In this document: piece after piece, positions 1-64,000 of the stretch
Position numbering within the stretch: the first letter of the stretch is position 1
Layout: each line of letters opens with the position of its first letter
From: Thermoflexus sp.
Lineage (GTDB): Bacteria; Chloroflexota; Anaerolineae; Aggregatilineales; Aggregatilineaceae
DNA length: 64,000 bases
Direction of reading: 5' to 3'
Assembly: GCA_020724465.1 (NCBI GenBank)
Contig: DYGX01000003.1
Coordinates: forward strand, 1-64,000
Program-made: the position numbers and the translations under genes
Notes under the pieces: generated by a model
Told to the model about the DNA's origin: nothing
What the model saw: the letters and a program-made list of their open reading frames with translations, nothing else
Database searches by the model: none

Positions 1-25
1 TCGGAGGTCTTTTCTGTTTCTACTG

Positions 26-48
26 GTCATCCTCAAATTCGGGATGAC
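26..48 (-). other. Hairpin downstream of rpoC
   Basis: A 7-bp perfect inverted repeat (GTCATCC at 26-32, GGATGAC at 42-48) lies about 50 nt past the rpoC stop codon. No U-run follows it on the minus strand, so it is a weak candidate for an intrinsic terminator. Bases 1-100 hold no other feature I can support. Confidence 0.3.
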
Positions 49-100
49 TCATGTTCTGTGCTCGCGTCGTGCGGGTCTCTCGCCCGCTGTGGCCGCCGGA

Positions 101-4999
<4,899 letters not shown>

Positions 5000-5043
5000 G
5001 GCGTGCCTCCTCTGCGTTTGGGTTCGTGCTATCCAACTGGAGT

Positions 5044-5072
5044 GTTATACCGGTGTAACGACAACAGAGACA
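5044..5072 (-). promoter_or_regulatory. Putative rpoC promoter
   Basis: A TATAAC -10 box (5044-5049) lies 17 bp from a weak TGTCTC -35 (5067-5072). The predicted transcript starts about 38 nt before the TTG start of rpoC. The -35 match is poor, so this is tentative. Confidence 0.35.
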
Positions 5073-5278
5073 GTGATCGTGTGTGAAGCCTCACGGCTAC
5101 GGCACCTGCCAGAAGCACATCAGCCTCCGCACACGCGGAAACGGCGCATGAAAAGGTCTTTCAAGCGCTTCGTGAAGGTCAAATTGTCACGGAAGCAAGG
5201 GATTGCTTGATTCACCACGACATCCCTGCTACACCCGGCTCGACGCCCTACGAAGGTGACCATCGAACAGGGCCTAGC

Positions 5279-5307
5279 AAAACAGGGCGGCGGTTCTGCC
5301 GCGCCCT
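5279..5307 (-). terminator. Intrinsic terminator of the CHAT gene
   Basis: On the minus strand, AGGGCG-CGG pairs with CCG-CGCCCT (5284-5307, one bulged base). TG and a UUUU run (5282-5279) follow. It lies about 100 nt after the CHAT stop codon. Confidence 0.55.
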
Positions 5308-5405
5308 CCGGATGTTCCACCGCCTACAACGCCAATGTGTAATTTTAGCAAACCGGCAGCGGAAGTCAAGACCTAGAATCGGGAGCGCGCCGGATTCGCC
5401 GCCGC

Positions 5406-7478
5406 TCAGCGCAGCACGCCCGCGGGCTGTTCGAGCGCCAGCGTCACGATGCGCGTGGTCCCATCGCCCGCGCTGAACACCGCCCGCCGGATCGCAAGCC
5501 GCGCCGGAAAGCTCGCCGATACCGAGAGCGTGCCCTCGCTGCCGACCGGTTGCCCGCTGGCGCGGTCCAGTTCCGCGCCGGACCGGTCAAAGACGGACAG
5601 CGTGTACTCCCCCGGCGCTTCGCCCAGATAGCCCACGCTCACACCGCCCACGTCCGCTCGCTCGGCCACCAGCTGCACGTCGAGCGACACGCACGCCGTC
5701 ATGTCATCCGGCAGACCCGTCCCCAGGTAGCGCCCCGTGTCGTGCACCACAATCCAGGGCACGGCGCCGGCACAGGCAGGGTCGTCGTTGGGCACAGCCT
5801 CCAGCCGCACCCCCCACGGGCTGAAGGTAGTGGGTTCAACCGGGCGCGATTCGTCCACCACAGTCCCGTCGGGCAGCTCCTCGAAGGTCAGCGCCAGCGG
5901 GCCATCGCCGGTCACGATCGGGCTGCGCCGGAAATTGTTGAATTCGTCAGTTTCGCGCACATTGTTGGCCGTGTCGATGCGCACTTCCATGACAAAAGCG
6001 CCCCACCAGCTAAACACGTGCGGGATAAACAGCGTGGTGTTCTCGCCCGCCGCCAGACGCTCCACTGTGCCGCTTCCCGCCGGGTTCGGGTCAAGTACGT
6101 CTTCCAGAAAGCTGTACTCGAACGGACCCGCTTCCACCGGGCCGGCGTTGCTGATCTGGACAATCACCGCTGCCTTCTCGCCCGGGTTGGGGCGCTTGGG
6201 GAAGATCTCGATCCGCTCGACCACCAGGTCGGTTTCCACCACCGGGGGCGGGGTGGGCGGTTGGCGCTCGCTCAGCAGCACGGCGAGCAGCGCCAGCGCC
6301 AGCACCACGATCACTCCCGCCGCCGCGACAAGCGCGCGCGGTACGTGCGGGCGCGCCTGCTCCTGCCCCGCGAAGTCAAACAGCATGCCGTCCGCGGCCC
6401 GCATATACAGCACAGGAGTCGCCCACGCGGTTCCTCTCGAGATGTGGCTGATCGCCCGCCGCGCCTCGGATACGGCCGCGTCGATGGGCAGCCCCTCGGC
6501 GACGGCGCGGTACAACTCTTCGGCAAAGACCCGCGCCACATCGTCGGCGATCGCCTGCTGCATGGCGATGACCGCCGGCACGCCGCGCGCCACGATACTG
6601 CTCGCCAGCCCGGCAAACGGATCGCGCGGCTGCTCCACCCCGCTCTGGCACGAGTTCAGCACCGCCAGGCGGATCGTATTCTCCTCGCTCAGCTCGCGCG
6701 CCAGGTCTTCGGCGCGCACCGGGACGCTGCCGCCATCGCCGAACGGGTCTTCGAGCGCCAACATCCCCTGCCCGGTTGCGGGATCAAACGTGCTGTGGCC
6801 GATGTAATGAAAGACATGGAACTCGCGCAAGCGCAGGGTTCGCTGCAGCGCCCGCAGCGACGCGTCTTCGATCCGCTCCAGTTCCAACAGCCCGCGAGCG
6901 CGAAGCTGCGCCGTCGCCACGAGCACGTTTTGCCACTCCGCTTCGGCATCCACCGGCGGCAGATCGGCCGGGCTGGAAATCATCACCAGAATGCGTAGCG
7001 GCGGACGGAACACAGGGCGCGGGCGAATCACCAGGCGGCGCGGGTGGCGGACCAGCGGGGTCGTGCGCGAGAGGGCAAGATAGTCGATCGCCGGGTCGCG
7101 CAGCAGCTCCCAGGGCAACGAGGCCAGGTCCCCGGCGTCGTCAAGCGCCAGCTTGATGCGCAGCCCCTGGGCGGTGCGGGCGCGATCCCGGCTGGAGAAG
7201 TAGACCGTGTACACCGGCCCGGCAAACACCGCATCGAACAGCGCCTCGCCAAAGGCGCGCGCGGTGCGCAGCAGTTCCGCCTGCGAGACACGCACGCGCC
7301 CGCCCAGGATGTCCAGGATGCGTGCCAGCTCATCCGGAGCAAACGGCAGGCGGAAGTCGTTTGACACCTGCGATGGCCCCTCGCCCAATGGCATGTCGAC
7401 CACAGTCGCGCGGAAGCGTCCCTCGCCCAGGTCTTCAATGCGCAGCTCGAAGTCGAGATATGCCTGCTGTACGCTCAT
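5406..7478 (-). CDS. Membrane-anchored CHAT (caspase-like) protein with extracytoplasmic CARDB-like domain
   Basis: Predicted cysteine peptidase of the CHAT family (caspase HetF associated with TPRs), about 690 aa. The CHAT domain fills roughly residues 100-370. It carries both catalytic elements, His in HYIGHS (about residue 228) and Cys in LNSCQSG (about 277). One hydrophobic helix follows (about 382-402), then a Pro-rich stalk and a CARDB/Ig-like segment starting VVERIEIFPKRPNPGE, with a further beta-rich domain at the C-terminus. The CHAT domain should therefore be cytoplasmic and the CARDB part outside. An ATG nine codons upstream (7505) also fits, but AAGGG precedes the ATG at 7478. Substrate unknown. 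Its own terminator suggests a monocistronic unit. Confidence 0.85.
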   Translation of the reverse strand: MSVQQAYLDFELRIEDLGEGRFRATVVDMPLGEGPSQVSNDFRLPFAPDELARILDILGGRVRVSQAELLRTARAFGEALFDAVFAGPVYTVYFSSRDRARTAQGLRIKLALDDAGDLASLPWELLRDPAIDYLALSRTTPLVRHPRRLVIRPRPVFRPPLRILVMISSPADLPPVDAEAEWQNVLVATAQLRARGLLELERIEDASLRALQRTLRLREFHVFHYIGHSTFDPATGQGMLALEDPFGDGGSVPVRAEDLARELSEENTIRLAVLNSCQSGVEQPRDPFAGLASSIVARGVPAVIAMQQAIADDVARVFAEELYRAVAEGLPIDAAVSEARRAISHISRGTAWATPVLYMRAADGMLFDFAGQEQARPHVPRALVAAAGVIVVLALALLAVLLSERQPPTPPPVVETDLVVERIEIFPKRPNPGEKAAVIVQISNAGPVEAGPFEYSFLEDVLDPNPAGSGTVERLAAGENTTLFIPHVFSWWGAFVMEVRIDTANNVRETDEFNNFRRSPIVTGDGPLALTFEELPDGTVVDESRPVEPTTFSPWGVRLEAVPNDDPACAGAVPWIVVHDTGRYLGTGLPDDMTACVSLDVQLVAERADVGGVSVGYLGEAPGEYTLSVFDRSGAELDRASGQPVGSEGTLSVSASFPARLAIRRAVFSAGDGTTRIVTLALEQPAGVLR

Positions 7479-7567
7479 CGGATGCCCTTCCGTGCCGCCG
7501 TACATGCGAGTGCCCGTGCCTCGATTGTAAGAGCAGGCGCCCGTTTTTCAAAGCGCGCGCCCGAATC

Positions 7568-7599
7568 AAAAGGCTCCCCGCGGGCTGGCACGGGGAGCC
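7568..7599 (-). terminator. Intrinsic terminator after prfB
   Basis: A 9-bp perfect stem (GGCTCCCCG at 7572-7580, CGGGGAGCC at 7591-7599) with a 10-nt loop is followed on the minus strand by UUUUGAUU. It lies just past the prfB stop and ends the ftsY-prfB unit. Confidence 0.8.
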
Positions 7600-7623
7600 G
7601 GACGGTCCGATAACGCGCATCGG

Positions 7624-8716
7624 TCAGGTCGCCGCGCCCACGTGCGCCGCCAGATAGGCTTCCATGAAAGCATCGAGGTCGCCGTCAAGGACTGCCTGCG
7701 TGTTGCCGGTCTCGTACCCGCTACGCGTGTCCTTCACAAGCTGGTACGGGTGCAGCACGTACGAGCGGATGGCGTTGCCCCACCCCGCGCTGACGTGCTC
7801 GCCCTTTAGCTCGGCGAACTCCTCCTCCTGCTTGCGGCGCTCCAGGTCCAGCAGGCGCATCTTGAGCACCTGCAGCGCGCGCTCTTTGTTCTGCATCTGG
7901 CTGCGCTCGTTCTGGCAGCTTACGACCAGCCCGGTCGGCAGGTGGGTAATGCGCACCGCCGTCTCGTTCTTCTGCACGTTCTGGCCGCCCGCGCCGCTGC
8001 TGCGGAACGTGTCGATCTGCAGGTCCTTCTCGTCGATGGTGATATCGATTTCCTCTTGCACGTCCGGCCAGACCTCGACCAGACAGAACGATGTGTGTCG
8101 CCGGTTGGCCGCATCGAACGGGCTGAGGCGCACCAGCCGGTGGACGCCCGCCTCCGATTTCAGGTAGCCGTAGACGTAATCGCCCTGGATTGACACCGTG
8201 GCGCTCTTGATGCCCGCTTCATCGCCCGGCGTTTCATCGACGATCTCCGTCTTGAAGCCCCGGCGCTCGGCCCAGCGCAAATACATGCGCAGCAACATCG
8301 CGGCCCAGTCCTGCGCGTCGGTGCCCCCTGCCCCGGCGTGAATCGCCAGGTACGCGTCTTCCGCGTCGTACTTGCCGCCCAGCTTGGCGCGGAAGGCCAG
8401 CCGCTCGACGTCAGCGGCCAGCGCGTCGGCTTCGGCGGTCAGCTCCGGCACAAGCGATTCGTCATCCAGTTCCGCCAGCTCGATCGCGTCGTTCAACCGC
8501 TGTCGTGTGTTCAGCCACAGCCCGGTAGACTCTTTCAGCCGCGCCAGCCGGCGCATCGTTCGCTGCGCCGTGTCCGGATCATCCCAGAATCCAGCCTGGG
8601 TCGATTGCTCTTCGAGGCGCGCGACCTCATCCACATCCGCCGCTACGTCAAAGACGCTCCATAAGCTGTTCGACCGTGCGGCGCATCTCGTTCAATCGGC
8701 TCACCAGGTTCTCCAC
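7624..8716 (-). CDS. prfB: Peptide chain release factor 2, made by programmed +1 frameshift
   Basis: RF2 releases peptides at UGA and UAA codons. The gene is split into two frames. A 22-codon first frame starts at GTG 8716 and ends CTT-TGA (TGA at 8650-8648). The second frame continues through 7624. The slippery sequence CTTTGAC at 8653-8647 is the classic prfB autoregulatory frameshift site, with an SD-like GGAG just upstream. Reading CTT then GAC joins the frames into a protein of about 363 aa, the usual RF2 size. Both hallmark motifs are present: SPF for stop-codon recognition and GGQ (SGAGGQNVQ) for hydrolysis. The ribosome-binding site GAGGAG lies inside the end of ftsY, and the start is 5 nt after the ftsY stop, so the two are coupled. 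Confidence 0.95.
8647..8653 (-). promoter_or_regulatory. Programmed +1 frameshift site of prfB
   Basis: CTTTGAC on the minus strand: CTT in the zero frame, an in-frame TGA, then C as the following base. The ribosome slips to GAC. A GGAG stretch 3 nt upstream can act as the internal Shine-Dalgarno stimulator. When RF2 is scarce the TGA is read slowly and slippage increases. Confidence 0.93.
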
Positions 8717-8721
8717 GTTGA

Positions 8722-9639
8722 TTACTCCTCGTCCTCATCCCCGTTTTCGAACAGGCTGTCGACAAACTTGGCGGGGTTGAAAAACACCAGATCGTAGACA
8801 CTCTCGCCGATCCCGACATAGTGGATCGGCAACCCCAGTTCCTGCTGGATCGCGAACAGCATCCCGCCTTTGGCCGTGCTGTCCAGCTTGGTCACAACCA
8901 CCCCTGTCACATCGATCGCTTCCTGGAACTTCTTGGCCTGCGTCAGCGCGTTCTGCCCGGTTGTGCCGTCCAGCACCAGCAGCGTTTCGTGCGGCGCGTC
9001 CGGGATCACCTTGCGCAGCACATCGCGCACCTTGACCAGCTCGGCCATCAGGTTGAAGTTGCTGTGCAGGCGGCCCGCCGTGTCCACAATCAGCACCTCG
9101 GCATGGCGCGCCCGCGCCGCGCTGATGGCGTCGTAGACGACCGCCGCCGGGTCGCTGTTGGGCAGCCCGGCGATCACCGGCACGCCCGCCCGCTCGCCCC
9201 ACAACTTGAGCTGGTCGATGGCTGCGGCGCGGAACGTGTCGCCCGCCGCAATGATCACCTTGCGGTTGTTCAGCCGCATGCGGTAGGCGATCTTGCCGAT
9301 GGTCGTCGTCTTGCCAGAGCCGTTGACCCCGGCGATCAGCATGACAGACAGCTCGCGCCCGCTCAGGTTGAGCGGCGTCGGTTCGGTGAGCAGCTTGCGC
9401 AGCTCGTCTTTCAGCGCCTCGGTGAGCTGATCCTGCCGCGTGATCCCGTCGCGCCGGACCCGTTCCTTGAGGCGCTCCATGAGCCGCAGCGTCGTCGGGA
9501 CGCCCACATCGGCCTGAATCAGCAGGGCTTCCACGTCGTCCCAGGTATCTTCATCGATTTCGGTGGCCCCGAACGCCTGGGCAATTCGCCCAAAGAACGA
9601 CTGTCGCGTCCGGGCGAGACCTTTTCGTAGTGATGTCAC
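8722..9639 (-). CDS. ftsY: Signal recognition particle receptor FtsY
   Basis: SRP-family GTPase that docks ribosome-SRP complexes at the membrane, 305 aa. It has the NG core only, with a short N-terminal region and no long acidic A domain. The GTPase motifs are in order: G1 [10 protein letters not shown] (about residue 105), the DTFRAAA element, DTAGR (G3) and TKLD (G4). The start is GTG, preceded by GGAGAAGG. The acidic C-terminus GDEDEE overlaps the prfB ribosome-binding site. A strong promoter lies at 9740-9768. Confidence 0.97.
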
Positions 9640-9739
9640 GCTTGTTCACCTTCTCCTGATGACTGCGCTGCCCCCGCCAGCCTCGCCTGGCGGCTACGGG
9701 ACAGCCGGGCGGATGACTCGCTGATACCCGCCCCGGTGG

Positions 9740-9768
9740 AGTATAGTAATTCGCTCACCCGCCTGCAA
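9740..9768 (-). promoter_or_regulatory. Promoter of ftsY-prfB
   Basis: TTGCAG (-35, 9763-9768), 17-bp spacer, TATACT (-10, 9740-9745), reading on the minus strand toward ftsY. The leader is about 95 nt. Confidence 0.7.
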
Positions 9769-9798
9769 ACTTCTATATGCAACCCCGTTTGATTCCGT

Positions 9799-9804
9799 TA
9801 TACT
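9799..9804 (+). promoter_or_regulatory. Putative -10 box for lepA
   Basis: TATACT lies about 90 bp upstream of the lepA start. I find no convincing -35 at 16-18 bp, so the call is weak. Confidence 0.35.
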
Positions 9805-9895
9805 TACCCGTGGGGGAGCACACTCGCGCCGGATGCACTCGGGCCGCGCCGGCTCAAGCCGTCGTTATTTTGCTGTCACCTGGCTGGCGAACAAC

Positions 9896-11701
9896 ATGGA
9901 TCAAGCCCATATTCGCAATTTCTCGATCATTGCCCACATCGACCATGGTAAGAGTACCCTGGCCGATCGCCTGCTCCAGATCACCGGCACGATCAGCGAG
10001 CGCGAGATGCAGGAGCAGGTGCTCGACAGCATGGAGCTGGAGCGCGAGCGCGGGGTCACCATCAAGGCGTCCGCCGTGCGCATGCAGTACCAGGCACACG
10101 ACGGGCAGACCTACGAGATGAATCTGATCGACACGCCCGGCCATGTTGATTTCTCGTACGAAGTCAGCCGCGCGCTGCAGGCGTGCGAGGGCGCGATCCT
10201 GGTGGTGGACGCCACACAGGGCATCGAGGCGCAAACCCTCGCCAACCTGTACATGGCGCTCGAGCAAAACCTCGACCTGATCGCCGTCGTCAACAAGATC
10301 GATCTGCCCGCCGCCCAGCCGGACGAAGTCGCGCAGGAAATCGAGGAACTGATCGGGCTGGATGCCGCCGACGTGCTGCAGGTCAGCGCCAAAACTGGAC
10401 AGAATGTCGAACAGATCCTTGAAGCGGTGGTGCGCCGCATTCCGCCGCCGCGCGGCAACCCGAACGCCCCCGCGCGCGCCCTGATCTTCGACAGCCATTA
10501 CGACTCGTACAAAGGCGTGATCGCCTACGTGCGCGTCTTCGATGGCACCATCCGCAAAACCGACGTCCTGCGCTTGATGGCATCTGGCGCCGAGATCGAG
10601 CCGGTCGAGATCGGCATCTTCAACCCCGACATGCAGCCGATCGATGTCCTCACCGTCGGCGAAGTGGGCTACATCGCCACCGGCCTGAAGACGGTGCGCG
10701 AGTGCCGCGTGGGCGATACCATCACCCAGGCGGCCAACCCGGCCCCAGAACCACTGCCCGGCTACAAGCAGGCCAAGCCGATGGTCTTCGCCGGCTTCTA
10801 CCCCTCGGACAACGACGACTATAACGACCTGCGCGACGCGCTCGAAAAGCTCCAGCTCAACGATGCCTCGCTGGTCTTCGAACCCGAAACGTCTCAGGCG
10901 CTCAATTTCGGCTTCCGCGTCGGGTTTCTCGGTCTCTTTCACATGGACATCGTGCAGGAGCGGCTGGAGCGCGAGTACGACCTCGACCTGCTGGCGACCG
11001 CGCCCAGCGTCGAGTACCAGGTCGTGCTGCGCAGCGGCGAGGTGCTCACCATCCACAGCCCGGCGGATCTGCCGGATGAAAGCGCGATTGCCGAGATCCG
11101 CGAGCCGTGGATGGCGATTGAGGTCTTTACGCCCGAAGAGTTCATCGGCCCCATTATGGACCTCGTCACCAAGAAGCGCGGCATCTACACCAGTATGGAA
11201 TATCTGGACCAGAAGCGCGTGCTGCTCAAGTACGAGATTCCGCTCGCCGAGCTGATCGTGGACTTCTACGACCGGCTCAAGTCCGCCACACGCGGCTACG
11301 CCAGCCTGGATTACCATTTCCTGGAGTACCGGCCAGAGAAGCTCGTCAAGCTGGATGTGCTGGTCAACAAGCAGCCGGTGGATGCCCTCGCCATGATCGT
11401 GCACCAGGACGAGGCGTTCCACAAGGGGCAGCGCCTGGTGTCCAAGCTCAAGCGCCTGATCCCGCGCCAGCTCTACGAGGTCCCGATCCAGGCCGCCATC
11501 GGCAAACACGTGGTCAGCCGTGCCAACGTCAAAGCCCTGCGCAAGGATGTGCTCGCCAAGTGCTACGGAGGGGATGTTACGCGCAAGAAAAAACTGCTCG
11601 AAAAGCAAAAGAAGGGCAAGAAGCGTCTCAAGATGATCGGCAACGTCGAAATCCCCCAGGAGGCTTTCATGGCGGTGTTGAGGTTGGACGACGATGACTG
11701 A
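9896..11701 (+). CDS. lepA: Elongation factor 4, translation GTPase LepA
   Basis: Ribosome-associated GTPase that acts on stalled or mistranslocated ribosomes, 601 aa, the normal family length. The protein opens [17 protein letters not shown], typical of LepA. GTPase motifs are DHGKST (G1), DTPGHVDF (G3) and NKID (G4). The C-terminal LepA-specific domain is complete. An in-frame start at 9833 would add 21 residues with no family match, so I place the start at ATG 9896. The ribosome-binding site is weak (GGCG). The last codons overlap the next gene by 8 bp. Confidence 0.96.
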
Positions 11702-12269
11702 TTGCTGTGGTCACGCACTTCCCGATCTTCCACAGCGCGTCGAGGGCGAGCGGCTGCTGATCCGGCCGACGACGAGGGCCGATCTGCCTCATCTTCAGCG
11801 CTGGTGGAACAACCCGGCCGTGATGGGGCCAATCGGTAACGTGGATGGCATGCAGTATGATGAGCGGGATATGCAGGCCTGGTATGAGCGCCATGTCCAG
11901 GGCAAGCCCGTCGCCACCCACTTCATGATCTGCCTGCGCAGCGGGACGCAGCCCCCGATTGGCGAGTTCTATATCGCCTGCGACGACCGGCCGGGCAGTA
12001 TCTCCTTCTCACTCTTGATCGGCGAAGTTGAGCTGTGGAACAAGGGCTATGGGCGCGAAGCCGTCCTCACCTATGCCCGCGCGCTCTTTGCCACCGGCAC
12101 GTGCAACGCCCTACGCATGGACGTGCGCCGCTCCAACACGCGTGCGCTCGGCTGGTGCGAGAGCATCGGTTTCGAGGTGGAGCACGAATGGGCCAATGGC
12201 CGCGCGCTTACCCTGATCCTGACCCGCAGCGCCTTTGAGGGCCGCTACGGCCCGGTACACACCCGTTAG
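11694..12269 (+). CDS. GNAT family N-acetyltransferase (RimJ/RimL-like)
   Basis: Predicted acetyl-CoA-dependent N-acetyltransferase, 191 aa. The N-terminal [20 protein letters not shown] is typical of the RimJ/RimL-type acetyltransferase group. The acetyl-CoA site appears as [12 protein letters not shown], followed by the [18 protein letters not shown] signature of the C-terminal half. Its ATG lies inside the lepA stop region (ATGACTGA overlap), so it is translationally coupled to lepA. The substrate cannot be told; the group includes ribosomal-protein and small-molecule acetylases. Confidence 0.85.
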
Positions 12270-12272
12270 CGC

Positions 12273-12322
12273 CTGGGCGCGCCCATCATCGCCCGCATCG
12301 AAGACCGCGCGCCCGCGCCCAG
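12273..12322 (+). other. Long-loop hairpin after the GNAT gene
   Basis: CTGGGCGCG (12273-12281) pairs with CGCGCCCAG (12314-12322) across a 32-nt loop. There is no U-run, so it is at best a weak transcription barrier in the gap before the MFS gene. Confidence 0.3.
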
Positions 12323-12383
12323 CAACAATGCAGATCGCTCGATCTGTCTGGTCCCCAATCCAACACCACCCTAGGAGTCGCCG

Positions 12384-13658
12384 GTGATTCCGTTTCCGCG
12401 CGAGCCGTTGGCCGCTGCACCGCGCCCGCCCCGCCCGCCGCTTCCCGGCGCGTTTTACCAGGCGCTGGTGGGCCTGCTGTTGTTCGCCTTCGCGGTCACG
12501 ATCCTTATTCCTGTCGTCCCGCTGTTCATCACCGACCGCCTCGGCGCCACCGAGCAGTGGATCGGAACGGCGACCCTGATCCTGGCGTTCACCGCTGTCA
12601 CGTCGCGCATCCCTACCGGGACGCTCTCCGACCGGCAGGGCCGCCGCCGGTGGATGCTGATCGGGGCGCTGTTGAGCCTGGCGGCCAGCCTGTTCTATCT
12701 CGCCAGCCACTCCATCGCCGTGTTTCTGCTGGCGCGGATCGGTACCGGCGCAGCGCTGGGCGTTTTCACGACCGCCAGCAAGGCGCTCAGCGCGGACCTG
12801 GCGCCCCCGTCGCGGCGGGGCGAGGCGCTCGGCCTGAACAACGCCACCTTCTCTGTCGCCGGGATCTTCAGCCCGCTCGTGGGCGAGGGCCTGAAAAACG
12901 CGCTCGGCTTCGAAGCGGTTTTCGCTCTCAGCGGCGCGCTGAGCCTGCTGGCGCTGCTGGTAACCTACACCCTTCCCGCCGACCATCCCGACATGTCGGA
13001 ATCCAACGGGGCGCGGCGCGACGCCGTCCTTGCCCTGCGCCAGCGCGGAACCTGGGCGGCGATTCTGCTGATCGTCAGCGCGGGCGCGCTGCTGACGCTG
13101 ATGTTCACCTTCTACCCGCTGCTGGCCGAGCGCAGCGCGCTCTATGACGACGCGCCGCGCCTGCTGGCCGCCGTCGCTATGGGCCTGGGGCTGAGCATCT
13201 GGTCGCTGATCGATACCGTCATCGAGCCGGTGGCAGGGCGTGTCTCGGATGCCATCGGGCGCCAGCCGGTCGCCCTGCCGGGGCTGGTGATCGCCGCAGC
13301 GGGCGTCGTGTTGCTCAGCCGGGCAGCCGGCACCGCCAGTGCCTACGCTGCGATCGCGCTGATGGCGTCTGGGTGGGGGATGATGCGCGCCATCGCCGAC
13401 GCGATCGCGCAAGACGCGATTCCGCCCGCGCTGCGCGGCATTGGCACGGCGCTGCTCTACACCAGCTTCGATCTGGCAATCGGGATCAACGCCCAGCTTC
13501 TCGGCGGCATGATCGACGGCGCGGACTTCGACGCGTTTTTCACTGCCACGCTGGCGCTGTTCCTCGGCTTTGGCGCGCTGGGGTTCGCGCTGGCGACGCG
13601 GCTGCGCACCTACACCGCGCCGCAAGTCGCCCCCGCACCCACCGACCCGGCACGCTGA
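12384..13658 (+). CDS. Major facilitator superfamily (MFS) transporter
   Basis: Inner-membrane transporter of 424 aa with 12 predicted transmembrane helices. The loop between helices 2 and 3 has the MFS signature GTLSDRQGRRRWMLIG, and the SDAIGRQP repeat in the second half is its partial copy. The cytoplasmic N-terminus is Pro-rich. The start is GTG, preceded by TAGGAG. The substrate is not identifiable; drug and sugar effluxers share these features. It follows the GNAT gene by 114 bp and may have its own transcript. Confidence 0.88.
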   Translation: MIPFPREPLAAAPRPPRPPLPGAFYQALVGLLLFAFAVTILIPVVPLFITDRLGATEQWIGTATLILAFTAVTSRIPTGTLSDRQGRRRWMLIGALLSLAASLFYLASHSIAVFLLARIGTGAALGVFTTASKALSADLAPPSRRGEALGLNNATFSVAGIFSPLVGEGLKNALGFEAVFALSGALSLLALLVTYTLPADHPDMSESNGARRDAVLALRQRGTWAAILLIVSAGALLTLMFTFYPLLAERSALYDDAPRLLAAVAMGLGLSIWSLIDTVIEPVAGRVSDAIGRQPVALPGLVIAAAGVVLLSRAAGTASAYAAIALMASGWGMMRAIADAIAQDAIPPALRGIGTALLYTSFDLAIGINAQLLGGMIDGADFDAFFTATLALFLGFGALGFALATRLRTYTAPQVAPAPTDPAR

Positions 13659-13680
13659 GCCGCGCGCTGCCCCCTAGAGC

Positions 13681-13860
13681 GTGTGATGCACTTTTCGCCC
13701 TCAATCCCCCCTCAACCCCCGGCCCCTTCTCCCTCGCGCGTGTATCGATTGGAGAGAAGGGGAGCGCGTCGCGGCGGCTCAAAGCCCCTCGCCCCGCGAC
13801 GCAGTCGCAGAGGGCGAGGGGTGTGAGGTGAGGGGCGAACCCCCGTGAAGTGCATAACAC
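13681..13860. repeat. MITE-like element with terminal inverted repeats
   Basis: A 180-bp non-coding unit is bounded by 13-bp inverted repeats, GTGTGATGCACTT (13681-13693) and AAGTGCATAACAC (13848-13860), one mismatch. Inside are two further palindromes: a CCCCTTCTC/GAGAAGGGG stem, and a perfect CCCCTCGCCC/GGGCGAGGGG stem. CCCTAG occurs on both sides close to the ends and could be a target duplication. It has no coding capacity. I see only one copy in the window. Confidence 0.55.
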
Positions 13861-13862
13861 CC

Positions 13863-14480
13863 CTAGCCACAGCCGGGATCGCGCCGGCAGTCCGCGATCC
13901 ATTCCGCGACACTGGCGCGCATCACCGGCGGCAAATAGCCCGCCGCCTCAAGCGCAGGCAGTGCCGCGGCCAGCGCCAGCGCCGGGCGCACCGTCCAGCC
14001 GCGTGCTTCCAGCGCCTCGCGCGCGCCCAGCCCGAGATCCAGCACGGCGACCAGGGCGCGCACATCCAGCCCCACGCCCCCCGCCAGCGTGATGATCGCA
14101 TCCGCCTGCCCCGCGTCGAGCAGCACATCCGACAGCAGCGCGGTGGGGTGCCCCACGTCGTAAGCGCCTTCGATCGCATAGGCCGGAGCGTCCGCGCCTT
14201 GCACGGTGTACACCGCCGGGATCCCGGTTGCCAGGCTCAGCGCGACCGCGATGGGCAGAGCACCCGGCGCGGCCAGCATCCGGTCGATCGCCAGACCGTC
14301 CAGCAGCGGGACGAGCGATCGGGCCACGTCGCGCAGCAACGCCGGGTAGGACGGCAGCCAACCCAGCCGGATCGCAACTGGCCACCAACCCCCGCCCGCC
14401 TGCTCGAAGCGGCCAAAACTGATCAACCCTGCCTCAGCCAGCGACCGCGCCAGCGCCGCGCCATCTGCCTGCGACAGCAT
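13863..14480 (-). CDS. Phosphoribosyltransferase-like protein (divergent PyrE type)
   Basis: A 205-aa protein resembling orotate phosphoribosyltransferases in layout: an N-terminal helix region, GALPIAVALSLATGIPAVY, then IEGAYDVGHPTALLSDVLLDAG, where PyrE has its conserved PRPP-binding loop. The canonical DD-T-G-S residues of that loop are largely replaced, so activity is uncertain. I start it at ATG 14480, which shares its A with the cinA stop (TGATG). A longer ORF reaching 14552 overlaps cinA and has no family match. The stop abuts the MITE-like element. Confidence 0.6.
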   Translation of the reverse strand: MLSQADGAALARSLAEAGLISFGRFEQAGGGWWPVAIRLGWLPSYPALLRDVARSLVPLLDGLAIDRMLAAPGALPIAVALSLATGIPAVYTVQGADAPAYAIEGAYDVGHPTALLSDVLLDAGQADAIITLAGGVGLDVRALVAVLDLGLGAREALEARGWTVRPALALAAALPALEAAGYLPPVMRASVAEWIADCRRDPGCG

Positions 14481-15697
14481 CACTGCAGTCCTTCTCCGGC
14501 AGCCTGGCGCGACAGCCGCCAGGCCATGCTCATCCCCCATGTCCCGGCCCAATACGGCGCCTCGGAATTAGCCCCGCCGAAAGCGTAACACCGGCTGCGC
14601 TCCTCGTGTGCGGTGAGCGCCGTGATCCCTGTGCCTGCGTCGAAGGTCACGATCGCGATCACGACATCGGCGCCGGTTTCTGCCGCCAGACGCTTCGCCT
14701 CGCTGCGCGACAGGTAACAATAATCCAGCGACGCCGGATCGCTGGCCTCGGCCGGGTCCATCCCCAGCCGCGCCAGCAGCGCCGCCAGATCGTCGTCGCA
14801 TGTCTCGCAGGTGATCCCGTCGCCGCTCCCCAGCCGCGCCGCGAAGACCTCGCCTTCGGGGCCTGTGTAGCTGGCCGCCAGTTTCCACCCCCTCTCGCGC
14901 AGCAGCGCGCGGAACACGTCTTCGAGCTGCTCCGTGCCCGTCCCGTAAATGTACTCGCCGACGCGCTCGCGGATGATCGCCTCGGCCTCGGCGATCATCC
15001 GGTCGGCCTCGGCTTCGGTGTCGGCGCGGGCGGTGATGCGGATGTCGGTCTGGCCGGTGTGCGCCGCCAGGCCGACGGTCGGATTGGTCCAGGTCATCAG
15101 ATCGCTGATCCGCGCATCGATCTGGCTCTCGCCAATGCCTGCCGTGCGCAATACCAGCGCCTTGATGATCCCCAGCCCTCCCATCCGCTCGCGCAGATAC
15201 GGGATTACGCTCGCGTCCAGGATGTCCTTCATCTCGCGCGGCACGCCAGGCAGGCTGATGACCGTCCCGATCTCGCTCTCGACGATGAAGCACGGCGCCG
15301 TCCCCAGCCGGTTGTGAATCGGGATCGACCCGGCCGGGATATACGCCTGGACCCGGTTATTCTCGCTCATTTGCGCGCCAAGCTGGCGGAACCGTTCCGC
15401 GATCTGGTCGAGCAGCTCCGGGTGGAACTCAAGCTCGCGCCCGGTCGCCTGCGCGACGGCCTGGCGCGTCATGTCATCGACCGTGGGGCCAAGCCCGCCG
15501 GTGGTGATCACAACGTCGGCGCGGGCCAGCGACGCCCGGATCGCCGCGGCGATGCGCTCCAGGTTGTCGCCCACCGTCGTCAGGTAGAAGATGTTCACGC
15601 CAATATCCCGCAGCTTGCGCGCGATATAAGCGGAATTCGTGTCTACAATCTCCCCAAGCAGCAGTTCGGTCCCGATGCTGATGATCTCGACGTTCAT
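14480..15697 (-). CDS. cinA: CinA family protein
   Basis: 405 aa, the usual two-domain CinA length. The N-terminal MoaB/MogA-like domain (COG1058 type) is well conserved: EIISIGTELLLGEIVDTN, TTGGLGPTVDDMT and SLPGVPREMK. It probably hydrolyses ADP-ribose or a related pyrophosphate. The C-terminal third sits where NMN deamidase (PncC) lies, but the catalytic ESCTGG-type motif is changed to AASYTGPEGEV. The pyridine-nucleotide amidase activity is therefore doubtful. ATG start preceded by GAGAGGAAAGG. Coupled by TGATG overlap to the phosphoribosyltransferase-like gene. Confidence 0.88.
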   Translation of the reverse strand: MNVEIISIGTELLLGEIVDTNSAYIARKLRDIGVNIFYLTTVGDNLERIAAAIRASLARADVVITTGGLGPTVDDMTRQAVAQATGRELEFHPELLDQIAERFRQLGAQMSENNRVQAYIPAGSIPIHNRLGTAPCFIVESEIGTVISLPGVPREMKDILDASVIPYLRERMGGLGIIKALVLRTAGIGESQIDARISDLMTWTNPTVGLAAHTGQTDIRITARADTEAEADRMIAEAEAIIRERVGEYIYGTGTEQLEDVFRALLRERGWKLAASYTGPEGEVFAARLGSGDGITCETCDDDLAALLARLGMDPAEASDPASLDYCYLSRSEAKRLAAETGADVVIAIVTFDAGTGITALTAHEERSRCYAFGGANSEAPYWAGTWGMSMAWRLSRQAAGEGLQ

Positions 15698-16124
15698 GCC
15701 TTTCCTCTCTCAATCGCACGCGGCAACGGCCAGACACACAGCAACCGCCCGGTGACCCAGGCGGCTACACTCGCACACCATTACGCCAGCGGCGGCGCTT
15801 GATCAGAAGAGGTCAAGCGGTGCGGCCCGCACCTCACGACGCCACAGCAGGCTTCCCCGGTGAATCATCCAGTGTAATCGGTGGCGCGCCGCTTTTCAAC
15901 TGCGCCGCGTCCAGCGCCTCTATTCCCTTGGAGGCAAAACGCGATTTCCCGGGCCTTGCCCGGAATCACCAGGCGGTTTGTACGACGTATCACATAATTG
16001 TTAAGATGCATCTTTGCGCCAACACAAATCTCGCTCCGGCAAGCGTCCGATGCTATAGTAGCCATCAGGCAGGCAATTCGGGCTGTGACCTGACACAACG
16101 TCATGCTGCAGACATGAGCCAGGT
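15698..16124. other. Divergent intergenic region between cinA and the yraN-like gene
   Basis: About 430 bp without a convincing gene. A compact hairpin (CCGGGC 15949-15954, GCCCGG 15958-15963) and a TATAGT -10-like box at 16054-16059, facing the yraN-like gene, are the only signals I can name. ORFs of 79 and 109 codons on opposite strands have no ribosome-binding site or recognisable sequence. Confidence 0.5.
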
Positions 16125-16496
16125 ATGACCGACCGGCGGCAATCTCTGGGACGGCACGCCGAAGAACTGGTGGCCGAGCGCCTTATTCGTGCCGGGTATA
16201 TCATCCGCGCGCGGAACTGGCGCGATCCGCTCGGCGAGCTGGACATCATCGCCGAACAGGACGGCGAGATCGTGTTCGTCGAGGTGCGGGCGCGGCGCGG
16301 ACCGCTGGCGGCGGCCCGCAGCCTGGCGCTGGAAAGCGTCAGTCCGCGCAAACAGGCGCGCTTGCTGGCTCTGGCCGAAGCCTACCTTGCAGCGCACGAT
16401 CTGGAGTCCGTCCCCTGGCGAATCGACGTCGCCGCCGTCGCGTTCGACCGGGCTACCGCCAGCATCGAGGTAATCCATCATGCCGTCGCCTGGTAG
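16125..16496 (+). CDS. YraN/UPF0102 family endonuclease-like protein
   Basis: 123-aa protein of the UPF0102 family, which has the restriction-endonuclease fold. Seen here: GRHAEELVAERL, then GELDIIAEQDGEIVFVEVRAR, giving the D-ExK-like metal-binding core with E/V/R in place of Lys. The biological role of the family is poorly known, and DNA processing is assumed. The ribosome-binding site is weak. The end overlaps miaA by 17 bp, so it heads the yraN-miaA-17520 unit. Confidence 0.88.
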   Translation: MTDRRQSLGRHAEELVAERLIRAGYIIRARNWRDPLGELDIIAEQDGEIVFVEVRARRGPLAAARSLALESVSPRKQARLLALAEAYLAAHDLESVPWRIDVAAVAFDRATASIEVIHHAVAW

Positions 16497-17511
16497 CGAC
16501 GCCTGCGGCGTGCAGTGGTCACCCGCGCAGCCAGGCGGCGCCACCACCACAGCGCCCGCGCCGGCTTCCGATGCGCAGCATGCGCGCCGTCCGCTGATCG
16601 TCGTGTTGGGACCCACCGCCACCGGCAAAAGCGCGCTGGGCATCGCGCTCGCGCGGCGCTTTGGCGGCGAGATTGTCAGCGCAGACAGCCGCCAGATCTA
16701 CCGGGGGATGGACATCGGCACCGCCAAGCCCACGCCCGAACAGCGCGCGGCCGTGCCGCACCACCTGCTTGACGTGGTCGACCCCGACCAGACATACACG
16801 CTGGCCGAATACCAGCGGGCCGCCTACGCCGCCATCGACGACATCCACGCCCGTGGCGGGCTGCCGCTGCTGGTCGGCGGCACGGGCCAGTACATCAGCG
16901 CAGTGCTCGAAGGCTGGGGCATCCCCGAAGTGCCGCCCAATCCGGATCTGCGCGCCGAGCTGGAAGCCTTCGCCGCCGTGCACGGCGCGCAGGCCCTGCA
17001 CGAGCGCTTGCGCCAGCACGATCCCGACGCCGCGGCCCGCATCGACTATCGCAACGTCCGCCGGGTGGTGCGGGCGCTTGAAGTCTGCCTGGAGACGGGC
17101 ACGCCGATCTCGGTGCTGCAGCGCAAAACGCCGCCCCCCTATCGCCTGCTGCAGATTGGGCTGACCCTGCCACGCGATCTGCTGCACGCGCGCATCAACC
17201 GGCGCGTGATCCAGATGGTGGAAGACGGGTTGGCGGGCGAGGTGCGCGGCCTGCTCGAAGCGGGCTATACTTGGGAACTGCCGTCGATGAGCGGGCTTGG
17301 CTACGCGCAGTGGCGACCGTACTTTGCCGGCGAGCAGTCGCTCGACGAGACGGTCACCGCCATCCAGCAGGCCACCCGCGCCTTTGCCCGCCGGCAGATC
17401 ACCTGGTTCAAGGGGCACGACAGCGGCATCATATGGCTGGATGTGTCTCAGGATGATCCGGAAGCCGAAGGGATACGGCTGGTCGAAGACTGGATCCTGC
17501 ACGAAGGGTAG
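16480..17511 (+). CDS. miaA: tRNA dimethylallyltransferase
   Basis: Adds a dimethylallyl group to A37 of tRNAs that read UNN codons, 343 aa. The P-loop is GPTATGKS (about residue 44), followed by SADSRQIYRGMDIGTAK and LLVGGTGQYI, all hallmark MiaA motifs. The C-terminal region GLGYAQWRPY and FARRQITWFKG is complete. The first ~35 residues are a Pro/Ala-rich extension not usual in MiaA. Starts further in could be used, but the upstream ATG overlaps the previous gene and is kept. Substrate supply could come from the isoprenoid pathway, which also includes the mevalonate kinase at 38 kb. Confidence 0.95.
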   Translation: MPSPGSDACGVQWSPAQPGGATTTAPAPASDAQHARRPLIVVLGPTATGKSALGIALARRFGGEIVSADSRQIYRGMDIGTAKPTPEQRAAVPHHLLDVVDPDQTYTLAEYQRAAYAAIDDIHARGGLPLLVGGTGQYISAVLEGWGIPEVPPNPDLRAELEAFAAVHGAQALHERLRQHDPDAAARIDYRNVRRVVRALEVCLETGTPISVLQRKTPPPYRLLQIGLTLPRDLLHARINRRVIQMVEDGLAGEVRGLLEAGYTWELPSMSGLGYAQWRPYFAGEQSLDETVTAIQQATRAFARRQITWFKGHDSGIIWLDVSQDDPEAEGIRLVEDWILHEG

Positions 17512-17519
17512 CAAGCAGC

Positions 17520-18254
17520 ATGGCGCGTCGAAGCAGTAACAGCATGCGCGACCGGGTTGGGTTCCTCGACCGCACGCGGTTCGCGCTGGTCATCGGGCTG
17601 GTGCTGTTGGTCGGTGTCACAGTGCTGCCCCGCGTCTACCCGGCGGCCCAGCTGGGACCTCAATGCACCAATCTCGCCGCGCCCATCGGCGGCAACAACC
17701 GCTCGGTGCTGGCTCAGGCCGGCGGCGACCAGCAGGAACTCGGCCTCGAACTGCGCCTGGAAAGCCGCGTCATCACCACCGAGGAACCGCTGATCATTCA
17801 CCTCACCTTCGCCAACCGCGACATCGGCCCGGTCATCCTCTATCTGACCGACGCTACGCCCCCGCTGACCCGGCTAGAAAACGACACCGGCGTCTCGTTC
17901 GAGATCCGGCGTGTGGGCACCGACCAGCCGCTGATAGACAACGCCGCGCCGCGCGGCGCGCCGCAGTCGTACCCCAGCGATCAGCTTCACCTGCTGGGAT
18001 CGCGCACCCGCTGCACGCAGACCTATCGCTACACCGCGCAGCAGCTCAGCGCGATCGGCCTGCAGCCGGGCGAGTACCGTATCCGCGCTTTCTACCGCAA
18101 TCCGAGTTCGGGCGTGCTGCCCCCGCCCGCCTCAGGCCAGCCGCCGACCGCCACCCCCGCCTACACCGATCAGGGTGTGTGGGTCGGCCAGACCTCGTCC
18201 GGAGAAGTGCTCTTCAGCGTGGTCACGCCCGGCTCGCTGCCCCCGGCGGGCTGA
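17520..18254 (+). CDS. Membrane-anchored extracytoplasmic protein, unknown function
   Basis: 244 aa. A basic N-terminus is followed by one hydrophobic helix (about residues 22-40). The rest, about 200 residues, is predicted to be outside the membrane. The outer part has the beta-strand pattern of an Ig-like fold (LIIHLTFANRDIGPVILYL, GEYRIRAFYRNPS) and a Pro-rich segment near the end. Two Cys could form a disulfide. No family recognised. It starts 8 bp after miaA with AAGGG as ribosome-binding site, so it is cotranscribed with a tRNA-modification gene to which it has no evident link. Confidence 0.7.
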   Translation: MARRSSNSMRDRVGFLDRTRFALVIGLVLLVGVTVLPRVYPAAQLGPQCTNLAAPIGGNNRSVLAQAGGDQQELGLELRLESRVITTEEPLIIHLTFANRDIGPVILYLTDATPPLTRLENDTGVSFEIRRVGTDQPLIDNAAPRGAPQSYPSDQLHLLGSRTRCTQTYRYTAQQLSAIGLQPGEYRIRAFYRNPSSGVLPPPASGQPPTATPAYTDQGVWVGQTSSGEVLFSVVTPGSLPPAG

Positions 18255-18260
18255 TCGTGC

Positions 18261-19061
18261 TCAGCGCCGCGTTACGCGGTCGATGCCATCGGCCAGCCAG
18301 TTGATCGCCAGCACGGTCAGGCTCAGCGCCACACCGGGCGCCAACGCCACCCAGGGCGCGGTGCGGAACGCCTGCCGCCCGTCCGCCAGCATCACACCCC
18401 AATCCGGTGCGGCGATGTCGCCCCCAAAGCCCAGGAAGACCAGCGCCGCGCTGTTGAGGATCGCCCAGCTCAGCGTGACGCCTGCAAACGCCAGCAGCGG
18501 CGGCGCGATGGTCGGCAGGATATGCCGCACCAAAATGCCGGCCGGACGCGCACCGATGGCACGGGCCGCCTCGATGTAAGGGCGTGCTCGGGCTTCCAGT
18601 ACGGCGGCGCGCGTCACGCGAGCGTAGGCCGGAATTCCGGCGATCCCCACCGCCGCCGCGATCTGCACGCTCCCGCTGCCCAACAGCGCCAGCAGCGCCA
18701 GCGCCAGCACCAGCGCGGGTACGGCCAGCAGCGCGTCCATCAGTGTCATCAACAGGCCATCCACCCAGCCGCCCGTCGCTCCCGCCGCCGCGCCGACCAG
18801 CAGCCCCGGCCCCAGCGTGATCACCACCGTCAGCAGCGCAACGGCAAATGTCCGACGCCCCCCGTACAACACGCGGCTGTAAACGTCACGGCCCAGCAGG
18901 TCGGTTCCGAACAGGTGCTCGCGCGAGGGGGGTTGGAGTTGCGCTTCCGGCGCCGCCGCGCGCGGATCGTGCGTCGCCAGCAGGGGCGCCAGGGCCGACA
19001 GGGCCAGGACCACGCCGCCCAGCGTCAGCGCCACGGTGAACCGGACCCCGCGCCACTGCAT
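18261..19061 (-). CDS. ABC transporter permease, DppC/OppC type
   Basis: 266 aa inner-membrane permease of a peptide/nickel-type importer. It has the N-terminal helix, the HLFGTDLLGRDVYSRVLYG segment that marks DppC-like proteins, about five further helices and the ATPase-contact EAA loop (EAARAIGARPAGILVRHILP). It lies 6 bp after the partner permease, in one operon with the binding protein. No ATPase subunit gene is present here. Confidence 0.92.
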   Translation of the reverse strand: MQWRGVRFTVALTLGGVVLALSALAPLLATHDPRAAAPEAQLQPPSREHLFGTDLLGRDVYSRVLYGGRRTFAVALLTVVITLGPGLLVGAAAGATGGWVDGLLMTLMDALLAVPALVLALALLALLGSGSVQIAAAVGIAGIPAYARVTRAAVLEARARPYIEAARAIGARPAGILVRHILPTIAPPLLAFAGVTLSWAILNSAALVFLGFGGDIAAPDWGVMLADGRQAFRTAPWVALAPGVALSLTVLAINWLADGIDRVTRR

Positions 19062-19067
19062 GGCCGC

Positions 19068-19991
19068 CTACCCTTCGCGCCGCGTGCGCGGATCGAGCCG
19101 GTGATAGAGCGCGTCCGCTCCGGCGTTGAGCGTGGTATAGACCAGCGCCGCCAGAATGACCAACCCCTGCACCACCGGGTAGTCGCGGTTGGTAACCGCC
19201 GCCAACAGCACCTGCCCCAGCCCACGCCGCACGAAAATCATCTCGGTGATCACCGTGCCGCCCAGCAGAAAACCGGCCTGCAGCGCGACCACCGACACCA
19301 CCGGCAGCAGGCCGACTCGCAAAATATGGTCGATCACGTCGTGTTCGGGCAGGCCTTTGGCGCGGGCGGTCCGGACGAAATCCCCCCGCGCGGCGTCACG
19401 CACGCTGGCCGCGGTCACGCGGGCAATGCTGCCCGCCGTGTGAAAGCCCAGCACCAGCCCCGGCAGGATCACGGCCCGCGGCCCGCTCCCCCCAACACCG
19501 GGAAGCAGATTGAGCGCGACCGTGAACGTGTAAATCGCCAGCGTAGACGTCCAGTAGACCGGTGTCGCCAGCGCCAGCGCCGCCAGCCCGCCTGCCGCCC
19601 AACGCAGCGCCGCAGGACGCCCCAACCCATCCATCACGCCCAGTGTGACGCCCAGCGCCAGGGCCACGCCCAGCGCCGCCAGCGCCAGCGTCAGCGTGGG
19701 CCGGGCGTTCTGCGCGATCAGTTCGAGAACCGGCTGGCCGGTGACAAGCGACACGCCCCAGCGCCCGCGCGCCACGTCCAACCAGTACCGCCCATACTGG
19801 ATCGGAAGGGGATCGTCGAGGCCAAGCCCGGCACGCTGCGCGTCAATCTGCGCCTCGGACGCGCCGGCGCGAGCCATGGTCGCGTCGAGCGCGTCACCCG
19901 GCGCCCAGCGCAGCGCCACAAACGACAGGCTCGCCGCCAGCCAGACCACTGCCAGCGCCATCGCGCCGCGCCGCGCCAGAAAGGGCAGCAT
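19068..19991 (-). CDS. ABC transporter permease, DppB/OppB type
   Basis: About 307 aa permease, partner of the DppC-like protein. It has an N-terminal helix, the periplasmic region with LGLDDPLPIQYGRYWLDVARG, then the transmembrane core and an EAA-like loop (TARAKGLPEHDVIDHILR). The reading frame is open to 20039, but GAGGGCGA precedes the ATG at 19991. That start lies 9 bp after the binding-protein stop and gives the normal N-terminus. Confidence 0.92.
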   Translation of the reverse strand: MLPFLARRGAMALAVVWLAASLSFVALRWAPGDALDATMARAGASEAQIDAQRAGLGLDDPLPIQYGRYWLDVARGRWGVSLVTGQPVLELIAQNARPTLTLALAALGVALALGVTLGVMDGLGRPAALRWAAGGLAALALATPVYWTSTLAIYTFTVALNLLPGVGGSGPRAVILPGLVLGFHTAGSIARVTAASVRDAARGDFVRTARAKGLPEHDVIDHILRVGLLPVVSVVALQAGFLLGGTVITEMIFVRRGLGQVLLAAVTNRDYPVVQGLVILAALVYTTLNAGADALYHRLDPRTRREG

Positions 19992-19999
19992 CGTCGCCC

Positions 20000-21643
20000 T
20001 CAGCCGGTATACTGGAAGTTGCGCAGCAGCGGCCACCACCCCTGCGCGCTGAAGATCACCCCATCCAGGCGCGACGAGACGCCGACCAGGTTGACGTATT
20101 CGCGGATCGGCAGCACGACGGCCTGCTCCATGATCCGCTGCTGGGCGGCGGAATAGAGCGCCTGGCGCATCTCCGGCGCGCTCTGACGCACCGCTTCGTA
20201 GAGCACCTGATCAAGCTGCGGATCGCTCAGGCCGGACCAGTTATTGACCGCCCCGCTCAGATAAAAGCGGTTCAGGATGCTCGGATCAACGCCAAAGTCG
20301 TAGAACGCGATCACGTCGTAGTCATCGTCGCGCACGCGCTGGCGCAGCGTCGGAAAATCCGGCACCTGAACCAGATCGGTCCGAATGCCCAGATCGCGCC
20401 ACTGGCTTTGCAGAAGCTGGGCCACTTCAGGCATCTGATTCCACGGGCCGAAGACCACCGTCAGCGTGAGCGGCTCGCCGTCCACATCCAGGAACCCGTC
20501 GCCGTTCGTGTCGGCCAGTCCCTGCGCTGCCAGCAGCGAGCGCGCCTGGTTCAGGTCGAATGGGTACATCTGCTCGACCGCCGGGTCGTAATACATCACG
20601 GTCGAGGTAAGCGGGCCGTGCGCCACCGGCGAGCGCCCCTGATAGACCGCATCCACGATTTCGGTGCGGTTGGTGCCGTAGAGCAGCGCCTGGCGGATCG
20701 ACGCCGAATCCAGCGGGGCACGGCGCGTGTTGAAGAAGAACTGCTGGGGTGTGCCCGGAATCGGCACCTGGTAAACCGTCACCTCGACGTTCCCCGCCAG
20801 CAACTCCGCATCGGTCGGCAGCAGCTCGCCAACCACCTGCACCTCGCCGCTCTCCAGCGCCAGGCTGCGCGTCGCCGGGTCCGTGTAGAAGCGAAACTCG
20901 ATTGTCTCCAGCGACGCGTCGGTCACCGGCGCGTAGAAGACCGGCCCCCAGGCATAATCCTCGTTGCGCTCCAGGCGAATGAGTTGGCCCGGCACGAATT
21001 CGACCAGCCTGTAGGGGCCGGTTCCCACCTGATGCCACTGGTAGCTGTTGTTGGTCGTCGCCGCCAGCGCCGCCGGGCTGGCGATGCCCAGATACACCTG
21101 GCTCAACGCGTCGAGCAGCGGCGCGTAGGGCTGGCTGAGCCTGAGCGTGATAGTGTACGGATCGACGATTTCGTACCCGGTGTACGACTCCAGCAGCACC
21201 CGCGCCTTCTGCGAACCAACGCTGGAATTCATGATCCGGTCCAGCGTGGTAGCCACCGCCGAGGCGTCGAAGGGGGTGCCGTCGTGGAAATGGACGTTCT
21301 GCTTGAGGTAGAACGTCCAGGCCAGCCCGTCGGCAGACATCTCCCACCGCTCCGCCAGGCCCGGCACGAAATCCAGCGTCTGCGGATGCCGGTAGACCAG
21401 CGTGTCGTACACCGAAAAGAAGGGGATGCCCAGCTCGTTCGACTGGTGAATGTGCGGGTCGAAGCCGGACGGGTTCAGCGTCAGCCCATAGACGATCCGG
21501 TTCCCGCGGCGCGGCGCCGTGCCGTCGTCATCGCCGAGAGCGAGCGCCACAACAATCGCCGTGACCAGCAGGCACGCCACTCCCAAGACGCCCAGCACGC
21601 CCAGGCGAAGCGGCGCGCGCCTGCGCTTTCGCTCGATACCCAT
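20000..21643 (-). CDS. ABC transporter substrate-binding protein, family 5 (peptide/nickel type)
   Basis: Extracytoplasmic solute-binding protein, 547 aa from the chosen start. After a basic N-terminus there is one hydrophobic segment (signal or anchor). The SBP_bac_5 core then follows: PSGFDPHIHQSNE, VYDTLVYRHPQT, VHFHDGTPFDASAV and GTGPYRLVEFVPG. The frame is open to 21871, but a promoter at 21788-21816 would lie inside that extension, so the true start is ATG 21643 or ATG 21682. First gene of the importer operon. The substrate is not readable from sequence. Confidence 0.9.
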   Translation of the reverse strand: MGIERKRRRAPLRLGVLGVLGVACLLVTAIVVALALGDDDGTAPRRGNRIVYGLTLNPSGFDPHIHQSNELGIPFFSVYDTLVYRHPQTLDFVPGLAERWEMSADGLAWTFYLKQNVHFHDGTPFDASAVATTLDRIMNSSVGSQKARVLLESYTGYEIVDPYTITLRLSQPYAPLLDALSQVYLGIASPAALAATTNNSYQWHQVGTGPYRLVEFVPGQLIRLERNEDYAWGPVFYAPVTDASLETIEFRFYTDPATRSLALESGEVQVVGELLPTDAELLAGNVEVTVYQVPIPGTPQQFFFNTRRAPLDSASIRQALLYGTNRTEIVDAVYQGRSPVAHGPLTSTVMYYDPAVEQMYPFDLNQARSLLAAQGLADTNGDGFLDVDGEPLTLTVVFGPWNQMPEVAQLLQSQWRDLGIRTDLVQVPDFPTLRQRVRDDDYDVIAFYDFGVDPSILNRFYLSGAVNNWSGLSDPQLDQVLYEAVRQSAPEMRQALYSAAQQRIMEQAVVLPIREYVNLVGVSSRLDGVIFSAQGWWPLLRNFQYTG

Positions 21644-21787
21644 ATGCTTGATCGCTTCCTCTCGCCCGCGCCTGAACTGCATGTGCCCCGCGCTGGTTGG
21701 CGCGCGGACGTCAGGCGCGCATTCGCGCACCGCGCCGTAGGCGGCAGGCACGGTGCGCGGTACAATCATCCATCTGGTGGCGGACGA

Positions 21788-21816
21788 AGTGTACCACCGC
21801 CTGAGAGGGTCTTCAA
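21788..21816 (-). promoter_or_regulatory. Promoter of the peptide-type importer operon
   Basis: TTGAAG (-35, 21811-21816), 17-bp spacer, TACACT (-10, 21788-21793), facing the binding-protein gene. It helps exclude the longer reading-frame start. Confidence 0.6.
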
Positions 21817-21855
21817 TAGGGATCGACGCCGCGCGCACAGCCGGGAGCGACCGTT

Positions 21856-22761
21856 TTGTCTTTTGAACCAATCTTGCTGGCGCCAGAAGAAGAGCCGGTC
21901 GAGGTCTACCCGTACCGGCGCGTCTGGCAGACCACCTGGATCGAAGTCTTACTGCTCTTTTTCGTCGTGGCCGGGGTTTACGCTGCCGCTGAGGTGTTTG
22001 GCCTGCTACCGCGCAATCTGCGCGACGGCAACGGCAAGCTGGCGCTGGCGCTGCTGCCGCTGGCCGCCTGGCTGCTGATCTCGTACCGGGGCGAGCGGCG
22101 CGCGCCGGAGCCGCGCCCGCACCTGCTGAGCGTGCTGCTGCTCGGCGCGCTGGTTGCCAACGCCATTGCGGTTCCCCTTTCCGAGCGTCTGTTTACGCCG
22201 GACCGCTGGCTGCCGCAGCAGGGATTTTTCGGGCGCGTGCTGGGCTACACCTTCACCGTCAGCTTCACGGCAGAGTTTCTCAAATACGCCGTGCTGCGCT
22301 ATACCGTCTGGATGACCCACATCCATCAGCGGCTGGACGCGGCGGCCTACGCGCTGGCCGTTTCGCTCGGCTTCGCCGTAATGCTCAACGTGCGCTTCGC
22401 GCTCGATTCGGACGCGACCGTTGTCGCGACCGGGCTGTGGGTGGCGTCGAACACCTTCTCGCATCTCGCGACGGGTCTGCTGGTGGGCTTCTTTCTGGGC
22501 GAGTTGCGCCTTACCCGCCAGCCCGTGTTCTGGATGCCCGCCGGGTTGCTGACCGCCGCGTTTGCGGGCGGGCTGTATTATGGCTTCCGCGGTATCGCAA
22601 TCGTCAGCGGCCTGGGCATCGGTGAAACCGCCAGCTCGCCGGTTCGCGGGCTGGCCCTCGCCTTCGGGCTGATCGCCGCCGTCCTGCTGAGTCTGGCCTT
22701 CCTCATCCAGAGCGCGGACGAGCGCCAGCAAGCCATCGCCAGCCGCCGGGAGTTGCTATGA
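21856..22761 (+). CDS. PrsW-like polytopic membrane protein
   Basis: 301 aa with about eight transmembrane helices. The pattern resembles the PrsW/CPBP-type intramembrane protease family: E140 and K143 in TAEFLKY, D161 in DAAAYALAVSLGFA, and H203 in SNTFSHLATG. The usual EE pair is AE, and the family's second acidic/Asn position is LNVRF, so it is divergent. PrsW cleaves anti-sigma factors in Bacillus; no sigma or anti-sigma gene is seen here. TTG start preceded by GGAG. The next gene overlaps by ATGA, giving a coupled three-gene operon. Confidence 0.7.
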   Translation: MSFEPILLAPEEEPVEVYPYRRVWQTTWIEVLLLFFVVAGVYAAAEVFGLLPRNLRDGNGKLALALLPLAAWLLISYRGERRAPEPRPHLLSVLLLGALVANAIAVPLSERLFTPDRWLPQQGFFGRVLGYTFTVSFTAEFLKYAVLRYTVWMTHIHQRLDAAAYALAVSLGFAVMLNVRFALDSDATVVATGLWVASNTFSHLATGLLVGFFLGELRLTRQPVFWMPAGLLTAAFAGGLYYGFRGIAIVSGLGIGETASSPVRGLALAFGLIAAVLLSLAFLIQSADERQQAIASRRELL

Positions 22762-23366
22762 ACCGGTCCGTCTTCTACACCGAAGAACGACCCGCCCTCA
22801 CCTTTCACCAGCGCTGGAACGGCTACCTATCCATCGCGCTGGCTGCAATCGTGCTGGCGCTAGGCGTCACCATGCGCGACTCCGTCCTGAATGCGACGAT
22901 CACGGTCGAAGACCTGGAAGCGGGCGTCCGCGCGCAGATTCCGCAGGGCTGGCTGCTCGACCGCGGCAGCAGCGATTACGTCTTCCGCGCCATCGATCCC
23001 GACGCGCTCCCGTTCAAGACGCTGCTTCAGGTGTCGGTGCTGCCCGTCGGCCCCGACGCCACACCGGCCAACGTCCTGCACCAGATCGAAATTGACCGGC
23101 CGCAGCGCTTCCCTGCCTACCGCGTCATCTCGCGGCGCAACATCACCCTGCGCGACGGCTCGCCCGCCATCCGCCTCACCTACGCCTATGTCGAGAGCGA
23201 GCGCAACCCCGCCCTCGAAGCCCTGCCGATCGTCGTCGAAGGGGTGGACGTGGTGGTGCTGCGCCGCACCCAGGCCGTGATCGTGTCGTACCGCGAAGAG
23301 CGCGCCAATTTCGAGAACAACCTGTACCGGTTCGAGAATCTGCTGAACACACTGGAAATCTTCTGA
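22758..23366 (+). CDS. Single-pass membrane protein, unknown function
   Basis: 202 aa. A cytoplasmic segment of about 22 residues leads into one helix (about 23-40). About 160 extracytoplasmic residues follow, with alternating strands and charged loops (LQVSVLPVGPDA, ISRRNITLRDGSPAIRLTYAYVE). The outer part resembles small lipid- or peptide-binding beta domains such as PsbP/LpqN-type folds, but I cannot place it in a family. Coupled to both neighbours by ATGA and TGATG overlaps, so it probably works with the PrsW-like protein and the trypsin-like protein. Confidence 0.65.
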   Translation: MNRSVFYTEERPALTFHQRWNGYLSIALAAIVLALGVTMRDSVLNATITVEDLEAGVRAQIPQGWLLDRGSSDYVFRAIDPDALPFKTLLQVSVLPVGPDATPANVLHQIEIDRPQRFPAYRVISRRNITLRDGSPAIRLTYAYVESERNPALEALPIVVEGVDVVVLRRTQAVIVSYREERANFENNLYRFENLLNTLEIF

Positions 23367-25705
23367 TGGGTATGCAAGCAAACAATCGCCGGAAGATCCA
23401 CACTGCCGGCGCCCTGGCGCTGGTCGGCGTTACCCTGCTGAGCGTTTTGCTGGCCGTTCGGCTGCCGCCGGGCGACGTTCCGGCCCAGGCGCAGGATGGG
23501 GATGTCACTCCCACTCCGACACCCACGCCGCTCCCACCGCCCCTGATCGAGCTGAACGAAGACGTGATCAAGCGGGCGACCGTCTACCTGATGCAAACCT
23601 ACCAGAATCAGGGCCAGCCGATCATCTCGTGCGTTGGCTCCGGCACGCTGATCAGCACCGACGGCCTGATCCTGACCAACGCGCACACCGCCGTCTCCAG
23701 CGAGCGATGCCGGTCGGACCGGGTGGTGGTGGCCATCACGGTGCGGCTGGACGAGCCGCCGGTGCCCACCTACACGGCGGAAGTGGTCGAGATCAGCCAG
23801 GGGCTGGATCTGGCTGTGATGCGCATCAACGGCTACCTCGACGGGCGTCCCATCGAGCCGGGGTCGCTCGCGCTGCCTTTCGTCGAGCTGGGCGACTCGA
23901 ACGAGGTCAACCTGGACGATACGATCACGATCGTGGGCTATCCGGACCTGGGCAACTCGCCGGTTGAGCTGACACGCGGCACGGTGACCGGCTTCACCGC
24001 CGAGGCACGCGCCGGTGACCGGGCCTGGATGCGCACCGGAGCCGTCATCCCCGGCACCATGACCGGCGGCGGCGCCTACAACCGCGACGGCAAACTGATC
24101 GGCATTCCGACCATCGCCCCCACGCAGGTCGGCGGCCAGCCGGCCGACTGCCGCGTGCTGCAAGACACCAACCTCGACGGGCGCGCCGACCAAAACGATG
24201 CCTGCGTCCCGGTCGGCGGGTTCATCAGCGCGCTGCGCCCATCGCGTGCCGCGCGCGGTCTGGTGCGCGCCGCGACCCTCGGCATCCGCCAGGGTCCGGA
24301 CATGACCAGCACGGTGCTTCCCCCGCCCGAAGGCGAGCCGAGCTTCAGCCGCCTGTTCTTCGCCACGCGCGTCAACGAGGCGGGTGTCCCGGCGAACGTG
24401 GTCGGCAGCGCCCCGGCAGGCATCACCAGCCTGTACCTGTTTTTCGACTATCACAACATGGTCAACGGGATGATTTACGAACTGCGCGTAACGGTCGATG
24501 ACACGACCGAGGCGATCTACGGCCTGCCCCCGGCGACGTGGAGCGGCGGGCGCAGCGGGATGTGGTACATCGGCAGCTCGAACATCCCCTGGAAGAACGG
24601 CGTTTACTTCTTCCGCCTGTTCATCGAGGGGCGCGAGGTCGCCTCGCGCAGCATCGTGATTGGCGGGGGTCCGACCGCCGAGCCGGGCTTCTCCGACATC
24701 GTCTTCGGCCTGCTGGATCGCGACTCCGGTATGCTGGTCGGCACCAGCTATGTCTTGCCGGAAGGCGCCGCGATCCAGGCGCGCTTTAACTATCGCAACA
24801 TGGTGCAGGGCACACCCTGGACCTACATCTGGTACTACGAAGGGCGCGAGCTGGCGCGCAGTCAGGAAGTCTGGACACTGGACGCCCAGGGCACTCACGT
24901 GATCACTGCCGAGGCCGAGTTTCTGCCCGGGCGCTACCGCCTGGAATTGGGAGTCAACAATATCCTCAGCGCGACGGCGGATTTCGTCGTTGCCGGCGGG
25001 GCCGAAGGCGCCAGGCCGGTCATTTTCACCGACTTCCGCTTCACGACCCAGCAACCCGGCGGAAGCGGCACCATCCAGCCGGCGCGCAGCGAGTTTCCCA
25101 GCGGGATCCAGAGCCTGGTCGTCTTCTTCAACTGGCGGCTGCTGGCGCCGGGCACGCCCTGGACCTGGCGCTGGCTGATCGATGGCGACATGCTGATCGA
25201 GGTGACCGAGCCGTGGGATGCGGCCACCGACGGCGAAAACTACTTCGTCAGCCTCGAAAGCCTGCAAACGCTGCCGGATGGAACCTATACCCTCGAAGTC
25301 AGTATCAACAACGTGCCGCTGGCCTCGGTGAGCGCGCGGGTCGGGCTGGGGCAGCTTCCGGTCGGCGTGTTTGCCAGCGGCGAGGGCGTTCAGATGCTTG
25401 GCCGCATCACCGACGCGGCAACCGGCCAGGGCATCCCCGGCGCGCTGTTCATCGTGCTGCGCCCGGAGTACAGCGTCGAGGACTTCACCTGGACACAAAG
25501 CCAGGTGCTCGGCACGTCGCTCGCCGACAGCCAGGGCTATTTCCAGATCCCGGTGCTGTTGCCGCGCGGCACCACGACCGCGCCACTGCTGTACAGCGTC
25601 CTGGTGCGCGCCGAGGGATATATCCCGGTGTCGGCGGATGGGATCCGCGTGGTCGAAGACACGCCCAGCCCGGTCGAGATCAACGTCGAGTTGAACCGCG
25701 GCTGA
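23366..25705 (+). CDS. Secreted trypsin-like (S1C) protein with Thr in place of the nucleophile Ser, plus Ig-like repeats
   Basis: 779 aa. A signal or anchor helix (about 12-31) and a Thr-Pro linker are followed by a trypsin-like domain (about 65-250). The triad positions are His107 (LTNAHT) and Asp148 (GLDLAV). Where GNSGGP is expected the sequence is TMTGGG, so Thr233 replaces Ser. It is either a pseudoprotease or a Thr-nucleophile enzyme. Three related beta-sandwich repeats follow, beginning FSRLFFATRV, FSDIVFGLLD and FTDFRFTTQQ. The C-terminus looks like a carboxypeptidase-regulatory domain (LGRITDAATGQGIPGALFIV). Last gene of the coupled trio; a GC hairpin follows. Confidence 0.8.
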   Translation: MGMQANNRRKIHTAGALALVGVTLLSVLLAVRLPPGDVPAQAQDGDVTPTPTPTPLPPPLIELNEDVIKRATVYLMQTYQNQGQPIISCVGSGTLISTDGLILTNAHTAVSSERCRSDRVVVAITVRLDEPPVPTYTAEVVEISQGLDLAVMRINGYLDGRPIEPGSLALPFVELGDSNEVNLDDTITIVGYPDLGNSPVELTRGTVTGFTAEARAGDRAWMRTGAVIPGTMTGGGAYNRDGKLIGIPTIAPTQVGGQPADCRVLQDTNLDGRADQNDACVPVGGFISALRPSRAARGLVRAATLGIRQGPDMTSTVLPPPEGEPSFSRLFFATRVNEAGVPANVVGSAPAGITSLYLFFDYHNMVNGMIYELRVTVDDTTEAIYGLPPATWSGGRSGMWYIGSSNIPWKNGVYFFRLFIEGREVASRSIVIGGGPTAEPGFSDIVFGLLDRDSGMLVGTSYVLPEGAAIQARFNYRNMVQGTPWTYIWYYEGRELARSQEVWTLDAQGTHVITAEAEFLPGRYRLELGVNNILSATADFVVAGGAEGARPVIFTDFRFTTQQPGGSGTIQPARSEFPSGIQSLVVFFNWRLLAPGTPWTWRWLIDGDMLIEVTEPWDAATDGENYFVSLESLQTLPDGTYTLEVSINNVPLASVSARVGLGQLPVGVFASGEGVQMLGRITDAATGQGIPGALFIVLRPEYSVEDFTWTQSQVLGTSLADSQGYFQIPVLLPRGTTTAPLLYSVLVRAEGYIPVSADGIRVVEDTPSPVEINVELNRG

Positions 25706-25729
25706 GCAGGTCTTCTCGCAGCCGGCGCG

Positions 25730-25763
25730 GGGGACACGCACGCCGGGCTTGAGGTGCGTCCCC
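25730..25763 (+). terminator. GC-rich hairpin after the trypsin-like gene
   Basis: GGGGAC (25730-25735) and GCAC (25738-25741) pair with GTGC (25754-25757) and GTCCCC (25758-25763), with a 2-nt bulge. It overlaps the promoter of the next gene, so ending one transcript and starting the next share the same DNA. The U-run is poor. Confidence 0.4.
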
Positions 25764-25777
25764 AGTTTGGCTATACT
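25749..25777 (+). promoter_or_regulatory. Promoter of the FHA-winged-helix gene
   Basis: TTGAGG (-35, 25749-25754), 17-bp spacer, TATACT (-10, 25772-25777). The leader to the ATG is about 115 nt. Confidence 0.65.
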
Positions 25778-25898
25778 TTTCAGTCAGAGGTCTGCATCCG
25801 CGACTGCTGGGCCGGTTTCCATTGGGCGGACGGGGTTCGCCATGAGAGGTTGATCAGCCTGGCCCGACGTCTACCAATTTGTCAAGGACGAGAGAACA

Positions 25899-26561
25899 AT
25901 GGCAAATGCAGCAGACAAGCCCGTGCTGATCATTCACGAGGGTGAGAGAGCAGGCCAGCGGTGGATCGTCGAAGAAGATGAGCTGGTCATTGGCCGTGGG
26001 GGTGAGTGCGGGTTGGTGCTGCCCGAGCGGCAAGTCTCGCGCGAGCACGTCCGCATCTACCGCGCCGGAGACACTTATTACCTGGAAGACCTGGACAGCA
26101 AGAACGGCACCTGGGTCAATGGCCGCCAGATCAAAGGCGAGCCGGTGGCCCTGCGGGACGGGGACGAGATCAATATCGCGCTGGCGGTCAAGCTGACGTT
26201 CGTCGGCTCGGAAGCGACCGCCCCGCTGATGGTCAACGAGCTTCCGGGGTCGGTCGGGCGGCTCAAGCTCAACCGCGAGTCGCGGCGCGTGTTCATCGGC
26301 GGGCGCGAGGTTGACCCGCCGCTCAGCCTGCCCCAATATCGCCTGCTGGAACTGCTCTATGACGCGGGCGGCGCGGTCTGCACGCGCGACGGCGTGGTGG
26401 AAGCCGTCTGGCCGGATGCCGTGGGCGAAGGCGTCAGCGAGCAGGCCATCGACGCGCTGGTGCGACGCCTGCGCGACCGCCTGGCCGAGGTCGATCCGGA
26501 CAACCAGTACATCATCACCGTGCGCGGCCACGGCTTCCGGCTCGAAAACCCCGCCGAGTAG
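25899..26561 (+). CDS. FHA domain fused to OmpR-type winged-helix DNA-binding domain
   Basis: 220-aa regulator. The N-terminal FHA domain (about 9-105) has the phospho-threonine-binding residues: G32-R33 (VIGRGG), S47 and H50 (VSREHV), N69-G70 (SKNGTWVNG). The C-terminal domain (about 125-218) is an OmpR/PhoB-type winged helix: LPQYRLLELLYDAGGAVCTRDGV, AIDALVRRLRDRL, IITVRGHGFRL. This suggests a transcription factor recruited by Ser/Thr-kinase phosphorylation rather than a His-Asp relay. There is no receiver domain. AAGGACGAG precedes the ATG. A strong bidirectional terminator closes the gene. Confidence 0.9.
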   Translation: MANAADKPVLIIHEGERAGQRWIVEEDELVIGRGGECGLVLPERQVSREHVRIYRAGDTYYLEDLDSKNGTWVNGRQIKGEPVALRDGDEINIALAVKLTFVGSEATAPLMVNELPGSVGRLKLNRESRRVFIGGREVDPPLSLPQYRLLELLYDAGGAVCTRDGVVEAVWPDAVGEGVSEQAIDALVRRLRDRLAEVDPDNQYIITVRGHGFRLENPAE

Positions 26562-26594
26562 CGACCCGCCGCGCTCGCAACGGGCAAAAAACCG

Positions 26595-26628
26595 ACCGGG
26601 GCACGCGAACGGACGCCCCGGTTTTGTT
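26595..26628. terminator. Bidirectional intrinsic terminator
   Basis: ACCGGGGC (26595-26602) pairs with GCCCCGGT (26615-26622). The plus strand continues TTTGTTG, and on the minus strand a U-run comes from the AAAAAA before the stem. It separates the convergent FHA and VIT1-type genes. Confidence 0.8.
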
Positions 26629-26644
26629 GCCCCCCGGCGTCGCT

Positions 26645-27355
26645 TTACATGCTGCCGAACAGCGCGCCGATCGCGTACCCGGCCAGCGCCGATACCATCC
26701 CGATCAGCATCATCTGCACGCCGCTGCGCGCCGGCCTGCCCACCGTGATGCGCGCCTTGAAAGCCCCCACCCCGAACAGCACCAGCGCGGACGCAATCAG
26801 GCCCACCCACATGGCCGTCACGCGCGGCAGAAAGAAAAACGGGAAGAGCGGCACCAGCGACCCCACCACCGCCGACGCACCCACCAGCAGCGCGTCGCTC
26901 AACAGGCCGTCTTCCTCGACCGGCTGGAGCTGCAACTCGTGCGCCATCATGATGTCCAGCCAGTGCCCTTCGTGGCGGGTGATGTGATCGACGGAGTCTT
27001 GCAGCAGCTTCCCTTCAAATCCCCAGCCGCGGAAGATCGCCTCGACCTCGGCGCGCTCGGCGTGCGGAGTGGCGCGGATCTCGGCGCGTTCCCGCGCGCG
27101 CTGGGCGCGGTAGTAGTCGAGGCTTGCCAGGTTGGACGTGTACGCCACCGCCGCCATCGAGATCGATTCGGCAAACGTCGCCGCCAGCCCACCGGCGACG
27201 ATCACCCGCGTGTCGGTCGTGGCCGCGGCCAGCCCCAGGATCACCCCCGCCACGTTCACCAGACCGTCCTGCCCGCCCAGGATAATCTCGCTCAGCTTGG
27301 CAGCGATCCGGTTCGCCCCCGTCTCCGCCCGGTCCCCCATCCCTTTGCCCTGCAC
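26645..27355 (-). CDS. VIT1/CCC1 family iron or manganese transporter
   Basis: 236 aa membrane protein of the vacuolar-iron-transporter family. Seen: GGQDGLVNVAGVILGLAAAT in the first helix, then the FAESISMAAVAYTSNLA helix. A cytoplasmic charged domain (ERAEIRATPHAERAEVEAIF) carries the acidic and His residues used for metal binding, and about three more helices follow. It likely moves Fe2+ or Mn2+ out of the cytoplasm. The GTG at 27355 or the ATG at 27340 could be the start. An inverted repeat at 27394-27419 is a candidate metal-responsive operator. Confidence 0.88.
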   Translation of the reverse strand: MQGKGMGDRAETGANRIAAKLSEIILGGQDGLVNVAGVILGLAAATTDTRVIVAGGLAATFAESISMAAVAYTSNLASLDYYRAQRARERAEIRATPHAERAEVEAIFRGWGFEGKLLQDSVDHITRHEGHWLDIMMAHELQLQPVEEDGLLSDALLVGASAVVGSLVPLFPFFFLPRVTAMWVGLIASALVLFGVGAFKARITVGRPARSGVQMMLIGMVSALAGYAIGALFGSM

Positions 27356-27393
27356 CTCGCACCTCGTCTCAGACGGTTGCGCCGCTATCGGCT

Positions 27394-27419
27394 ATAGTAG
27401 TACAAAATAGAACTACTAT
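27394..27419 (-). promoter_or_regulatory. Inverted-repeat operator candidate for the VIT1-type gene
   Basis: ATAGTAGT (27394-27401) and ACTACTAT (27412-27419) form a perfect 8-bp inverted repeat with a 10-bp AT-rich spacer. It overlaps a TACTAT -10-like box about 40 bp upstream of the start. It does not match the Fur, MntR or IdeR consensus I know. Confidence 0.45.
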
Positions 27420-27464
27420 CGATTATGAGGCCAGGGCACGGGCTTGTCAAGCGCGGCACACCAA

Positions 27465-27488
27465 CAGGGCGGCTCCTGTGCCGCCCTG
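27465..27488 (-). terminator. Hairpin after the amidohydrolase-CYTH gene
   Basis: CAGGGCGGC (27465-27473) and GCCGCCCTG (27480-27488) form a perfect 9-bp stem with a 6-nt loop, about 30 nt past the stop codon. UUGGUG follows, so termination is plausible but not textbook. Confidence 0.55.
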
Positions 27489-27516
27489 CTCTGCCCCACA
27501 CATGCCAGAGGCGCCC

Positions 27517-29502
27517 TTAGTCGGCGCTGCCGCACAGATCGACGTACTCCGTCTTGACGCGATCTTCCGCCGGGATCGCCAGCACATCGCTGAGGATCTC
27601 GTTGGCCAGCGCCGCTTTGAATTCGGCATCCGTCTTGGACCACGTGCGCGCTTTGATCTCGATGTAACGCTCGCCCATCTCCGGCTGCATCATGCGGTCG
27701 TAGTTGACATAGAACAGCACACCTTTGTACAGGATGTGCCAGCGCAGGCGATCCTTGTGGATTTCGCATTCACTGCGCGCCTGGAAATACTCGCGGTAAA
27801 AGCGCAGCGGGCGGTCTGCCGGGGCGATAAAGCGCGAGCGTGAGAGCAGCACCGCCTCGTCGAACTCGCGCTCTTTGGTCGGCGTGGTGTAGGTCAGGCG
27901 GGTCCGCACGTTGACCGGCTGGCCGTTTTCGTCGATGAAATCATCCTCGCGGTAGCGCACGCGGCCCATTTCTTCGTCGTCGAACAGGAAATACGTGTCG
28001 TACTGACGGTAGTGGTTGTGCTTGACGATCTCGACCGCCGGGTGCGCGGTCAGCGCCTCGAGCGGGCTTGTGTCGCCGGCACGCGCCTTGACCTGGATCT
28101 CGAAGCTTTCTTCCTGGTGCAGACCGCCGATTGCCACCAGCTTGTTGAGGACGTTTCCCTCGCGCGCTTCGAGAAAGGCGTCGATCCGGCGCGCGTAGTC
28201 GGTCGCCGCCGCGCGCAGCGCGTCTTCATCCAGCGTCAGCAACACGCGGTCGCGCATCAGCCAGCGCCCGTTGACCATCACGTGCTGGACGTCGGAGGCG
28301 TGCGTGGCGTAGACAAGCTGCGAGTAGATGCTATCCGGATTGCGCTCGAAGTGCGGCGCGTTGTGCAGCGGGCTGCGATCGACCACGATCAGATCGGCGC
28401 GCTTGCCGGGTTCCAGGCTGCCGGCGATGTCGCCCAGGGACAGCGCCTCGGCGCCCCAGCGCGTCGCCATCAGCAGTGCCTCTTTGGCGGGCAATACGAC
28501 CGGGTCATAGGTCGCGCCTTTGACCAGCAGCGCGGCCAGGCGCATCTCCTCGAACATATCCAGGTCGTTGTTGCTCGCGGCGCCGTCCGTGCCCACGCTG
28601 AGCTTGACGCCGCGCTCCAGCATCTCTTTGATCGGCGCGATCCCGCTCGCCAGCTTGAGGTTGCTGGTCGGGTTGTGCGCCACAGCCACGTTGTGCTCGC
28701 GCAGTATCCGGATCTGGTCGGCGTCGACATGAACGCAGTGCGCCGCCAGCGTCTTGGCGCGGAACACGCCGAGATCGGCCACGCGCTCGACCACCTTCTT
28801 CTCGAATTCTGCCCAGCTATCTTCAGCTTCCTGGCGCGTCTCCAGAATGTGAATTTGCAGCGGCACGTCGTACTCAATGGCGAGATCAGCGCAGGCCTGC
28901 AAGATCTCGTCGGTGCAGGTATACGGCGCGTGCGGCGCCACCGACGGTACGATCAAGGGGTGTCCCTTCCACTCCTCGATGAAGCGACGCGTATAGGCCA
29001 GGCTCTCTTCGTAACTTTCGGCGTCTGGCGCGGGGAACTTCATCACCGTCTGCCCGCAGACGCCGCGCATCCCGGCCTCGGCGGTGGCCGCTGCCACATC
29101 GGCCTCGTAGTAGTACATGTCCGCGAACAGCGTCGTGCCGCCCCGGATCATCTCCGCGCACGAGAGCAGCGTCCCCAGACGGCAGAACTCAGGCGTGACG
29201 AATTCGCGCTCGGTTGGCATCATGTAGCCCAGCAGCCACACATCCAGCCGCAGGTCGTCGGCCATCGCGCGCAGCAAAGACATCGGCATGTGCGTGTGGG
29301 CGTTGACCAGACCGGGCAAGACGATCTGGCCGGTGCAGTCGACGACTTCGTCCGCTTCGTACCGCTGGCGAAGCGTCTCAGCCGGGCCGACTGCCACAAT
29401 GCTGTCGCCCCGGACCGCGACCGCGCCGTTATCGAAGCGATCCATCGCCTCATTCATCGGCAGCACAACCCCGCCCACCAAAAGGGTATCGACTTTTTCC
29501 AT
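27517..29502 (-). CDS. Amidohydrolase (MtaD-like deaminase) fused to a CYTH-like domain
   Basis: 661 aa. Residues 1 to about 440 are an amidohydrolase resembling methylthioadenosine/S-adenosylhomocysteine deaminase. Metal ligands are H69 and H71 (VNAHTHMPMS), His in SVAPHAPYT, His in AAHCVHVD and Asp in VGTDGAASNND. The domain ends LGDIAGSLEPGKRADLIVVD. Residues about 455-655 resemble a CYTH (triphosphate-tunnel) domain: FEIQVKAR for the ExExK strand, YRQYDTYFLF, GRVRYRE, LTYTTPTKEREF and ERYIEIKAR. The second Glu of ExExK is Gln, so triphosphate catalysis is uncertain. AAAGGA precedes the ATG. Monocistronic, divergent from the membrane EEP gene. The fusion is unusual in my knowledge. Confidence 0.85.
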   Translation of the reverse strand: MEKVDTLLVGGVVLPMNEAMDRFDNGAVAVRGDSIVAVGPAETLRQRYEADEVVDCTGQIVLPGLVNAHTHMPMSLLRAMADDLRLDVWLLGYMMPTEREFVTPEFCRLGTLLSCAEMIRGGTTLFADMYYYEADVAAATAEAGMRGVCGQTVMKFPAPDAESYEESLAYTRRFIEEWKGHPLIVPSVAPHAPYTCTDEILQACADLAIEYDVPLQIHILETRQEAEDSWAEFEKKVVERVADLGVFRAKTLAAHCVHVDADQIRILREHNVAVAHNPTSNLKLASGIAPIKEMLERGVKLSVGTDGAASNNDLDMFEEMRLAALLVKGATYDPVVLPAKEALLMATRWGAEALSLGDIAGSLEPGKRADLIVVDRSPLHNAPHFERNPDSIYSQLVYATHASDVQHVMVNGRWLMRDRVLLTLDEDALRAAATDYARRIDAFLEAREGNVLNKLVAIGGLHQEESFEIQVKARAGDTSPLEALTAHPAVEIVKHNHYRQYDTYFLFDDEEMGRVRYREDDFIDENGQPVNVRTRLTYTTPTKEREFDEAVLLSRSRFIAPADRPLRFYREYFQARSECEIHKDRLRWHILYKGVLFYVNYDRMMQPEMGERYIEIKARTWSKTDAEFKAALANEILSDVLAIPAEDRVKTEYVDLCGSAD

Positions 29503-29636
29503 AACCCGGTCCTTTCACGCGTAAAATTCCGCATAGTATAGCAGATTCCCCCCACGGGTGGCATCTCCTCGAACTTGGCGTACAATGATAGGCGGCTGTC
29601 GCCAGCCCTGAGACGCCCTGTACCACCTGCGAGGCA

Positions 29637-31799
29637 ATGCCGCCCATGTTACAACTTCGCCGGGATCTGCTCCGCTCGTTAGAGGCTGGGATGGTGGGTC
29701 TGCTTCTGATCCAGGCCATCCGCTTTGTGTATGCCAGCCTGTACGCGAGAGCCAGCAGTGCCGATCTGGTCCAGCGTGCCGTCGATCGCGCCGCACTGGA
29801 AGGCGTGCCCGGCGTCGTCGAGCTGACGACCGTGCAAAACGAGATCGTCGCGCTGGGTGCACTGCTGCTTCTGCCGATCCTGGCCCTGGTGATCGGGCGC
29901 TGGCGCGCCAGCCTGCCCTTCGCGGTGATCCTGGCGGCTTTGGGGCGCTCGCTCGCCATTCAGACGCCGAACCTGGAAGTGGTGGCGGCCTCGCTGGTCA
30001 TCGGTGCCGGCCTGCTCTACCTCGCGCTGGTGATCATCCGCCGGCCCGCCTTCTTCCCGGTCATGATCCTGGTCGGGCTGGCCGGGGACCAGCTTATCCG
30101 CGTGTTGGGCAACACGCAGGACTACACCTGGCAGGGCGGCTATCAGGTGGCCCTGGTGGGGACCGTCACGGTGGCGATCGACATTCTCATTTCGCTGGCC
30201 GCGATCGTGCTGATCCTTCTGTCGATCGGGCTGTGGTTCATCGAGCAGCGCGAATCGCGCGCCGAGGGATACACGCCTCCACCGCGCGGCGTGCTCAACG
30301 TGTGGGGAGCGCTGGCGCTGGGAGGCATCTTGTTCCTGGAACTGACCGTCCTGGCGCTGCCCAACGTCGTCGCGCGCTGGTCGGGCGTTGAGTACACCGG
30401 CGTCGTCCCCTGGATGCTGGCGGCGACTCTACTTCCCCTGGTGCCGGAGATCCGCGAAGGCGCGCGCCGCTTCGCAGGCATGTTCGACGGGGCCTGGCGC
30501 GGCTGGCTGTGGCTGTTGCTGCTCGGCCTGCTGCTCGTCGTCGGGCGCCGCTACGATGGAATTGCGGCGGCGGTCGCGCTGGCGCTGGCCCAGTTTGTCG
30601 TCGGCCTGACGCTGTGGTGGCTGATCCAGGTGGGCGAGCCGCGCCGCAACCTGACCGGTCTGACGCTTCCCTTCGCCGTGGTGTCTTTTGCGCTGCTGGC
30701 AGCGGGCGAATATTTCACCTACGACTACGCCTACGTGCGCGATTTCGCCCCGCCCTATGACCGGGTGGACGACTTTCTGCGCGCCCTGCGCGGGATGGGC
30801 CTGGGGCTGGCGCTGGTCGCGGCGCTGCTCACTGCGCTCCCGATGATCCTGGCGCGGCGGCGCATCCCCTGGCGCGGCGGGCGCGCGTCGTACACCTTCC
30901 TGACGCTGCTGCTGGTGATCGCGGTCAGCGCGGGCGGAGCGGCTGCGGCGGCGAGCAGTGGCGTCCGGCGCCCAGTCGATCCCGACTGCCTGCGCGTGGC
31001 GACGTTCAACATCCACGGCGGCTACTCCCAGTTCTTCGACCCGAACCTGGAGCGCGTCGCCCGGCTGATCGAGCAGAGCGGCGCCGACGTGGTCCTGCTG
31101 CAAGAGGTCGAGGCCGGACGGCTGGCCAGCTTCGGCGTCGATCAGGTGCTGTGGCTGGCGCGGCGGCTGCGGATGGAGTCGGTGTTCTTCCCGCAGAACG
31201 AGGAACTGCAGGGCCTGGCCGTCCTCAGCCGCGTGCCGGTTGCCGGGTCGCAGGGCCTGCTGCTTCCCAGCGAGGGCAATCAGGCGGCTGTGCTGCATGT
31301 CGAGCTGGACCCCGAGCGCCTGGTCGCCGACCCGGATGCGGCCTCGTTGGGCGGGCTGCACGTCTACAACGCCTGGCTTGGTTTCCGGCTGGCCGAGCGT
31401 AACGGCCAGCCCATCCCCGAAGGCGAGCAGGATCAGAACCGTCAGATGCGGATGCTGCTGGACTGGATCGCGACCGTTCACGGGCCGGACTGGACCGAAC
31501 GTATTCTGCTCGGCGGGACATTCAACTTCGGTCCGGATTCGCCCCTCTACCGGTTCCTGCGCATGGACAACCTCGCCAATCCCGGCATTCAGGATCCCTT
31601 CGCCAGCCTGCGCGAAGAAGAGACGATGACCGTCTTCCTGGTCAACGGGACGGCGGCGCGCTATGACTACCTGTGGACCTTCAACCTGCCGCTGATCGGG
31701 ATGTTGATTGACCACAGCCCGGAAGCGGCCCTCGCCTCGGACCACCGGCCGGCGATCGTGGCGATTGCGCGCCGCGACGGCGTCACCTGCCAGCCGTAA
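29637..31799 (+). CDS. Polytopic membrane protein with C-terminal endonuclease/exonuclease/phosphatase-like domain
   Basis: 720 aa. The first ~430 residues hold about eleven transmembrane helices with no recognised family. From about residue 450 an EEP fold follows: N458 in RVATFNIHGGY, E490 in VVLLQEVE, and D702-H703 in SDHRP. The central GDFN motif is GGTFN, so Thr628 stands where Asp is expected; this may reduce or abolish hydrolysis. Relatives with this layout are thought to be phosphodiesterases or lipid phosphatases. The domain side is not certain. It starts with ATG after GAGGCAATGCC, with a weak TACAAT at 29581-29586. The next gene follows after 30 bp. Confidence 0.75.
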   Translation: MPPMLQLRRDLLRSLEAGMVGLLLIQAIRFVYASLYARASSADLVQRAVDRAALEGVPGVVELTTVQNEIVALGALLLLPILALVIGRWRASLPFAVILAALGRSLAIQTPNLEVVAASLVIGAGLLYLALVIIRRPAFFPVMILVGLAGDQLIRVLGNTQDYTWQGGYQVALVGTVTVAIDILISLAAIVLILLSIGLWFIEQRESRAEGYTPPPRGVLNVWGALALGGILFLELTVLALPNVVARWSGVEYTGVVPWMLAATLLPLVPEIREGARRFAGMFDGAWRGWLWLLLLGLLLVVGRRYDGIAAAVALALAQFVVGLTLWWLIQVGEPRRNLTGLTLPFAVVSFALLAAGEYFTYDYAYVRDFAPPYDRVDDFLRALRGMGLGLALVAALLTALPMILARRRIPWRGGRASYTFLTLLLVIAVSAGGAAAAASSGVRRPVDPDCLRVATFNIHGGYSQFFDPNLERVARLIEQSGADVVLLQEVEAGRLASFGVDQVLWLARRLRMESVFFPQNEELQGLAVLSRVPVAGSQGLLLPSEGNQAAVLHVELDPERLVADPDAASLGGLHVYNAWLGFRLAERNGQPIPEGEQDQNRQMRMLLDWIATVHGPDWTERILLGGTFNFGPDSPLYRFLRMDNLANPGIQDPFASLREEETMTVFLVNGTAARYDYLWTFNLPLIGMLIDHSPEAALASDHRPAIVAIARRDGVTCQP

Positions 31800-31829
31800 G
31801 CGCGGCGCGGCACACGAAAGGCTCTCTCA

Positions 31830-33104
31830 ATGCTTCATCCCACCGCCGCCGATGCCCATCCCCTGGGCGGCGGCCTGACTTTGCGCTCCGTTTCCGGCCA
31901 GGCCGACATCGAGCGTCTGGCCGCCTTCAACGCGCTCATCCACGGCGAGCTGGTCGACGGCATGACGCGCAACCTGATCGTGCACCATCCCCACACCCGC
32001 CCCGAGCACTGGCTCTTTATCGACGACGAAGCCGGGCGCGTTGTGTCGTCCCTGTGCCTCATCCCGTGGACCTGGCGCTATGGCCCTGCCACGCTCCGCT
32101 CGGGCGAGATGGGGATCGTCGGCACGTTGCCAGAGTTCCGGCACGGGGGGCGAAGCCTGGTGGCGGCATTGGTGGAACGCTTTGACGAGCTACTCGACAC
32201 GGAAGGCTACGCCCTCAGCCACATTCAGGGCATCCCCTACTATTACCGGCGCTATGGATACGACTACGCGCTGCCGCTTGAGCCGCATCTAAACCTGGAG
32301 CTACGCAACATCCCGGACGCACGCTCTGCCGACGACGCCTTCACGATCCGTCCTGCCAGGCCAGACGACCTGCCCGCGCTGGTGGCGCTGTACAACGAGG
32401 CCGCTCGCATGCTCGACCTCTTCGCCGAGCGCGACGAGGCTACCTGGCGCTATCTGCTGCTTGACACGGCGGGGACGGCGATGGAAGCCGACACCTGGGT
32501 GATCGCCGGGTGGGATGGCAGCGTGATCGGCTACTGGCGCGTGGCCGCAATGGGCTTTGGCGACGGGCTGATTGTCAGCGAAGCCTCGCAGCTTCCTCAC
32601 CGCGCCGCGCAGGCCGCCCTGCGCCACCTCAAGGCCCTGGCGGAGGCGCGCGGCAAGCCGTACTTGCGGCTCAACCTGGCGGCGGAAAGCTCGCTGGCGC
32701 GCATGGCTCAGGCATGGGGCGCCTATGATGCAGGCGGCTATGAGTGGCAGATCAAGGTGGTGGACGTACCGCGCCTGTTCATGCAGATCGCGCCCGCGCT
32801 AGAGCAGCGGCTCGCGCGCAGCCCGTTCGCCGGCCTGACCGAAACCGTCCTGCTCAATCTCTACCGTGAGGCCTTCACGCTGCGCTTCGAGGACGGCAGG
32901 CTGGCAGCCGTCGAGCGTGCCGGGTTCACAGACGAGGGAACGATCAAGATCCCGCCCTCGCTGCTGCCTAAGCTGGTGCTGGGGCACCGCGATCGCGTCG
33001 CGCTGCGCGCCGCCTACCCCGATTTTGCCGTGTGGGGCGAGGCGCGCTATCTGCTGGATGTGCTCTTCCCCCCGATGCGCAGCTTCCTGTACCCAACCTA
33101 TTGA
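31830..33104 (+). CDS. Eis-like GNAT acetyltransferase
   Basis: 424 aa. The layout matches the Eis group: an N-terminal GNAT domain with the acetyl-CoA loop GIVGTLPEFRHGGRSLVAAL, a second GNAT-like domain (about 170-300, starting FTIRPARPDDLPALVALYN), and a C-terminal SCP2-like domain (about 310-424, FTLRFEDGRLAAVE). Eis proteins acetylate aminoglycosides or protein lysines; the substrate here is unknown. AAAGGCTC precedes the ATG. It is 30 bp after the membrane EEP gene and probably cotranscribed. Confidence 0.85.
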   Translation: MLHPTAADAHPLGGGLTLRSVSGQADIERLAAFNALIHGELVDGMTRNLIVHHPHTRPEHWLFIDDEAGRVVSSLCLIPWTWRYGPATLRSGEMGIVGTLPEFRHGGRSLVAALVERFDELLDTEGYALSHIQGIPYYYRRYGYDYALPLEPHLNLELRNIPDARSADDAFTIRPARPDDLPALVALYNEAARMLDLFAERDEATWRYLLLDTAGTAMEADTWVIAGWDGSVIGYWRVAAMGFGDGLIVSEASQLPHRAAQAALRHLKALAEARGKPYLRLNLAAESSLARMAQAWGAYDAGGYEWQIKVVDVPRLFMQIAPALEQRLARSPFAGLTETVLLNLYREAFTLRFEDGRLAAVERAGFTDEGTIKIPPSLLPKLVLGHRDRVALRAAYPDFAVWGEARYLLDVLFPPMRSFLYPTY

Positions 33105-33134
33105 TCGCTTCAGAGAGGGGCCCGAACACGGATG

Positions 33135-34004
33135 CTAGGCGCGGCGCGCCTCCCACCATGCGCGGGCGTCGGCCAGCGACAGCAACGGCGTCGCGCGCAG
33201 TATGGCGCGTGCCCGATTCGTGCTGAGAACCAGCCGGCGCGGCACATTGGACGGCGCCGCCGCGGGGATGACATGCGCCGCCGGGTCGCGGCCAACCGCC
33301 TCCAGCAGCGCGCAGCCCAGCGTGTAGCGGCTGACCGGCTCCGGCCCGACGACGTGCAGCAGCCCGGCCGCGCTGCTATCGGTCAGCTCCAGCAAGGCGC
33401 TTGCCAGCGTCCAGACCCAGATCGGGCAGCGAATCTGATCGGTATACAGGCGGACGCGCTCCCCTTGCGCGATCGCGCGGAGCATCCAGGCCAGTTGGGC
33501 ATTGGCCGGGTCGAAATCATAGATCAGGCTGGTGCGCACGATCAAAGCCGCCGGGTAAAGCGTCAGAATCGTGCGTTCGGCGTCCAGCTTGGCGCGGCCG
33601 TAAGCATTTCCAGGCGCGGGCCGGGCCAGTGCCGTCTCGTCGTACACCGGCAGGGTGCCGTCGAAGACCAGATCGGTCGACAGCGCGATCAGCCGCGCGT
33701 TGGCCGCCCGCGCTGCGCCCGCCACCGAGCGAGCCGCCAGACGGATCGTCTCGGCGTAGTCCGGCCCGCTGCGCTCGGTCACCGCCGTGTGGATGATCAC
33801 ATCCGGCTGGAGCGCGAGGACACTGGCACGCACCTGCGCCGCATCCCGCAGATCGAGCCGGTACGGCAGCCCGGCGCGGATGCGCTGCGGATGGCTCAGA
33901 TAGCCCGCGATCACATCCCAGCCGGCCGCTGCCGCCTGCGCGCTGAGCGGGCCGCCGAGAGTCCCGCTGGCCCCGGTAATGAACAAGCGCGGTCTCGGGT
34001 TCAC
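33135..34004 (-). CDS. SDR-family reductase, RmlD-like
   Basis: About 289 aa, extended short-chain dehydrogenase related to dTDP-4-dehydrorhamnose reductase. The NAD(P)-binding motif is LFITGASGTLGG. The active-site pattern is LSTDLVFDG followed by YGRAKLDAE (Tyr-x-x-x-Lys). It may make a sugar nucleotide or act on another NDP-sugar or adenosyl substrate. No other rhamnose genes are nearby. The frame is open to TTG 34022, but GTG 34004, one base after the rnc stop with GGAG upstream, is the better start. Translation is coupled to rnc. Confidence 0.85.
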   Translation of the reverse strand: MNPRPRLFITGASGTLGGPLSAQAAAAGWDVIAGYLSHPQRIRAGLPYRLDLRDAAQVRASVLALQPDVIIHTAVTERSGPDYAETIRLAARSVAGAARAANARLIALSTDLVFDGTLPVYDETALARPAPGNAYGRAKLDAERTILTLYPAALIVRTSLIYDFDPANAQLAWMLRAIAQGERVRLYTDQIRCPIWVWTLASALLELTDSSAAGLLHVVGPEPVSRYTLGCALLEAVGRDPAAHVIPAAAPSNVPRRLVLSTNRARAILRATPLLSLADARAWWEARRA

Positions 34005-34005
34005 G

Positions 34006-34722
34006 TCACTCCGCCGACTCAAATACGATCTCGCCGGCCTCGATCGCGCTCAGGGCTTGCTGGGCGGCGAGCTGAGCGGCGGCTTGCTTGCTGTGCCCCA
34101 CCCCGCGCCCGCATTCCGTCTGGCCGATCATCACGGCGACCGTAAACTCCTTGGCGTGGTCCGGCCCATGGCTGGCGATTGTCCGGTAGATCGGGGTCTC
34201 GCCGAGCATGGCCTGGCTCCATTCCTGCAGCAGGCTCTTCGCGTCTTTGTCGGCCGCTCGTTCAAGAATATCTTTGAGCGCCGGTTCCAGCAATGGCTCG
34301 ACAAATTCACGCACCGCGTCCATACCCTGATCCAGATACAGCGCGCCGACCAGCGCCTCGAACGAGCCGCACAGGTTCTTCAGCCGCTGGCGCCCGCCCG
34401 ATTCGTCCTCGCCGCGCCCCAGTAGCAGCGCGTCGCCCAGGCGCAACGACTGGGCAAACGCCGCCAGGGTTTCCGTGCGCACCAGCCCGGCGCGCAGCCG
34501 GGTCAGGCGGCCCTCGTCCATCTCCGGAAAGCGGTGATAGAGCCACGCCCCGGCTACGAAGTCCAGCACGGCGTCGCCCAAGAATTCTAACCGTTCATTG
34601 TCTTCAAGCGTATGTTCAGGGTGTTCGTTGAGGTAGGAACGGTGGGTCAGGGCGCGTTGCAGCAGCGACGGATCGTTGAATCGGATGTTGAGCCGCTCCT
34701 GGACTTTGTTCAGATCTGGCAT
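34006..34722 (-). CDS. rnc: Ribonuclease III
   Basis: Double-strand-specific endoribonuclease for rRNA and mRNA processing, 238 aa, normal length. The catalytic domain has the signature NERLEFLGDAVLDF, and the second acidic cluster is CGSFEALVGALYLDQG. The C-terminal double-stranded RNA-binding domain ends with GHSKQAAAQLAAQQAL. The start codon at 34722 is preceded by a weak purine run. A TATAAC promoter lies about 65 bp upstream, and the -35 overlaps the terminator of the neighbouring operon. Confidence 0.96.
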   Translation of the reverse strand: MPDLNKVQERLNIRFNDPSLLQRALTHRSYLNEHPEHTLEDNERLEFLGDAVLDFVAGAWLYHRFPEMDEGRLTRLRAGLVRTETLAAFAQSLRLGDALLLGRGEDESGGRQRLKNLCGSFEALVGALYLDQGMDAVREFVEPLLEPALKDILERAADKDAKSLLQEWSQAMLGETPIYRTIASHGPDHAKEFTVAVMIGQTECGRGVGHSKQAAAQLAAQQALSAIEAGEIVFESAE

Positions 34723-34787
34723 ACGTCCTCGTGCATCGTCTGTGTCGAACCCACCTTCCGGGCGGGATCATGGTCAGTCTGTGGGTT

Positions 34788-34817
34788 GTTATAGCAACTT
34801 TCGCGCCACACAGCGAA
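34788..34817 (-). promoter_or_regulatory. Putative rnc promoter
   Basis: TATAAC (-10, 34788-34793), 18-bp spacer, TTCGCT (-35, 34812-34817). The -35 is off consensus but recurs at two other promoters nearby. Leader about 60 nt. Confidence 0.4.
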
Positions 34818-34849
34818 AACGCGGCGCCCGTTTGCAAACGAGCGCCGCG
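34816..34849 (-). terminator. Intrinsic terminator of the FHA-lipoprotein unit
   Basis: CGCGGCGC (34820-34827) pairs with GCGCCGCG (34842-34849), and the loop itself is a CGTTTGCAAACG palindrome. UUUUCG follows on the minus strand. About 55 nt past the lipoprotein stop. Confidence 0.75.
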
Positions 34850-34904
34850 ACCGCACCTCCGGTGGTAGGCGGATGCGGGGGATCAGGCCGCGCAACCTGC
34901 CACC

Positions 34905-35372
34905 CTACTCCAGAGCGTCGAGCGCCCCCCGCGCGTCGAGCAGCCTCAGCACCTGCGGATCGCCGCCGCACACCAGCCACTCGCCGTTGATCGACGCTAC
35001 CCGGACCGTCCACGGCGCCTCGGAATCCCGGCGCTCGTGCACCTCGTAGCGCACATGGCGCGCGCGCAGGTGCATCTCCATCTTGCCATAGACTGCCACG
35101 TCGACGGCAGAGGCATTACCTTCGTCCGCGGCCTGGTAGCGCAGGTCGAACGAGTAATCCACCTCCCGGTCGCGCCCCATCTCCAGGTTGACGTTCTGCT
35201 TGAAGTCCTGGCACAGCAGCGCGCGCACTCCGTCCTGATCTTTGTCGTCCAGCCGGTCGAAGAACGCGTGCACAACCCCTTCAGGCGTGTCCAGGTCCGG
35301 GCTGCCGCACCCGGCCAGCCCCAGCACCGCCAGCCCCAGCCCCAGCGCGATTACAAGCCGCTTTCCGAGCAT
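34905..35372 (-). CDS. Lipoprotein with NTF2/SnoaL-like domain
   Basis: 155 aa exported lipoprotein. The signal peptide MLGKRLVIALGLGLAVLGLAGC ends in a lipobox (LAGC), so Cys at about position 22 should be acylated. The mature part starts DTPEGVVHAFFDRLDDKDQDGVRALL, typical of DUF4878 or NTF2-like accumulation domains, and ends with a WTVRVASINGEWLV strand. Frames open further upstream, but the lipoprotein signal and GGGG before ATG 35372 fix the start. It follows the zinc-ribbon FHA gene by 79 bp. Confidence 0.82.
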   Translation of the reverse strand: MLGKRLVIALGLGLAVLGLAGCGSPDLDTPEGVVHAFFDRLDDKDQDGVRALLCQDFKQNVNLEMGRDREVDYSFDLRYQAADEGNASAVDVAVYGKMEMHLRARHVRYEVHERRDSEAPWTVRVASINGEWLVCGGDPQVLRLLDARGALDALE

Positions 35373-35451
35373 GTCCGCCCCTTTCCCGACGCCCCGGCAC
35401 CGAGCCGGGCCAGCAGCACCCGGCAGCACCGCCCGCCCCGTTCCACCGCGA

Positions 35452-35958
35452 TCACACAAAACTGACGCGCACCACCAGGCGACCGAGCCGCAGCTCGTCG
35501 CCATCGCGCAAGATCCGCTGTTCCATCGGGATCAGGCGCTGACCGTTAAGGAACGTTGAGTTCGCGCTGCCCAGATCAACTATTCCGATGGTATCATGCT
35601 GGCGGATGAGCGCCAAGTGACGCCGCGACACCCCATGCTCGACCGCCCCATAGGGGGTCAGGTCGATATCGGGCTGCTCCACGTCCTGCTCCTCGTGGCC
35701 CCGTCCGACGATCACTTCGCCCAACACCGGAAAGACCAATTCGTCGTCGCGGTCGCGGAACGAAAAACGAACCCGATTACGGATGTCGAAGTAGGCCGTT
35801 CCCCAGCGCCGCCTCGGTGGAAGCGATTCGTAAGCGATGTCCAGGCGAGTAGTCAAGCTGCCCAAACCGGCCAACCCGGCGGGTAAAATGTGACCGCAGG
35901 AATAGCAGTACGTGGCCGCCTCGGCGTTGGGTTTCCCGCAATATGGACACGACTGCAT
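35452..35958 (-). CDS. Zinc-ribbon FHA domain protein
   Basis: 168 aa. An N-terminal zinc ribbon has two CxxC knuckles (CPYC at 4-7, CYSC at 18-21). A linker is followed by an FHA domain (about 85-168) with VIVGRGHEE, GVSRRHLALI and SANSTFLNGQRL, the residues that contact phospho-threonine. It is probably a cytoplasmic adaptor for a Ser/Thr kinase; no kinase is in the window. The long frame to 36078 crosses a promoter, so I use ATG 35958 with AAGGAG upstream. Confidence 0.88.
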   Translation of the reverse strand: MQSCPYCGKPNAEAATYCYSCGHILPAGLAGLGSLTTRLDIAYESLPPRRRWGTAYFDIRNRVRFSFRDRDDELVFPVLGEVIVGRGHEEQDVEQPDIDLTPYGAVEHGVSRRHLALIRQHDTIGIVDLGSANSTFLNGQRLIPMEQRILRDGDELRLGRLVVRVSFV

Positions 35959-36009
35959 CAGGCGCTCCTTGAAACGACGGGATGATGCCCTATGTAGATC
36001 ATAGTCACC

Positions 36010-36038
36010 ATTATACACCGGCCCTGCTGGCAAGCGAA
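36010..36038 (-). promoter_or_regulatory. Promoter of the zinc-ribbon FHA gene
   Basis: TATAAT (-10, 36010-36015), 17-bp spacer, TTCGCT (-35, 36033-36038). Leader about 45 nt. Confidence 0.5.
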
Positions 36039-36073
36039 TGTCCGTGTGACCGAGGTACTTGCGCCATCTCTGT

Positions 36074-36101
36074 AGCAAGTATCGTGAAGCAAGTATCGTG
36101 A
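36074..36101. repeat. 14-bp perfect tandem duplication
   Basis: AGCAAGTATCGTGA occurs twice back to back (36074-36087, 36088-36101), between tlyA and the zinc-ribbon FHA promoter. It may be an activator site or a chance duplication. Confidence 0.6.
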
Positions 36102-36159
36102 CGCCCGGTTCTAGAGCGGCAGGAAGAATCTCAAACGCGCTTATGAGGATGGGCCTGGA

Positions 36160-36972
36160 TCATTGCGAATCGAGCGCGGTATTACCGGCATGGGCCGCCT
36201 GCACCGCCGCGGCGATCAGCGCGCCCCGGTCGGCAGCCGGATCGCCCGGCAACACCAGCCACGCCAGGAACTCGGCGTTTCCCGCCGGCCCCTTGAGCGG
36301 CGACGGGATCAACCCGCGCAGACCGTAGCCCGCCCCCTCCGCGAACGTCAGCACCGCGTCGAGCACCTGGGCGTGAATGGCTGCGTCACGCACGACGCCG
36401 CCTTTGCCCACCTGCCCCTTCCCGGCTTCAAACTGAGGCTTAATCAGCGTCACAACGTCGGCAGCATCCGCGATCCACCCCCGGAACACCGGCAGCAGCA
36501 GGCGCAGCGAGATGAACGACGCGTCCACCACAATAACCGAAACCGGCTCCGGCAGCCGCTCCACGTAGCGGGCGTTGGTGCGCTCCAGCGGCACGACGCG
36601 CGGATCGGCGCGCAGGCGGTAGTCAAGCTGCCCGTAGCCCACGTCGATCGCGTAGACGCGCGCCGCCCCTGCCTGAAGCAGGCAATCCGTAAACCCGCCC
36701 GTGCTGGCGCCTACATCCGCGCACACCCGCCCCGTCACCTTCAACCGGAACGCGTCCAGGGCGGCGGCGAGCTTCTCGCCACCCCGGCTCACAAAGCGCG
36801 GCGGGGTCTGCACCTCGATCGCGGCATCCAGCGGGACCCGCATCCCCGGCTTGTCGCGGATCCCCCCGTCGACGCGCACCTCACCCGCCATGATCATCCG
36901 GCGTGCCGCTTCCCGGCTGGGCGCCAGCCCGCGCTCGGTCATCAGCACATCCAGCCGGACACGCTCTGCCAT
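36160..36972 (-). CDS. tlyA: TlyA family rRNA 2'-O-methyltransferase/hemolysin-like protein
   Basis: 270 aa, normal TlyA length. An N-terminal S4 RNA-binding domain (RLDVLMTERGLAPSREAARRMIMAGEV) is followed by a Rossmann methyltransferase domain with CADVGASTGGFTDCLL as the SAM site and DVVTLIKPQFEAGK. It should methylate rRNA riboses (C1409/C1920 type). The frame is open upstream to 37338, crossing the ubiA promoter. The start is ATG 36972, with GAGGAGCGGAG directly before it. Confidence 0.93.
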   Translation of the reverse strand: MAERVRLDVLMTERGLAPSREAARRMIMAGEVRVDGGIRDKPGMRVPLDAAIEVQTPPRFVSRGGEKLAAALDAFRLKVTGRVCADVGASTGGFTDCLLQAGAARVYAIDVGYGQLDYRLRADPRVVPLERTNARYVERLPEPVSVIVVDASFISLRLLLPVFRGWIADAADVVTLIKPQFEAGKGQVGKGGVVRDAAIHAQVLDAVLTFAEGAGYGLRGLIPSPLKGPAGNAEFLAWLVLPGDPAADRGALIAAAVQAAHAGNTALDSQ

Positions 36973-37068
36973 CTCCGCTCCTCTTGTTTGCGCCCGTCCG
37001 ACGTTTGCTGCCAGAAGTCTACCGCACTTTCGCGTCGAGTGGTGCGGTGCGGCGCCGGACGCGCCCGG

Positions 37069-37097
37069 TTCGCGCCGTCGGATTTCCCTGGTATAAT
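37069..37097 (+). promoter_or_regulatory. Promoter of ubiA-like/mvk operon
   Basis: TTCGCG (-35, 37069-37074), 17-bp spacer, TATAAT (-10, 37092-37097). Very short leader (about 15-30 nt). Confidence 0.5.
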
Positions 37098-37117
37098 GCG
37101 AGGCGTCGTGCCATGGT

Positions 37118-38056
37118 GTGAGTGTGAGACTGATGCAGGCAGTGAAAACGCCCCTCAAAACGCTGTGGATCACCATCCCGGCGCCCGTCCGCGGGTTGAT
37201 TCGCACGATGCGCCCTCTGCAGTGGGCCAAGAACGGCTTCGTGTATGCCGGGATCCTGTTCGACCAGCAGATTCTGGATCCCGTCCCCTTCGCCCGCGTG
37301 ACGCTGGCGTTTGTCCTGCTGTGCCTGTCCGCCAGCACGATCTACATCATTAACGATCTGGTTGATATCGAGCGGGACCGGCTTCACCCGCGCAAGCGCG
37401 AGCGCCCGCTGCCGTCCGGTCAGCTTCCGGCGGGCTGGGCGATGGCTGCTGCGGTTGTCTTTCCGCTGGTAGCGATCGGTGTCAGCCTGCTGGTCAGCCC
37501 TCCGCTGACCCTGGTGCTGTTGGGCTATCTGGCGCTGCACATCGCGTATTCGTTCTGGCTGAAGAACATCGTGCTGATCGACGTGTTCACCATCGCGGCG
37601 GGTTTTATTCTGCGCGTGGTGGCCGGCATCGTGGTGATCGACGTGACGCACTTCTCCCCCTGGCTGTACATCTGCGCCGGGCTGCTCGCGCTCTTTCTGG
37701 CGGTCGGCAAGCGGCGCCAGGAGTTAATCTTGCTCGCCGACGAGGCCAGCAACCACCGCATGACCTACAAAGCCTACAACATGCCGCTGCTGGACGACAT
37801 GCTGCGCATGGTCACCACCGGCAGCGTGATCACCTATATGCTCTATACCATCGAGGCACAGACCATCCGCAGCAACGAGTATAAGATGCTGCTGACCGTC
37901 CCGTTCGTCATCTACGGCATCTTTCGCTATCTCTACCTGATCCACGTCGAGGGCGAAGGCAGCGCGCCGGACGAACTGCTCTTTAAAGACTGGCCGCTGC
38001 TGCTGGATGTCGTGCTATGGGTGCTGGCGGTCGGCGCCATCCTCTACTGGCTCTAG
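37118..38056 (+). CDS. UbiA family prenyltransferase, DPPR-synthase-like
   Basis: 312 aa with about eight or nine helices. The sequence TMRPLQWAKNGFVYAGILF and the Asp-rich motif NDLVDIERDRLHPRKRERPLPSG match the decaprenyl-phosphate phosphoribosyltransferase branch of the UbiA family better than quinone or heme branches. So does VGKRRQELILLADEASNHR. The product could be a polyprenyl-phospho-sugar for envelope glycans. GTG 37118 or ATG 37133 could be the start. It heads an operon with mevalonate kinase 13 bp downstream, giving isoprenoid supply and use together. Confidence 0.82.
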   Translation: MSVRLMQAVKTPLKTLWITIPAPVRGLIRTMRPLQWAKNGFVYAGILFDQQILDPVPFARVTLAFVLLCLSASTIYIINDLVDIERDRLHPRKRERPLPSGQLPAGWAMAAAVVFPLVAIGVSLLVSPPLTLVLLGYLALHIAYSFWLKNIVLIDVFTIAAGFILRVVAGIVVIDVTHFSPWLYICAGLLALFLAVGKRRQELILLADEASNHRMTYKAYNMPLLDDMLRMVTTGSVITYMLYTIEAQTIRSNEYKMLLTVPFVIYGIFRYLYLIHVEGEGSAPDELLFKDWPLLLDVVLWVLAVGAILYWL

Positions 38057-38069
38057 CGAGAAACGCACC

Positions 38070-39017
38070 ATGCAGCCTGCTCGTGCTCACGCCCCTGGGA
38101 AGCTCATTCTCTTTGGCGAGCACGCCGTGGTCCACCATCGCCCCGCGATCGCGGTACCGCTGCCCGCCGTCCAGGCACGCGCCGAGGCAATCCCGGCAGA
38201 ATTCGGCGCCGGCCTGACCGTGCACATCCCCGATGCCAATCGCACGCTGCGTGTGACCGGCGAGCTGGATCAGGAAGACCCGCTCTACAACGCGCTGATC
38301 TATCCCCTCGAGCTGGCTCTGGACGCGCTGAACGAGGCCATCCCCGATCTGGAGATCACCATCCGGTCGAACATCCCGGTCGCCAGCGGGCTGGGCAGCG
38401 GCGCGGCGCTGGCCACCGCGTTGATCCGCGCGCTGGCGTTAGCCCTGGGGCGCCCGCTGAATAACGACGCGCTCAACGCCCTGGTCTACGAGGTCGAAAA
38501 GCGCCACCACGGCAACCCAAGCGGCATCGACAATACCGTGATCGTCTACGAGCGCCCGGTGTACTTCGTGCGTGGCACCCCGCCGGAGCCGTTCACCGTC
38601 GGCGCGCCGCTGACCCTGGTCGTGGGCGATACTGGCGTCAACAGCCCGACTCATCTGGCCGTGGCCGATGTGGCACGCCTCTACGAGCGCGAGCCAGAGC
38701 GCATCACGCCCATTTTCGACCGCATCGGCGAGATCGCCTGCCAGGCGCGCGCCGCCATCGAAAGCGGGAACATCGCGGCGCTCGGCCCGCTGATGGACGA
38801 AAACCACGCGCTGCTGCGCGAACTGACGGTCTCCTCGCCCGAACTCGACACCCTGTGCGCGGCGGCGCGCGCGGCGGGCGCGACGGGGGCCAAGCTCTCC
38901 GGCGGCGGGCGGGGCGGCAACATGATTGCCCTTGTCGCACCCGAGGCGGCTCCCATCGTTGCCGGGGCGCTGCGCGCCGCCGGCGCGACGGCGTCCTTCG
39001 CAACCACCATCGGCTGA
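38070..39017 (+). CDS. mvk: Mevalonate kinase
   Basis: GHMP-family kinase that phosphorylates mevalonate in the isoprenoid pathway, 315 aa. It opens ARAHAPGKLILFGEHAVVH, has the ATP loop PVASGLGSGAALATA, then HGNPSGIDNTV, and ends with AKLSGGGRGGNMIAL. All are diagnostic of mevalonate kinase. The start is ATG 38070; a frame reaching back to 38007 lies inside the upstream gene. Other mevalonate-pathway genes are not in this window. Confidence 0.94.
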   Translation: MQPARAHAPGKLILFGEHAVVHHRPAIAVPLPAVQARAEAIPAEFGAGLTVHIPDANRTLRVTGELDQEDPLYNALIYPLELALDALNEAIPDLEITIRSNIPVASGLGSGAALATALIRALALALGRPLNNDALNALVYEVEKRHHGNPSGIDNTVIVYERPVYFVRGTPPEPFTVGAPLTLVVGDTGVNSPTHLAVADVARLYEREPERITPIFDRIGEIACQARAAIESGNIAALGPLMDENHALLRELTVSSPELDTLCAAARAAGATGAKLSGGGRGGNMIALVAPEAAPIVAGALRAAGATASFATTIG

Positions 39018-39045
39018 TCGACCTCAGGTCAGGTAGAGACCGTCT

Positions 39046-39630
39046 GTGCTGATCTTCGCCTTGCTGTCCGCTGCGGTTCTGCTGGGCGCCATGCTGTGGG
39101 TGCTGGCGCGTGGTCTGGACTACCTGCACAGCCACCCAGAGCTGGTCCGGGGCGGCGCGCCACTGGCCTATCGCCAATGCCACGCTACGCTGGCCGAGAT
39201 CGTGGCCCGCTACCGCCGGCTCGAAGCCGCCGGCCCGTCCGTCGCGGCGCTGACATGGCGCAGCCGTCAGGGACGGCGCTACACCGTGGATTCGAACGGC
39301 GTCGAAGAACAGCGCCGCACAGACCGCCCGGCCTATCGTCTTCCCTGGGCGACGATCGGCGGAGTCGGCTTGCGGATGCAGCCGGGCGCGTTGGGTGCCA
39401 TCCCGGAGCGCGACGCCGCTCAGCCGACCCCAAGCTACACCTTCCACCTGCTGATCGTGCCGGTCAGCGGGCGGACGATTGAGGTTCTGCTCCCGACCGA
39501 CGGCGACGCCGCCGCGCTCGATTTCGCGGCGCACACGCTCGCCCTGGCACACCGCCTCGGCAAGCGCATCAATACCTTCGGCTTCGACCGCCCGCCGGTT
39601 CCGGTCCGCCCGCGCCACGCCGAGCGCTGA
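39046..39630 (+). CDS. Membrane-anchored protein, unknown function
   Basis: 194 aa. One N-terminal helix (about residues 2-22) is followed by a soluble domain with strands LPWATIGGVGLRM and YTFHLLIVPVSGRTIEVLLP, perhaps a PH-like or small beta domain. No family recognised. It sits 28 bp after mevalonate kinase in the same operon. The orientation of the soluble part is uncertain because the basic residues follow the helix. Confidence 0.65.
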   Translation: MLIFALLSAAVLLGAMLWVLARGLDYLHSHPELVRGGAPLAYRQCHATLAEIVARYRRLEAAGPSVAALTWRSRQGRRYTVDSNGVEEQRRTDRPAYRLPWATIGGVGLRMQPGALGAIPERDAAQPTPSYTFHLLIVPVSGRTIEVLLPTDGDAAALDFAAHTLALAHRLGKRINTFGFDRPPVPVRPRHAER

Positions 39631-39720
39631 GAATCGTGCCAGGCGCGATGATAGAGTTGGGCAAGACCTGGCCGCTGCGGGTCGTCAGGCCGGAGCCAAA
39701 GGTAGGGATATGGGTCAAAC

Positions 39721-39742
39721 GGGGACATTGGCTCATGTCCCC
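39721..39742 (+). terminator. Hairpin after the membrane-anchored protein gene
   Basis: GGGGACAT (39721-39728) and ATGTCCCC (39735-39742) form a perfect 8-bp stem with a 6-nt loop. No U-run follows, so it may be a mobile-element end or weak terminator. Confidence 0.45.
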
Positions 39743-40036
39743 CCTGTCAACGAACCGAACACCAAATGAAAGCGGGCCTGAATGCCGCCGAGATGTATGT
39801 CGACGGCCGGATCTCGCGCCGCGTCGCGCCCCGCGTGACAAAAGCCAGACCTCTTCCGTTGAAGCCGACGATGCGGAACTACCGGCAGATCGTCGACCAG
39901 TCTTTGCCCCGTTGGCCGGCTATCTCACCCACCCTGCATCCGGCCTTTTCAGTTCCCACGCCACCTGTATCTATGTCGCAGTGCCCATAGGCACGGCTCC
40001 TGTGCTTGAGTTGTTGATTCGCCCCCACAACCGGAT

Positions 40037-40070
40037 CCCGCAGTCGCATTTCTATTGAGACGACTGCGGG
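40037..40070 (+). other. 10-bp perfect hairpin
   Basis: CCCGCAGTCG (40037-40046) pairs with CGACTGCGGG (40061-40070) across a 14-nt AT-rich loop. Location, mid-gap. Function unknown. Confidence 0.5.
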
Positions 40071-40131
40071 GGACTGTAATTTGGCTGTCAGGGGTATGAC
40101 TTCTCTCTGTAGCGCGATCCAGGCCGGACGT

Positions 40132-40137
40132 TATAAT
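40132..40137 (+). promoter_or_regulatory. Putative -10 for the acyl-CoA synthetase
   Basis: TATAAT at the expected distance for a leader of about 180 nt. No good -35 found. Confidence 0.35.
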
Positions 40138-40277
40138 CGCGCATGGCCTGGGCTGGCTGGCGATCCTCTTTTCGCGTCTGCTGTACCAGCGTGCCGCCCC
40201 GGCGCAGGAGTGGGGCCGCCTGCTACGGTTCTGGGGCGGCCCGGCGCTGTAACTCCGCTGCACTTGGATTGCGTTAC

Positions 40278-40295
40278 GCTAATCAACAGATTAGC
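40278..40295 (+). promoter_or_regulatory. Leader hairpin before the acyl-CoA synthetase start
   Basis: GCTAATC (40278-40284) and GATTAGC (40289-40295) pair with an AACA tetraloop, just upstream of the GGGAG ribosome-binding site. It could modulate translation. Confidence 0.4.
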
Positions 40296-40319
40296 TTAGT
40301 TGTGCCTCCGGGAGTCTCT

Positions 40320-42419
40320 ATGCTAGACGCATTCTTCAAACCAAAGGCGGTTGCCATTGTTGGAGCGAGCACCGAGCCTGCCAAACTGGGTTATACGGTG
40401 CTCGCCAACGTGATCGAATCCGGCTACAAGGGCAACATCTACCCGATCAACCCCAAAGCAAGCGAAATCTACGGCCACAAAGCGTACCGGTCGGTCCTCG
40501 ACCTGCCCGAAGTGCCGGACCTGGCTGTGATTGTGATCCCGTATCCGCTTGTGCCCGGCGCACTGCGGGAGTGCGGCGAGAAGGGTATCCGGGCGGTCGT
40601 GATCATCACCGCCGGATTCCGCGAGTCGGGAGCAGAAGGGATCGAGCGCGAGCGTGAAGTGATTCAAATCGCCCGCGAGTACGGCATTCGCATCATCGGC
40701 CCGAACGTGCTGGGCATCATGGACATGTTCACGCCGATCAACGCGACCTTTGCAGCCGGAACGCCGCCGCGTGGCAACATCGCCTTTATGTCGCAGTCCG
40801 GCGCGCTGCAAACCGCGATCGTGGACTGGGCGCTTGGCGCGCAGGACCTGGGCTTCAGCAAGTTCGTCAGCCTGGGCAACAAGGCTGATGTCAGCGAGAT
40901 CGACCTGATGCAGGCCTGGGCGGATGACCCTGAGAGCAAGGTGATCCTGTCGTATGTGGAAGGTGTGTCGAACGGTGCCGAGTTCATTCGCGTGGCGCGT
41001 CAGGTGAGCCGCCGGAAGCCGATCCTGGTCCTGAAAAGCGGGGTGACCGAAGCCGGCTCGCGAGCTGTCTCGAGCCACACCGGGTCGCTGGCCGGCTCGG
41101 AGCAGGCGTACGATGCTGCGTTTTACCAGGCGGGCGTGCTGCGGGTGAACTCGCTGCAGGAGCTGTTCGACAGCGCACGCGCCTTCGCCTCGCAGCCCCT
41201 GCTGGAAGGGGACCGCATCGCGATCATCACCAATGCGGGGGGGCCGGGCATCCTGGCGACGGATACGCTGGAGCGGAACGGGTTGCAGCTTGCACAGCTG
41301 GAAATTGAAACGGTCCACAAGCTCAAGGCGATCTTGCCGGAAGCGGCAGCGACAGGCAACCCGGTTGATGTGCTGGGCGACGCGCGCAGCGACCGCTATG
41401 CCCAGGCGATTGAAGTCGTCGCGCAAGACCCGAACGTCGATGGAATGATCTGCATTGTAACGCCCCAGGCGATGACCGAGATCGCCGAAACGGCCAACGC
41501 CATCGGCAAGCTGTCGCAGCAGCTAACCAAGCCGCTTCTGGGCGTGTTTATGGGCGAGGCGCGCATCAAGCCGGGCGTCGATGTGTTGAACAGCTACAAC
41601 GTGCCCAATTACAAGTTCCCCGAGCAGGCGGGCGCGGCGTTGGCCGCGATGCGTGACTACCGCCGCCTGCGCGACCGGCCCGATCCCGAGTTTGTCTCGT
41701 TTGAGGTCGATAACGCGACGGTGAAAGAGGTCTTCGAGCAGGTGCGCGCCGAGGGCCGGGTGAGCGTGGGCGAAGCGGAGGCGCGCCGTGTGGCCGAAGC
41801 CTACGGGCTGCGCCTGCCGGCTAACGAGCTGGCCGCCACCGCCGACGAGGCCGTCGAGGCCGCAAACCGGATCGGCTACCCGGTCGTGCTGAAGATCGCC
41901 AGCCCGGATATTCTGCACAAAACGGATGTGGGCGGCGTCAAGGTGGGGCTGCGCAGCGCCCAGGATGTGCGCGATGCCTTCGACCTGATCGTGTACCGCG
42001 CCCAGCGTTACGTGCCGGAAGCGCGCATCTGGGGCTGTCTGGTGCAGGAAATGGTGTCGATGGACGGCATCGAAGTGCTGGTCGGCATGAGCCGCGACCC
42101 GCAGTTCGGCCCGCTGGTCACGTTTGGTCTGGGCGGCGTGCTGGTTGAGGTGCTGAAAGATGTGACCTTCCGCGTGGCGCCGTTTGGTAAGCAGGACGCC
42201 TACGAGATGCTGGAAGAGATCCGCGCGGCTTCGCTGCTGCGGGGCGTGCGCGGGCGCCCGCCGGCGGACGCGGACGCGCTGGCCGAAACGCTGCTGCGCA
42301 TCAACCAGCTTGTGACCGATTTCCCGGAAGTGGTTGAGATGGACATCAATCCCCTGATGGTCTACGAAAAGGGCCGCGGGGTAATCGTGCTCGATATGCG
42401 GCTGGTGCTCAAGAGCTAG
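40320..42419 (+). CDS. ADP-forming acetate/acyl-CoA synthetase, alpha-beta fusion
   Basis: 699 aa NDP-forming acyl-CoA synthetase that converts acyl-CoA plus ADP and Pi to acid, CoA and ATP. The CoA-binding domain is at the N-terminus (KAVAIVGASTEPAKLGYTVL), then the succinyl-CoA-ligase-like domains with IGPNVLGIMD and the phospho-His loop SSHTGSLAGSEQAYDAAF. The C-terminal ATP-grasp domain follows (VVLKIASPDILHKTDVGGVKVGL, EMDINPLMVYEKG). The frame is open to 40143, but GGGAG precedes ATG 40320, where the family starts. Together with the DRTGG gene and pyruvate kinase this fits ATP formation during fermentation or amino-acid use. Confidence 0.93.
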   Translation: MLDAFFKPKAVAIVGASTEPAKLGYTVLANVIESGYKGNIYPINPKASEIYGHKAYRSVLDLPEVPDLAVIVIPYPLVPGALRECGEKGIRAVVIITAGFRESGAEGIEREREVIQIAREYGIRIIGPNVLGIMDMFTPINATFAAGTPPRGNIAFMSQSGALQTAIVDWALGAQDLGFSKFVSLGNKADVSEIDLMQAWADDPESKVILSYVEGVSNGAEFIRVARQVSRRKPILVLKSGVTEAGSRAVSSHTGSLAGSEQAYDAAFYQAGVLRVNSLQELFDSARAFASQPLLEGDRIAIITNAGGPGILATDTLERNGLQLAQLEIETVHKLKAILPEAAATGNPVDVLGDARSDRYAQAIEVVAQDPNVDGMICIVTPQAMTEIAETANAIGKLSQQLTKPLLGVFMGEARIKPGVDVLNSYNVPNYKFPEQAGAALAAMRDYRRLRDRPDPEFVSFEVDNATVKEVFEQVRAEGRVSVGEAEARRVAEAYGLRLPANELAATADEAVEAANRIGYPVVLKIASPDILHKTDVGGVKVGLRSAQDVRDAFDLIVYRAQRYVPEARIWGCLVQEMVSMDGIEVLVGMSRDPQFGPLVTFGLGGVLVEVLKDVTFRVAPFGKQDAYEMLEEIRAASLLRGVRGRPPADADALAETLLRINQLVTDFPEVVEMDINPLMVYEKGRGVIVLDMRLVLKS

Positions 42420-42526
42420 CGCCGGTTCCGCGCAACCGCATGACAGAAAACCAGACCTGGCGTAAGCTTATCTAGGCAGAGTGTGCTTTCATTCGCAGCA
42501 CAAGATACGAAAAAAGGGCAGCAAGC

Positions 42527-45020
<2,494 letters not shown>

Positions 45021-45053
45021 CGGGTCGCTGCCGTCCAACACGTCCGTATCGGG

Positions 45054-45093
45054 AAGCCTGGGACGAGCGCGCCCTCATCCCAGGCTTGTTGTT
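45054..45093 (+). terminator. Intrinsic terminator of eno
   Basis: AAGCCTGGGA (45054-45063) pairs with TCCCAGGCTT (45078-45087), a 10-bp perfect stem with 14-nt loop, followed by GTTGTT. Read-through may reach pyk. Confidence 0.75.
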
Positions 45094-45120
45094 CAGTTTG
45101 GATAGAAAGGACCCGAAAGC

Positions 45121-46596
45121 ATGGGCACCACCGATCACCGCAAGCGGACCAAGATTGTCGCGACGATCGGGCCGGCGACGCAGCATCCAGGGATGCTGCG
45201 GGCGATGATCCGCGCCGGGATGGATGTGGCCCGCATCAACTTCAGCCACGGCGATCTGGAGACTCATGCGCGGAATATCGCCACCATCCGGCGCCTGGCG
45301 GCTGAAGAAAACGCCGTAGTGGCCATCATGGCGGACCTGCAGGGGCCGAAGCTGCGGCTGGGGACGCTGCTTGTTGAGCCGGTGGAGCTGACCGAGGGCG
45401 ACCGCGTGACGCTGACGGCTGCCGACCGGCTCGATCCCGAAAACCCGTTCCTCATCCCTTTTCCGCACGGCGACGTGCTGCGCGATTTCAAGGTGGGTGA
45501 CCGGCTGCTCATCGATGACGGGCAGATCGAGATGGTGGTTCAGGCCAAGACGAGCAGCGGCGTGACGGCAGAAGTCGTCACGGGCGGCCTGCTGTACTCG
45601 CGCAAGGGCGTGAGCGTGCCCGATACCACGCTGACCCTGTCGTCGATCACCGACGACGATCGCGCGCACGTGAAGTTCGCGCTGGAGCAGGGAGTCGATT
45701 ACATCGCGATGTCCTTCGTGCGCTCGGCAGACGATCTGCGCGAGCTACGCTGGCTGATGCGCCATCTAAACGGCGACGCGGCGCTGATCGCCAAGATCGA
45801 AAAGGCCGAGGCGATCGCCAATTTCGACGCGATTCTCGAACAGTCCGACGGGATCATGGTGGCGCGCGGGGATCTGGGCGTCGAAACCCCGGCCGAGCAG
45901 GTGCCGGTCTACCAGAAGAACATCATCCGCCGCTGCAACGAGGCGGGCCGCCCGGTGATCACAGCAACCCAGATGCTCAACAGCATGATCGATAACCCCC
46001 GGCCCACCCGCGCCGAGGCGAGCGACGTCGCCAACGCCATCTTCGACGGCACGGACGCGATCATGCTGTCCGGCGAGACGGCGGTCGGCAAGTACCCCCT
46101 GCAGGCGGTCGAGATGATGGTCCGCATCGCCCAGATCGCCGAGGAGTATATGCTGTCGCGCAAGGAGCTGGACTTCGGCAAGCTGTCTGCCGAGGCGCTG
46201 CACGCCGACCGGCGGCGGAGCGTCCCGGCGGCCATCAGCCACGTGACCAGCCAGATCGCTCAGATGCTTGACGCGCGGCTGATCGTCGCCAGCACGTATT
46301 CCGGCTACACGGCCCGGCGCGTCGCGCGGGAGCGCCCCAGCACGCCGATCCTGGCCACAACGCCGAACCGGGTGACGTACCACCGGCTGGCGCTGGTCTG
46401 GGGCGTGACGCCGATCCTCGTTGATGAGTTCAAGACGATTGACGAGATGATCCGCGTGGCGGTCGACAAGGCCCAGGCGCTCCAACTGGTGGAAGCAGAC
46501 GACCTGCTGGTGATCATCGGCGGCGTGCCGTTCGGCGTCGGCGGCCAGACCAACTTCTTGAAAGTGCTGCGGGTAGGCGACCTGGACGACGCCTAG
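45121..46596 (+). CDS. pyk: Pyruvate kinase
   Basis: Makes pyruvate and ATP from phosphoenolpyruvate, 491 aa. Barrel motifs are present: KIVATIGPAT, DVARINFSHG, ADLQGPKLRLG, SITDDDRAHVKFALEQGVDYIAMSFV, IAKIEKAEAI, the MVARGDLGVE cluster, ATQMLNSM and SGETAVGKYP. The C-terminal allosteric domain follows (ASTYSGYTARRVARERPSTPILATTP). AAAGGA lies about 12 nt before the ATG. The AEC transporter gene follows after 5 bp. Confidence 0.97.
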   Translation: MGTTDHRKRTKIVATIGPATQHPGMLRAMIRAGMDVARINFSHGDLETHARNIATIRRLAAEENAVVAIMADLQGPKLRLGTLLVEPVELTEGDRVTLTAADRLDPENPFLIPFPHGDVLRDFKVGDRLLIDDGQIEMVVQAKTSSGVTAEVVTGGLLYSRKGVSVPDTTLTLSSITDDDRAHVKFALEQGVDYIAMSFVRSADDLRELRWLMRHLNGDAALIAKIEKAEAIANFDAILEQSDGIMVARGDLGVETPAEQVPVYQKNIIRRCNEAGRPVITATQMLNSMIDNPRPTRAEASDVANAIFDGTDAIMLSGETAVGKYPLQAVEMMVRIAQIAEEYMLSRKELDFGKLSAEALHADRRRSVPAAISHVTSQIAQMLDARLIVASTYSGYTARRVARERPSTPILATTPNRVTYHRLALVWGVTPILVDEFKTIDEMIRVAVDKAQALQLVEADDLLVIIGGVPFGVGGQTNFLKVLRVGDLDDA

Positions 46597-46601
46597 GCGC
46601 C

Positions 46602-47522
46602 ATGACCACCACGTTTGAGATCGCCTATAACCTCATCGCGCCGATCTTCCTGATGGTCGGCGCGTCTATGCTGCTCGACCGGCGTCTGCATGTCGACCCG
46701 CGCGCGCTGTCAAAGCTGGTGGTCTATCTGTTTACCCCGTGCATGGTGCTGGACGGCATCGCCCGCTCGGATCTGACCGGCTCGGAAACCGGCCAGTTGG
46801 CCTTTGTGGCGCTCACGGTGTCTTTGCTCGTGGCGCTGGCAGCGTGGATCGTGGCGCGCGCCGCCCGTCTGGAGCGCCACCTGGTGAGCGTGTTTGTGCT
46901 CAGTGCGATGGTGATGAACGCGGGCAATTACGGCATTCCGCTCAACCGCTTCGCCTTTGGCGAGGCAGGCGAGGCGCGGGCGCTGATCTTCTTCGTGATC
47001 ACTGTGGCGCTGTCCAACACACTGGGGGTCTTTTTGGCGTCGAGCGGTACGGTTTCTACACGGCGTGCCCTGCGCAATATGCTCAGCGTGCCGCTGCCCT
47101 ACGCCGTCGTCGCCGGTTTCGTTCTGAACGGGGCCAATGGGACTCTGCCGCTGCCGCTGGAACGCGCGCTGTCCGTGATGGGCCAGGCGGCCATCCCGGC
47201 CATGTTGACCGTGCTGGGGCTGCAGCTTTCCCGCGCGACGTTCAACGGCAATCATCTGTGGCCCGTGCTGGCGGCCGCCGGGATGCGGCTGATCGTCTCG
47301 CCGCTGATCGCGCTGCCGCTGGTCATGCTGCTGGGTATGGACGGCATCACGCGCCAGGTCTCGCTGGTGCAGGCGGCCATGCCGACCGCTGTGGTCGGGG
47401 GTGTGCTGGCGACGGAATTCGGCGGAAACGAGGACGCGCAGTTCATCACGTCCGTCATTCTGCTCAGCACGGCGCTGAGCCTGGTGACGCTCAGCGTGCT
47501 GCTGTCCCTGGTAGCGGCCTGA
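46602..47522 (+). CDS. AEC family (auxin efflux carrier-like) transporter
   Basis: 306 aa membrane protein with about ten helices in two halves. The first-half signature LSKLVVYLFTPCMVLDGIARS and the discontinuous helix MNAGNYGIPLNRFAFGEAG are typical of AEC transporters, with the second-half repeat GQAAIPAMLTVLGLQLS and MPTAVVGGVLATEFGG. Bacterial members move malate, malonate or other organic acids. Placement 5 bp after pyruvate kinase suggests organic-acid transport with central metabolism. Confidence 0.87.
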   Translation: MTTTFEIAYNLIAPIFLMVGASMLLDRRLHVDPRALSKLVVYLFTPCMVLDGIARSDLTGSETGQLAFVALTVSLLVALAAWIVARAARLERHLVSVFVLSAMVMNAGNYGIPLNRFAFGEAGEARALIFFVITVALSNTLGVFLASSGTVSTRRALRNMLSVPLPYAVVAGFVLNGANGTLPLPLERALSVMGQAAIPAMLTVLGLQLSRATFNGNHLWPVLAAAGMRLIVSPLIALPLVMLLGMDGITRQVSLVQAAMPTAVVGGVLATEFGGNEDAQFITSVILLSTALSLVTLSVLLSLVAA

Positions 47523-47541
47523 CCGCCCGCTCCGGGCGCCG

Positions 47542-49290
47542 CTAGCCCGCTCCGGTGGTGCCCAACAGATGGAGCGTGCTGTGGGCGGGGCTGGCCGTCA
47601 CCACAGCCAGGACGGTCCCGCTGTCGGCCAGAAGCATATCGGTCACCGCGCTGCGCGCGCTGCCGGGGAGTGCGACCTCGCCGAGGGGTGTCTGCTGCGC
47701 GACGTCCCACAGGTGCAGCCGCGCGCCGGGCGCAGCGCCGGACCCGTCTGGGACGCCACCGCCGGTAATGAGCAGATCGCCTGACGCAGAGAATGCGAGC
47801 GCGCGGACGGGGTCGGCGCGCTCCTCCAACACGGCGCTCCCGGTCCCGGCCACATCCCACAGGCGAACCGTGCCGTCCTCGCTGGCCGAGGCGAGCAGCG
47901 CGGCATCCGGGCTGAACGCCACTTCCAGCACGGCGGCGGTGTGCCCGTCGAGCACGGCGAGGGGCGTCGCGCTGACGAGATCCCACACGCGGATAGAGCC
48001 ATCATCTCCGCCGGACGCCAGCAGCGTGCCATCGGCGCTGAAGGCGAGGGCGCGCACGCTGCCGGTGTGTCCCTCGAAGCGCCCCACCGGCCCGGGGATG
48101 GTCGCATCCCACAGGACAACCGCAGCACCGCTGCCGGATGCCAGCAGCCGGCCATCCGGGCTGAAGGCGAGCGTGTGCACGGGCGCGACGCGGTCGCCCA
48201 ACACGGCGATCTGCCCCCCGGTGGCGACATCCCACAGGCGAATCGTCCCGTCGTCTTGCGCGGTGACCATGCGCGGATCGGCGGGGTCCGGACTGAACGC
48301 CACGTCGTGCACGGGGCTGCTGCCGGCCCGCAGCAGGCGGGGCGGCGCGTCGAGCGCCTCGGTCTTGAACAGCGAGATCCCACCCTGGCCGGCGACGGCG
48401 AGGGTGTGCCCGTCCGCAGACCACGCCACAGCGCCGGAGGGCTGCTCGACCGACACGGTGGCGAATGGCGCCAGTTGTGCCGCGTTCGGGGCAGCGATCA
48501 CCAGCCGGTCCGCGGGCAGGGCAAGCTCGGCGCGCGGGCGCGGGGTGGGCGACGGGCCGGGAGTCGGCGCGGGGAGCGTCGAGAGCGGCTCGGTCTGCGG
48601 TTCCAGCCAGTACACCCGGTTTTGCCCCTCAGCCGCCCAGCCGACCAGCATCCCCGCGCTCACCTGCCACCAGACCATCCCCTCGCCGCACTCCGGACCG
48701 CCCACGATTGTGACCGCCTGGCCGGGTTCGACCTGGCCGATGATGGTGCTGGCGGTGGTAGGCGCCGAGCGGATCGGGTTGGGCATGCCGCGCTCGACGG
48801 CGCGGGCGCTGCGCCCGGTTGCCAGCCGCGAGGGCAGCGCGCCGGGGCAGACCTCGCGCCCGAGCGGGGTGGGCGTTGGCGGCATAATGGTCGGGAGCGG
48901 CGTGGCGACAGGTGTCTGGTCCGGCGTCGGTGTAGGGCCGATGCTGCCCATCGGGCACAGGATGACGATCGCGCCGCTCCGCGACACCCGGTAGTCGTAC
49001 GTGGCACCGCGGAACGTGATGATCACGCGGTAGCCTGAGGTCGGGCGGGGGTCGTACTGCTCGCCGGGCCGGGGACAGCCGAGGCTATTGTCGTCGAAGG
49101 TGCGCGCGCTCCAGCGCCAGTCTTCCAGGTCGGCCAGCGTGACGGCCTGCCCGGTGCGCGCGCTGAGATCGGCCAGGATGGCGGGCATCACGGGCGGCGG
49201 CTCGCCCTGCGCCTGCGCAGCGCGGAACGGCACCAGCCCGATCATCAGCAAGAGCACCCCTGCCAGGGTTCGAGTCAACGCAATGCGCAT
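47542..49290 (-). CDS. Exported WD40-repeat protein with SH3b domain
   Basis: 582 aa. A signal peptide (about residues 1-28) leads into a Cys-containing region (LADLEDWRWSARTFDDNSLGC) that resembles a small domain common in Chloroflexi surface proteins. A Thr-Pro linker follows, then a bacterial SH3 domain (about 165-220: NPIRSAPTTASTIIGQVEPG). After a second Pro-rich linker, about seven WD40 blades fill residues 280-570, ending in units like GTIRLWDVATGG and GSIRVWDLVSAT. It should be an extracytoplasmic binding propeller. It is 27 bp downstream of the double-zinc-ribbon gene and shares its promoter. Confidence 0.82.
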   Translation of the reverse strand: MRIALTRTLAGVLLLMIGLVPFRAAQAQGEPPPVMPAILADLSARTGQAVTLADLEDWRWSARTFDDNSLGCPRPGEQYDPRPTSGYRVIITFRGATYDYRVSRSGAIVILCPMGSIGPTPTPDQTPVATPLPTIMPPTPTPLGREVCPGALPSRLATGRSARAVERGMPNPIRSAPTTASTIIGQVEPGQAVTIVGGPECGEGMVWWQVSAGMLVGWAAEGQNRVYWLEPQTEPLSTLPAPTPGPSPTPRPRAELALPADRLVIAAPNAAQLAPFATVSVEQPSGAVAWSADGHTLAVAGQGGISLFKTEALDAPPRLLRAGSSPVHDVAFSPDPADPRMVTAQDDGTIRLWDVATGGQIAVLGDRVAPVHTLAFSPDGRLLASGSGAAVVLWDATIPGPVGRFEGHTGSVRALAFSADGTLLASGGDDGSIRVWDLVSATPLAVLDGHTAAVLEVAFSPDAALLASASEDGTVRLWDVAGTGSAVLEERADPVRALAFSASGDLLITGGGVPDGSGAAPGARLHLWDVAQQTPLGEVALPGSARSAVTDMLLADSGTVLAVVTASPAHSTLHLLGTTGAG

Positions 49291-49317
49291 GGAACGCTGC
49301 CCGGCCAGACTCGCGTC

Positions 49318-49869
49318 TCAGTACGAGTCGTTTTCGACGAACTCGACCGCTTCGCTTTCGGGCGCCGGGCTGTCATCGATCGGTGCGGACGGGTTGCCGG
49401 GCGCTGGGACCGGGTCCGGCGCGCCGGTCTCATAGGCGACCTGGGGTGTGGCACACACGGGGCAGATATTCCAGGCCAGTTCGAGCATCGTGTCGCAGGC
49501 AATGCACGGCTTCTTTAGCTTGGTGTGGCAGTACGGGCAGACCTGCCACTCGTCTTTGACCGGGCGGCCGCAGCCGGGGCACAGCGGTTTTTCTTCGATA
49601 TTCTGCAGCAGGGCTTCCTCTTCGAGCGAACGCTCGTACGCTTCGGCCAGCGTCTCCGACGGGCGCAGCATGACGTAGACGATCAACCCGAAGACGCCCA
49701 GCACCGCCACGACCAGCGCAGCGGCGATCTGGGCGAGCGGGTCCCGCGAGCGCTGGCGGATATCGCGCCAGGTCCAGATCACCATCCCCAGCCAGAGCGC
49801 TGCCGTAATCGCGCCGAACGCCGTCACAGCGTAGAGAAGCAGGGTGTTCAGTGTGTCCTGATCGATCAT
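49318..49869 (-). CDS. Double zinc-ribbon membrane protein
   Basis: 183 aa. Two N-terminal transmembrane helices (about 8-30 and 45-67) are followed by an acidic helix (LAEAYERSLEEEALLQ). A double zinc ribbon has four CxxC pairs (CPGC, CPYC, CIAC, CPVC). The Pro- and acid-rich tail has no fold. The zinc part should be cytoplasmic. The role is unknown, though this domain often serves protein-protein contact. ATG with GGAG nearby; promoter at 49930-49958. Confidence 0.83.
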   Translation of the reverse strand: MIDQDTLNTLLLYAVTAFGAITAALWLGMVIWTWRDIRQRSRDPLAQIAAALVVAVLGVFGLIVYVMLRPSETLAEAYERSLEEEALLQNIEEKPLCPGCGRPVKDEWQVCPYCHTKLKKPCIACDTMLELAWNICPVCATPQVAYETGAPDPVPAPGNPSAPIDDSPAPESEAVEFVENDSY

Positions 49870-49929
49870 GCTCGTTCTCCACAGACTCTGGGGTGGATTG
49901 CTGTCCGGCGCGGCTCGCAGCCCGTCGCC

Positions 49930-49958
49930 AGTATAGCATGGCGCCGATCGAGCAGCAA
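49930..49958 (-). promoter_or_regulatory. Promoter of the double-zinc-ribbon/WD40 pair
   Basis: TTGCTG (-35, 49953-49958), 17-bp spacer, TATACT (-10, 49930-49935). The -35 abuts the stop codon of the FecR-like gene. Confidence 0.6.
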
Positions 49959-51278
49959 TCAGCCACCCCCGGCTGTCACCCCGCCGCGCACCATCGGGCG
50001 CGCGCTCAGGTCGTAGCGCTCGGCTATCAGCGACACCTCACCGATGATCACATCGACCTTGTGGCCGGACGCGGTAAAGCGCAGTTCCTCGATAATTGCC
50101 GGGCGTCGATCCTGAGGCAGGTCGGTCAGCAGATTGGGCGATTCGTAGACATACCAGGCCTGCTTGTTGATCTGCTCGTGCGGCTCCAGACAGGTATCGC
50201 AGGTGGTACGCCCGACGTTTGGCGTGATCTCGGCGTAGAAGCCGTGCACCCACAGGAAATCGTTCCCGTCGCGGTCTTCGTAGGCCATGCGCAGCATCAC
50301 CGGGCACTCGCTGCCCTGCTCGCCACAGGCGCTGATTTCCTGGTAATCGACACGCATCATCACGCGCAGGCGCACGCTGTCGTACTGGATGATATTCAAC
50401 CCGCCGGCGCCAAAGCTCTGCTGGCAGCCGGTCTCGCCGGGTCCGGCTTCGGGGTGCAACCGGTACAGGTGATAGACGCGCCGGCCATCGATCGTCTCAA
50501 TCGCGAACTGGCCGGGCGGGCCGTTCGGGTCGTCGGGCGAGGGAAAAAACGCGCAGCCCCACTGCTTGGGCCAGTCCTCGGACTCACCAAACAGGCTGTT
50601 GGGAAGCAGGTCGATCGGTCCCTGGCCCACACGCAACTCGGCCTCGCCCGCGACGACGGCCGCTTCTGCCCCGGCGGCGACATGCTGGGTTTGCCCGTGC
50701 GGGGAGACCAGCGTCGCCTCACCCGCGCGGGCGGTCAGCGACAGCACGCTGGCTGTGCTCTCGACCAGATAGCTCCCCCCTTCGCTGATGCGCGCCAGCC
50801 CGAAGGGGCTGTCGACCTCGATCTGAATCTCGCGCTCGATGTCGGAGTTGACCCAGACTTCGAGCCGCCCATTGAGGCCGCCCAGCCGGATTGTGTAGGC
50901 GTTTTCGCTGACGCTGAAGCGCGGGCGGCTGGCCGCCACCAGGCTGATCTGCGTGTTGCTGCGCAAGAACGCAGTGGCGAGCGTCGTGCCCGAATAGGGA
51001 TCGGCGAACGACAGATAGCCCTGCGCCTCATTGTCGGTGGTCAGGCGGCTGCCGCGCGGCACCGAAACCGGGGCGCGGATGGCCTGCTCGGTGTTCGGGT
51101 CGTCGGGCCGCGCCAGCCCGACGGTGCCCCGGCCCACATGCAGCCAGACGTTCAGCTCGGTGGGGGACTCGAAGACGAACCACCGGGCGAACACGATCGT
51201 GCTGACGCACAACAGGCAGAAAATGATCAGTCCACCGAGCATTGTCGCCCAGGCCAGGCGTTGCGGGTTTGCGCTCAT
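49959..51278 (-). CDS. FecR-like membrane-anchored extracytoplasmic protein
   Basis: 439 aa. A cytoplasmic tip and one helix (about residues 10-32) are followed by an outer domain. Residues about 65-210 have the FecR-type beta repeat: GSRLTTDNEAQGYLSF, IQIEVDSPFGLARISEGGSYLVE, LSLTARAGEATLVSPHGQTQHVAAG. The C-terminal half (about 220-439) is a separate Cys-rich beta domain resembling a carbohydrate-binding module. FecR domains sense or bind envelope ligands; no ECF sigma factor is adjacent. It follows the acylphosphatase gene by 21 bp. Confidence 0.72.
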   Translation of the reverse strand: MSANPQRLAWATMLGGLIIFCLLCVSTIVFARWFVFESPTELNVWLHVGRGTVGLARPDDPNTEQAIRAPVSVPRGSRLTTDNEAQGYLSFADPYSGTTLATAFLRSNTQISLVAASRPRFSVSENAYTIRLGGLNGRLEVWVNSDIEREIQIEVDSPFGLARISEGGSYLVESTASVLSLTARAGEATLVSPHGQTQHVAAGAEAAVVAGEAELRVGQGPIDLLPNSLFGESEDWPKQWGCAFFPSPDDPNGPPGQFAIETIDGRRVYHLYRLHPEAGPGETGCQQSFGAGGLNIIQYDSVRLRVMMRVDYQEISACGEQGSECPVMLRMAYEDRDGNDFLWVHGFYAEITPNVGRTTCDTCLEPHEQINKQAWYVYESPNLLTDLPQDRRPAIIEELRFTASGHKVDVIIGEVSLIAERYDLSARPMVRGGVTAGGG

Positions 51279-51299
51279 CGCGTCCTGTCAGTCCACGCC

Positions 51300-51596
51300 T
51301 CAGTAGCGGATGTGAAAACCGTGAAACTCGCCGGTGGCGGGGCCATACTGGATCTCGACCCGGGCCACCTCGGCTGCCGGCGGGCCGCGGTGCAGAAAGC
51401 GCTCGAACTGCTCCAGATCGCGCTTTGACCCCTCGGCCACGACCTCAACCGTGCCATCGGGCCGGTTGCGCACCCAGCCGCTCAGGCCGAGCCGTGCCGC
51501 CGTGTGCTGCGTGGCCGCGCGGAAGTTCACGCCCTGGACCCATCCATGCACGACGGCATGCAGCCGCTCCAGGTTTTTGTCGGGTGTCTCAGCCAT
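51300..51596 (-). CDS. acyP: Acylphosphatase
   Basis: 98 aa enzyme that hydrolyses acyl-phosphates. Catalytic Arg is in VHGWVQGVNFRAAT and catalytic Asn in GWVRNRPDGTVEVVAEG. The frame is open to 51620, but the TATAAT promoter at 51629 and the family N-terminus point to ATG 51596. Possible substrates include carbamoyl- or acetyl-phosphate. It lies downstream of the TPR gene but has its own strong promoter. Confidence 0.92.
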   Translation of the reverse strand: MAETPDKNLERLHAVVHGWVQGVNFRAATQHTAARLGLSGWVRNRPDGTVEVVAEGSKRDLEQFERFLHRGPPAAEVARVEIQYGPATGEFHGFHIRY

Positions 51597-51628
51597 TGGC
51601 AGTTGCCCCACTCCAACCACGCGCGGCC

Positions 51629-51657
51629 ATTATAGCAGCCGGACAGACGGCTCACAA
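51629..51657 (-). promoter_or_regulatory. Promoter of acyP
   Basis: TTGTGA (-35, 51652-51657), 17-bp spacer, TATAAT (-10, 51629-51634). Leader about 25 nt. Confidence 0.65.
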
Positions 51658-51663
51658 CGGGTG

Positions 51664-52257
51664 CTAGTTGCTGAGGGGAGAAGGCGGCAGGCGGCGCAAC
51701 TCGAAAACGCGGTCGCGCATCACTCGCGCGTCTTTGTCGTGCGGGTTAGTTTCCAGCGCCCGTGTGAAGGCGTCGTGCGCCTTGTCCCACGCGCGCTGAT
51801 CGACGTAGATCAGCCCCATGTTGTAGTGCACGTTGGGATAGGCCGGGTCGATCTCGATCACGCGACGATAGGCTTCCAGCGCGCGGGCCTGGCGCTCGCT
51901 GGTGGACGTGACCAGCTTGCCGAGGTACGCCGCGGCGAGGTTGGACCAGACGGCCGGGTTGTTGGGGTCCAGTTGCGTGGCACGCTCCAGATACGGGATC
52001 GCGCGCTGATGATGTCCGGCGAGGATGTACGCTCCGCCCAGGTTGGTCAGCACATCGATATCGTCCGGCCGCAGCGCGAAACAGCGTTCGAGCAGCGGCA
52101 GAGCATCGCGGCTTTTGCCTTGCGTGAGCAGGTGCGCCGCCTGTGTCATCTGGCGCTGGAACTGCTCCTCGGACATTTCGTGCAGGCGGCGGTTCAGCGC
52201 GTCGCGCTCGTCGTCGGCGCCGGCCTGAGCAGGGTTCATCCAGTTGTGATCAGACAT
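51664..52257 (-). CDS. Tetratricopeptide-repeat protein
   Basis: 197 aa cytoplasmic protein with about four TPR units (residues 45-185): AAHLLTQGKSRDALPLLERC, LGGAYILAGHHQRAIPYLERA, LAAAYLGKL, and MGLIYVDQRAWDKAHDAFTRA. It is a scaffold for protein-protein contact; partner unknown. The frame extends to 52356, but ATG 52257 has a GGAG-type ribosome-binding site and gives the plain TPR protein. It follows the HEAT-repeat gene. Confidence 0.83.
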   Translation of the reverse strand: MSDHNWMNPAQAGADDERDALNRRLHEMSEEQFQRQMTQAAHLLTQGKSRDALPLLERCFALRPDDIDVLTNLGGAYILAGHHQRAIPYLERATQLDPNNPAVWSNLAAAYLGKLVTSTSERQARALEAYRRVIEIDPAYPNVHYNMGLIYVDQRAWDKAHDAFTRALETNPHDKDARVMRDRVFELRRLPPSPLSN

Positions 52258-52319
52258 TACGGCTCTCACTCCATTCCAGGTTCTGCGGTTGCAGGCGGTC
52301 GATAGGTGAACGGCGCGGC

Positions 52320-52339
52320 TGGGCAAACCGGGTTGCCCA
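52320..52339 (-). other. Hairpin between HEAT and TPR genes
   Basis: TGGGCAA (52320-52326) and TTGCCCA (52333-52339) form a perfect 7-bp stem with a 6-nt loop, about 60 nt past the HEAT stop. No U-run. Confidence 0.4.
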
Positions 52340-52398
52340 AGCGCGCGCCTGGACAACCCGGCTGTCTGCGAGGTGCCGCGTGGAGCGGCAGGGATAGC

Positions 52399-53475
52399 TC
52401 AGTTGTAGTACTCCTCGAAGTTTTCGTCGAAGTCGAACTCATCGTCGTCTTCGTCGTCTTCGTCGTCCAGATCGTCCAGATCGATCTCGTCCAGGTCGTC
52501 CAGCCCTTGCTCGTCGTAGCGGCCAAAGTCGAACAGCGGGAGCATATCCTCGCCGGCCAGCGCCGCGGTCGATTGCGCGTCTTCGATGGCTTCGAGCAGC
52601 GTCTCGTCGCCGTCTTGCTCGGCGCGCGCGGCAAGCTGATCCAGCGCCTTGCGGGCAAGCTGCCCGCCGATCTCGCCGATGGCCCAGATCGCGACTTCCT
52701 GGATCTCGCGATCCTCTTCATATGCCAGCTCGATCAGCCGGGGGAGCGCCTTGCGCAGCTCCAGTTCGCCCGCCGCGCGGGCGGCTTCGTAGCGCAGCTC
52801 TGGATATTCGCTGGACAGCTCTTCGAGCACCAGCGGCTGCCAGCTCTCATCGCACGAACGCCCCATTGCGAAGACCGAACTGACGCGCATGGGCAGTTCA
52901 TCGGCGTAGTACGCCTCGCGGATCAGTTCGGGGACGCTGGCGTGACCGCAGTTGGCGATCGCTTCCAGCGCCCGGCGGCGCACGTCCAGGTCTTCGTTGA
53001 GGTTGTTGTAGAGCGCCAGCAGGGTATCTTGAAGCTCCTGGTTAAAGCGCTCGGGCAGTTTGCCTAGCTCGCCTTGCAGCACGAAGACCCCCAGCGCCTT
53101 GACCGCCGCGGCGCGCACCTCGGAGAACGGGTCGTCTTGCGCCAGGCTGAGCAGCCGGCGGACGGTCGGCAGGTCGCTTTCCTCAAGCACCCCCTCGACG
53201 GCGCCCAGCCGGACTTCGGGATCGGGGTCGCCCAGCGCCAGGTGGATGATCGGGCTGAAATCCAGATCGAAGTTGGTCTCTGCCACATCCACCAGCCGTC
53301 CGATCACGTGGCGCCGGCGCTCGACCGAGAGGTTCGGCCAGACGATCTGAAAGTCGGCCCAGTTCTGGTCGACCAGGTCGGACAGGCTGTAGATGGCGTC
53401 GGCTGAAAGCGGCGCGTCGGCGCGAAGCTGCTCCAGCGTCTCGGTGAAACTGATGGTCTTGCTCTTGCGAATCAT
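52399..53475 (-). CDS. HEAT-repeat protein with acidic C-terminal tail
   Basis: 358 aa. About five or six HEAT or PBS-lyase-like helical repeats fill residues 60-300, e.g. LALGDPDPEVRLGAVEGVLEE, LAQDDPFSEVRAAAVKALGV, NEDLDVRRRALEAIANCG, YEEDREIQEVAIWAIGEIG. The last ~35 residues are almost all Asp/Glu with a few aromatics, much like the RpoC tail. No catalytic motif, so it is probably a protein-binding scaffold. The ATG at 53475 is 40 bp after the rseP stop, in the same direction. Confidence 0.82.
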   Translation of the reverse strand: MIRKSKTISFTETLEQLRADAPLSADAIYSLSDLVDQNWADFQIVWPNLSVERRRHVIGRLVDVAETNFDLDFSPIIHLALGDPDPEVRLGAVEGVLEESDLPTVRRLLSLAQDDPFSEVRAAAVKALGVFVLQGELGKLPERFNQELQDTLLALYNNLNEDLDVRRRALEAIANCGHASVPELIREAYYADELPMRVSSVFAMGRSCDESWQPLVLEELSSEYPELRYEAARAAGELELRKALPRLIELAYEEDREIQEVAIWAIGEIGGQLARKALDQLAARAEQDGDETLLEAIEDAQSTAALAGEDMLPLFDFGRYDEQGLDDLDEIDLDDLDDEDDEDDDEFDFDENFEEYYN

Positions 53476-53515
53476 TGCGTTCTATGACCCTGTTTTGTTC
53501 TCACGCCCGCGCCGT

Positions 53516-54925
53516 TCAGCGCAGGTTGCTGACGTCGATCGGATTGATGATATCGTTGATGATCGTGATCGCGATCAGGCTGAGCAGGAAGAGCAGGCTG
53601 ATGAAGTGAATCAGCCCTTCCCGCTCTGGCTCCATCGGCTTGCCACGGATCAGCTCGATAATGACGAACAGGATACGCCCGCCGTCCAGCCCCGGGATCG
53701 GCAGCAGGTTGGTGAACGCCAGCGCGATGCTGATCATCGCGGCGAAGCCGAGGATCGGGTAGACCTGCTCGGTTTCGATGCTCTGTTCCAGCACCGGGCC
53801 GCCAAGCTGGCCGATGCCCACCGGGCTGACGGGCCGGGCCGCTTCGGCGCCGATCTCGCCCCGGATGATGTCGCCGACAAGCTGGACGATCAGACGCGGC
53901 ACTTCCACAAACTGGTTAAAGCCCGTCTCGATCGCCTGGCCAAGCGGCAGAGGCCGGGTGTACGTGCGCACGTCGCGGTTAACCGCGGTCAGGCCAATGA
54001 TGGCCGGCTGCAGCGGTGAGATGCTGACTCCCATCCGCGCTGTGCCATTCGAGTCTTTGACCGGTGTGACCGGGATCTGCAGCGTTTCGCCGCCACGCAG
54101 AATCGTCACCACGATCTCCTGGCCCTCGTGCGAGGCGGTGTAATCCTGAAGCTGTTTGATGCTGGTGATCTCGATGTCGTCAACCTTGACGATCACATCT
54201 TCCGGCAGGATGCCTGCCGTAAAGGCCGGCATGTCTTCCTCGACCGCGTTGACGTAAGCGCGCGTCACATTTGCCGATTCGACCACGTCCGCCTTCAAGC
54301 GGATCGGCTCAAGCACAGCCCCGTCACGCTCGATCACCAGCGTGACCGTCTCGTCGCTCAGCGACGCCAGCGCCGCGTTGAACTCATCCGCTGACTCGAC
54401 CGGCGCGCCGTTCAGTTCCAGGATCACGTCACCCGGCTGCAGACCGGCCCGTTCAGCCGGCGACCCCGGCATCACGTCGTACACGGTGACGTCGGCGCGG
54501 GCGAAGGGCTGGCCGATGAGCGCGATCACCACGAAAATGACCAGCGCCGCCAGCAGGTTAATCGCCGGGCCGGCCCCCATGAAGATGATGCGCTCCCAGG
54601 GCGTCGCCTGGTTGACGCTCTTAGGGTTCTTGATCCCGCGCTCGCGGATTTCCTGCTGGTCCGCCGTCAGTTCCGCCTCGGTTTTGGGCTTGACGAAGTC
54701 CTCGCCGTAGGGGCGGACGAACCCGCCGATGGGCAGCCAGTTGAGGGTGTAGATCGTGTCGCCGCGTGTGAAAAGGACTTTGGCGCGCGGCGGAAAGCCG
54801 ATCCCGAACTCCAGCACCGTGATCCCGACGAGCTTGGCCGCGATAAAATGCCCGAACTCGTGAATGACCACCAGCGGAATCAGCACCAGTACAAAGGATG
54901 CCAGTCCCAATACGAAATCAGTCAT
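53516..54925 (-). CDS. rseP: Site-2 intramembrane metalloprotease (RseP type)
   Basis: 469 aa S2P-family zinc protease that cleaves membrane-embedded anti-sigma factors or signal peptides. The HEFGH zinc motif is in the first helix (VVIHEFGHFIAAK). Two PDZ domains follow (LQPGDVILELNGAPV and ILPEDVIVKVDDIEI), then the second zinc-site motif NLLPIPGLDGGRI. The frame reaches 54961, but AAAGGA lies before ATG 54925. A promoter and a leader hairpin with a U-run lie upstream. The clients here are unknown; HEAT and TPR genes follow in the same direction. Confidence 0.94.
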   Translation of the reverse strand: MTDFVLGLASFVLVLIPLVVIHEFGHFIAAKLVGITVLEFGIGFPPRAKVLFTRGDTIYTLNWLPIGGFVRPYGEDFVKPKTEAELTADQQEIRERGIKNPKSVNQATPWERIIFMGAGPAINLLAALVIFVVIALIGQPFARADVTVYDVMPGSPAERAGLQPGDVILELNGAPVESADEFNAALASLSDETVTLVIERDGAVLEPIRLKADVVESANVTRAYVNAVEEDMPAFTAGILPEDVIVKVDDIEITSIKQLQDYTASHEGQEIVVTILRGGETLQIPVTPVKDSNGTARMGVSISPLQPAIIGLTAVNRDVRTYTRPLPLGQAIETGFNQFVEVPRLIVQLVGDIIRGEIGAEAARPVSPVGIGQLGGPVLEQSIETEQVYPILGFAAMISIALAFTNLLPIPGLDGGRILFVIIELIRGKPMEPEREGLIHFISLLFLLSLIAITIINDIINPIDVSNLR

Positions 54926-54963
54926 TGTCGTTCCTTTGTTCTCCCGGACGCCGGCCCGCAAGT

Positions 54964-54987
54964 AAAAAGAGCGCCAAGAGGGGGCGC
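54964..54987 (-). terminator. Leader hairpin with U-run before rseP
   Basis: On the minus strand GCGCC pairs with GGCGC (54983-54987 with 54971-54975), then UUUUU at 54968-54964. It lies inside the rseP leader, so it may be an attenuator rather than an operon end. The stem is short. Confidence 0.4.
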
Positions 54988-55048
54988 CCCTGAAGTGTCG
55001 ATTGATCTCGGCTCTGCATCAGTGGTTACCCTGATTCATCTCACTGAA

Positions 55049-55077
55049 ATTATAGCGGCGGGGCAGGCGAGGGGCAA
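55049..55077 (-). promoter_or_regulatory. Promoter of rseP
   Basis: TTGCCC (-35, 55072-55077), 17-bp spacer, TATAAT (-10, 55049-55054). Leader about 117 nt. Confidence 0.6.
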
Positions 55078-55079
55078 GG

Positions 55080-55098
55080 CTTGACGGGAAGTGTCAAG
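55080..55098. promoter_or_regulatory. Inverted repeat beside the rseP promoter
   Basis: CTTGAC (55080-55085) and GTCAAG (55093-55098), spacer 7 bp, directly upstream of the rseP -35. Operator candidate. Confidence 0.35.
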
Positions 55099-55391
55099 TA
55101 GTTGGATATGGCAAAATGAGTGTGCCAACATGTCCTCCCTGCCAAAAAACACAGAGCAGCAAGTGAGAGCCGGGCGTGCCGAAGCCAGCAGCCAACGATT
55201 CACCTTTGTCGAGTCGGATACAGCGCCGACATGCTGGCCCCGGCGGACGAGTTGTTGCCTTGTCGGTTGGGCGTGCCCACACGGTTGATGAGCCGACCTG
55301 GCAGGACGTGCTGGATCGAGCGCCGCACGCCGCACGGCACAAGAGCAGCGCCAGTTCAGCCTCTGAGGACGCTCCCAGCAAATACAGTCCC

Positions 55392-55420
55392 CTGACAAAC
55401 CCCTCAGGCTGCGGTACAAT
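55392..55420 (+). promoter_or_regulatory. Promoter of the desulfurase-mnmA pair
   Basis: CTGACA (-35, 55392-55397), 17-bp spacer, TACAAT (-10, 55415-55420); both are five of six to consensus. The expected start site falls at the tandem repeat. Confidence 0.7.
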
Positions 55421-55427
55421 TGGACGG

Positions 55428-55477
55428 AATTTATCACATGCCGATCAGAGAAAATTTATCACATGCCGATCAGAGAA
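55428..55477 (+). repeat. 25-bp perfect tandem duplication at the desulfurase transcript start
   Basis: The unit AATTTATCACATGCCGATCA-GAGAA occurs twice back to back (55428-55452 and 55453-55477). It begins at the predicted +1 and ends 14 bp before the ATG at 55492. No match to the IscR site I know. Confidence 0.7.
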
Positions 55478-55491
55478 ATTGCAGGACGACA

Positions 55492-56673
55492 ATGACTTCA
55501 ATCTACCTGGACCACAGCGCGACGACCCCGCTTGACCCGCGGGTGCTGGATGCGATGCTCCCCTATTTCAGCGACAATTTCGGGAACACGCTCGCCGTGC
55601 ACCGCTGGGGCCGCGAGGCCGAGCGCGATCTGGAAGTGGCCCGCGAGAGCGTGGCCCGGCTGCTCAACTGCGCCCCGCACGAGGTCATCTTCACCAGCGG
55701 GGGTACCGAAAGCGACAACCTGGCGCTGCGCGGCCCGGCGCAGGCGGCGCGTGTCGAAGGCCGCCCGATCACGATCATCACGACCCCCGTCGAGCACGAG
55801 GCCGTCACGGCCACCGCGCGGCAACTGCGTGACACGCTGGGGGCTGCGCTGCGCATCGTGCCAGTCGATCGCTTCGGGCGCGTGGAGCCAGACGCGTTGC
55901 GTGTGGCGCTGCACAACCTGCCCCGGGATGGCGTCGCGATCGTCAGCCTGATCCACACCAACAACGAAGTCGGGACGTTCAACCCCATCGCGGACCTGGC
56001 TGCCATCGCCCGCGAGCATGGGGCGCTGGTTCACACCGACGCGGTCCAGGCTGGCGGGCTGGTCGCGCTGGACGTTCAGGCGCTGGACGTGGATATGCTC
56101 TCGCTGTCGGCGCACAAGTTCTACGGTCCCAAGGGCGCGGGCGTGCTCTTCCTGCGCGCAGGGACGCCCTTCCTCAGCTCGCAGACGGGCGCCAAACACG
56201 AAGATCACCGCCGCGCCGGGACGCATAACCTGCCCGGCATCATCGGCACGGCACGCGCGCTGGAGCTGGCACGCGACGAGCTGGCCGACAACACAGCACG
56301 TCTCAGCGCCCTGCGCGACCGGCTGATTGAGGGCGTGCTCGCCCGCGTGCCGGATGCCGCGCTGAGCGGTCATCCCACCGAGCGCCTGGCAGGTCACGCC
56401 AGCTTCGTGTTCCGCGGCGTGGAGAGCAACACGCTGCTGATGCACCTCGACCAGCATGGGATCGCCGCCTCGTCCGGCAGCGCGTGCAAAGTCGGCAACC
56501 CGCAGCCCTCGCCCATCCTTGAGGCGCTCGGCTACGGTCCGGAGTGGACACGCGGCGGTCTACGTCTGACCCTCGGTCACAGCACCACCGAGGCGCAGAT
56601 CGACACCGTGCTCGACATTTTGCCTCAGGCGGTCGAGCGGGTCCGGGCGCTCAGCCCGCTCTACAGCGTTTGA
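55492..56673 (+). CDS. iscS: Cysteine desulfurase (NifS/IscS family)
   Basis: 393 aa PLP enzyme that moves sulfur from cysteine onto itself. Seen: [25 protein letters not shown], the HTDAVQAGG Asp, PLP Lys209 in [12 protein letters not shown], and the catalytic Cys332 in [10 protein letters not shown]. The frame is open to 55420, but AGGA precedes ATG 55492, where the family starts. No iscU follows, but mnmA does (20 bp), so sulfur for tRNA thiolation is a likely use. Could equally be named nifS-like. Confidence 0.92.
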
Positions 56674-56693
56674 CCGCAAAGCGCAGGCAGACG

Positions 56694-57800
56694 ATGGGTA
56701 GCAAGCCTCGCGTCGTCGTCGCCATGAGCGGCGGAGTCGACAGTTCGGTCGCGGCGGCCCTGCTGGTTCAGCAGGGCTACGACGTGATCGGCATGATGCT
56801 GCGTCTGTGGGCCGAAGACTGCAGCGACGAATCCGGCGCGGCCGTCGCCAACCGCTGCTGCACGCCCGCCCAGATGGCCGACGCGCAGCGCATCGCGAAC
56901 CGGCTCGGCATCCCCTTCTACGTGATCGACACACAGGACGTCTTCCGGCGCACTGTGGTCCAGTTTTTCATCGATCGCTACGCTGCAGGCGACACGCCGA
57001 ACCCATGCCTGGAGTGCAACCGGCACATCCGCTTCGAGTGGCTGCTCAATCATGCGCTCGCGCTGGGCGCGGAGTATCTCGCCACCGGCCACTACGCGCG
57101 CGTTCGCCGCGACGCAGACGGGACGGCTCACCTGCTGCGCGGCCTGGACCCTGCCAAGGATCAGAGCTACGTACTCAGCGTGCTTATGCAGGACAAACTG
57201 CGGCGCGCCCTGTTTCCTATCGGAGAGTACGAAAAGGCGCGGGTCCGCGCCTTGGCCGCCGATCTGGGGCTGCCGGTCGCCCGGAAACGCGACAGCCAGG
57301 ACCTGTGCTTTCTGGCCGACGGCGATTACCGGCGCTTCCTGGCGCAGCACGCGCCCCACGCCGTCCGCCCCGGCCCGATCCTCACCCGCGACGGGCGCGA
57401 GCTGGGCCAGCACACCGGTCTGCCGAACTATACGATCGGGCAGCGCAAAGGATTGGGGATCGCCGCGCCGGAGCCGTATTACGTGCTGGCGACCGATCCG
57501 GCCCGCAACGCGTTGGTTGTCGGCACGCGTGAGGAATTGGGCTGCAGCACCCTGATCGCCAACCGCGCCAACTGGATCGCGGGCGCGCCCCCTGCCGGGC
57601 CGTTCCGCGCCGAGGTGAAGATCCGCTACCGGGCACCAGCAGCCCCGGCCTGGGTGACGCCCGAAGACAACGACCGCTTCTCGGTCACATTCGACGAGCC
57701 GCTGCGCGACATCACGCCGGGCCAGGGCGCGGTGATCTACCTCGGCGACGAGTGCCTGGGGGGCGGCATCATCGCGCAGAGCGGCTACACCGGCCTGTGA
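56694..57800 (+). CDS. mnmA: tRNA 2-thiouridylase
   Basis: 368 aa ATP-dependent enzyme that makes 2-thiouridine at U34 of tRNA-Lys/Glu/Gln. The PP-loop is [15 protein letters not shown] (residues 10-24). The catalytic Cys pair is in [12 protein letters not shown] and [14 protein letters not shown], and TGHYARV and DQSYVLSVL are typical. An upstream frame to 56544 runs inside the desulfurase, so ATG 56694 is the start. It lies next to its sulfur donor, which supports a joint role. Confidence 0.95.
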
Positions 57801-57824
57801 TCGCCCGAACGCGGTCAGGTTTCG

Positions 57825-58013
57825 CTATTTGGCCGTGTCGTTTTCCTGCTCGCGCAACGCCTGCTCGACATCTTCGCGGTCGCCTTCGGCTTTGTCCGGC
57901 GTGCGGCGGTGCCTGTCCTGTTTCGGCGCGGGGTCGCGGTCCCCTTCGGCCTGGCTGGGCACGAACTCCGGCTCGGCTGCCGGCTGCGTCGTGTTTTGAT
58001 CGTCATCCGCCAT
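57825..58013 (-). CDS. Small highly charged protein, unknown
   Basis: 62 aa, starting MADDDQNTTQPAAEPEF. It is rich in Asp, Glu, Arg and Gln without hydrophobic core or Cys, so probably disordered. GGAG lies 9 nt before the ATG. An alternative start 13 codons upstream (58052) is less likely. It is a credible small gene but has no recognised relatives. Confidence 0.5.
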   Translation of the reverse strand: MADDDQNTTQPAAEPEFVPSQAEGDRDPAPKQDRHRRTPDKAEGDREDVEQALREQENDTAK

Positions 58014-58150
58014 CGCGTGCGCTCCATTTGCTGTCCCTGCCTTGAGAATCACCGGCTGACTTGCCTATTCCACACTACAGCAGACGGATGCCGGGCACAT
58101 GGGCAAGGTGGTGAATGTGCGGCTGGGTGAGATGGGGGATTTCGCGGCGC

Positions 58151-58996
58151 TCAGAATCCGTTGATGAGCACGTCCTGCACCTGCTCGCGGAACAGGAGCA
58201 TCACCAGCGTGCCGATCACGATGTAGGGGCCGTAGGGCAGCGGGGTGAACCAGCGATGGCGCCGGCGCAGCACTTGCAACGCAATCACGTACAGCAGCGC
58301 CCCCAGCGCGCCCGCGAACACCGTGATCAGCGAGGCGAAGATCAGCGCGCGCCAGCCCAACATGATCCCGCTGAGGGTGCCGAGCATGACGTCGCCAAAC
58401 CCAAACGCGATCGCGCCCGGCCGCGTGGCTGCCGCGAAGAGCACCCCGCCCAGAAACATCAGGAAATAGAGGGCAAACCCTGCCAGGCCGCCCAGCGCAT
58501 AGTAGCCCACCGAGCGCTCCGGATCCGGCGGGAGCACCGCGGCCACGATCAGCGCGAAGACGCACGACGGGACGATCACGGCAAACAGGATCAGGCGGTG
58601 CTCGATGTCGATGACGGTGATCAGCAGCATGATCGCCACGTAGACCATCCACACCGGCAGGCTGCGCTCGTCGCGAAAACCGAGCACCATCGCCCCATAG
58701 GCCAGCCCCAGCGCGATCTCAACCAGCGGATAGCGCCAGCTTAGGCGACGGCGCGGCGCGGCGTCCCCCTCAGGCACAGGATCGCCCGCCCCGCTCGGAG
58801 ACGTTCCGGGCGGGGTACGCTGCCCGGTGAGAAACGCGGCGATCCCCAGCCAGGCCGACGGCGGGCGTGGAGTGCCGTCCGGGTAGCGCGGCAGGCCGGG
58901 CGTGCGGCGCATCGGCAGATCATCGGCGAGAGCGTTCAGTACGCCGCCCACAACAACACCCAAAACGACGGCAGCAGCAGCGAGTAAAAAGTCCAT
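58151..58996 (-). CDS. Type IV prepilin peptidase-like aspartic protease (A24)
   Basis: 281 aa with about seven helices. The two catalytic Asp are D130 (LITVIDIEHRLIL) and D202 (GFGDVMLG, the GxGD motif). The cytoplasmic segment before the core (about 40-85) lacks the CxxC zinc pairs of classic PilD, so the methylase part is absent. It probably cleaves pilin-like leader peptides; no pilin gene is in the window. AAAGGA precedes the ATG. A small membrane protein gene lies 33 bp upstream in the same direction. Confidence 0.87.
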   Translation of the reverse strand: MDFLLAAAAVVLGVVVGGVLNALADDLPMRRTPGLPRYPDGTPRPPSAWLGIAAFLTGQRTPPGTSPSGAGDPVPEGDAAPRRRLSWRYPLVEIALGLAYGAMVLGFRDERSLPVWMVYVAIMLLITVIDIEHRLILFAVIVPSCVFALIVAAVLPPDPERSVGYYALGGLAGFALYFLMFLGGVLFAAATRPGAIAFGFGDVMLGTLSGIMLGWRALIFASLITVFAGALGALLYVIALQVLRRRHRWFTPLPYGPYIVIGTLVMLLFREQVQDVLINGF

Positions 58997-59029
58997 CCGA
59001 ACGCATCCTTTTGCGCAGAGGCGCGCCCG

Positions 59030-59203
59030 CTAGTGCGGGCGCGGCAGGGCTTCGGGCCGGTCAAGGATATAGGGCGCAGTCGGCGTGGGGGCTCCGGGCG
59101 GCGCGGGCAGCAGGCGCACCGCGCTGACCAGCACCACCAGGCTGATGATCAACACCACCAGAATCAGCAGGGCCACCCGCCCGACCGGAATGCTCTGATC
59201 CAT
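59030..59203 (-). CDS. Small single-pass membrane protein
   Basis: 57 aa, too short for common gene callers. A short polar start (MDQSIPVGRVA) leads into one strong helix of about 20 residues, then a Pro-rich outer tail ending RPEALPRPH. GAGGAG lies 6 nt before the ATG, and a TATAAT box sits just upstream. Same direction as the prepilin peptidase, 33 bp apart. Function unknown. Confidence 0.6.
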   Translation of the reverse strand: MDQSIPVGRVALLILVVLIISLVVLVSAVRLLPAPPGAPTPTAPYILDRPEALPRPH

Positions 59204-59223
59204 CGACCGCTCCTCTGCGGGGC

Positions 59224-59229
59224 ATTATA
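59224..59229 (-). promoter_or_regulatory. Putative -10 for the small membrane protein and prepilin peptidase
   Basis: TATAAT on the minus strand, about 20 bp before the ATG at 59203. No clear -35. Confidence 0.4.
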
Positions 59230-59300
59230 CCAGAACTCACCCGGCGCACACGCCTGTCAGCCAGCACCGCACACCGTCAGGCGCTTGTCAGCCAGATTGA

Positions 59301-59329
59301 TTGCTGGCCCCTGCCCCGGCTCCTATAAT
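59301..59329 (+). promoter_or_regulatory. Promoter of the NfeD-like/flotillin operon
   Basis: TTGCTG (-35, 59301-59306), 17-bp spacer, TATAAT (-10, 59324-59329). Leader about 65 nt. Confidence 0.65.
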
Positions 59330-59400
59330 AGGGTTGACCCTGTTGGCCTGGCGGCGCCATAGCGGCGGCGCGGGGGCCAGCTAGTAAGAAAGGGATCGCC

Positions 59401-60006
59401 ATGTTCGCCCTGACAGCCAGTATCTTCAGCGATCTGTTCGCGAACAGCATCCTCAACGTGCTTTACGCCGCGGCGCTGTTCGTCGGCGTGATCTATGCCG
59501 TCTTTCTGTTGTTTTTCCAGGGAATCGGCAGCGCACTGGGCGACCTGGATGTGGATATCGATCTTGATCTGGATGGCGACGTCGATCTGGACGCGGCGGG
59601 CGAGGCCGCAGGCGTCAGCATGCTGGCGATCGCCAGCTTCATCTCGGCCTTCGGCGCGTTCGGGCTGATCGCGGTGACGCTGCTGGACGCCAGCCCGGCT
59701 GCCAGCCTGGTTGCAGCGCTGTTCGGCGGCGTGGTGATGGGCCTGGCAGCGCAGGCGTTCTTCATCTATATTCTCTCGCCGACTGTCAGCAGCGAGGTGC
59801 ACCAGACCAAACTGATCGGCATGGCCGCCGAGATCATCACCCCTATTCCGGAGAACGGCGTCGGGCAGGTGGCGCTGGTGGTCGAGGGCGCCCGCATGAC
59901 CTATTCCGCCCGCGCGACCAACCAGGGCGAGTCCTATCCGCGCGGGACGCCGGTCCGCATCGAGCGCATCGTCGGCGGCGTCGCCTATGTAACGGCCATC
60001 ACGTAA
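59401..60006 (+). CDS. NfeD-like membrane protein
   Basis: 201 aa. An N-terminal helix (about 16-38), an Asp-rich loop (LDVDIDLDLDGDVDLD), two more helices (about 70-120) and a C-terminal OB-fold-like domain (about 133-200: KLIGMAAEIITPIPENGVGQVALVVEG). NfeD-type proteins pair with flotillins in membrane microdomains, and a flotillin gene follows at once. AAAGGG precedes the ATG. The acidic loop may bind Ca2+ or simply be an outer spacer. Confidence 0.85.
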   Translation: MFALTASIFSDLFANSILNVLYAAALFVGVIYAVFLLFFQGIGSALGDLDVDIDLDLDGDVDLDAAGEAAGVSMLAIASFISAFGAFGLIAVTLLDASPAASLVAALFGGVVMGLAAQAFFIYILSPTVSSEVHQTKLIGMAAEIITPIPENGVGQVALVVEGARMTYSARATNQGESYPRGTPVRIERIVGGVAYVTAIT

Positions 60007-60076
60007 CACGGCTGCGCCGCCGCCTGGGGGTGGCGCAGCCCTTGCCACCTCACCCACCGAGAAAGGAAGCCTTACC

Positions 60077-61462
60077 ATGGATGTGGCGATTGGGACCCTC
60101 GTAATCCTGCTGTTTCTGTTCATCGTCTTCGCGCTGGTGGCGGTATGGGCGTCACGCGTGCGCAAAGTCGGGCCGAACGAAGTTCTGGTCATCTCCGGCC
60201 GCAAGCGCCGCAACCCGCAGACGGGCGAGATCGAGCCATACCGCATCGTCAAGGGAGGGCGCGCCTTCATCTGGCCGATCCTGGAGCGCGTCGACTCGCT
60301 CTCGCTGGAGATCATGACCATCGAGGTCACCACCGACGATGTCTACACCAAACAGGGCGTGCCGGTGACGCTCGAAGGCGTGGCGCAGATCAAGATCGCC
60401 AGCGACGACGTCTCCATCCGCACCGCCGCCGAGCGGTTTCTGTCCAAGTCGATTGACGAGATCCGCACCGTCGCGCACGAGACGCTGGCCGGGCATCTGC
60501 GCGCCATCATCGGCACGCTGACGGTCGAGGAGATCTACCGCGAGCGGGATAAGTTCGCCCAGAGTGTGCAGGATGTCTCGGCCAGCGACCTGGCAAACAT
60601 GGGGCTGGGCATCGACAGCTTCGTGATCAAGGATGTGCGCGACAAGGAAGGTTACCTCGAAGCATTGGGCCGCCCGCGCATCGCCGAAGTCAAGCGTGAC
60701 GCCGCCATTGCCGAGAACCTCGCCCGCACCCGCGAGGCTGAAGCCCGGCGCGACTACGAATTGCAGCAAGCCGCGTACGACGCCGAGGTCAACCGCCGGC
60801 GCGCCGAAGCCGACCTGGCTGGCACGCTGCAGGCCAACATCACCAACCAGCAGGTGCGCGCCGAAGAGATCCAGATCGAGGTGGTCGAGCGCCAGAAGCA
60901 GATCCAGGTGCAGGAACAGGAAGCCCTGCGCCGCGAGCGCGAGCTGGAAGCCACCGTCCGCAAGCCGGCTGAGGCCGAGCAGTATCGCATCCGCACGCTG
61001 GCCGAAGCCGAGCGCTTCTCGATCGAGGCACACGCCGCCGGCGAAGCCGAAGCCATCCGCATCCGCGGCGAAGCCGAGGCCGATGCCATCCGCGCCAAGG
61101 GCCTGGCCGAAGCCGAAGCCATGAAGCAGAAGGCCGCCGCCTGGCAGAACTACAACCAGGCCGCGCTCATCCAGCAGTTGATCGAAGCGCTGCCGGCCGT
61201 GGCCGAGGCCGTCGCCAGCCCGCTCGCCAAGACGGAGCGCATCGTGGTCATCAGCAACGGGGACGGCGCCGGGGCGGGCGCGTCGAAGATCAGCGGCGAC
61301 ATCGCGTCGATCATCGCCCAGGTTCCGGCCACGGTCGAGGCGCTCACCGGCCTGAACCTGACCGAAGCGATCAGCCAGCTTCCGGGGATGATGAATGGCC
61401 CGCGCAATAGCGGCGACGCCCGTCCGCAGGCCGCTTCGACAGGGGGTGCCCAAACCGGGTGA
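60077..61462 (+). CDS. Flotillin family protein
   Basis: 461 aa SPFH-domain protein of membrane microdomains. One N-terminal hairpin helix (about 5-25) anchors it. The SPFH domain follows (about 30-200: VGPNEVLVISGRK, FIWPILERVDSLSLEIMTIEV, GVPVTLEGVAQIKI). A long Ala/Glu coiled coil (about 215-370) contains repeated AEAE/GEAEA units. The C-terminus is loosely structured. AAAGGA precedes the ATG. The M23 gene overlaps the stop by GTGA, so the operon continues. Confidence 0.93.
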   Translation: MDVAIGTLVILLFLFIVFALVAVWASRVRKVGPNEVLVISGRKRRNPQTGEIEPYRIVKGGRAFIWPILERVDSLSLEIMTIEVTTDDVYTKQGVPVTLEGVAQIKIASDDVSIRTAAERFLSKSIDEIRTVAHETLAGHLRAIIGTLTVEEIYRERDKFAQSVQDVSASDLANMGLGIDSFVIKDVRDKEGYLEALGRPRIAEVKRDAAIAENLARTREAEARRDYELQQAAYDAEVNRRRAEADLAGTLQANITNQQVRAEEIQIEVVERQKQIQVQEQEALRRERELEATVRKPAEAEQYRIRTLAEAERFSIEAHAAGEAEAIRIRGEAEADAIRAKGLAEAEAMKQKAAAWQNYNQAALIQQLIEALPAVAEAVASPLAKTERIVVISNGDGAGAGASKISGDIASIIAQVPATVEALTGLNLTEAISQLPGMMNGPRNSGDARPQAASTGGAQTG

Positions 61463-62685
61463 GTAAGCACGTTCGCCGCCCACGTCGCCAGATCGATCCG
61501 GTGGCGTGGGCCAAAGCCACCGTAAACGCAGGGGCCAGACGCGCTGTGCCCCTGCTTCATTCCCATCCGTACACTGGCATCCTGCTGATTGTGGCCGCGT
61601 GCGTCTTCTGCGCGTCGAGCGCAATCGGACTGCGCACAGCCTGGCAGATGCGCTCCGAGGCACTGCCGGTTCCGGTAGCAGACGCGACGGGACTGCCTGC
61701 GATGTCCGCCACGCCGCGAGCGACGCCCACGCCTGCCGCCACGCCGACCCCCAGCCCAGTCCCGACGCCCATCCCGACCGTGACCGGCGTCGTGTTCGAT
61801 TCGACGGGCAACTATGCCTTCCCGATCGCGGGCGACCCGGCCACCTACCGCTGGACGCATTACCATTGGGATGGCACGAACGCAGCCGACCTCGAAGCGC
61901 GCTTCGGGCTGACGCGCGCCGAGTTCGAAGCGGCCACCAGCGCCCCTCTCGTCGCCATCACATCCGGCATCGCCCGGCAATACAGCGGCAACGTGGGCGG
62001 CCTGGGCTACATGCTGCAGGGCGACGACGGCCTGGACTACTATTACGGCCATATGTCCGAGCTGTGGGTGCCAGATGGCACGCGCGTTGAAGCCGGACAG
62101 CCGCTCGGCCGGATAGGCAACACCGGCGGCACAGCGCAGTTCATCGAGCCGCATCTCCATCTGGCGATCGGCCCGCGCGACACGCTCTGGGACCAGCCTG
62201 CTTCGATCAACACCGCCGAGCATCTGCAGACCTTGTTTGGCCTGGCCTGGCAGGACCGCCCGCGCGTCAGCGTCCCGTTCGCGCAGCCCAGTGGGGCGCC
62301 CGTCAACCACCCCGCAGCGCGCATCGTCACCTCGTTCGAGCGGGCGCAGGCCGGGGCGCTGATCGAGCCGGCGGTCGAGATCGGGATCCCCGGCTCCCCG
62401 GACGAAATGCTCGACGTAGTGGCGACGCTCGACGGAGTCGTCAACCTCAGCCGCTGGACCAGCATCTACGGCACGCGCATCCAGATCACCAACGAGGCGG
62501 CGGACAGCACCGTCGTGATCTCCGGCGTGCAGGAATGGCTGGTCGAGGACGGAGACGTGGTGACGCGCGGGCAGGTCGTCGGGCGCTGGAACCCCGCGCA
62601 GCAACCCGCCCTGCACTACATGATCTATCAGGAAGGCGTTATCATTGACCCGACGCCGGGACTGGGGCTGCCCCTCGCGGACTGA
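61459..62685 (+). CDS. Membrane-anchored M23 (LytM-type) peptidase-like protein
   Basis: 408 aa. One helix (about 40-58) and a Thr-Pro linker (about 88-108) precede an M23 domain (about 115-245). The candidate zinc ligands and catalytic residues are H134/H136 and D144 in THYHWDGTNAADL, H198 in YYYGHMSEL, and H232 and H234 in EPHLHLAIG. A second, shorter half (about 255-400: LDVVATLDGVVNL, ALHYMIYQEGVIIDP) looks like a degenerate copy. It may cut cell-wall peptides or bind them. GTG start overlaps the flotillin stop. Confidence 0.8.
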   Translation: MSKHVRRPRRQIDPVAWAKATVNAGARRAVPLLHSHPYTGILLIVAACVFCASSAIGLRTAWQMRSEALPVPVADATGLPAMSATPRATPTPAATPTPSPVPTPIPTVTGVVFDSTGNYAFPIAGDPATYRWTHYHWDGTNAADLEARFGLTRAEFEAATSAPLVAITSGIARQYSGNVGGLGYMLQGDDGLDYYYGHMSELWVPDGTRVEAGQPLGRIGNTGGTAQFIEPHLHLAIGPRDTLWDQPASINTAEHLQTLFGLAWQDRPRVSVPFAQPSGAPVNHPAARIVTSFERAQAGALIEPAVEIGIPGSPDEMLDVVATLDGVVNLSRWTSIYGTRIQITNEAADSTVVISGVQEWLVEDGDVVTRGQVVGRWNPAQQPALHYMIYQEGVIIDPTPGLGLPLAD

Positions 62686-62734
62686 CCGGCCCGGCGCGAC
62701 AGATTCCGGCCCTACCCCAGGAGACAGCGCGCCC

Positions 62735-64000
62735 ATGACCACTGCCCGCCGGGTCGCGCTGCTGGCGCTGTGCGCGCTGGCCGCTCTCATCCCGCTGAGC
62801 GGCCTCGCCGCAGGACGCGCGCAGCCCCCGGCAGCGATCACGATCGGCACCACCGACCTGCCCCGCTCGCTTGATCCGGGCGATACCCTCGATCTGGCGG
62901 CGTGGGAAGTTCTGAGCCACCTCTACACCGGCCTCACGCGCCAGGTCCCCGGCTCAACCGAATACGAACTGGCGCTGGCCAGCGACGTGACGATCAGCGA
63001 CGACGGCCTGACGTACACCTTCACGCTACGCCGGGACGCCGCCTTCGCCGACGGCACGCCGATCACCGCTGAGGATTTCGTAGCCTCGATTGAGCGGGTG
63101 CTGGCGCTGCGCCGCCCGGCAGCCGATGCCGTCGAGCCGTATGTCGCGCAGGTCGCCGCGGATGACGCCGGGCGGCTGACCTTCACGCTCAAGCGCCCGG
63201 TGCCGTACTTCCTTGCCCTGCTCGCGCTTCCGCCCTACTACGCCGTCCATCCCACACTGGCAGGCAGCGACCGGCCCGATCCATTCGCCCGGCTTGGACT
63301 GATCGGCAGCGGACCCTACCGGTTGGAGCGTTACGAAGTTGGCCGCGCGATCGTCTTGACGGAAAACGACGCCTTTCGCTTTGGCCCGCCGCCGGTCACG
63401 CCGCGCATCGAGCTGCGCCAGTTCGCTTTCGCCCGCGACCTGCGCGAGGCGCTGCGCCGCCGCGAGGTCGATCTGGCGTGGCGCGCGCTCGCCCCCGCCG
63501 ATCTCGACCGCCTCGCAGCGGTCGCTGGCATCGAGCAATACACGGCGCCCGGCACGCGCGCGTACTATCTGGTCATGAACCAGCGGCGCGAACCGACCGA
63601 CGATCCGCTGGTGCGTGAAGCGATCATCCGGCTGCTGGAGCGCGAGGAAGCCGCCGCGCAGGTCTTCGGCGGGCAGCTTGCGCCCCTCACCAGCCTGGTG
63701 CCGGATTTGTTCCCTGAAGCTTACGCTCCCCTCTGGCCGGACGAACCGGATGTGCCCGCCGCCGAAGCGGTGCTGCGCGCAGCAGGCTACAGCCACCGGG
63801 GGACGTCCCGGCTATCCTTCTCGCTGACGACCTCGCGCTATCTCTACGGGGATCGCCTCGTCGCCGGACTCCGGCAGCTGATCCGGGCCAGCTTCCGGGG
63901 CACGAATTTCGTGCTTGGTAGTGTGAGAGGGGAAGTCGTCGGCGGGGATTTCATGCGCGATGTGCGTTCCGGCACGTTAAGCGCGGCAGTCATCGGCTGG
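62735..64000 (+). CDS. ABC transporter substrate-binding protein, family 5 (cut by window end)
   Basis: At least 422 codons, no stop before the window end. A signal peptide (about 1-28) ends in GLAAGRAQ. The SBP_bac_5 pattern then follows: IGTTDLPRSLDPGD, VLSHLYTGLTRQVP, FADGTPITAEDFVAS, GSGPYRLERYEVG. It binds peptides or other solutes outside the membrane. AGGAGA precedes the ATG. It follows the M23 gene by 50 bp and could extend the flotillin operon. Permeases may lie beyond the window. Confidence 0.88.
   Translation, partial: MTTARRVALLALCALAALIPLSGLAAGRAQPPAAITIGTTDLPRSLDPGDTLDLAAWEVLSHLYTGLTRQVPGSTEYELALASDVTISDDGLTYTFTLRRDAAFADGTPITAEDFVASIERVLALRRPAADAVEPYVAQVAADDAGRLTFTLKRPVPYFLALLALPPYYAVHPTLAGSDRPDPFARLGLIGSGPYRLERYEVGRAIVLTENDAFRFGPPPVTPRIELRQFAFARDLREALRRREVDLAWRALAPADLDRLAAVAGIEQYTAPGTRAYYLVMNQRREPTDDPLVREAIIRLLEREEAAAQVFGGQLAPLTSLVPDLFPEAYAPLWPDEPDVPAAEAVLRAAGYSHRGTSRLSFSLTTSRYLYGDRLVAGLRQLIRASFRGTNFVLGSVRGEVVGGDFMRDVRSGTLSAAVIGW

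Follow-up and report, generated by a model that had tools for sequence, protein, structure and literature searches.

The reverse-strand gene described here raises the question of whether a single polypeptide can join a nucleoside deaminase to a triphosphate tunnel, and whether such a tunnel would cut its ligand or only hold it. The gene lies in the window, which is the whole stretch of 64,000 nucleotides of the Thermoflexus sp. contig DYGX01000003.1 that was analyzed. The original prediction was made from the nucleotide sequence and described an MtaD-like amidohydrolase with all of its metal ligands, fused to a CYTH-like domain of about 200 residues. The limits that it gave for the gene were correct. 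The features of the gene and of its neighbors in the window are collected in Table 1.

Table 1. Positions of the fusion gene, its domains and motifs, and the adjoining genes in the window.
Feature	Coordinates	Strand	Basis
Fusion gene, MtaD-like deaminase + CYTH/TTM-like domain	27517..29502	-	661-aa ORF (ATG start at 29502, stop at 27517); fused orthologs
Amidohydrolase (MtaD/TRZ-ATZ-like) domain, residues 1-446	28165..29502	-	Pfam Amidohydro_1; match to PDB 4f0r
CYTH/TTM-like domain, residues 448-661 and stop	27517..28161	-	Profiles, hhalign, structure model
Span with metal ligands and acid E221	28585..29298	-	Invariant 92/92
H69, metal ligand	29296-29298	-
H71, metal ligand	29290-29292	-
H218, metal ligand	28849-28851	-
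E221, acid	28840-28842	-
H255, metal ligand	28738-28740	-
D306, metal ligand	28585-28587	-
E468-x-Q470-x-K472, altered ExExK hallmark (second Glu to Gln)	28087..28101	-	92/92 fused proteins
D502-x-Y504, DxY motif	27991..27999	-	92/92
R516-x-R518-E519-D520, putative RxR triphosphate-binding strand	27943..27957	-	92/92
K583-x-R585-x-R587, putative basic tunnel strand	27742..27756	-	92/92
E615-x-K617, strand 8 ExE (metal-1 Glu kept, metal-2 Glu to Lys)	27652..27660	-	92/92
Small protein with FHA and Trans_reg_C winged-helix domains	25899-26561	+
VIT family membrane protein	26645-27355	-
720-aa protein, C-terminal endonuclease/exonuclease/phosphatase domain	29637-31799	+

The N-terminal half was identified as an amidohydrolase by the match of residues 60-414 to the Pfam family Amidohydro_1 (PF01979), with an E-value of 1.2e-78 and 265.3 bits against a cut-off of 25. 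The roles of the HxH...H...H...D metal ligands and of the catalytic acid are well established in the amidohydrolase superfamily. Here, all 92 distinct full-length proteins (obtained from 111 proteins longer than 600 aa) have H69, H71, H218, H255, D306 and the acid E221, together with the further conserved polar residues E98, R146 and H191. The Pfam match and the invariant ligands bear out the predicted MtaD-like enzyme. By sequence, the nearest solved structure in the PDB is the MTA/SAH deaminase 4f0r (E 2.3e-99), and the MtaD family (4f0r, 4dyk and 1p1m, which is TM0936) has the same domain, metal ligands and length as residues 1-446. The solved MtaD relatives are chains of 406-472 residues, whereas the fusion protein has 661. 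Unlike the MTA/SAH and 5'-deoxyadenosine deaminases, the fusion protein falls under the curated NCBIfam cut-offs for those enzymes (331.2 of 779 bits for PRK15493 and 346.6 of 522 bits for PRK07228, respectively), and the best NCBIfam match, PRK09045, is also under its cut-off at 467.8 of 540 bits. Judged by its sequence, the deaminase half probably acts on adenosine-type nucleosides.

The distribution of the fusion was obtained by searching with the C-terminal tail. With the source genome included, matches were found in 53 of 61 relatives, in 183 of 298 class genomes (a few of these matches weak, for example E 8.6e-4 in genome G275) and in 63 of 301 genomes of the phylum, one of which (G590) is a false match in a PhoU protein. 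The phylum matches include families of other classes (f72, f82, f108, f111 and f129). A profile built from 68 tails detected 62 of the 301 phylum genomes with one match each; the E-values of these matches run from 4e-97 to 1e-75, and nothing else was detected at E<=1e-4. These tails lie in frames of at least 658 aa in 61 of the 62 cases, and the remaining frame, of 347 aa in genome G467, stops at a contig end. Both halves were located in 115 frames among 117 loci, which include repeated coverage of some genes. Of the two loci left over, L107 is interrupted by the end of its contig and L106 is a chance match in a PhoU protein. The fusion is therefore real, and these 115 frames rule out a frame error as well as the assembly artefact against which the original prediction had warned.

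The proposed survey of fused and split versions gave a widespread fused form. No free-standing tail was found among the matches listed by the single-sequence searches of the relatives, the class (all but the weakest matches) and the phylum or by the profile search of the phylum, and the coordinates of the listed tail frames shorter than 600 aa from the relatives and the class (G001, G012, G042, G273 and G332) show that these run up to the end of a contig. Two tail matches are present in at least six class genomes (G080, G168, G175, G197, G225 and G332), so more than one copy can occur in a genome. No relatives of the fusion were detected in the viral contigs and plasmids that were searched. 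A scan of 84,980 species with patterns derived from the single sequence returned four loci, all labelled Anaerolineae or Anaerolinea.

The deaminase half was also used as the query against 60 class genomes and provided 40 matches stronger than E 1e-130. Thirty-eight of these are in frames of at least 657 aa, one (G064) is cut by a contig end, and one (G080) is in a frame of 572 aa located 354 bases from the contig start. The next best deaminase matches in the same genomes are three unfused cousins with 46-48% identity. The tree placed 68 fused N-terminal domains and one contig-cut sequence together with a support of 0.486 against the three cousins, while the same group plus the cousins has a support of 1.0. 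At a support of 0.486, the unfused cousins may have lost the tail.

The conserved part of the tail starts at about residue 448-465. The tail encoded in the window matches the Pfam family CYTH (PF01928) at E 0.033 with 14.5 bits, under the cut-off of 23.2, which places the original CYTH-like call at the limit of what one sequence can provide. The orthologs strengthen this call: of 68 ortholog tails, 43 have a Pfam CYTH match at E<=1, the best of them at 5.7e-9, and several exceed the cut-off in a six-frame search, with up to 29.3 bits. The values for single loci include 27.1 bits (L097), 21.6 bits (L095) and no match (L102). When the tail profile was aligned by hhalign with 25 free-standing CYTH proteins of the relatives, an E-value of 4.7e-5 and a probability of 68 were obtained, and the ExQxK and EIK motifs of the tail were paired with ExExK and ExE, respectively. 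E468 is placed at the first Glu by both Pfam (profile position 3) and hhalign; the first aligned positions of the structural matches described below hint at a shift of two residues in strand 1, a strand modeled at low confidence. No TTM protein was found when the PDB sequences were searched with the tail or its profile.

A structural model of the tail was generated from five sequences and is of low confidence, with a pLDDT of 54, a pTM of 0.55 and seven strands of at least three residues, where a complete TTM tunnel has eight; the full-length AlphaFold2 model from five sequences has a pLDDT of 38.5. The best structural matches of this low-confidence tail model are SaTTM (7ns8), PH1819 (2een), CyaB (3n0z) and AtTTM3 (5a68). 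Foldseek ranked PH1819 first (E 2.2e-3, probability 1.00) and SaTTM second (E 4.1e-3, probability 0.99), followed in the list by MHC molecules, and gave no match at E<=0.001. All of ranks 1-12 from VIA are CYTH/TTM proteins, with Z from 9.1 to 7.9 over 152-162 residues and with MHC rows near Z 3; the best Z of unmatched models is typically 7 to 8, so that the value of 9.1 for the tail is modestly higher. The structure prediction that had been proposed for residues 450-661 thus gave TTM structures as the best matches, and did so at low confidence.

Twenty-two columns of the tail, 16 of them charged, are invariant in the 92 proteins. These include the tunnel and motif residues E468, Q470, K472, D502, Y504, R516, R518, K583, R585, D602, E615 and K617, together with E519, D520, R567, F568, E571, Y572, R587, W621, D625 and A626. 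Invariant residues two positions apart occur as eight pairs against a mean expectation of 2.16, and eight pairs were reached in 8 of 20000 random draws, which ignore the clustering of motifs. This spacing fits tunnel-lining strands. Taken from the profiles and the low-confidence model, residues 450-661 look like a divergent CYTH/triphosphate-tunnel (TTM) domain, and the tail may already carry a CYTH-like label in protein databases.

The Mediator subunits Med18 and Med20 have a TTM-like fold, and Mediator chains are found among the VIA matches of the tail model at Z 6.3-7.7, in keeping with a tail that has the fold only and serves as a structural or oligomerization module. A pure scaffold is not expected to hold 12 tunnel and motif residues fixed across several classes. 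Since all 12 of those named above are present in 92 of 92 proteins, the scaffold reading is disfavored and we regard it as quite improbable.

The motifs of the tail differ from those of TTM proteins at two fixed positions. The change from ExExK to ExQxK that had been predicted from the single sequence is present in 92 of 92 fused proteins. A second change, ExK in place of ExE in strand 8, is absent from the original prediction and is also found in 92 of 92. Among the 30 best-scoring free-standing CYTH proteins of the same order in the family search, ExExK and ExE are present in 30 of 30; the tail has also lost the strand-4 Lys and the strand-5 Glu pair of free-standing CYTH proteins. Common to the tail and the TTM proteins are RxR, KxR, DxY, the metal-1 Glu and the place of the plug-helix Tyr, which is occupied by Tyr653 in 88 of 92 proteins. 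K583 and R585 were aligned by eye with K110 and R112 of SaTTM; in the automatic alignment, K110 is opposite R587 instead.

The two altered positions correspond to metal ligands described for characterized TTM proteins. For AtTTM3 and YgiF, metal site 1 is described as binding the substrate and metal site 2 as activating water (PMC4641920). According to the same source, site 1 of AtTTM3 is formed by Glu169 and site 2 by Glu2, Glu4, Glu90 and Glu171 (Martinez 2015, PMC4641920); activity is strongly lowered by changes of Glu2, Glu4 or Glu169, and a change of Glu6 lowers the activity of YgiF. For SaTTM, the second Glu of ExE is reported to bind metal 2, and DxY to hold a substrate-coordinating water (PMC8233210). 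By alignment, the tail keeps the metal-1 Glu and the phosphate-binding residues of RxR, KxR and DxY and loses two metal-2 ligands. With Gln470 and Lys617 in place of the metal-2 Glu residues, metal site 2 is predicted to be absent. The hint of binding rather than catalysis that accompanied the original prediction is thereby stronger than was claimed, as two metal-2 ligands and not one are replaced in 92 of 92 proteins.

Two catalytic assignments were considered and rejected from the motifs. HFxxxxExExK is given as the mark of class IV cyclases and W/YxRxR as that of ThTPases (PMC8233210). The HF motif is absent from the tail, where positions 462-463 vary and no Phe occurs at position 463 in the 92 proteins, and the synthesis of cAMP that had been listed among the options (a CyaB-type adenylate cyclase) is disfavored because of this absence. 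Thiamine triphosphatase was rejected because W/YxRxR is absent; position 514 is Arg in 83 of 92 proteins, Trp in one and Tyr in one.

The tail could instead have remained an enzyme with altered chemistry, either as a pyrophosphatase resembling plant TTM1/2 or in phosphate transfer resembling the polyphosphate polymerase Vtc4. The number of invariant and charged columns and the retention of DxY in 92 of 92 proteins are in line with this alternative, and TTM proteins that do not have the acidic patch are reported to be active in some cases (PMC8233210, PMC4641920). Vtc4 is described as having metal site 1 without site 2 (PMC4641920), as is predicted for the tail, and plant TTM1 and TTM2 have neither ExExK nor ExE and retain DxY, the tail being likewise without the full acidic patch. 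Against this, TTM1/2 keep the aromatic W/YxRxR at which the tail mostly has Arg514. The catalytic Lys458 of Vtc4 (equivalent to Lys200 of AtTTM3) maps near the variable position 650, a rough placement at which Lys is found in 14 of 92 proteins, and the Lys at position 65 of the free-standing CYTH proteins is missing from the tail. The tail thus differs from Vtc4 and from TTM1/TTM2 in that no conserved polymerase Lys could be placed, W/YxRxR is missing and the fusion partner is another one. We consider an active tail of this kind unlikely.

The fusion partners of other CYTH domains provide a further comparison. Those described are CHAD, an HD hydrolase, an exopolyphosphatase, a nucleotidyl kinase and a phosphoribulokinase domain, and several of these fusions are linked to phosphate or nucleotide metabolism (PMC8233210). 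A nucleoside deaminase does not appear to be in the list of CYTH fusions given by that source. The Chloroflexota fusion differs from the known ones in its nucleoside deaminase partner and in the C-terminal position of the CYTH domain. Fusions of CYTH to CHAD (PMC8233210), together with the reported binding of polyphosphate by CHAD domains (PMC6537752), would also suit a tail that serves to anchor the deaminase on polyphosphate or on RNA with a 5'-triphosphate, with location and not allostery as its purpose. A CHAD or polyphosphate gene was not found among 18 Pfam-annotated neighbor proteins, and we hold tethering to be very improbable.

The genes adjoining the fusion were analyzed for a pathway. 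MTAP or PNP phosphorylase genes adjoin the fusion in several families and are absent at most loci. In the 60-genome class sample, 39 genomes have the fusion, and nine of these, belonging to seven families, have an MTAP over its cut-off at a distance of no more than 2.5 kb from it; all nine MTAP genes were checked on the DNA, are always tail to tail (convergent) with the fusion, and lie within about 300 bp of it in eight cases. Related families share synteny, and these nine neighbors are therefore not nine independent events. For the control gene ahcY, none of the 39 genomes has a copy over the cut-off within 5 kb of the fusion, five of the 39 having no copy over the cut-off. Further MTAP neighbors were found in L200 and L207, in families chosen because their kin had one. 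An earlier neighborhood sample (38 loci and the window) contained MTAP in 0 of 39 and PNP in 2 of 39. Three loci have, close to the fusion and on its strand, a PNP of the inosine/guanosine type that exceeds its curated cut-off; in L109 it lies downstream and overlaps the fusion, and in L098 and L189 it lies upstream, separated from the fusion by a single ORF. Within family f43, PNP is near the fusion in 2 of 10 loci read. The intervening ORF of L098 (272 aa, 7392-8207) has no Pfam or NCBIfam match, and an ORF of 270 aa occupies the equivalent place in L189 (2993-3805).

The motif TDYDxW, which we take to denote the adenine-specific form of MTAP, is present in 18 of 18 MTAPs read, the neighbors of the fusion included. 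With TDYDxW in these enzymes, a deaminase upstream of them is not needed, and an MTIP-type partner is unsupported. A salvage of SAH that replaces AhcY is likewise unsupported, as 55 of 60 class genomes have an ahcY that exceeds its cut-off. The source genome has MTAP and ahcY elsewhere on the same contig. A precedent for deamination before phosphorolysis is the P. aeruginosa route from MTA to MTI to hypoxanthine (PMC6302742).

The remaining neighbors were recorded. The small FHA and winged-helix protein is near the fusion in 10 of 39 neighborhoods, and the divergently transcribed 720-aa protein, whose N-terminal part appears hydrophobic by eye, is beside the fusion in 11 neighborhoods, all of the same order; both counts include the window. 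The VIT family protein follows the fusion at 165 bp on the same strand. The dephospho-CoA kinase gene coaE immediately follows the fusion, in the same orientation, in 8 of 8 fetched loci of families f72 and f108 (L094, L095, L096, L103, L105, L115, L116 and L117). CinA is directly upstream in three loci with glucan genes beside it. CoaE, CinA and VIT provide no clear functional lead, nor do the other neighbors (RNase III, a D-serine dehydratase-like protein, cobalamin adenosyltransferase and XerC/D). The source genome also encodes a CYTH protein apart from the fusion, free-standing and with the canonical motifs (L147; C4:203017-203442 of G000), which is under the NCBIfam cyaB cut-off at 53 of 57.95 bits.

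Three features together point to a tail that is a binding pseudoenzyme: the two halves stay fused, the tunnel residues do not vary, and two metal-2 ligands are replaced in every one of the 92 proteins. We give an even chance to the reading that the protein is a nucleoside deaminase controlled by a triphosphate-binding domain that does not hydrolyze its ligand. The N-terminal half would use its metal to deaminate an adenosine-type nucleoside, which could be MTA, 5'-deoxyadenosine, SAH or adenosine. The C-terminal tunnel would bind NTP or PPPi together with a single metal ion and would leave this triphosphate intact, and this binding would set the activity of the deaminase. We infer the binding of triphosphate, the lack of cleavage, the control of the deaminase and the choice of nucleoside. 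More tentatively, and at somewhat less than an even chance, the tail, its catalytic metal site lost, could have become an allosteric receiver for a triphosphate signal such as ATP/GTP or PPPi, and much of the Chloroflexota would then use it to gate the deamination of purine nucleosides or of nucleosides derived from SAM. Such a receiver would possibly represent a sensor class of TTM pseudoenzymes with an age of up to the common ancestor of several Chloroflexota classes.

AMP deaminase is regulated by ATP and GTP. The fusion protein would share its logic, with the deamination of adenine set by the level of a nucleotide triphosphate; the regulatory part of AMP deaminase is unrelated and its substrate is a nucleotide, whereas that of the fusion would be a nucleoside. 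Literature searches on CYTH/TTM with amidohydrolases, deaminases, fusions and Chloroflexota returned no report of the combination. The parts are known, and the combination of a deaminase with an altered CYTH tail is new as far as these searches show.

Many CYTH/TTM proteins have no settled biological role, and the fusion offers a testable case for the TTM fold as a sensor. If the tail is a sensor, the rate of the deaminase would be a built-in read-out for sensing by a TTM domain. If the proposed reading is true, the protein would be a control point between the level of a triphosphate and the salvage of SAM by-products or purines. For the Chloroflexota, a phylum little studied biochemically, the fusion suggests an unrecognized energy- or phosphate-controlled enzyme in many of its members.
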